DNA from: a virus
Length of the DNA: 26,134 nucleotides
Virus record (IMG/VR): IMGVR_UViG_3300030000_000047
Span: 1 to 26,134 of that record
Reading direction: 5' to 3' (one strand)
Shown here: positions 1 to 26,134 of the stretch, piece by piece
How positions within the stretch are numbered: position 1 is the stretch's first letter
Layout of the letters: every line of letters begins with the position of its first letter
The notes under the pieces: generated by a model
What the model was told of the DNA's origin: nothing
The model's input: only the letters and a program-made list of their open reading frames with translations
Database searches by the model: none
Program-made: the position numbers and the translations under genes

Positions 1-126
1 TAAAAAGGATAAGGTGTAGGTTGGTGGCTTTGGTCTTGCTTACGCACGAAAATCTAAGCGAAGATAAACATGTAGAAAGCTTATTATTTCCTTGTTTGGA
101 CGAGGGTTCGACTCCCTCCAGCTCCA
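1..126 (+). ncRNA. ssrA: tmRNA (ssrA), 3' end only
   Basis: The sequence carries the typical tmRNA 3' end: a GTAGAAAGC segment near 72-80, then GGACGAGGGTTCGACTCCC as the T-arm, and an acceptor strand CAGCTCC ending in a discriminator A at 126. The following bases are CTA, so the CCA tail is not encoded. The 5' half, including the tag reading frame, lies left of the window. tmRNA rescues ribosomes stalled on broken mRNAs, and the 3' ends of tRNA and tmRNA genes are common integration targets of phage tyrosine integrases. The integrase starting 132 bp downstream fits that. The call is firm; the exact 3' end is good to a base or two. Confidence 0.9.
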
Positions 127-127
127 C
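98..127 (+). other. probable prophage attachment site (attL) in ssrA 3' end
   Basis: The T-arm and acceptor strand of tmRNA lie directly beside a phage integrase that reads away from them. In this arrangement the crossover core normally lies inside the 3' end of the RNA gene, so the phage restores an intact gene on integration. The core limits cannot be set because the matching attR copy is not in the window; I searched the right end by eye for the GGTTCGACTCCC block and did not find it. Confidence 0.5.
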
Positions 128-137
128 TAAAAATTTC

Positions 138-175
138 TTAAACGCTTGATAATCTTTATGATTATCGGCGTTTAA
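138..175 (+). terminator. hairpin after ssrA, possible terminator
   Basis: TTAAACGC (138-145) pairs with GCGTTTAA (168-175), and inside it GATAATC (148-154) pairs with GATTATC (160-166) around a TTTAT loop. The two stems are separated only by a TT/G internal loop. The trailing T tract is weak (GTCGTTTA), so this may be a weak terminator for ssrA or an integrase/excision-related structure at the phage end. A second, smaller inverted repeat, ATAGAC / GTCTAT, lies at 183-188 and 201-206. Confidence 0.45.
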
Positions 176-258
176 GTCGTTTATAGACCTTTTAAAAATA
201 GTCTATTTTATATTATATTATTATAGTTCAATAGGTTACCACAAATTTACAGACGATT

Positions 259-1464
259 ATGTCAAGAAAGCAGACTATTATCATTTTTCCGCACCTTGTT
301 AATGGAGATGGATCACTTGATCGTGCTTGGTATGTAGAATGGAAATATCGTATTCCAGGTGACGCGGATCAAAAAAAAGGAAGGCATTATAAAGGCTTAA
401 ATATAGGCACCCGTGAGGAACGTACCAAAATAGCCAATAAAGTCATTCAGGAGAAGACTGAGTGGCTAAAATCAGGTGCATATTTGAATGGAGATATAAC
501 AAAAGTATATGCAGACGAATTGTTGTACAGAAATGAAGCTAAAATTCACGGAAAATACAGAGAGTCTGTAACTACGTTCAGAACGTATCTAAGCGCATTC
601 TTAGAGATAAAGAAAGAATCATTGAAGAATCCAAAGTCATACATGGATTTTCAATCTAAATTGCGATTATTCAATGCATGGCTCGAAAAAGAAAGGCTAA
701 ACGATCTTAATATAAGAAACATAAATCGTGAGCACATTAAACAATTTGCAATGCATCTTTCCAAAGAAGGATTAAGTAGAGCCACAATTGAAAAATATAT
801 CCAATGTGTGCATGCATTTTTCGAAAATGAGGTTGAGAATAAACGAATAGACTTTAACCCTGCAACAAACATTCCTAAAATGGGAAAAGTCGTAGATTGT
901 GCTGCAGTACCAATACACAAAAGCGATCGGGAAAAATTGAAAGAAGTTATTTCAAAATCTGACCCTCAACTTTGGTTAGCATGTGAAATTCAATATTACT
1001 GCGCAATACGACCGGGTACCGAATTACGACTAATGAAAATTCAATGGATAGACTTTGAAAAGAAGAATTTCAGGATCCCAAATATAGAAGCAAAAAATTC
1101 AACGGTAGAAATTGTTGTTATACCTGATTTTCTAATTGCCGAAATGAAAAGAATGCATCTGGATGATTACTATCATAGCCTATATATTTTTGGTAAAAAT
1201 GGATGTCCGGGTACGGAACCTTTAGGAAAAAACACGATGAGAAATCGATTTAATCGATATAGAGATTTTTTAGGCATCTCAAAAGAATACAAATTTTACA
1301 GTTGGAAGCACACCGGTGCAATTCAGCTCAGTGAGAATGGAGTAAAGGCCTATGATTTACAAACGCATTTGCGTCATAAAAGCTATACAACCACTGAGGT
1401 GTATCTGAGAAAAAGAATACCACGAAACGATAGTAGCGTAAATCAATTTACCTCTGAAATATGA
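259..1464 (+). CDS. int: phage tyrosine-type integrase
   Basis: A 401-aa site-specific recombinase that would integrate and excise the prophage at ssrA. Residues about 100-200 look like the SAM-like core-binding domain. Residues about 220-390 look like the catalytic domain, with the box I arginine at R251 in IRPGTELRLM, a candidate beta-hairpin lysine near K279, a box II region YSWKHTGA (347-354), H373 in LRHKS and the nucleophile Y382 in TEVYLR. In box II the usual HxxRH reads YSWKH, so the canonical His and Arg positions hold Tyr and Lys. I believe related Bacteroidota integrases share this, but could not check. It starts at the ATG at 259, is the only plus-strand gene, and ends at a terminator shared with the convergent methyltransferase. 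Confidence 0.93.
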   Translation: MSRKQTIIIFPHLVNGDGSLDRAWYVEWKYRIPGDADQKKGRHYKGLNIGTREERTKIANKVIQEKTEWLKSGAYLNGDITKVYADELLYRNEAKIHGKYRESVTTFRTYLSAFLEIKKESLKNPKSYMDFQSKLRLFNAWLEKERLNDLNIRNINREHIKQFAMHLSKEGLSRATIEKYIQCVHAFFENEVENKRIDFNPATNIPKMGKVVDCAAVPIHKSDREKLKEVISKSDPQLWLACEIQYYCAIRPGTELRLMKIQWIDFEKKNFRIPNIEAKNSTVEIVVIPDFLIAEMKRMHLDDYYHSLYIFGKNGCPGTEPLGKNTMRNRFNRYRDFLGISKEYKFYSWKHTGAIQLSENGVKAYDLQTHLRHKSYTTTEVYLRKRIPRNDSSVNQFTSEI

Positions 1465-1469
1465 GATAG

Positions 1470-1500
1470 AAAAAAGGCATTCGCAATGAATGCCTTTTTT
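1470..1500. terminator. bidirectional intrinsic terminator between int and methyltransferase
   Basis: A perfect inverted repeat: AAAAAAGGCATTC (1470-1482) and GAATGCCTTTTTT (1488-1500) around a GCAAT loop. It has a T tract on both strands and sits between two convergent genes whose stops are at 1464 and 1509, so it should end transcription from both sides. Confidence 0.9.
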
Positions 1501-1508
1501 ATTTGTGT

Positions 1509-2336
1509 TTAGACTCTTTTGTAAAGCATTATATCCGTATAACCGGCATTCTTGCTCAACCTAGCGAACATTTCTTTTTTAGTTGCTCCCTTGAATGGAT
1601 TATCAGCTTTTAAATTCTTTTCAATCCAATCGGTCAACTCAATTATTGATGATTTATTCGAAGTGAAATAAAAGTAACTCGTATTCTTTAGCACCTGTAA
1701 CACATCTAAATAATTACTTAAACGCCAATAATTCGTATAAGTACTCACATCAGTACTCAAATATGGCGGGTCAACTAGAAATACGACACCTGGTATATGC
1801 TTCCAACGATCAAATAATTCCCGGTAATCTTGCTTTACAACATCAATGCCCTTCAGGTAATCATCAGCTGGATCATAATCATTCTTGCGAATGCAATTAT
1901 ACATCGTTTGTTTCGACATTTCAGCATAACTGGTTGCGTAATTCATGCTAAACAACAGACTCGAAGATATAGTAATGTAATCGACAAAGCCGGTTGTTTT
2001 TTCTTCAAATGCAATAGCCTGTAGAATCTGTTCTTTGGCCTCTTTACTGATAATTTTTTCTGCAGGATAATTCTGTAGAATCGTGCGAAACTTAGCCAAC
2101 AATGCATTCGTACACTCAATGTTAGCTATTCGCAAATGATAGTCGTCAAAATCATTATAAATAACTGTTGCATCCGGCAACTGTTGCTTTACCCAATGGC
2201 TCAGCAAACCACTACCACCAAATAGATCAATAAATAATGGTGCTGTTTTAAACTCTTTTAAAGCTGTTTTAAAGTCGGCCATAAATCGACGTTTTTGCCC
2301 CTGAAAGGGTAGAGGCGATTGATTGTAATTTTTCAT
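1509..2336 (-). CDS. DNA N6-adenine methyltransferase, Dam/D12 class
   Basis: A 275-aa protein with the order of motifs of D12-class (alpha) N6-adenine methyltransferases. An N-terminal PFQGQKRRF (10-18) resembles the family's PfxxxGxK start. The SAM-binding DLFGGSG follows at 37-43, and the catalytic DPPY at 189-192 in FLVDPPYLSTD. No restriction endonuclease is adjacent, so it is an orphan, probably protecting phage DNA from host restriction or marking it for regulation or packaging. It starts at the ATG at 2336. It follows the long hairpin that ends the lysis operon, which suggests its own promoter in 2337-2395, although I see no good -33/-7 pair there. Target sequence unknown. Confidence 0.88.
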   Translation of the reverse strand: MKNYNQSPLPFQGQKRRFMADFKTALKEFKTAPLFIDLFGGSGLLSHWVKQQLPDATVIYNDFDDYHLRIANIECTNALLAKFRTILQNYPAEKIISKEAKEQILQAIAFEEKTTGFVDYITISSSLLFSMNYATSYAEMSKQTMYNCIRKNDYDPADDYLKGIDVVKQDYRELFDRWKHIPGVVFLVDPPYLSTDVSTYTNYWRLSNYLDVLQVLKNTSYFYFTSNKSSIIELTDWIEKNLKADNPFKGATKKEMFARLSKNAGYTDIMLYKRV

Positions 2337-2395
2337 TCTTTTTTATTTTCTATTTAAAAACTAATATATACTTTTGTGACGCTCTCAAAGCTCAT

Positions 2396-2461
2396 AAAAA
2401 AAAGGTGCACAAACACCAACGAAAAGGCATTTAGCCTCTGTCGTGGTGTTTGTGCACCTTT
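2396..2461 (-). terminator. strong terminator with 18-bp perfect stem after the lysis cassette
   Basis: AAAGGTGCACAAACACCA (2401-2418) and TGGTGTTTGTGCACCTTT (2444-2461) form a perfect 18-bp inverted repeat. On the minus strand it is followed by a run of eight T (plus-strand A at 2396-2403). The 25-nt loop contains CGA/TCG, which could extend the stem past a bulged A, and a nested AGGC/GCCT mini-hairpin (2425-2428 and 2434-2437). It lies 47 bp past the spanin gene and should end the tail-lysis transcript. The stem is longer than needed for termination. Confidence 0.85.
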
Positions 2462-2507
2462 GTCATTTTAACCGCCTGAGAGCCGGTGAATGGAGATGGG
2501 GGCTTTT

Positions 2508-3218
2508 TTATCCCCCCTTTATCAAACTAAATATTTTCTTTATCCAATTCCAAATCAACTCATACCATTTAAAGTGAATAAGTAAGAAAACGAGTGACGC
2601 ACCAACTGCTATTCCGGCAAGTAGCCATTTCCACCAGTTACTAACCGGCGTTGTCTTAACCTCTGTTTTTGATTGTAACTTTGAAATAACCTTTGCCTGA
2701 CTATCGACTTTTTGGGTTAATTGCCGATTATAATTCGTCTGAATGTTTAGCTTAGCATTCAAATTTTCTTCGGTCTTGTCATTTTTATTCGTAATTTCAT
2801 TTTCATCGGTTACCGTTTCGCGAAGAACCGGTGGCTTACCGGTTACGGGATCAGTTGGTTTTGACGTATCGAAATCGGTTACTTTTGTGACCTTATTCGT
2901 TGTTTTTGATTCCGAAGAATCGGTTGTTTTATTCTGGACCTGTTCAGATCCAGAAGTAACTTGCAGATTTTGTTTTTCGTCAGATTGCTTTTGTACACCG
3001 ACTTCCGATTTTACATTGGATGTCACGTTCGATTTCTCCAGTTTCTTCGTGCCGGAGCATGAAACTATGAGGAACATTGAGAATAGAAGTAATCCAAGCT
3101 GAAAAGCTTTTGTATGCCGAAGAATGTCGATGTTATTCGGATTCATCCGGAAACGTTCACCCCGGATATATGCGGCTACTATATTCCGCCAAGTTGTGTT
3201 TTTTTTCTTTGTTTTCAT
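2508..3218 (-). CDS. putative unimolecular spanin (lipoprotein with C-terminal membrane anchor)
   Basis: A 236-aa protein with a hydrophobic stretch at about 40-53 ending in the lipobox IVSC (C54), so its N-terminus would be lipidated in the outer membrane. A charged, Thr/Ser/Lys-rich periplasmic region (55-190) follows, coiled-coil-like at about 145-185. A membrane segment lies at about 196-214 (WLLAGIAVGASLVFLLI) with a basic tail. Outer-membrane lipid at one end and inner-membrane helix at the other is the layout of u-spanins such as T1 gp11, which fuse the two membranes in the last step of lysis. It begins 4 bp after the endolysin stop, the expected position. The ATG at 3146 (residue 25) would give a more normal signal peptide and may be the true start. 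Confidence 0.7.
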   Translation of the reverse strand: MKTKKKNTTWRNIVAAYIRGERFRMNPNNIDILRHTKAFQLGLLLFSMFLIVSCSGTKKLEKSNVTSNVKSEVGVQKQSDEKQNLQVTSGSEQVQNKTTDSSESKTTNKVTKVTDFDTSKPTDPVTGKPPVLRETVTDENEITNKNDKTEENLNAKLNIQTNYNRQLTQKVDSQAKVISKLQSKTEVKTTPVSNWWKWLLAGIAVGASLVFLLIHFKWYELIWNWIKKIFSLIKGG

Positions 3219-3222
3219 GGCA

Positions 3223-3681
3223 TTATTTTAATATGACATAGCCGTTTTCGGTTTTGCCTGATTGTTTAATAGCAAGAAGTTGTTGCCACGTATGGCCGAA
3301 GGTCTTTTCAAAATGTGGTTTGTCCACGATGCTTTTAAAATCACCACCCCAAGCATAACCAGCATCTTTGAATACTTTTACCACTTCCATCCAATCGGGA
3401 ATTTTATCTCCATCAAAATCTTTGTTAGTATCCCAAATCATTTTTCCACCGTCAGCCAAACAGAAATCAAAAGCCAATCCATAATTATGAATGCTCTGAC
3501 CTCCTTTGGCATTAGTTACTTTGGGACGTTGCGCATAAAGTTTATCCTGCTCTGCAAAAGTTCGAAGTCCTTGCGTGACTACCATCTTTACATTTCCTTT
3601 CAAAACACTGCTATTAATCTTATCAACAAGTGTCTGAACTTCCGCTCTAATAAGCGGGTGTAGTGTGTCTATTTTACTCAT
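3223..3681 (-). CDS. endolysin, M15-family peptidase
   Basis: A 152-aa peptidoglycan peptidase of the M15 family (D-Ala-D-Ala carboxypeptidase / L-Ala-D-Glu endopeptidase type). It shows the zinc-binding SxHxxGxAxD signature SIHNYGLAFD (S63, H65, D72) and the C-terminal KPHFE with the third zinc ligand H123, preceded by WGGDF at 111-115. There is no signal peptide, so it would need the holin encoded just upstream to reach the wall. I chose the ATG at 3681, which overlaps the holin gene by 8 bp. A longer frame from a GTG at 3711 adds ten basic residues and is less likely. The spanin gene follows 4 bp downstream. Confidence 0.9.
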   Translation of the reverse strand: MSKIDTLHPLIRAEVQTLVDKINSSVLKGNVKMVVTQGLRTFAEQDKLYAQRPKVTNAKGGQSIHNYGLAFDFCLADGGKMIWDTNKDFDGDKIPDWMEVVKVFKDAGYAWGGDFKSIVDKPHFEKTFGHTWQQLLAIKQSGKTENGYVILK

Positions 3682-3928
3682 TATTTTCTTTTTTAAATGG
3701 TTTGCCCTCACTGTTAGAGAACAGATTCTTTGATATGTATCCTGAAAATCCTATTACAGCCCCGATACCAAATGCCTTCAGTAACGTACTCCATTCGAAT
3801 GTTGAGAAATCAACAATCATTGAAGCTGCTGCACCTATTGTGCTCACTGCCGATGAAAAACCGGCTACAATCAATCCTTTCCAAAAGTCCGATTGTTTCA
3901 ATTTTAAAAATTCTGATCGATTTGCCAT
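3674..3928 (-). CDS. putative holin, two membrane helices
   Basis: An 84-aa protein with hydrophobic segments at about 17-38 (WKGLIVAGFSSAVSTIGAAA) and 49-66 (LLKAFGIGAVIGFSGYI) and a charged, Lys/Glu-rich C-terminus. This small two-helix profile plus its position directly before the endolysin (8-bp overlap) makes a holin likely: it would form inner-membrane lesions that release the endolysin at a set time. I recognise no sequence family for certain. Confidence 0.65.
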   Translation of the reverse strand: MANRSEFLKLKQSDFWKGLIVAGFSSAVSTIGAAASMIVDFSTFEWSTLLKAFGIGAVIGFSGYISKNLFSNSEGKPFKKENNE

Positions 3929-3929
3929 T

Positions 3930-4169
3930 TTACTCTGTGTTTTGATTCGCTTTTATTTGAATTACAGCGTCATTAATATTCTGCACATAATTAAGTATTT
4001 TGTCTTGATTTTTTTCTAGTATTTCAATGCGCACTTTATACTCCCGATTATCTTTCTCTAAATCGGAATTGCGAGAATTACTAGCTAACGTTCCGGAAAA
4101 TGCAGCCAATAAAATGGCAATTATCCATCCTGCTATAGTTTTGAAATCGATTGTATTCGCACTCATCAC
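3930..4169 (-). CDS. small membrane-anchored coiled-coil protein, lysis cassette
   Basis: A 79-aa protein with one N-terminal membrane segment at about 12-30 (IAGWIIAILLAAFSGTLA), then a charged heptad-like region to the C-terminus (DLEKDNREYKVRIEILEKN). The stop lies 1 bp before the holin-candidate start. It could be a second holin, an antiholin or a holin regulator; the sequence alone does not decide. Confidence 0.6.
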   Translation of the reverse strand: MMSANTIDFKTIAGWIIAILLAAFSGTLASNSRNSDLEKDNREYKVRIEILEKNQDKILNYVQNINDAVIQIKANQNTE

Positions 4170-4178
4170 ATTTTATTT

Positions 4179-4694
4179 TTAAATTTTCACAAGTCCAAAT
4201 TCAAACCACGGCACAAGATTTATCTCTTTGTAAATCTTGCAATTTTCCTGATCAATTTGTGTGAATTTCAGTTTTCGTAATTCGGCATCACTAACCTTTG
4301 AATCCATCTTGAGGTTATATGAAGCTAACTTTGCTTCGTACTTATCAATGTCATCCTGATGTACGGCTTTGAGTTCATTCATTTTGATTTTGAACTCTAC
4401 GTATTTTGGGTTCGGTTTGCTGAAATCCAGTTTTCCATCCTCCTTAATATGATACGGAGGTACGGACAAGCCATTTCCAAAATCATCACCGAATTGTTGA
4501 AATAGTGCGGATGATTCTCGACGGTAATTGTCGAGCATTTTATCGATAAGTTTTTTACTCTCTAATAAAGGATACACTATTGGCTCCATCAACTTGATGT
4601 TTTTAAACACTCTCACCATATCATCTACTTCACCAATTTGCGTTGCAGACTGTAATGAGTCATATAATTCTACTAATTTTCCGTTTGTCTTCAT
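4179..4694 (-). CDS. hypothetical phage protein, 171 aa
   Basis: Not recognised. The product is soluble and mostly helical in character, with many Lys, Asp and Glu and no signal peptide or membrane segment. It lies between the fibre-associated gene at 4704-5006 and the lysis cassette, 9 bp after the former and 9 bp before the latter, so it is part of the tail-lysis operon. By position it could be a fibre chaperone or tail accessory protein; I have no motif to support that. Confidence 0.7.
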   Translation of the reverse strand: MKTNGKLVELYDSLQSATQIGEVDDMVRVFKNIKLMEPIVYPLLESKKLIDKMLDNYRRESSALFQQFGDDFGNGLSVPPYHIKEDGKLDFSKPNPKYVEFKIKMNELKAVHQDDIDKYEAKLASYNLKMDSKVSDAELRKLKFTQIDQENCKIYKEINLVPWFEFGLVKI

Positions 4695-4703
4695 AAAATA
4701 GAT

Positions 4704-5006
4704 TTAAGCGTTAGTGCTAGCACTTACGTCAGTTAATAACTTATTGTAAATGGCATCAACATCATTAATGATTGTTTGTCTGTCAACTAATAATGACGAG
4801 CTGTTAAAACTACAATTAACAAAGAAATTAGAGCTGCTTAGGTCTGGAATATTGAAGCTCCCAATGCCAATTCCTTTCTTACTAATCTGCCCGCTTACAT
4901 TAATTAATTTCGAACTAAGTACGTTATAATTCAATACATAATCAAAGTCTCCAATAGTAGTTTTTCCACTTCGATTCAGTGTTTCTGAAGTTGTTGTAAT
5001 CTCCAT
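4704..5006 (-). CDS. hypothetical phage protein, 100 aa
   Basis: Not recognised. A Ser/Thr/Asn-rich, probably beta-rich protein without membrane segments or cysteine motifs, starting at the ATG at 5006, 36 bp after the fibre gene stop. The position directly after the fibre suggests a small fibre-tip or assembly protein, but this is inference only. Its last codons (D-V-S-A-S-T-N-A) coincide with a 12-bp perfect palindrome, AGTGCTAGCACT. Confidence 0.65.
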   Translation of the reverse strand: MEITTTSETLNRSGKTTIGDFDYVLNYNVLSSKLINVSGQISKKGIGIGSFNIPDLSSSNFFVNCSFNSSSLLVDRQTIINDVDAIYNKLLTDVSASTNA

Positions 5007-5042
5007 GATTTTGTTTTTTAACTGTTTATAATTGTTTTGATA

Positions 5043-8000
5043 TTAAATTCCAAAAGCAATCCATGTAATGCGGATATTGCCTGAGCCATTGAATATGCTC
5101 ATGCCATTTAAATTTACATTAAATAGAGTATTATTTGTGCTACCATTCGCAGAATATCCGCCAGTCGTAGCATTCTGACAACCTGTATAAAATAGGTAAG
5201 TCGTAAAGGGAGATGCAAATGAAACAGTTGCAGTCGCACCATTATTCATATCAACATATCCCCAATTAATTTTTAAACCATTGGTAAATTTTTGATACCC
5301 GTTATTACTAGGAAAATTGTGGCCACCATCATAGGCAGTACCACCAGCAGCTATTAATTGAGCCGCAGTGTATCCGCCTAAATATGATGCACTACCTGCG
5401 CTAGCCGCATACCGCACGCCTAAATCTGAAGGCTCAACCCATCCACTACCGCTGTAAGCTCCGTTATTATACACATATCTCGAATAGTCTACATAGTTAG
5501 TGCCTTCACCGCGGTGTGTTGCGTAATCATGGGTATGTGTTGTCAACGAGTAGTTTGACGGAGTGAAGTTACCATCATGCCAAACTTTTCTCCATGAATA
5601 AAAAGTACTTCCACTTCCCCCCCAACCTCTGAACCATAGATTGTCATTAGCGTATCCGCCATATATTTGAAGCCCTGTATCAATTCCTTTAGCTACTATT
5701 AGCTGTCCGTAAGCACCAGGACTATTTGGTGGATTTCCTTCTGCATTATAAAATCCTGATGTCATAATAGAGTTGAAGTCTGTCGCATATCGTGAACCAT
5801 CCTGCTTCGTTACGGCATCATTTGCGTGACCAGCAGTATTAGCATAGTTCACACTAAAGTTTGACGGGTTGTAGACATACATATTTGATGCGTCACCAGA
5901 CCCCCATAACCAAGTTGGCTGCCCACCTTGCCCAGACCAATGAAAACGCATATATGCTGAATCGTTAGCTACATATTCTGTATACGAACTGTAAGTTGAA
6001 CCGTATACACTTAAACTATTTGCAAGTCCAGTTAATCCAGTTCCCGCACCTTGGAAAGTTGTTGCCTTTAAAGTACCGGTAGAAGATAAAATTTGTATTG
6101 CATCGCACGAATACATTGGTGATGGAGACCCAGATGCCCAAACAACATTATACCACGCTCCATCAGTCCTTGAAGGATAATGAGACAATCCTGTTGCGTT
6201 ACCTGCATTATTTGCATAGTTTACTGACTGGCTACCCATATCAGTAATTCCATATCCGGCTAGTGTTGTTGGCTTGCTTCCTATTTCCGACCACGAATAA
6301 GATGGTTTAGTTGAAGCTTTAGCCCACGCGTAAACATCGGATGCAGGCAAGGATGTAGGCATAAGTTGCCATGTTTTGTCACCACGCCAATATTGGTTGG
6401 AGTATCCGGATGTAATTACTGGCTCATAAATACCCGCATGAGCATGGTCACCATAAGCTGCTAAATAATGTGTAGATCCGAAACCGGGGAATCCAACTGT
6501 AGAGGCTGGAGCTGCATTGACATCTGAGTAAGTTATTGAAATGGGTAAGCTACCATCATAAACCTTCGAGTAGCCGGCAGCTCCATTAATGGTTAGCGCG
6601 TATGTACTCTTCAACGAGTCGGGAAAATCGCGTATCTGCGATTTGCTGATGGAAATTCCGTCTGATTTATTCCATGAATTGAATGCAGCTTCAGTTTTCA
6701 AATAACCTGCATCAGCATGGTTTCCCCATCCGTAAGCAGTTTCAAGCTCTAATTTGTATGCATTTGTAAAGCGGTTTACATCGGGGACAGATTCGTAAGC
6801 AGCTGCTATTTGCGAAGCAGACATAACCGAATTAAGTAGGTCCGGATCTGATAGTTTAATATACGATGCATTGGTACCTGTAGAAGTGGCTTTGTACAAC
6901 GCCCACCGGGAATCTCCGTCGTCCTGAACAAATACAGAGGTTGGTAACTTGGTTATATTATAAGCATCCCTATCAGCTATATTGGCAACAGTAATTTCAG
7001 AATACCGGCTAACAATAAGGTCATACAGCTTTTTCAGCGTATCACCATCGGAAGTTACACCGTCTTTTAGAGCCTCAATTAATTGCTCAGCAACGCCGGC
7101 TTGTTCCGGGGTGAATCCTAGATTATTTTGTTTTCCACGAAATTCAGCGATCTCAGCTTCAGTAATAAGTCTATCTGTTCCGTTTTTGTCAACTTTGTTC
7201 AACAATTTAGCATCCGAATTGACAATGCTTTCAACCTTTGTCATATCAACCGAAAAGACGGGGTGTGCCAAATCGGTTTTATTGATCAGGATATTGGTGC
7301 CAGGTATCGGATCAATAAACTGGCCGCCGACTTCCATATTTTGGTCGTCGTCCGATACTTTTGTGATGTAACAAAATACACCATACTTTGGGCGCATAGG
7401 TATTGCAACTCCCTTTCCGATGGTATTGGTCACACCAATAGAGGCTACAGCTCCCGGTTTGGCATATATATCGTAGTCTTGGTTACCTTTTTTATGATTA
7501 GTTGACCATACAGGAGGTGCAAGCGGATTAGAATCTTGCGTATTATCCCCCGGATCGTTAGAATTTGCGAAAATATAGAAAAATGTCGGCGGTAATTCAT
7601 CCTGAGTAAGCTTATGAGAATTTGCCCCACCAGTATTACCAACTTTCCCGTAATTTTCTGTATCATCCGAAACATCAGTTGGGGTAGCTGGTTTTGCAGG
7701 GTTATAACCCATTGGCATCACATCACGATGATCTGGAATAACGATACCATTTATAGGGACAAAATTATTATTGTAGTTGCCATCGCTCAATACAAACCCG
7801 GTAGGTATATTATCCGGATCATACCATTCTATAGTCATACCTTTTTTAATACCTGATATGAATATAGTCGGCGTAACAGTGGTTGACTGTGCACGTATCC
7901 CTGTGTCGGTAGTCCCTACCCACCAGTTACCATTGGTACCTATATAAGGTATTTCCCCAGCTTGACCATGAAGTGAAGCAATCCAGTCTGATTCCGATAA

Positions 8001-8216
8001 TATTGGACGATCGGATGTTGTAGCAGCATATATCTCATAAGCCGTTGCACCACCGGAAGTAGATCCGGATGAATAGTTTTCCAGAAACTTTTCACGCGAT
8101 ATCCAATATGATTCACCCGTAATTGGGTGTTGAAAAAGGAACCTAATACCAGATGGCAATGTGTCAATCCAGTGTGTAAATCCGGAAGTAAATTTTCTTG
8201 TTATAATCTTAGCCAT
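5043..8216 (-). CDS. tail fibre with collar, pyocin-knob-like and gp53-like C-terminal domains
   Basis: A 1057-aa probable receptor-binding fibre. Residues about 125-287 match a phage tail collar domain: MTIEWYDPDNIPTGFVLSDG, a GNTGGANSHKLTQDELPP segment and a closing RPKYGVFCYITKV. A shaft follows with repeated fibre motifs (EIGSKPTTLAGYGITD, NYANNAGNATG, RYAASAGSASYLGG). At about 805-885 is a pyocin-knob-like unit (G-x-Y-N, SPGAYGQLIV, W-x-K-V-W-H-D-G-N-F). The last 85 residues (KINWGYVDMNNG, VSFASPF, RITWIAFGI) resemble the gp53-like fibre C-terminal domain. Two bases separate it from the preceding gene's stop. This end sets host range and probably trades by recombination. Confidence 0.87.
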   Translation of the reverse strand: MAKIITRKFTSGFTHWIDTLPSGIRFLFQHPITGESYWISREKFLENYSSGSTSGGATAYEIYAATTSDRPILSESDWIASLHGQAGEIPYIGTNGNWWVGTTDTGIRAQSTTVTPTIFISGIKKGMTIEWYDPDNIPTGFVLSDGNYNNNFVPINGIVIPDHRDVMPMGYNPAKPATPTDVSDDTENYGKVGNTGGANSHKLTQDELPPTFFYIFANSNDPGDNTQDSNPLAPPVWSTNHKKGNQDYDIYAKPGAVASIGVTNTIGKGVAIPMRPKYGVFCYITKVSDDDQNMEVGGQFIDPIPGTNILINKTDLAHPVFSVDMTKVESIVNSDAKLLNKVDKNGTDRLITEAEIAEFRGKQNNLGFTPEQAGVAEQLIEALKDGVTSDGDTLKKLYDLIVSRYSEITVANIADRDAYNITKLPTSVFVQDDGDSRWALYKATSTGTNASYIKLSDPDLLNSVMSASQIAAAYESVPDVNRFTNAYKLELETAYGWGNHADAGYLKTEAAFNSWNKSDGISISKSQIRDFPDSLKSTYALTINGAAGYSKVYDGSLPISITYSDVNAAPASTVGFPGFGSTHYLAAYGDHAHAGIYEPVITSGYSNQYWRGDKTWQLMPTSLPASDVYAWAKASTKPSYSWSEIGSKPTTLAGYGITDMGSQSVNYANNAGNATGLSHYPSRTDGAWYNVVWASGSPSPMYSCDAIQILSSTGTLKATTFQGAGTGLTGLANSLSVYGSTYSSYTEYVANDSAYMRFHWSGQGGQPTWLWGSGDASNMYVYNPSNFSVNYANTAGHANDAVTKQDGSRYATDFNSIMTSGFYNAEGNPPNSPGAYGQLIVAKGIDTGLQIYGGYANDNLWFRGWGGSGSTFYSWRKVWHDGNFTPSNYSLTTHTHDYATHRGEGTNYVDYSRYVYNNGAYSGSGWVEPSDLGVRYAASAGSASYLGGYTAAQLIAAGGTAYDGGHNFPSNNGYQKFTNGLKINWGYVDMNNGATATVSFASPFTTYLFYTGCQNATTGGYSANGSTNNTLFNVNLNGMSIFNGSGNIRITWIAFGI

Positions 8217-8218
8217 AG

Positions 8219-9370
8219 TTAAACGCCTATCATATAGTTATCATTGGTTAAAATGTATTCATCCTCTTCAGTTGCCAGTATCTGGTAAATGGTGTTGATA
8301 TCAATCATGGGCGAAAAAAAAAATTCTGTAGTTACTGGTGTAACTTTCAGTGTTATGCTTTCGGGTGTCACTTGCCTCAAAGCATGCTGGTAGTTTTCAG
8401 ATGTTACCGTACATTTCTGCTTTCGCTGGTCATCAATAAACCAAATGGCGTTGGATGATAATAAGTCGCCAATAAAATAAAGTTCTTCAGTCGATTTATA
8501 GCCGGTTTCCACGGTCTTCACGTCGGTGGATGCAACACGGGGACGGGCTTTTTTAAAGTCCTGAATATCTTCGTCAAATACGTTGTAAGAATTATCATCA
8601 CCGGCAACCGGTGCTCTATTTCCTTTTCCGGTAACCTCTAAAAATTCGTAAGCACCTAAGGAATTTCGAAATTTAAGCAGATAACTTTCTTCCGAAAAAC
8701 GATCTATAATATTGATCTTTATTACTTTTATATCATTTGCACAGAAAAAAACCGTGTTGACCGATCCTGAATCAGGAAGCGATTCTAACCAAACAGGTAA
8801 ATTTACCATGCACGGAATCCCGGCAACAGCTGTTTGTAATATTAGCTTATCGCCTTTATCGGTTAATACCGATATCTGGTCGGCACTTGGAGATAGAAAA
8901 AACATGCATGCTAATTCTTTACGGGAAAGAGTCATTACATTAGAATCTGTGCGGGTAGTGAACAGGAAGTTAGCCAATGGATTCAGAAATCTGAAAGCAA
9001 ATGCATCGGTACCTTCTTTGATCAGGTATTTTTGATATTCCTTTGATAAACCACCTGGTATTACTTTACCCGTGAAACTGTAGTTTGTAGTGGCTTCGGT
9101 CACCTGATATTCCTGAACAAAATCAGTTAATCCAACCTGATGGGTGGCTGTTGCATCATAAGTAGGGCGCAATAGATTACGAAGTAAATCGGAAATATCT
9201 AACGATAGTTTATAGATATTGTCAACCTGAAATGGATAACTGGATAATTGAAAGCTTTTACCGGCAAATGTAACAGTGAAAGTTTTCATTGCATCTGAAT
9301 CACTTGTAAAAACGAAAACAATAGGGTTTTGTACAAATGAATATTCGGCCGGCGTTTTAGTTGCATTCAT
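8219..9370 (-). CDS. putative tail-tip/baseplate structural protein, 383 aa
   Basis: Not matched to a named family. A beta-rich soluble protein with the N-terminal segment YSFVQNPIVFVF, a type of start I associate with Bacteroidota prophage tail genes. It lies between the 814-aa tail protein and the fibre, so a role in the distal tail or in holding the fibre is likely. Its ATG (9368-9370) lies inside the 3' arm of a long hairpin (9363-9409), so translation may be structurally controlled. Near the end, Glu-Phe-Phe-Phe-Ser is encoded across a run of ten T (plus-strand A10 near 8314-8323), a possible slippage site. Confidence 0.72.
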   Translation of the reverse strand: MNATKTPAEYSFVQNPIVFVFTSDSDAMKTFTVTFAGKSFQLSSYPFQVDNIYKLSLDISDLLRNLLRPTYDATATHQVGLTDFVQEYQVTEATTNYSFTGKVIPGGLSKEYQKYLIKEGTDAFAFRFLNPLANFLFTTRTDSNVMTLSRKELACMFFLSPSADQISVLTDKGDKLILQTAVAGIPCMVNLPVWLESLPDSGSVNTVFFCANDIKVIKINIIDRFSEESYLLKFRNSLGAYEFLEVTGKGNRAPVAGDDNSYNVFDEDIQDFKKARPRVASTDVKTVETGYKSTEELYFIGDLLSSNAIWFIDDQRKQKCTVTSENYQHALRQVTPESITLKVTPVTTEFFFSPMIDINTIYQILATEEDEYILTNDNYMIGV

Positions 9371-9409
9371 ATATTTTGTTGATTTTGATAAACAAAAATA
9401 TATGAATGC
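9363..9409 (-). repeat. long inverted repeat covering the start codon of the 383-aa tail gene
   Basis: GCATTCATATATTTTGTT (9363-9380) is the reverse complement of the right arm at 9391-9409 except for one extra base in the latter, giving an 18-bp stem with one bulge around a 10-nt loop. In the minus-strand mRNA the start AUG of the downstream gene is in the 3' arm, so it would be paired. It sits between the 814-aa gene stop (9437) and the 383-aa gene. There is no T tract, so it is not a terminator. Confidence 0.75.
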
Positions 9410-9436
9410 TTTTCTTTATAAAAGGACAGTTGACAC

Positions 9437-11881
9437 CTATCCTATAGGGCAAACGTCGATATTCAAAACCCGATATCCGGAATCAGGTAGAATTAAATCT
9501 GGATATTTAATTCTTACATTGGCATTAAAACTCAACACGCGGGCATTGTATAGATCTAAATTCATTCTATCAATGACATCTGAGGTTACAGCAGCAAATG
9601 TTACTGAATTATGTACAAATTGATCCAGTAAAGACATTTCATCTGTCAATAGCAATCCGATTTGATCATATTTTTTTACGATTAATGATGTCGGGCGCTG
9701 ATATCCGGTTTGCTGATATGCTGCCGTCGTTCCAGACTGATAATTATAAGTAGTATCCGATGCTGGACTAATGTTGGCAATTACAGCGTCATTAAATGGA
9801 ACTGAATAGTTTACACTTTGTCCTTGTTTTGTTCCGGAAAGAACAGTCACAGATACAGTTCCATTATCAGTCACAACCTTAACAGTTATATTTGATTCTA
9901 CATAATATTGAAAATCTACTGTTATATAATAGAAGTTAACACCTTGGACAACTTTAGTATAATAACTGGTTGTAGCTAAGTTTATCTGTCTCTTTTCACA
10001 AACAAAGCCACTCCATTTATAGGTGAATATTATTTTGTCCAGATATAATTTTGTTGTGCAAAATTCGGCATCAGTAACAGTAATACCAGTATCTGAAACT
10101 TCGTACTTCAATAGCGTGGAGATAAGTGGCTGACCGCTTAATAATTTTTGTTTACTGGCATCCCAGTTAAATGCTTCATAAATTGATAAATTCACCGGAA
10201 CCCAAACCGGTTGATATGAATTACGAAGAACATCATCAAACTTTTTCCAAAATGTCTCAAAAAGTCCATTTGGCCCGTTATATACTAGGTTTATATTACC
10301 CCATGGGGTACCTGTATCATCGAAACGATGGGTGGTTCCCCAGAATACCTTTCCAAGATTTACAGCAGAATCTCCAACCCGACGACCAAAATGATAACAA
10401 AACATGATAGGGCAATCGGTTGCATTGGTTGAAGTTACAGAGCTATTTTGAGAAATAGTGTTACCAATGTAAGGAATGAAAAACACATCGGTACGCGAAG
10501 CTGTAGACCAAAGTGATGTTACATCTTTGGACGCTCCCATATCTACACGAACCATTGGTACAGCTTCGTCAGGGCTTGTAAATTCCATAGCAGTTATACT
10601 ATCGTCGATGTAATAATCGTATAAATCATCGCCCAAGTCTTCATAATCGAGTGCCCATGGTTCAGGCATCCAAATATGATAATATCGTATTTCTTTCTGA
10701 ACAAACAAGATTTGCTCAACAAAAACCTTTGGATCTGTAGATATTTGAGGATTTCCAGCTGCATATATAACCGGTAAATTTCCAAATGCAGTAAGCATTG
10801 AATTGAATGTTGTATATTTAGCTGTTTCTGTTTTATTACTATAATTGGATGTGAGCTTTACGGTTTGCGGATCTACAAAATAGACTTCCGGTGTATTCAT
10901 TATTACCTTTGACAAATCGAGATCACAAATTTCTAAGGTATCATTCCAGAATACCAGTTTTACATCTACACCATTATCAGCCAAAAAGAACTCGCAACCG
11001 TAGCGATATCTGACACTGTTCAGATAGTCATTTATCGTTTTATTGGGAACTAATTGCCCGTAGTTGATCACGCCAAGCATAATGGCATCACAAGTATTGT
11101 TCAACTCCACTATTTTTTGGAATTCAGGATATTTTGTCAGATAATCCTGATTAAGCGCATATCCGTAACTTGAAAAAATTGTATTCAGAATGTAGCTAAA
11201 CTTTAAAAATGGAGTTATCTCATATCCAATCGGAATTGTTACGGATGCTGAATCGATAGTCATTGTTCGTAAATTTCGTCCGGATAATCTATAATAAGGA
11301 AGCCCATTGGCTGAATTGGCGGTAAGTCCGGACGAAACATGATTGAGAAATCCATTTACTTCGGTAGTAGTTCCAGCATTGGCTTGTGACGTACAAACCG
11401 GGAATATATGAAAATCATCGGATATTTCTCCTGTCATTACTTTTTCCAAATAATCTATCCATGAAGCAATATTTTGTTTTTTTGTGCCAGTAAAGTCTTT
11501 TCGAATTATCTTTGAGAACAGCGTTTGCATGGACACATCCTTCATCTGGTTGTAAAAAACAGCTTCATCCAGTAGAAATGTTCCGGTAATACTTCCAGCT
11601 TGATAGGCATTTGGTCGTTGAACCTTAGTTATCTGCAACGTAGATTCTCGCTGATAAATACCAGCCTGAATAATAACCGGTATTTTAATAGCCAGTTTCA
11701 AAGCTCTATCAAATCTCTGCGGATTATCCAGAATTTCAATATTATTATCGGTATAAGGAAATGTAACAGGCAGTGATATTGTACCCTGTGTTGTAAGAAA
11801 TGGGTTTGACTTATCAATGCTTATTTTGAATTTATCCGGGATATCAAAGTTTTTGCCGGAATTTTTATCTATTATTTTCAT
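9437..11881 (-). CDS. putative tail hub/distal tail protein, 814 aa
   Basis: A large beta-rich soluble protein encoded directly after the tape measure, with an ATGA overlap (11878-11881) that implies translational coupling. The N-terminal 110 residues (KIIDKNSGKNFDIPD, then ILDNPQRFDRALKLAIKIPV) resemble the start of tail proteins in Bacteroidota prophages. In siphophages the genes after the tape measure encode the distal tail and the tail-associated hub, which is the most likely role here. No lysozyme or peptidase motif was seen. The exact family is not recognised. Confidence 0.72.
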   Translation of the reverse strand: MKIIDKNSGKNFDIPDKFKISIDKSNPFLTTQGTISLPVTFPYTDNNIEILDNPQRFDRALKLAIKIPVIIQAGIYQRESTLQITKVQRPNAYQAGSITGTFLLDEAVFYNQMKDVSMQTLFSKIIRKDFTGTKKQNIASWIDYLEKVMTGEISDDFHIFPVCTSQANAGTTTEVNGFLNHVSSGLTANSANGLPYYRLSGRNLRTMTIDSASVTIPIGYEITPFLKFSYILNTIFSSYGYALNQDYLTKYPEFQKIVELNNTCDAIMLGVINYGQLVPNKTINDYLNSVRYRYGCEFFLADNGVDVKLVFWNDTLEICDLDLSKVIMNTPEVYFVDPQTVKLTSNYSNKTETAKYTTFNSMLTAFGNLPVIYAAGNPQISTDPKVFVEQILFVQKEIRYYHIWMPEPWALDYEDLGDDLYDYYIDDSITAMEFTSPDEAVPMVRVDMGASKDVTSLWSTASRTDVFFIPYIGNTISQNSSVTSTNATDCPIMFCYHFGRRVGDSAVNLGKVFWGTTHRFDDTGTPWGNINLVYNGPNGLFETFWKKFDDVLRNSYQPVWVPVNLSIYEAFNWDASKQKLLSGQPLISTLLKYEVSDTGITVTDAEFCTTKLYLDKIIFTYKWSGFVCEKRQINLATTSYYTKVVQGVNFYYITVDFQYYVESNITVKVVTDNGTVSVTVLSGTKQGQSVNYSVPFNDAVIANISPASDTTYNYQSGTTAAYQQTGYQRPTSLIVKKYDQIGLLLTDEMSLLDQFVHNSVTFAAVTSDVIDRMNLDLYNARVLSFNANVRIKYPDLILPDSGYRVLNIDVCPIG

Positions 11882-14800
11882 CTCGAACCTAAATTATACG
11901 AATCAGTTATTTTTTTTTCTATTTTTTTGAAATCCCAATAGTTTATTTCTAATGGTTTATCATTAAATGCTTCAATCGCTTTTGATAGTTTTTCTGCAGT
12001 GTCAGAAACGGACTTACTACTTCCTCCTAATGAACCGATTCCACCATCAGGATCGTATCCACCATCGGAAAAACCTGCAGGCAGAGGATTACTGGATGTT
12101 CGTTGTTGACGAATATTTTCGAGTTTTCTTACCAATTGAGCGGCAACCGGATTTGCCATTTCAGGCTGAGCAACATAATATTCGCCTTTGTGTATCGGTT
12201 TCCCTGTATTAGTGTATCCGGCTACTTCGTACCGGCCACCATCACCCGTGTAACCACCATCAGGATCGTATCCTCCGTCGGCATATCCTTCCGAAATACT
12301 TGTTGAAGTAGAAGAAGTAGAAGAGGAATCAATAGTCGTATTTTTCACTTTATCTCTTTCGGCCGATGCTGCTGCTATCTGAGCTGCGCCTGTACCAACC
12401 AATAATCCAGTCATTACACCAGCAGCAATAGGTCCCAAAACCGGACCTAAAGTCATAGCCGAAGCCCATGCATTCATAATACCGGTAGCAGTAGATACAC
12501 CAATTTGAGCCACTTGTATTTCAAATTGTGCATCAGCATATTTTTTCTGAACATCCAGTTCGGCCACTGACTGATCATGTTGCAACGCTTCTTTTTTAGA
12601 AGCATAATCGGAATCATTTTGGTTTAATGCTGCAATTCTCTTGGCATAATCAGCCTGAACACTTGTAGTTTCGGCACTTTGCAGCGAGGTGACAAAATTG
12701 GATCCGGCAGAAACTATTTCTCCTACCTGATTAGTATATTTCTTTGCCGCGTCAAGTTTTATCTTTAATTTTTCATTTTGATAATCTTGCTCTGATATTA
12801 ATCCTTCTGAATACTCCTTTTCATTGGCTGCTTTTCTTAATTGATATTCACCAAGTATAGAATCTTTTGCATACTTGGTGCTTATTTTTTTCTTTTCCTG
12901 TTCTAATTTTTCGTGTTTCTTTATTTTCTCATCATCAATCTGACTCTGAGTGTCAGAAATTGCTTTCTGACTTGCTTGCAATGCGGCAATATATTCGGGG
13001 GTTGCAGCCATTTCTAAGCCTGCAATCAGGTCATTGAATTCCTGTTGTGCTTTAAGACGATCGGCCAAACCACCTGAATTTATCACATCAATCTCATCTT
13101 CATATTGCTTTTTGGTAAGTTTTCCATCAGCATATTCCGTTTTTGCCGCTTGAAGTTTAGCATTTTTAGTTGCATCAATTACTTTTAGCTGAGAATCATT
13201 CGTTTTCACAAGCGAATCCAAAATGGCTTTATCGGCAGATGCTTCAAAGTCTTCGCGCTTTTGCTTTTCTTCTAATGTTATTTTAGTTACATTTCGTTCA
13301 TGATCTGCAACCAATACCTGATAAGCTTCAAGTTGTTGACCTTTGAACTTGGAGGAATCTCCATCTAAACCGGCTTCTTTCTTCACTAAATTGAAACGTT
13401 CGGTTTCAGCTTTTAAAGCTATATCCTTCAGCTTTTTGTAATAGTTATCTTCAAGTTCAATACGCCTATCTAATTGATCTTTCGATAATTTTTCCAATGA
13501 AACTCCAAACAAGTTTTCAGATTTCAGCTTTTCCTGATATTTGTAATCCTCATTTTCGAGCAATCCCGATGAGTCGGAAAGAATTTTCTCCCATTTTTTC
13601 TTTAATTCCTGTTGCTTTTTGTAAGCTGCTGCCTGAGATGATAGCAGTGCGGCATTGGCTTTACCTTCTTTATTTTGTAGTCCCTGAATTCGGTTATCCT
13701 TATCGGCTACAAGTTGAGCAGTATTGTTCTTTGCATCCTGAATGGCTTGGTAATCCTTCTTTGAGCGAAAACTTTGCTCTTTGTTTACAAGCTCTTCATT
13801 TTTCTTTGAATACTCTAAATCTGTATTAAACATGGAAACGCGCATTTCTTTGGCCTTTTTTACGGCTGCCAACTTTTCGGCTGAGCTTAAAGTTGACTGC
13901 TTAGATGCTTTTTTCTCCAATACATCTATTTCGCCCTGAATTCGGATACGTTCCGATTGCCATTCGCGTTCGGCTTTGGTTAGTTTCTGACGTGAAACCT
14001 CTGTCTCCATTGCCAGTTTAGCATTCGAATTTATGGTATTAAGATTTACTTTAGATATGATCTTTCCACTATCTGAAATTGCACCTCCTAAATCTTTTAC
14101 TGTGTTCAATGAACCTGTTACAACATCTTTTAGCCCTTTAAATCCATCGATACCAGCTTCTTTAATGTGCGTTAAAGCTGCACCAAAATTGCCTTGTTTT
14201 ATGTCATTAAATAGGGTGAATATCGTTCTGAGAGGTAATAATGCCAGTTTTATAGCACCTGTTAGCATCGTAACGGCTCCACCCGGCTTGCTGAATGCTT
14301 CGAATAATACACCACCTATTTTACCGGCGACAGATAAAAACTCTTGAAAATACACACTAAGACCGGCTGTGATCTGTTTGAATTTTTTTGCACCCTCATT
14401 TGTAGCCGTGAAATAAGTAACAAGAGCACCAAGAGCTACAATTAAAAGCCCTATTCCTGTACTTGCCAAGGCAATTTTAAAAATCTTCATGGCAGCAGAT
14501 CCCATGCTAGTAGCTACAGTGGAAGCCTCGGTGGCTGCTGCACGTGCTTTTTCGGCAGCCGTAGCCATTTCAGCGGTGGCAGTACCTTCGGCGGTAGCTT
14601 TTTTAAGCAATGACTCAGCGGCTGTAGCTGCTTCATCAGCTTCTTTTGCAAGTTGAACAGCAACTTTTTTGTCATTAATAGCCTGCTTCAGCATTTTGGT
14701 TGTACCAATTACCTCATCAGTCTTATTCTTTATCAGCTGATAAGATGCTACAGCTTTGGTTTGTATTTCGCCAAATATGCCGGGCAATTTTTCTATTTCA

Positions 14801-15258
14801 GCTTTAAGCTGAGCATTTGATTGTGGAAGTTTATTGGTTTCATCACGTAGCTCTTTCATTCGAGCCCGTGTGGTTTGTAATTCTTTTTCAAGCTTGGAAT
14901 AAGCTTCAGGATTGAGCTCTTTCGACGTATTATTCAACTGGCTTTGTAAATCATTAGCCGATTTTTTCAATTGATTCATAGTCATAGCATCAATGCCTAA
15001 CGTTTTTTCATGCTCTTTGATAAGGAGTGTGTTTTTAGAAATACTGTCAGCATTTTGATCGTAAGATGCTTTCAGGTTATTCCATGTATCTGAATTCTTT
15101 TTACCCTGTCCTTCCAAATCTAACATTGCCTTTTGAATGGCTTTGTTAGAGCTTGTAAGCTCTTTGTTAGCTTGGGTTACTTTGTAAATTTCTTGTTGCG
15201 TTTTGGATGCATCGAGGGAAAGAATCCACTTTATCTCATCATCTTGAAGTTTTGCCAT
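11878..15258 (-). CDS. tail tape measure protein
   Basis: A 1126-aa protein with the usual tape-measure architecture: N-terminal coiled coil (residues 10-240, Lys/Gln/Ala rich); a hydrophobic segment at about 259-285 (IALASTGIGLLIVALGALV) that could enter the host membrane; long charged coiled coils at about 415-870; an Ala/Gly-rich hydrophobic patch near 955-990; and a Gly/Asp-rich C-terminus with GGYTGDGGRYEVAG and IHKGEYYVAQPE motifs often seen at tape-measure ends. Length sets tail length, and a protein this long suggests a long tail. The absence of sheath genes in the window favours a siphophage. It starts at the ATG at 15258 and overlaps the next gene by ATGA. Confidence 0.92.
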   Translation of the reverse strand: MAKLQDDEIKWILSLDASKTQQEIYKVTQANKELTSSNKAIQKAMLDLEGQGKKNSDTWNNLKASYDQNADSISKNTLLIKEHEKTLGIDAMTMNQLKKSANDLQSQLNNTSKELNPEAYSKLEKELQTTRARMKELRDETNKLPQSNAQLKAEIEKLPGIFGEIQTKAVASYQLIKNKTDEVIGTTKMLKQAINDKKVAVQLAKEADEAATAAESLLKKATAEGTATAEMATAAEKARAAATEASTVATSMGSAAMKIFKIALASTGIGLLIVALGALVTYFTATNEGAKKFKQITAGLSVYFQEFLSVAGKIGGVLFEAFSKPGGAVTMLTGAIKLALLPLRTIFTLFNDIKQGNFGAALTHIKEAGIDGFKGLKDVVTGSLNTVKDLGGAISDSGKIISKVNLNTINSNAKLAMETEVSRQKLTKAEREWQSERIRIQGEIDVLEKKASKQSTLSSAEKLAAVKKAKEMRVSMFNTDLEYSKKNEELVNKEQSFRSKKDYQAIQDAKNNTAQLVADKDNRIQGLQNKEGKANAALLSSQAAAYKKQQELKKKWEKILSDSSGLLENEDYKYQEKLKSENLFGVSLEKLSKDQLDRRIELEDNYYKKLKDIALKAETERFNLVKKEAGLDGDSSKFKGQQLEAYQVLVADHERNVTKITLEEKQKREDFEASADKAILDSLVKTNDSQLKVIDATKNAKLQAAKTEYADGKLTKKQYEDEIDVINSGGLADRLKAQQEFNDLIAGLEMAATPEYIAALQASQKAISDTQSQIDDEKIKKHEKLEQEKKKISTKYAKDSILGEYQLRKAANEKEYSEGLISEQDYQNEKLKIKLDAAKKYTNQVGEIVSAGSNFVTSLQSAETTSVQADYAKRIAALNQNDSDYASKKEALQHDQSVAELDVQKKYADAQFEIQVAQIGVSTATGIMNAWASAMTLGPVLGPIAAGVMTGLLVGTGAAQIAAASAERDKVKNTTIDSSSTSSTSTSISEGYADGGYDPDGGYTGDGGRYEVAGYTNTGKPIHKGEYYVAQPEMANPVAAQLVRKLENIRQQRTSSNPLPAGFSDGGYDPDGGIGSLGGSSKSVSDTAEKLSKAIEAFNDKPLEINYWDFKKIEKKITDSYNLGSR
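12041..12273 (-). repeat. two copies of a 20-bp direct repeat inside the tape-measure gene
   Basis: CCACCATCAGGATCGTATCC occurs at 12041-12060 and again at 12254-12273. Both encode the same peptide, GGYDPDGG, once in GYADGGYDPDGGYTGDGG and once in GFSDGGYDPDGGIGSLGG. The repeats bracket the HKGEY domain and look like an internal duplication of a Gly/Asp linker. Confidence 0.85.
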
Positions 15259-15275
15259 GGTCGTATATTGTTATA

Positions 15276-15293
15276 GACAATACATGCATTGTC
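15276..15293. repeat. imperfect palindrome ahead of the tape-measure gene
   Basis: GACAAT (15276-15281) and ATTGTC (15288-15293) flank ACATGC in the 46-bp gap between the 135-aa gene and the tape-measure start. It is a small stem or protein site of unknown meaning. Confidence 0.35.
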
Positions 15294-15304
15294 TTTACAT
15301 CTAT

Positions 15305-15712
15305 TTATAATTCAAATGGTAGTTCTAGTTGTTGTCCGGCTTCGGCCAATTGCTGACGGATGGCAGCTTTAATTTCGTCGGTCATACCAAACTTGATGGC
15401 CGGTAGGGTTTCGCCCCAAAGGACTCTCCAAACTATTCTATTATACAGATGAAGTTTACCACGAAGGCCCCAATTAGATCGGATTTCATTAAATCGCAGA
15501 TATTTCAAAATTCGAACGGTTACCTGGTATTTTAATCCGGTCCCGGCAATACCAAATTTTCGCTCGTTGAGATTGGCAAATAACTGTCCAGTTCGTTCAT
15601 GTAGCAGTTCATGAGCCACCTGACTTTGAAGATCAAATACTTTGTTTGTCCCTTTACGAAGCATGTCAGTAACAAACTTATCTTTAATAATTTCATCCGA
15701 TATCATACGCAT
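15305..15712 (-). CDS. hypothetical phage protein, 135 aa, first gene of the tail operon
   Basis: Not recognised by family. A basic, mostly helical soluble protein (DEIIKDKFVTDMLRKG at the start, a hydrophobic KYQVTVRILKYLRF centre, a Gln/Leu-rich end). It directly precedes the tape measure and follows a promoter at 15729-15759 by about ten bases of leader, so the ATG at 15712 or the second ATG at 15706 is the start. Genes here usually encode tail completion or tail assembly proteins. No frameshift link to the tape measure is seen: they are separated by 46 bp. Confidence 0.75.
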   Translation of the reverse strand: MRMISDEIIKDKFVTDMLRKGTNKVFDLQSQVAHELLHERTGQLFANLNERKFGIAGTGLKYQVTVRILKYLRFNEIRSNWGLRGKLHLYNRIVWRVLWGETLPAIKFGMTDEIKAAIRQQLAEAGQQLELPFEL

Positions 15713-15728
15713 TTATTTTTATTCAAGT

Positions 15729-15759
15729 CAAAGATAAATAGGTAAAACAGGGCGATAAA
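15729..15759 (-). promoter_or_regulatory. Bacteroidota-type promoter of the tail operon
   Basis: On the minus strand TTTA (plus 15756-15759), 19 nt, then TATCTTTG (plus 15729-15736). This fits the Bacteroidota consensus TTTG-N19-TAnnTTTG with one -33 mismatch. It lies between the terminator at 15764-15795 and the ATG at 15712. Confidence 0.7.
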
Positions 15760-15763
15760 GGAC

Positions 15764-15795
15764 AAAAAAAGCCCCGGCGAATATTCGTCGGGGCT
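15764..15795 (-). terminator. intrinsic terminator closing the accessory island
   Basis: AGCCCCGGCGA (15770-15780) pairs with TCGTCGGGGCT (15785-15795) with one wobble, around ATAT. On the minus strand it is followed by seven T (plus-strand A at 15764-15770). It ends transcription after the 61-aa gene. Confidence 0.88.
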
Positions 15796-15822
15796 TTTGA
15801 TATGAGTAAACTTTGCTTACTT

Positions 15823-16008
15823 CTATAAATTCAATTTTTGTATAGCATTACATAATGGTATATTGTCTTTTACTGATTTTTTCAAAACTGAAATAGTTTT
15901 ATCAAACGATCTAACGTTTTCATACACCTTTATTATATCTGAAATCCGAAATTCAGATGATATTTCAATTGCTTTCAATACATTCCTTTCCATTAAATCT
16001 AACTCCAT
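15823..16008 (-). CDS. hypothetical protein, 61 aa
   Basis: A small, helical, charged protein (MELDLMERNVLKAIEISSEF at the start) starting at the ATG at 16008, 23 bp after the previous stop and 28 bp before a strong terminator. No motif recognised. It is probably the last gene of the DUF4468 transcript. A function cannot be given. Confidence 0.55.
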   Translation of the reverse strand: MELDLMERNVLKAIEISSEFRISDIIKVYENVRSFDKTISVLKKSVKDNIPLCNAIQKLNL

Positions 16009-16031
16009 CGTAATCGATTTATTTAGTTTTG

Positions 16032-16382
16032 TTATTCACATATTCCAAAATTACGAGAAATGGCTTCATTGATCACTCGTTTCCGTTCTTCGGAATTCAT
16101 GCTTTTGTAAGCATCTTTTTTATTGTCGATAGTCGATTGACGAAGTGAAGCACTCATTTCGGCTTCGCCCATGGCCACGCCATCAGCATAGCTTTGCATT
16201 TCGGGAGAGTCTGGATCATCAATTGCCTGTGCAGTTTCCTGCAGGCAGTTCTCGCTTACATTGCCCCTAAGTAGACGAATGGCATGCATAGGGGGAAGAT
16301 TGTGACGGCCACATTCGTAAAGGATATCCAGCGGGGTCTTATCCGTTAGATCAAAGGGTTTATATTCTTTTTCTTTGCTCAT
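16032..16382 (-). CDS. hypothetical phage-associated protein, 116 aa
   Basis: Not recognised. An acidic, soluble, helical protein with segments TPLDILYECGRHNLPPMHA and RLLRGNVSENC near the N-terminus and a charged C-terminus. The ATG at 16382 is chosen, 5 bp after the DUF4468 stop; a TTG at 16394 would add four residues and overlap that gene. The DILYECGRHNLPPMHAIRLL stretch looks like a helix-turn-helix-sized unit, but I would not call it a DNA-binding domain. It could be a structural remnant of the phage or island cargo. Confidence 0.65.
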   Translation of the reverse strand: MSKEKEYKPFDLTDKTPLDILYECGRHNLPPMHAIRLLRGNVSENCLQETAQAIDDPDSPEMQSYADGVAMGEAEMSASLRQSTIDNKKDAYKSMNSEERKRVINEAISRNFGICE

Positions 16383-16387
16383 GGTAT

Positions 16388-16927
16388 TTACCAATTATCG
16401 TTTTTAGAACCAAATTTCAGTTTTTCAAGTTTTTCAAATAATTGATTTGCTTCTAATTGACATTTTTGCTTTATCTCGTTCCAAATTTTATTGTTAGATG
16501 ACTTATTCATTCCACCGCCTATAGGATTCTCTTCCGCGGTAGTTATCATCCCCATACATGATTGAAAACTACAATTATTTTTAATTATCTCATGAGAGAA
16601 AGAACTTAACTCTATTTTGAATCGACCATCTTTTATCTGAAATTTCATTTTATAATGAATAAATCCTCCATAGCACTGCATAAAGCCAGTTTTCACAAAA
16701 GGAATGGATGCATCTTTAATTATATAACCGGCATCTTTATCGGATAGTTGAGAATCATTTTTTACATTATGATAATTGGTTCCGATCCATTCTAAAATTG
16801 TAGAATAAATAATTTCCTTTTTCGCAGAATCAGCTTGAATTACTTTTGAGAATGATAAAGGTTCTTGCGCATTTGCACTGCTAAAATACAGAATAGACAG
16901 AATAGATAAAAGAATAGTTTTTTTCAT
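16388..16927 (-). CDS. exported DUF4468-type protein
   Basis: A 179-aa protein with a clear signal peptide (MKKTILLSILSILYFSSANA, cleavage after A20) and a mature domain of the DUF4468 type: FSKVIQADSAKKEIIYSTILEW followed by DKDAGYIIKDASI, the pattern of exported Bacteroidota proteins with a TBP-like fold. The function of the family is unknown. A secreted or periplasmic host-type protein inside a prophage is typical of lysogenic-conversion cargo. It has its own promoter (16960-16990), downstream of the hicB terminator, so it is likely expressed in the lysogen. Four cysteines occur in the mature part (CYGGF, NNCSFQSC, KQKCQ). Confidence 0.75.
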   Translation of the reverse strand: MKKTILLSILSILYFSSANAQEPLSFSKVIQADSAKKEIIYSTILEWIGTNYHNVKNDSQLSDKDAGYIIKDASIPFVKTGFMQCYGGFIHYKMKFQIKDGRFKIELSSFSHEIIKNNCSFQSCMGMITTAEENPIGGGMNKSSNNKIWNEIKQKCQLEANQLFEKLEKLKFGSKNDNW

Positions 16928-16959
16928 ACGTGATAATTTTTAGTAATGAATATGAGTTA

Positions 16960-16990
16960 CAAAGATATAAAAAAGTATTAACGCAAAAAA
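16960..16990 (-). promoter_or_regulatory. promoter of the DUF4468 gene
   Basis: A perfect minus-strand -7 element TATCTTTG (plus 16960-16967). Nineteen bases upstream is TTTT (plus 16987-16990), one mismatch from TTTG; a TTTG also occurs at a 16-nt spacing. It overlaps the T tract of the hicB terminator, so the two units are packed end to end. Confidence 0.6.
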
Positions 16991-17014
16991 GCCCCACATT
17001 TCTGTGAGGCTTTT
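16985..17014 (-). terminator. intrinsic terminator after hicB
   Basis: GCCCCACA (16991-16998) pairs with TGTGAGGC (17003-17010) with one wobble, around TTTC. Six T follow on the minus strand (plus-strand A at 16985-16990). It lies 17 bp past the hicB stop. Confidence 0.85.
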
Positions 17015-17031
17015 AATATAGTATTTTGGAT

Positions 17032-17427
17032 TCACACTAAATGAATCTGCATTAAATCATCCATAAATTTATGAATCCCTGTATCAATCTTTTCAATTTG
17101 AGTTTTCCTTGGCTTTTTCAAACCTGTAGAATAATGACCTAATTGTTTTTGATTGATGCCTGTGATTTTTTCTAAACCCGACTTTGTGAAAATTACTGAA
17201 ATATACTCTAAATATGAAGCCGTATCGAATTCCCATTTAATCTCATAATTTCCTTTTAAAGCCTCTGGAATATCTTCATTATACTTTTTATATAATGTGA
17301 TAGCTTCCAAAATATTCTCTTTGACTTCTTTTACGGTGTCCCCCGCACCGTATATTCCAGGAATACCTTCAGCCCAAGCACCATATTGGTCGGTTCCTTT
17401 TTCTATTTTTATAATAATTGCCTTCAT
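17032..17427 (-). CDS. hicB: HicB-type antitoxin with C-terminal DNA-binding region
   Basis: A 131-aa protein. Residues 1-70 match the HicB/UPF0150 fold (YGAWAEGIPGIYGAGDTVKE, then LEAITLYKKYNEDIPEAL), which binds and inhibits the HicA toxin. Residues about 78-125 (FTKSGLEKITGINQKQLGHY with SGLKKP-like turn) look like a helix-turn-helix, the usual autoregulatory part. It is encoded downstream of hicA, as expected, but separated by an unusually long 186-bp gap holding a promoter candidate and an 8-bp tandem repeat. Starts at the ATG at 17427; a terminator follows. It would stabilise the prophage or block superinfecting phages. Confidence 0.85.
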   Translation of the reverse strand: MKAIIIKIEKGTDQYGAWAEGIPGIYGAGDTVKEVKENILEAITLYKKYNEDIPEALKGNYEIKWEFDTASYLEYISVIFTKSGLEKITGINQKQLGHYSTGLKKPRKTQIEKIDTGIHKFMDDLMQIHLV

Positions 17428-17443
17428 AATTGTTTGTTTTGTC

Positions 17444-17500
17444 TATTTAGTCATTTTTGCATTTAGTCATTTTTGTCATTTAATCATTTAATCATTTAGT
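17444..17500 (-). repeat. 8-bp tandem repeat in the hicB leader
   Basis: Seven head-to-tail units on the plus strand: tatttagt, catttttg, catttagt, catttttgt (9 bp), catttaat, catttaat, catttagt. Read on the minus (coding) strand this gives repeated AAATG with stop codons in close register, so the hicB leader contains about six AUGs that each open only a very short frame. The array ends 17 bp before the hicB ATG. Confidence 0.85.
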
Positions 17501-17559
17501 CTAACAAAAAATTGTGTTCTTTTTTTTCTGTATGTAAGTTTGTTTTTTTTCGTTTGGTA

Positions 17560-17590
17560 CAAACGTAGGTGGGGTTGATAATATATTAAG
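17560..17590 (-). promoter_or_regulatory. possible separate hicB promoter
   Basis: A minus-strand TACGTTTG (plus 17560-17567) is a perfect TAnnTTTG element. The sequence 19 nt upstream is CTTA, a poor -33. If real it gives hicB a transcript of its own, starting upstream of the 8-bp repeat array. Confidence 0.4.
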
Positions 17591-17613
17591 TTTCCTTTTA
17601 AAGGATATGGGAA

Positions 17614-17814
17614 TTAAAACCCCATATCCTTTAAAATTCTTTTTCTTAATCCTTCCGGAAATTCTTTAGCTCCATGATAAGGAACAGGATATCTTAGTCC
17701 ATTTTTATCTTTGTAGATATAATGGCTACCTGAAGATTCTCCTGTCCACTCCCAATCACGCTCAGATTCGTCTCTGTGCTTTCGAAGCCAACGATGGAAT
17801 TCAGTATACTTCAT
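17614..17814 (-). CDS. hicA: HicA-type mRNA interferase toxin
   Basis: A 66-aa protein of normal HicA size. It has the double-stranded-RNA-binding-like HicA pattern: EFHRWLRKH at the N-terminus, GSHYIYKDKNG with the catalytic histidine H31, PVPYHGAKEFPEG in the third strand, and LRKRILKDMGF at the end. HicA cleaves mRNA without needing the ribosome and is neutralised by HicB, encoded downstream. It starts at the ATG at 17814 behind its own promoter (17848-17878), and follows sufE by 173 bp across a weak terminator, so it is uncoupled from the late operon. Confidence 0.88.
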   Translation of the reverse strand: MKYTEFHRWLRKHRDESERDWEWTGESSGSHYIYKDKNGLRYPVPYHGAKEFPEGLRKRILKDMGF

Positions 17815-17847
17815 ATTTCAAAGAGCTTTCGTTTATTAAACTCGATA

Positions 17848-17878
17848 CAAAGGTAGTCAATTTTCTACCATTTGCAAG
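17848..17878 (-). promoter_or_regulatory. hicA promoter with an inverted repeat between -33 and -7
   Basis: On the minus strand CTTG (plus 17875-17878), 19 nt, then TACCTTTG (plus 17848-17855), close to the Bacteroidota consensus. GGTAG (17852-17856) and CTACC (17865-17869) form an inverted repeat across the spacer and into the -7 box, which makes a natural operator for a HicB-type repressor. Confidence 0.65.
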
Positions 17879-17930
17879 TAAATAGCAAGATTTATTTTAG
17901 ATATTAACGATATTTATAATTACAAACAAA

Positions 17931-17956
17931 ATGCCCGAACTTCACAGCCCAGGCAT
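17931..17956 (-). terminator. weak terminator after the sufE-like gene
   Basis: ATGCCCG (17931-17937) pairs with CAGGCAT (17950-17956) with one wobble and a 12-nt loop. Only TTTGTTTG follows on the minus strand. It lies about 30 bp past the sufE-like stop and could end or reduce late transcription before hicA. Confidence 0.45.
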
Positions 17957-17987
17957 CTCTTCATATTAACCAATAAAATGAAACAAA

Positions 17988-18377
17988 TCAAATGATACGA
18001 GAAAGAATTTGAAGTAAAGCCCCGGAACGTGCAGGGGTTAGGTGTTGTAATAGTTCGGTGGCAGCATGGAATTTTATTACTGTATCGTGAATTTCCTGTC
18101 GTGTATAGCCTTGAAACAGTTCTTTCACCACAGCAATAAGGCCGCTAGGTATGCAGGCATTAGACTGTCCGTAGATATGTGCTACGTCGTTCAGATAGGT
18201 ACAGCAAAAATATGTTTGGCTCACACAGCCTTGTATTTTATTTTCGGGTATCACCATGTGTGCCGGCATGGGTTGTTGTTCGTCGGATAACGAAATGAGA
18301 TAATCAAATTTATTGTTCCATTCGCCCAAATCGTTGAACATATCGATAAATTCCTGTTGTTTCTCTTCTAGTGTCAT
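17988..18377 (-). CDS. SufE-like sulfur-acceptor protein in the phage late operon
   Basis: A 129-aa protein that reads as SufE along its whole length: EEKQQEFIDMFNDLGEWNNK at the N-terminus, then IPENKIQGCVSQ with the persulfide-accepting cysteine at C51 (also residue 51 in E. coli SufE), SNACIPSGLIAVV in the middle and LTPARSGALLQIL at the end. SufE takes sulfur from the cysteine desulfurase SufS and passes it to the Fe-S scaffold. Additional cysteines are C58, C59 and C75. Its ATG overlaps the stop of the preceding phage gene (ATGA, 18374-18377), so it is translated as part of the virion operon. A role in Fe-S loading of a virion or host protein is inference. Confidence 0.85.
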   Translation of the reverse strand: MTLEEKQQEFIDMFNDLGEWNNKFDYLISLSDEQQPMPAHMVIPENKIQGCVSQTYFCCTYLNDVAHIYGQSNACIPSGLIAVVKELFQGYTRQEIHDTVIKFHAATELLQHLTPARSGALLQILSRII

Positions 18378-18931
18378 AATATTTCTTTTGAATTTTCAAA
18401 CATGGCCGCCCAACCGCTTCGCCCATAAAAAGTTTCGGGTGCGATGGGATAAATATCAGCTGGAAATTTTATTAAACTCAGATACCCGCATGAATTGAGT
18501 TCTGTCTGATCCGTCTGCATTTGGTTCAAAATGGCATTCAGCACATTGTTACACTCGTTCATCAGCAAGGCTTCGTTTAGATTATCGTTGTTGCTAAAGT
18601 TGAAATCACGACAAAGATTTATACCTATTTTTTCACTAACTCCATCGGTGGTTAGCGGATTATAAGAAAATTCTCCGTATTCGACGAATAGAACAAATCC
18701 TTTAGAATTACTTATTTTATCCTCTACGTATTTTCGATCGGCCGAAACGATAAATGTACCAATACCGGGGAACACCAAGTCGTCAGACTGATTAAGCATG
18801 TCCGAAACTAATTCGTCGTAACCTTCTTTTTTAGTTTCAGTTGTTTGTGAAAACAAATCGGTCAGCACGGTTTTAGGAACAAACCGTGAAAAATATTTGT
18901 AAATATCAATGATGTAATCCTGCTTATTCAT
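18374..18931 (-). CDS. hypothetical phage protein, 185 aa, possible neck or tail-completion protein
   Basis: Not recognised. A soluble mixed alpha/beta protein with a central VFPGIGTFIVSADRKYVEDK followed by KGFVLFVEYGEFSYNP, a helical ECNNVLNAILNQMQTDQ segment and a closing GRSGWAAMFENSKEIL. It overlaps the preceding gene by 8 bp and the sufE-like gene by 4 bp. Position after portal and connector suggests a neck, tail-terminator or tail-completion protein, but no diagnostic motif is visible. Confidence 0.65.
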   Translation of the reverse strand: MNKQDYIIDIYKYFSRFVPKTVLTDLFSQTTETKKEGYDELVSDMLNQSDDLVFPGIGTFIVSADRKYVEDKISNSKGFVLFVEYGEFSYNPLTTDGVSEKIGINLCRDFNFSNNDNLNEALLMNECNNVLNAILNQMQTDQTELNSCGYLSLIKFPADIYPIAPETFYGRSGWAAMFENSKEIL

Positions 18932-19856
18932 TGCTTAATCTGTTTATATCGGTTATACTTAATCCGGTCCGCTGTGCCAGTTCATCAAGCTTGATGCCCG
19001 AAGCCAGCGCGTTATTGATAGAATCTTTCAATGCTTTGATCTGAGCATTGAAAAAATCAATTATAGTTTTATCTTCAACAAAAGAATATCCTTCTTTTTC
19101 GAGGAAAAGCATAGTTTCGCTTAAACCCAGGTTTATTTTATCGGGGTCGAAATCTTCACCTCCTTTGCGACTGTACAGAATGCTGTAGGTTGAATGTTCG
19201 CGAAAAAACTTGATAATGCCGGTAAACCAATACATCACCCCAAATGGTATTTCAGGGGAAAATTTCTTCACCACATGCATCGGAAAACCGTACAGCACAC
19301 ACATAATTTTATTCATGCAATAAGCCTTGACATTGACGTCGCCCGATTCATTATATGCCTGAAGCAAATCCATACAATCTGTGTATTGTTTGGCGGTTAT
19401 ATTTGTTTCCACGGTTACATCACGATCGAACATCGGGGCGCAATCTGAGTAAAGAACAATAGGGTTTCGGGCAAAATAGTAGTTAGGAATGATCTTACTT
19501 TCTTCTAGCTCAAATGCGAAATTAAATCTCTCAGCCAGTTGTATCAGATTGAACTGGATGTTTTCCTGTGTTTCGGCTTCATGCTCCAGCATTTCACGAA
19601 ATCGCTCTTTTCCTAAAAATAGTCTATAAAAGATGATATAGAAAAAGTGTTTGAGCCCAAACCAGAACCCGCGTGTTTTCGCCGGCATGTAACCGGTGAA
19701 TTCTATAAGCAAATTGAGCTTAAACTGAAATGGTGTAATTTCATTTGCAAAAAGCAATATCATATTGCGGAAAACAAATGGTATATGCTTAGGTGGCACA
19801 TCTTCCCAACATTCGGGGATGTTGATTGTAGATCGTTTTAGGTGGATCGTTTTCAT
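18924..19856 (-). CDS. hypothetical phage protein, 310 aa, possible tail assembly protein
   Basis: Not firmly recognised. The N-terminus (INIPECWEDVPPKHIPFVFR followed by ITPFQFKLNLLIEFTG) resembles the pattern of tail assembly chaperones in Bacteroidota prophages, which begin with a short strand-turn and a W-x-x-(L/V)-(T/P) helix start. The middle has an AKQYTDCMDLLQAYNESGD helix and a KIMCVLYGFP segment. The C-terminus LDELAQRTGLSITDINRL looks like a small helix-turn-helix. It overlaps the Ntn-hydrolase stop by ATGA and the next gene by 8 bp. The assembly role is inference. Confidence 0.6.
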   Translation of the reverse strand: MKTIHLKRSTINIPECWEDVPPKHIPFVFRNMILLFANEITPFQFKLNLLIEFTGYMPAKTRGFWFGLKHFFYIIFYRLFLGKERFREMLEHEAETQENIQFNLIQLAERFNFAFELEESKIIPNYYFARNPIVLYSDCAPMFDRDVTVETNITAKQYTDCMDLLQAYNESGDVNVKAYCMNKIMCVLYGFPMHVVKKFSPEIPFGVMYWFTGIIKFFREHSTYSILYSRKGGEDFDPDKINLGLSETMLFLEKEGYSFVEDKTIIDFFNAQIKALKDSINNALASGIKLDELAQRTGLSITDINRLSNE

Positions 19857-20404
19857 TGGTTGGTTGATTCAAATGTGAAAGGTTTACAGACTCCAATCGA
19901 AAAATGCTCAGCAGCTTCTAAAGCCTTTAATACTGCCATCTCTGCTGTGATAGATGCAGAGATAGATGAATGTATTGCTCCTAATGCATAATCACTTCCA
20001 CATCCTACAGAAGCAAATCCTTCCATATTTTCACCAACTTGAAAATCTTCATCAATCTGGAAAAGTCTGTTTTTATATGCTACTAAAAAACTACCACCCT
20101 TTTCATCTCCATCTTTTTGTTTCTGAATAAATCCACCATCAGTAAAGCATTTTCGAACTTCGTTGATGAAATCAGTACACATATATTCGTAAATGTCTTT
20201 ATCGTTAACAACTGGTGGATTGAATGAAAATCGAAGCAATTGTATCATTCGAAATGATGATGTACATCCAATAATAAAATCACCATTTTTAAAAAGTTTA
20301 GTGTCTTTTCTTGCCATAATAAGTGATCCTGCTACTCCGGCAGAATCAGCACCCATGATAACTCTATCATTTTCTTTGTCTAAAAATCCTACAATGCATG
20401 TCAT
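19853..20404 (-). CDS. HslV/proteasome-like Ntn hydrolase in the phage head region
   Basis: A 183-aa protein with the proteasome beta/HslV fold pattern. After Met removal the N-terminus is Thr (MTCIVGF). GADSAG places an Asp 19 residues from that Thr, and RKDTKLF a Lys 16 residues further; the Asp-Lys spacing equals D17/K33 of proteasomes, with two extra residues before. FASVGCGSDYALGAIHS corresponds to the GSGxxxA loop holding the catalytic Ser region, and a helical ALEAAEHFSIGVCKPF ends it. No ATPase partner is encoded. I recall similar MTCIVG proteins in many phages and actinobacteria, function unknown. Sitting where a prohead protease is usual, it may process head proteins. Confidence 0.82.
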   Translation of the reverse strand: MTCIVGFLDKENDRVIMGADSAGVAGSLIMARKDTKLFKNGDFIIGCTSSFRMIQLLRFSFNPPVVNDKDIYEYMCTDFINEVRKCFTDGGFIQKQKDGDEKGGSFLVAYKNRLFQIDEDFQVGENMEGFASVGCGSDYALGAIHSSISASITAEMAVLKALEAAEHFSIGVCKPFTFESTNQ

Positions 20405-20432
20405 AATGTTATTTTTTATTGGTTAGCTATTT

Positions 20433-21410
20433 TTAATAAGCGAATGAATCACTTTCTTTTACTCCCTGCAATTTGTAAACCTGAGTAGATGAAATTCCGG
20501 TTGCAGTTGGATCGGTTGATTTTTCGATATCCATTACGCGCCAAAAGCTTTCGGCTTTAGCTTGAAATTGATAGGCCACTTTTTCGCGGATGAATTTTTC
20601 TGGTAGATCCTTTTTGTTTTTGGAGTCCATTTCGTTGTTTATTTCAAGGCGGATAGTTTCCGGCAGGCAATAATACGAAAGGCGCAAACAGGCCCGATAC
20701 ATGGTTTCGTAGCAAACGGCACGGGCTATATCGTCTGTTTTTTTAGATGATTTATTGCGGCTTAATACGCAATCTGCCCAAACTTCGCGGATAATCCATG
20801 TGGCATTAAGCACGAAATAAATATCTGAAACACCAACCCATTTCTTTAAGTCGTCGATATTGATCGGTAATTCTGCATATTCTTTTTGTTTTTCAGAATC
20901 TTTCCAATCGGAAATTTTGGCGGCATTGGCATCCAACAGTTTTATTAGCTGGTTCATCCAAAACCAAGCATCGGTAATCAATTTGTTGTCGAGCTCATCT
21001 TTTTGATATTTGTAAATGGTTGTCTCGCTGTCAGTCTTTTTTATGGTGATCCCATCATTACCAATTTTGGCAATTAAAAAAATGGAATGCGCATACAAAG
21101 CAAAGTTTAACATTGCACTTTGTAGGCAATCGGTTAATTCAGCATTTAATTCAGTCTCCACATTGGCTTCGACTGCCGGAACTTCCGGAACATCATCGTG
21201 TGCCGGAATAGCATCGGAAGCTACGGTAACAGCAGCTTTACCATCACAAAGTTTGTTGTACAGAGTCTGACCGATAAGATCGGATATCTCCACTCCTACT
21301 TTCGTCAACGAGCTTTCAAGATTGTCGAATTCTAGGGTCAAGTTAGCCCCGGAAAGTTTTTTCTTTAATATTGAAGAAAATCCTGTGCGTACAAATGGTA
21401 TTTTTAGCAT
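20433..21410 (-). CDS. DUF6712-like head-tail connector candidate
   Basis: A 325-aa soluble, mainly helical protein. Its layout resembles the DUF6712 proteins of Bacteroidota phages: an N-terminal helix pair with DLIGQTLYNKLCDG, a helix LQSAMLNFALYAHSIFLIAK, then GNDGITIKKTDSETTIYKYQ and a second half repeating the helix pattern. A 40-residue Ala/Pro/Glu-rich linker (about 65-95) is inserted. It starts 4 bp after the portal stop. Members lie beside portal genes and probably form a head-tail adaptor; I cannot exclude that it is instead a capsid component. The family call is from memory of its pattern, not a search. Confidence 0.65.
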   Translation of the reverse strand: MLKIPFVRTGFSSILKKKLSGANLTLEFDNLESSLTKVGVEISDLIGQTLYNKLCDGKAAVTVASDAIPAHDDVPEVPAVEANVETELNAELTDCLQSAMLNFALYAHSIFLIAKIGNDGITIKKTDSETTIYKYQKDELDNKLITDAWFWMNQLIKLLDANAAKISDWKDSEKQKEYAELPINIDDLKKWVGVSDIYFVLNATWIIREVWADCVLSRNKSSKKTDDIARAVCYETMYRACLRLSYYCLPETIRLEINNEMDSKNKKDLPEKFIREKVAYQFQAKAESFWRVMDIEKSTDPTATGISSTQVYKLQGVKESDSFAY

Positions 21411-21414
21411 GATA

Positions 21415-22947
21415 TTATTGTTTAACTGGATCAGCCGTTGCTGTATTTGTCAACCGATCCTTTGGTGTAGTGTCCTGTTGTTTTGCGGGGATATCAATCC
21501 AAAATCCTAGTTTTAAGCCTAGCTGTTTTGCATACGGGAAATTGATCCAGATAGCGCGATTAATCTCCTTAAGAATGAAATATTCGTCCCATGTGAGCGT
21601 GGAAACATATAACAGGTAGTTATAATAGACATCGGCACCTGCCAATGAAATAACACCATCCTTATCAACACCGGTGATTGCTCCCGGAATTCCCAACGAA
21701 GCCAACACAACCTGATCGGATCGTTTATCGTTGCTATTTATAGACTCAATAAATTCCTTGAACTTACCGGGAAAATCTTCAAATTTCCAAGGTGTATCTC
21801 CCCATTGGGTGGTGGCGTATAATTTTCCCTGATTTTTACCCTCACCACTCATCAGGCTTGTTATTCGGCGAAGTTCACACGAAATCAAATCATCAACCAT
21901 TACTTCGTAAAATGGAAATGGCTTACCGGTGTCATCCACTAATTTCACACCCCTATATTCAGTTTGACGTGGCGTGTCAGGATCTCCCTGTAAATTCCGA
22001 GTACATATATCCTGTAGAATGGATTTTTGCTGCATATACCAGGTACCGGGGATAATGACATGAACGTGTGCATTCAGCGCATTTTTGTAATATGAATTAG
22101 TGTATTTAGGTGCCAGATTGGACGATTTTATATATTCCGATGCACCTTTAAACCAATCGTTATAGGCGTAAACCCATTTAGCGAATGATTTGTCGCTGTT
22201 GAAAGCAATTGATACAGGATATTTGGTAGGATTTTTAGGGTCAAAACGTGGATAAACATCATATTGGTGAGTTGAAATGTATAACCAGTCACCAACTATT
22301 ACATATTGACAATCTTCCGATTTGATACGACGGTTAGTCCAGTCACCAGTCGCAGCCAAACGGGCTTCATCCGATCCAACATAGCTAAGCGCATCTATGG
22401 AAGCAGCTGTGCCAATTCTGCGGCCTTTATTAAAATTGTATTTTGACACGCAAGTTTTAACCAAGTAATAGTCATACGACATATTGGTTATATACTCCCA
22501 GAATGAATTATATCCTTTTTCTTCCCAACTATTTAACCAATCTTCAATTTTAGAATCGTAATAAGGTACTCTAACGCGACGAGCATCCTGATCTTTCCCA
22601 ATTATACGTTCTGTAAAAAGTCTCGGACCTTTTCCAAACAAAAAATCAACTTGTTTTTGAATTAATTGAGGGATTAATTTATGTTCTCCGGTTACGGCTG
22701 CCACTTCTTGTGGGTAAAGGTTGTGCCCATCCCCCCAAAGAGGTACAGAATAATCTTCCAAACGCATGCAAACACGATCGGTTGAAAATTTACTGTAAAT
22801 TGTTTGATATTCACGTGTCAGAATGTTTTCACGCTCAGATACACCTTGAATTTCGAACGTCAACACATTAGATTGTGATCTAGCAATGCCCCTATGGTTA
22901 TTTGTCCATTCAACTTTTACATCTTTTTCTAAAACCGTTTTTTTCAT
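21415..22947 (-). CDS. phage portal protein
   Basis: A 510-aa protein of normal portal length directly downstream of the terminase module. Features are an N-terminal region with LIPQLIQKQVDFLFGKGPRL (the membrane-or-DNA-proximal helix of many portals), a wing-like beta region (VSIAFNSDKSFAKWVYAYND), a long helix around FKEFIESINSNDKRSDQVVL, and a C-terminal helical crown with a Thr/Lys-rich tail. Portals form the dodecameric ring at the capsid vertex through which DNA enters and leaves. No catalytic motif is expected. The call rests on order, length and these patterns. Confidence 0.8.
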   Translation of the reverse strand: MKKTVLEKDVKVEWTNNHRGIARSQSNVLTFEIQGVSERENILTREYQTIYSKFSTDRVCMRLEDYSVPLWGDGHNLYPQEVAAVTGEHKLIPQLIQKQVDFLFGKGPRLFTERIIGKDQDARRVRVPYYDSKIEDWLNSWEEKGYNSFWEYITNMSYDYYLVKTCVSKYNFNKGRRIGTAASIDALSYVGSDEARLAATGDWTNRRIKSEDCQYVIVGDWLYISTHQYDVYPRFDPKNPTKYPVSIAFNSDKSFAKWVYAYNDWFKGASEYIKSSNLAPKYTNSYYKNALNAHVHVIIPGTWYMQQKSILQDICTRNLQGDPDTPRQTEYRGVKLVDDTGKPFPFYEVMVDDLISCELRRITSLMSGEGKNQGKLYATTQWGDTPWKFEDFPGKFKEFIESINSNDKRSDQVVLASLGIPGAITGVDKDGVISLAGADVYYNYLLYVSTLTWDEYFILKEINRAIWINFPYAKQLGLKLGFWIDIPAKQQDTTPKDRLTNTATADPVKQ

Positions 22948-22968
22948 TTTTGTTGATTAAATTTTTTA

Positions 22969-23289
22969 TTAGTCAAACCATTTTATGGTTAGAAATTCAT
23001 TGTTTGGCGGAAAGGCTATTTTTCGGATCAATTTTTTAAAACATTGCCTTGCATCTCCACTTTCAGTATCTTCGAAATATAAATAATGATCTGAATTTAC
23101 ACTCAACCCCTCCCCTTTCATGGCTGGCCGTATTCTACAATTTTCATATTTTCGAATTTGCCCATATTCATTGCGAGCCAAATCGCACGTAATAAATACA
23201 ATGGAAAAAGTAGCTCCCGGAATGAGTTTTAAATTTCGGATCCGGATAAAAGCGTCGGCACCGCTAATTGTCTTTTCTTTCAATTCCAT
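22969..23289 (-). CDS. hypothetical phage protein, 106 aa
   Basis: Not recognised. A small, basic, beta-rich soluble protein (FIRIRNLKLIPGATFSIVFI, then YENCRIRPAMKGEGL and EFLTIKWF at the end). The ATG at 23289 is preferred over a TTG two codons upstream. It begins 5 nt past the U tract of an intrinsic terminator that follows terminase, so its expression depends on read-through or antitermination, or on processing of that hairpin. It sits between terminase and portal, 21 bp ahead of the latter. DNA-handling or packaging roles are possible but unsupported. Confidence 0.7.
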   Translation of the reverse strand: MELKEKTISGADAFIRIRNLKLIPGATFSIVFITCDLARNEYGQIRKYENCRIRPAMKGEGLSVNSDHYLYFEDTESGDARQCFKKLIRKIAFPPNNEFLTIKWFD

Positions 23290-23293
23290 ATAC

Positions 23294-23317
23294 AAAAAAA
23301 GCCCACTTTCGTGAGCT
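23294..23317 (-). terminator. intrinsic terminator between large terminase and the next gene
   Basis: On the minus strand AGCTCAC, GAAA tetraloop, GTGGGCT (one wobble), then seven T (plus-strand A at 23294-23300). It begins 18 bp past the terminase stop at 23335. Confidence 0.8.
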
Positions 23318-23334
23318 CTTAAAGGACATTATTA

Positions 23335-25056
23335 TCAACCAACGGAATAATTTCCAGCACCCATTGGCGAAATTTGCTTTCGTTCTGAGTCTGGTAACAG
23401 ATTACTGAATTCACCCCAAAGAAGGTACAATAGAGCAGATGACAGCTGTGTTGAGTAATATGCCTGATCTTTATACTCCAGTTCCTTTTCTGATTTTTTA
23501 TCCAGTTCCACTTGTCCTTCTGTACGTTTCAGGGGCGAATGATTGATAGAAGAAATTAATGCTTCACATTCGTTTTCATCAATCAACACATCATCACGGT
23601 TTCCTTCATTTTTTCCAAATAGTAAATTCAATAGCCTATAATGTTGGGGATAATATATCGTAGGCTGACCCAAACTCATTAATGTCACATTCCAACCTAG
23701 TTTTTGAAGTGCTGTTTTGAGTAATATGGCATCGGTATCATTAAGATCGCCTTTCAATGGATAATATTTTCGATAATGAGGATCCCGCTGATTGGCGGCT
23801 CTGTCGTAATGAAAAATTACGGACTTATTACCCGTTTTTCGTTGAGCTTGGAAAAAATCATCAAACTGTTTGGCCATTTCTTCATGCTGATCCGGGTGAA
23901 TTACCCACATATCTTTAATCACACGAAATTTCTTTTCTCGTTTATTGCGTTGAGCTATTATCAAGCTCGAAAATGGTCCTGGATCTAATCCAATTATCAG
24001 CGGCAAATCCTTATTCCAATATTTCAGATTTTTGCATGTATGTTTAAATTCTTTATCGATGGAAAAATCATCAATATTGCCGTAAGTATAGCCGTCATCA
24101 AAAGTGTGCTCTTTTCCGAATTTTCCGAAAAAACGATCTTTCACCTTATGTTTTCGAACGGCCAAAATTGAGGTATTAAGCCGATCTGTATCTTTTATGT
24201 TTTTAACCTGATTTACGATATAGTCAAGCCCTAATATTTTAATATTTGAAAATGATGAGGCTCGGACGTATAATGTTTGTCCACGTCTTAATTCGGTCAA
24301 CCGCTTAGACCACCTTTCTATATATTTAGTCAGTTTACTGATTTTTTGTTGATCTAACTTGTTTTCAGCAACGATTAATTCAGCTTTTTTCTGATCAACT
24401 TCATAAGCAATTTCTTGAATACAATCCATCAATTCAGGATTCATGTTTGCTTCGTATTTTGTAAACCAATCGTTATCAGTTTCAAAATTGGGGGTTGATG
24501 AAATACCGGTTATTCCCATAAAGTAATGAGAATGCCCAAATTTCGCACGATTGGCACGTAATGCAGGAATAATACGTTCGGTGAATTTATCCTCTGGAAT
24601 TCGAAGCATTTCATCCACTAATAGGTGAGCAGCATTCTTACCAAGCATACTTTCAGGACGGTCGCACGAAACAAATTGTATTACACAACCATTGACAAAA
24701 GAAACTGTATGTTTCCAGTTGTCAATGTAAGTTTCACATTTTGCGAAATGCTTTGGCGGTTCCTTACCTATTTCAAAATATACACCCCGCTCATAGTTCT
24801 CATAAAAGTATTCCATCAATCCGGGCAATATATTTTCAAGGATTGATTTATATGTGGAAGCAGCCAAAACAATAACAGCACCCGGAAGATCATTCTGTAT
24901 CCTATCTATACGCGGTGCAAGTACGTGTGTTGTCTTACCTGATCCACGCCCTAATTCAGCAAAAAGGAATGTAGGATCGCACAGTTTTATCTTTATCTGA
25001 ATAACAGTCAGATAAACCGTTAAGAATATATCCTGAGCATACTTCTTTATTTTCAT
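23335..25056 (-). CDS. terL: terminase large subunit
   Basis: A 573-aa packaging motor. The ATPase has a Walker A, GRGSGKTT, at 36-43 and a Walker B, HLLVDEM, at 144-150 (D148, E149), with the SMLGKNAAHLLVDE context typical of terminases. The nuclease domain begins at LIIGLDPGPFSSLI (D358). Further acidic residues occur in FHYDRAANQRD and in DQAYYSTQLSSALLYLLW near the C-terminus, where the third metal ligand is usual. It translocates DNA into the prohead through the portal and cuts it. The ATG overlaps the small subunit stop (ATGA, 25053-25056). A terminator follows 18 bp after its stop. Confidence 0.93.
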   Translation of the reverse strand: MKIKKYAQDIFLTVYLTVIQIKIKLCDPTFLFAELGRGSGKTTHVLAPRIDRIQNDLPGAVIVLAASTYKSILENILPGLMEYFYENYERGVYFEIGKEPPKHFAKCETYIDNWKHTVSFVNGCVIQFVSCDRPESMLGKNAAHLLVDEMLRIPEDKFTERIIPALRANRAKFGHSHYFMGITGISSTPNFETDNDWFTKYEANMNPELMDCIQEIAYEVDQKKAELIVAENKLDQQKISKLTKYIERWSKRLTELRRGQTLYVRASSFSNIKILGLDYIVNQVKNIKDTDRLNTSILAVRKHKVKDRFFGKFGKEHTFDDGYTYGNIDDFSIDKEFKHTCKNLKYWNKDLPLIIGLDPGPFSSLIIAQRNKREKKFRVIKDMWVIHPDQHEEMAKQFDDFFQAQRKTGNKSVIFHYDRAANQRDPHYRKYYPLKGDLNDTDAILLKTALQKLGWNVTLMSLGQPTIYYPQHYRLLNLLFGKNEGNRDDVLIDENECEALISSINHSPLKRTEGQVELDKKSEKELEYKDQAYYSTQLSSALLYLLWGEFSNLLPDSERKQISPMGAGNYSVG

Positions 25057-25664
25057 TTCTTCTGTATATCAGTAATATTCAATTCCATTTCAACCTCTCC
25101 TTTGAGTCTGCCCTTATCGTTGCCACTTATATCGAATGATTCTATAAGACTCAATGCCTGCTCGTATGCTGACAGTACACCCTTCTTGCTTACACCCATT
25201 CGTTCTAGTTGCATATCTGCTGATACTATCTGCGGTTTGAACTTAATACGATCTGGATTAATGGTGTTGGCAGATGCAGCAATCCGATAATCACGGGCAC
25301 GTTCTAAGCATGTACGTGCTTCTTTAAAGTCATGTGCTACCATGTCAACCTCCCAAAGCTTCATCATTTGATCAGCATAGTAAAGGTTCCATGCCTCACT
25401 TGTGACTGAGCAATCAGAGTTGAAGTAGTTGATTGCATCGTATATACGAGTCTTACATGCGGATATAGATAGGTGTGTGTATGACTTCTGAAGTCGTTTG
25501 GCACAATCAGACACAGACGCGTAGCGTCTGAACAAATTAGATGCTTCATTAACTTGAAGTATATAGTCTGCTAGTGCAGGCGGTATGCCTGTCTTCTTTG
25601 CATCCCGAACTTCAAGGAATCTTTCTACAACTTCAATGGGTAATTTTTGCAGATGTTCTATCAT
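25053..25664 (-). CDS. putative terminase small subunit
   Basis: A 203-aa helical protein directly upstream of, and overlapping, terL, the standard place of the DNA-recognition subunit. The segment VSDCAKRLQKSYTHLSISACKTRI is consistent with a helix-turn-helix. The central part (AHDFKEARTCLERARDYRIA) is helical and oligomerisation-like. An open frame continues to a TTG at 25706, but a TAnnTTTG promoter at 25694-25701 would place the transcript start near 25687. That excludes the TTG and favours the ATG at 25664 (MIEHLQKLP). Family match is by position and character more than by sequence. Confidence 0.75.
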   Translation of the reverse strand: MIEHLQKLPIEVVERFLEVRDAKKTGIPPALADYILQVNEASNLFRRYASVSDCAKRLQKSYTHLSISACKTRIYDAINYFNSDCSVTSEAWNLYYADQMMKLWEVDMVAHDFKEARTCLERARDYRIAASANTINPDRIKFKPQIVSADMQLERMGVSKKGVLSAYEQALSLIESFDISGNDKGRLKGEVEMELNITDIQKK

Positions 25665-25693
25665 AATTTCGACTATATGTATCTTGTTTTGAG

Positions 25694-25724
25694 CAAAACT
25701 AATCAACTAATACATGTCGTTAAA
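25694..25724 (-). promoter_or_regulatory. probable late-operon promoter
   Basis: On the minus strand TTTA (plus 25721-25724), 19 nt, then TAGTTTTG (plus 25694-25701). This is the same TTTA-N19-TAnnTTTG layout as the tail-operon promoter at 15729-15759. It would give a leader of about 23 nt before the ATG at 25664. Confidence 0.55.
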
Positions 25725-25957
25725 GGACTATTCTAAGTATTAATGAGCCAAAAGCGATACATTTTTGCTATCTCAGCACCCAATATGAGCAACTATACGT
25801 AACCTGCTGATATAAATAGCCTAATCATATATCCCTTTTTTCATGCACTCTCGCATTACAAATCCAAAACTCAGCGGAACGGAGGAGACAGAGACATTTT
25901 GCGTTTTTGTTTGAGTCGTAGAAACATCATAGTTCCGATTATTAGACATTTATGTAT
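25725..25957. other. intergenic region upstream of the packaging genes, no gene seen
   Basis: About 230 bp between the upstream terminator and the late promoter. No credible gene on either strand: the only sizeable frame starts at a TTG at 25899 on the plus strand and runs through the terminator and the antisense of the partial gene. No clear tandem repeats. A purine-rich run GGAACGGAGGAGACAGAGA lies at 25876-25894. This is a candidate place for a packaging (cos/pac) or activator site, without direct evidence. Confidence 0.5.
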
Positions 25958-25987
25958 AAAAAAAATATCAGATTGCTTGAATCTGAT
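25958..25987 (-). terminator. intrinsic terminator of the partial upstream gene
   Basis: ATCAGATT (25967-25974) and AATCTGAT (25980-25987) form a perfect 8-bp stem with a 5-nt loop, followed on the minus strand by A, T and eight T-rich bases (plus-strand A at 25958-25965). It lies 48 bp past the stop at 26036 and isolates the late operon from upstream transcription. Confidence 0.85.
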
Positions 25988-26035
25988 ACTTTTTGAAGTA
26001 AAACCGCATATTTTATTGAAAATTCCAACTTCTAA

Positions 26036-26134
26036 TCATTTTAAAAGTTGCTTTAATATCTCATGCCGGATTTTTGCACGGGAAAGGTTGAGCTCCCAAC
26101 TCTGAAGTTCTTCATCCGATTTGTATTTCTTTGT
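26036..26134 (-). CDS. C-terminal end of an unknown gene, cut by the window edge
   Basis: The last 32 codons of a minus-strand gene: KKYKSDEELQSWELNLSRA followed by KIRHEILKQLLK and a TGA at 26036-26038. The composition is charged and helical, consistent with a real coding end, and a strong terminator follows. The rest lies beyond the window, so no family can be named. Confidence 0.65.
   Translation of the reverse strand, partial: TKKYKSDEELQSWELNLSRAKIRHEILKQLLK

Follow-up and report, generated by a model that had tools for sequence, protein, structure and literature searches.

A predicted phage promoter whose own sequence pairs with the start codon of the tail-region gene that it precedes

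In the window, the whole 26,134-nt stretch of viral DNA analysed here, the start codon of a 383-aa tail-region gene lies in the 3′ arm of a long hairpin whose 5′ arm and loop carry a promoter-like motif, GTCCTTT-N20-TATTTTTG (9427-9393, minus strand). We think it probable that this arrangement is a promoter-embedded start-codon lock, that is, a lock against read-through, whose promoter activity, RNA start and translational effect are all predicted. The 383-aa gene would have its own phage promoter where the 814-aa gene ends. Read-through RNA from upstream would contain both arms and fold into a long AU-rich hairpin, burying the AUG so that the 383-aa gene is poorly translated; RNA initiated at this promoter would begin in the loop, lack the 5′ arm, keep its leader largely open and be translated. 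The output of 383-aa protein would then be set by its own promoter, uncoupled from upstream read-through. Direct observations are the hairpin, the recurrence of the motif with fixed spacing, AUG-burying arms that differ among relatives and an excess of strong stems in several gene families, one of which also shows compensatory changes.

The window is part of a phage record, and 7,149 contiguous bases of it recur unchanged in a 35,091-base IMG/VR contig. Its large genes lie mostly on the minus strand, which encodes a 573-aa protein (with a terminase match that is weak and below the cut-off), a DUF6712 protein, a tape-measure-like protein of 1126 aa, the 814-aa protein (9437-11881), whose gene is the supposed source of the read-through RNA, and, directly downstream, the 383-aa protein (8219-9370); a tail-fibre-like protein of 1057 aa comes after it in the order listed. 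Neither the 383-aa nor the 814-aa protein had a match in PHROGs or Pfam, and an AlphaFold2 model of the 383-aa protein was discarded as too poor for use (mean pLDDT 46.8). The start codon of the 383-aa gene is credible, because M1 is invariant across seven aligned homologues and invariant residues follow soon after it, from position 7, ahead of the next invariant methionine (M28). Similarity between the 814-aa protein and its more distant relatives ends at about residue 613-615, leaving about 200 residues beyond it. At the start of the window, the partial 3′ end of a tmRNA gene (1-129, plus strand; Rfam RF00023, E 1.4e-23) is followed by a tyrosine integrase (259-1464, plus strand; Pfam PF00589), an arrangement that suggests a temperate phage integrated at the tmRNA gene. 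It is apparently a virus of Bacteroidota bacteria, a host phylum that we infer.

The two hairpin arms are 15 nt each, 100% complementary and separated by 17 nt. Both lie on the minus strand as read here: the 3′ arm (9363-9377) holds the AUG (9370-9368), and the 5′ arm (9395-9409) takes in part of the promoter spacer together with six bases of the -7 element. The sense (minus) strand is predicted to form these 15 pairs and five inner pairs over a one-base bulge (-17.3 kcal/mol; z -3.83), and none of 200 dinucleotide shuffles was equally stable; the plus-strand centroid has 18 pairs and one bulge (z -2.48; 2 of 200 shuffles equally stable). An earlier note on this DNA, made from the sequence alone, had described an 18-bp stem with one bulge and the AUG of the 383-aa gene in its 3′ arm, and the structure is real on both counts. 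Perfect inverted repeats of at least 15 nt with a loop of 3-60 nt occur three times in the window and never in 300 first-order Markov copies; the other two lie at 2401-2461 (18 nt) and 17596-17636 (16 nt). Rfam searched at gathering score gave no RNA element at the hairpin, the sole match in the window being the partial tmRNA. Fold and shuffles together predict that the start site lies inside an RNA helix on RNA initiated upstream.

The motif within this hairpin was absent from the earlier account. Its upstream (-33-like) element, GTCCTTT, occupies 9421-9427 (minus strand), and exactly 20 nt past it stands TATTTTTG (9393-9400, minus strand), a -7 element with the consensus TANNTTTG. According to the passages of PMC6847099 that we cite, TANNTTTG is the -7 element of Bacteroidota promoters, the primary sigma factor using TTTG at -33 and TANNTTTG at -7, and RNA of Flavobacterium johnsoniae mostly begins 4-5 nt past the -7 element. 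The motif shares with this primary-sigma (sigma-ABfr) promoter the -7 element and the expected start distance, but it differs upstream, where TTTG at -33 is absent and GTCCTTT stands in its place at exactly 20 nt. Applied to the window, the F. johnsoniae spacing predicts a transcription start at 9387-9388 (minus strand), in the hairpin loop, and hence a leader of 17-18 nt without the 5′ arm.

The combined motif occurs three times in the window against 0.02 expected, each time before an ORF on the same strand; TANNTTTG by itself is not enriched there (36 matches against 33.7). The second match, GTCCTTT-N20-TATCTTTG (15729-15763, minus strand), precedes a 135-aa gene and the tape-measure gene. 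The third, GTCCTTT-N20-TAGTTTTG (25694-25728, minus strand), precedes ORF 25664-25053; its predicted fold is weaker (-9.9 kcal/mol, a value given without shuffle comparison), and its spacer pairs with the leader just before the ATG. The spacing itself is rigid. With spacers of 17-23 nt allowed, all matches in relatives obtained by protein similarity had 20 nt, and with 12-28 nt allowed, 12 of 12 matches in five records obtained by protein similarity (the window's included) had exactly 20; a control with the reversed pattern gave one match. Four further records, themselves chosen with the N20 pattern, bring the count to 28 of 28. We take GTCCTTT-N20-TANNTTTG to be a phage promoter, a prediction that extends to its activity and to the position of its RNA start. 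The class is probably late, because, when 10 genes whose stems are strong or fairly strong were compared with PHROGs, 4 matched structural families (two head proteases, a tape measure and a neck protein).

The motif also occurs in BT-TP2, an isolated phage of B. thetaiotaomicron, before gp40, which precedes that phage's homologues of the 814-aa and 383-aa genes; in the predicted gp40 fold, TAATTTTGCC (the -7 element plus CC) pairs with GGCAAAATTA, starting at the last base of the ATG. At position 7750 of the BT-TP2 locus L141, GTCCTTT-N20-AACTTTTG immediately precedes gp42 and lies upstream of gp43, the 383-aa homologue, in a place similar to that of the window's motif and with equal spacing, its -7 element being off-consensus. 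The exact motif is absent from the B. fragilis phages B124-14 and B40-8 (nearly whole) and from part of a P. gingivalis phage, and it is therefore not universal. A scan of prokaryote genomes (at least 116 stretches) returned matches in many phyla that by their look are mostly chance, and it was set aside; the 17 usable matches gave z -1.5 in the pairing test described below.

How far would the site of the RNA start matter to translation? The passages cited from PMC6847099 describe Bacteroidota mRNAs as lacking Shine-Dalgarno sites and report that, in F. johnsoniae, structure in the start region tunes translation. The predicted fold of the window's junction weakens from -28.5 kcal/mol (130 nt) to -2.9 kcal/mol (68 nt) when the RNA begins at 9388; the AUG of the shortened RNA is still predicted to be mostly paired (unpaired 0.13), in a fold that is weak. 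A drop in mean pairing between long and shortened RNAs of 127 promoters was not used, since a shorter RNA always has fewer partners.

Relatives preserve the promoter motif, and some of them bury the AUG in a stem with other arms. Homologues of the 814-aa gene were found at ten other loci, nine of them also with a 383-aa homologue downstream; no relative was confirmed in prokaryote genomes. Junctions including the window's reduce to seven distinct ones, all seven of which keep GTCCTTT-N20-TANNTTTG, and in the five that were aligned GTCCTTT, TATTTTTG and the ATG are constant and the arms vary. The AUG is buried in a stem in four of the seven (the window, L007, L008 = L009 and L010 = L011 = L012), with arms that differ between the window and the other three, where the partner of the AUG is another part of the spacer; L008 has a G-U pair at a position where L007 has A-U. 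Among the remaining three, L003 and L005 form a hairpin between GTCCTTT and AAAGGAC, a long way upstream of the start, with T runs after it; the hairpin of L004 is in the leader and stops short of the ATG. The earlier note would have taken unconserved arms as a refutation: the sequences of the arms are not conserved, but an AUG-burying stem recurs at four of the seven distinct junctions, with hairpins of other kinds at the three others. Intergenic stretches of some of these relatives also contain repeated strings such as AATCTGTGTTAATCAGTGTAATCTGTGG and AATCACAAGAATCATAGTTCAGACA (L003 3781-4010, L004 near 240, L005 5902-6094).

Beyond this junction, we scanned viral contigs for the motif (at least 120 rows in each of three scans) and asked whether each promoter pairs with the start of its own gene better than with swapped starts of other genes. 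Set 1 comprised, among the matches listed, 168 motif matches, 112 with an ORF ATG within 45 nt, 83 of these non-redundant by shared 8-mers and 70 tested; set 2, again among the matches listed, comprised 250 matches, 129 with an ATG, 107 non-redundant and unlike set 1 by 8-mers, and 77 tested, the untested rows of both sets having a leader shorter than 9 nt or too short a flank. Set 1 includes the window and two relatives, and for these three it is not blind; the loci of set 2 were chosen with the patterns TANATTTG and TANCTTTG, and every GTCCTTT-N20-TANNTTTG in them was counted. Own pairing was stronger than swapped pairing in both sets, among the matches listed (set 1, -8.44 versus -6.93 kcal/mol, z -5.3, n = 70; set 2, -8.25 versus -7.02 kcal/mol, z -4.4, n = 77; 0 of 5,000 in each), and control regions upstream of the promoter or further into the gene gave z 0.6, -0.9, -0.7 and -0.4. 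Stems with a score of at least 10 were present in 13 of 147 promoters (among the matches listed) against 1.2 expected; they came from nine gene families, and 10 of the 13 lay outside the window's family. Pairing of -12 or stronger with the start region was found in 12 of 70 and 11 of 77 promoters against 3.4 and 5.2 expected; for codons further in, the raw counts were equally high (13 of 70 and 12 of 77), against 9.3 and 9.2 expected.

Window scans placed the 5′ partner mainly from spacer position 8 onward and in the -7 element, and the 3′ partner at about -11 to +11 round the ATG; the signal tails off weakly at +8 and +12 (z -1.8) and is absent from +16 onward. That 12 of 13 strong stems cover the ATG was not used, since a stem of at least 13 nt in a 25-nt window must do so. 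One result counts against the read-through model, which would have predicted an excess of stems near upstream ORF ends: strong stems were found in 15 of 102 promoters with a same-strand ORF end within 100 nt upstream and in 8 of 45 without (p 0.63).

These data also bear on the possibility that the inverted repeat is a DNA operator, a regulator's site at the promoter, and that its cover of the start codon is incidental. The promoter core does supply the 5′ partner, and anchoring windows on the promoter gave a signal as strong as anchoring them on the ATG (best z -7.1 versus -7.0), so this comparison did not separate action as DNA from action as RNA. However, genes differ from one another in arm sequence, and so do homologues, which would not suit an operator bound by one protein, and the register of the stem moves. 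In stems with a score of at least 9 (15 loci, with three homologues removed), G-U outnumbers A-C by 16 to 3, against 0.49 expected from composition (p 0.0017) and against 251:190 in swapped stems (p 0.012), a small test that includes the window's family and in which the swapped stems lean likewise. On these small numbers the excess favours RNA pairing, of which it is expected, and we regard an operator as unlikely.

The generality of the pairing depends on how gene families are weighted. With all 61 families other than the window's given equal weight, the excess was not significant (z -0.9; 386 of 2,000). It was carried by the 21 families with at least two members, the window's excluded (equal weight, z -4.1, 0 of 2,000; controls 0.7 and 0.8), and the 40 singleton families gave z +0.7, a split that was made after seeing the results. 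One gene per protein family, again without the window's, gave z -1.7 (n = 67; five random choices ranged from -1.3 to -3.2), and set 2 genes without a homologue in set 1 gave z -0.1 (n = 26). Sets 1 and 2 are therefore not independent at the level of gene families. On one reading, the singletons would mostly be chance matches to the motif and the recurrent families true promoters. Homologues of the window's 135-aa gene, a DUF6712 family (L043, L231) and a family led by L039 come out strongest. Because the excess is carried by families met more than once, the secure claim is one about several families and not a rule.

The 135-aa family shows compensatory changes. It has 51 loci in viral contigs, seeds included, of which 41 were processed (31 distinct; L532-L541 left out); L246, L034, L248 and L142 share 33-37% identity with the window's 135-aa protein. 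Folds read by eye put the ATG under a 5′ arm that lies in the promoter in 9 of the 31 distinct upstream regions; the window's own 135-aa promoter at 15763 is without such a stem, and a close copy in L006 folds differently. Thirteen of the 31, those with GTCCTTT at a compatible distance, were aligned; L496, L509, L511, L514, L515, L520, L521 and L531 also show GTCCTTT or the motif and stand outside the alignment. Over a 21-pair helix in the 13 aligned regions, 15 cells had two-sided changes against 8.4 in shuffles (0 of 500), slid versions of the helix reaching 8 at most, and 72.9% of cells pair against 68.4% (0 of 500), with shuffles that ignore relatedness. Two further measures were near chance: pairs with a two-sided change (7 against 5.1; 39 of 500) and further pair types (16 against 15.2; 199 of 500). 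TTTG of the -7 element is TTCG in five members, and the opposite leader base is G in three of them; in the other two (L510, L512) the pair is lost. RNAalifold returned no common fold on this mixed 13-region alignment.

Such changes weigh against a second alternative, that the hairpin is a local accident or mutational by-product, formed by quasi-palindrome templating or by an inverted duplication, with no selection to hide the start. Perfect pairing over 15 AT-rich pairs is what that process would leave, and the excess over all promoters is not significant at one count per family. On the other side, the AUG-burying stems differ among relatives, and the excess appears in recurrent families and not in control regions. 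The inverted duplication of the start region that the earlier note offered as an alternative origin leaves the differing start-complementary arms of relatives unexplained, and we judge a by-product origin improbable. More broadly, the lock may be one case of a recurrent device of Bacteroidota phages, in which, in some gene families, the spacer and -7 element of a GTCCTTT-N20-TANNTTTG promoter would have evolved as antisense to the start of the driven gene, leaving that gene translated solely from RNA of its own promoter and read-through silenced; others of the class would achieve this by a terminator in the spacer with the -7 element as its U tract. We put this generalization forward tentatively, as a possibility that could well fail.

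The mechanism that the earlier note preferred had no internal promoter: the hairpin would repress the 383-aa gene until ribosomes finishing the 814-aa gene, or a protein, opened it, and this could set the ratio of tail-tip proteins. Both genes are on one strand with a gap of 66 nt, as such coupling would have it. But the 814-aa stop codon (9439-9437) lies 9 nt before GTCCTTT and leaves 27 nt to the stem, which ribosomes terminating there should therefore not reach, and a conserved promoter motif occupies the stem and loop. We consider this mechanism as a whole very unlikely. One half of it is supported, in that folding and relatives both point to a buried AUG on RNA with both arms; release by ribosomes from the 814-aa gene is not. 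The note was half right: a hidden start, most likely freed by an internal promoter that we predict.

The principle of a hidden start relieved by a promoter is already known from phage T4. As described in the cited passages of PMC3014915, genes e, soc, 49 and I-TevI have starts that are hidden on long RNA, and late-promoter RNA of gene e lacks the 5′ part of the structure. The window would resemble all four in the predicted sequestration of the start region in RNA read from upstream, and gene e and I-TevI in a nearby upstream promoter, putative in the window, that gives RNA without the 5′ part of the structure. It differs from T4 in a host type without Shine-Dalgarno use, in its promoter (TANNTTTG) and in the gene concerned, which is one of the tail region. 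Timing as in T4 is also not the obvious purpose here: since the nearest upstream motif found in the window, at 15763, belongs to this motif class too, the device would serve dosage or insulation instead. A literature search, which left subscription journals mostly outside and is not proof of absence, returned no account of a GTCCTTT promoter class or of such use of an antisense arm. If the preferred reading is true, a control principle of a few T4 genes extends to other phages, and some neighbouring structural genes on one strand have separate outputs without Shine-Dalgarno sites, in a form readable from sequence. The motif would also serve as a promoter signature for direct mapping in infected laboratory strains.

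Termination of the 814-aa transcript, or its insulation, is a very remote prospect for the hairpin itself: it is a stem-loop at a gene end like intrinsic terminators, and L003 and L005 have T runs after a hairpin at the same junction, but it covers the AUG of the next gene, the sense strand past its 3′ arm reads AACTAAAACG without a U tract (the plus strand past its arm reads TTTTCTTTAT), and a terminator scan found none at the site, so that we rejected this reading for the sense strand, in agreement with the earlier note's view that termination is unlikely. Elsewhere, the spacers of some promoters do contain terminator-like stems. Such a stem adjoins the -7 element in 12 of 190 spacers (among the matches listed) against 3.2 in shuffles (maximum 9 in 200), a count that lends the terminator reading some support. 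Ten of the 12 are among the 34 promoters whose -7 element is TATTTTTG, with families not weighted; the T run of TATTTTTG would serve as the U tract of the spacer stem. Spacer terminators fit a need to keep read-through RNA unexpressed.

Individual examples of a terminator-like spacer stem (such as TAGCC..GGCTA) with TATTTTTG as U tract were seen in L027, L044, L057, L077, L083, L112, L119, L139 and L371. In the window, GTCCTTT-N20-TTTTTTTG (23293-23327, minus strand) precedes ORF 23295-22969 and has a spacer stem, GCTCAC..GTGGGC, with a T run; it is possibly a fourth promoter, with a built-in terminator and a departure from TANNTTTG. At 15767-15798, an inverted repeat and a minus-strand T run reach the GTCCTTT of the motif at 15763, a terminator adjoining a promoter.
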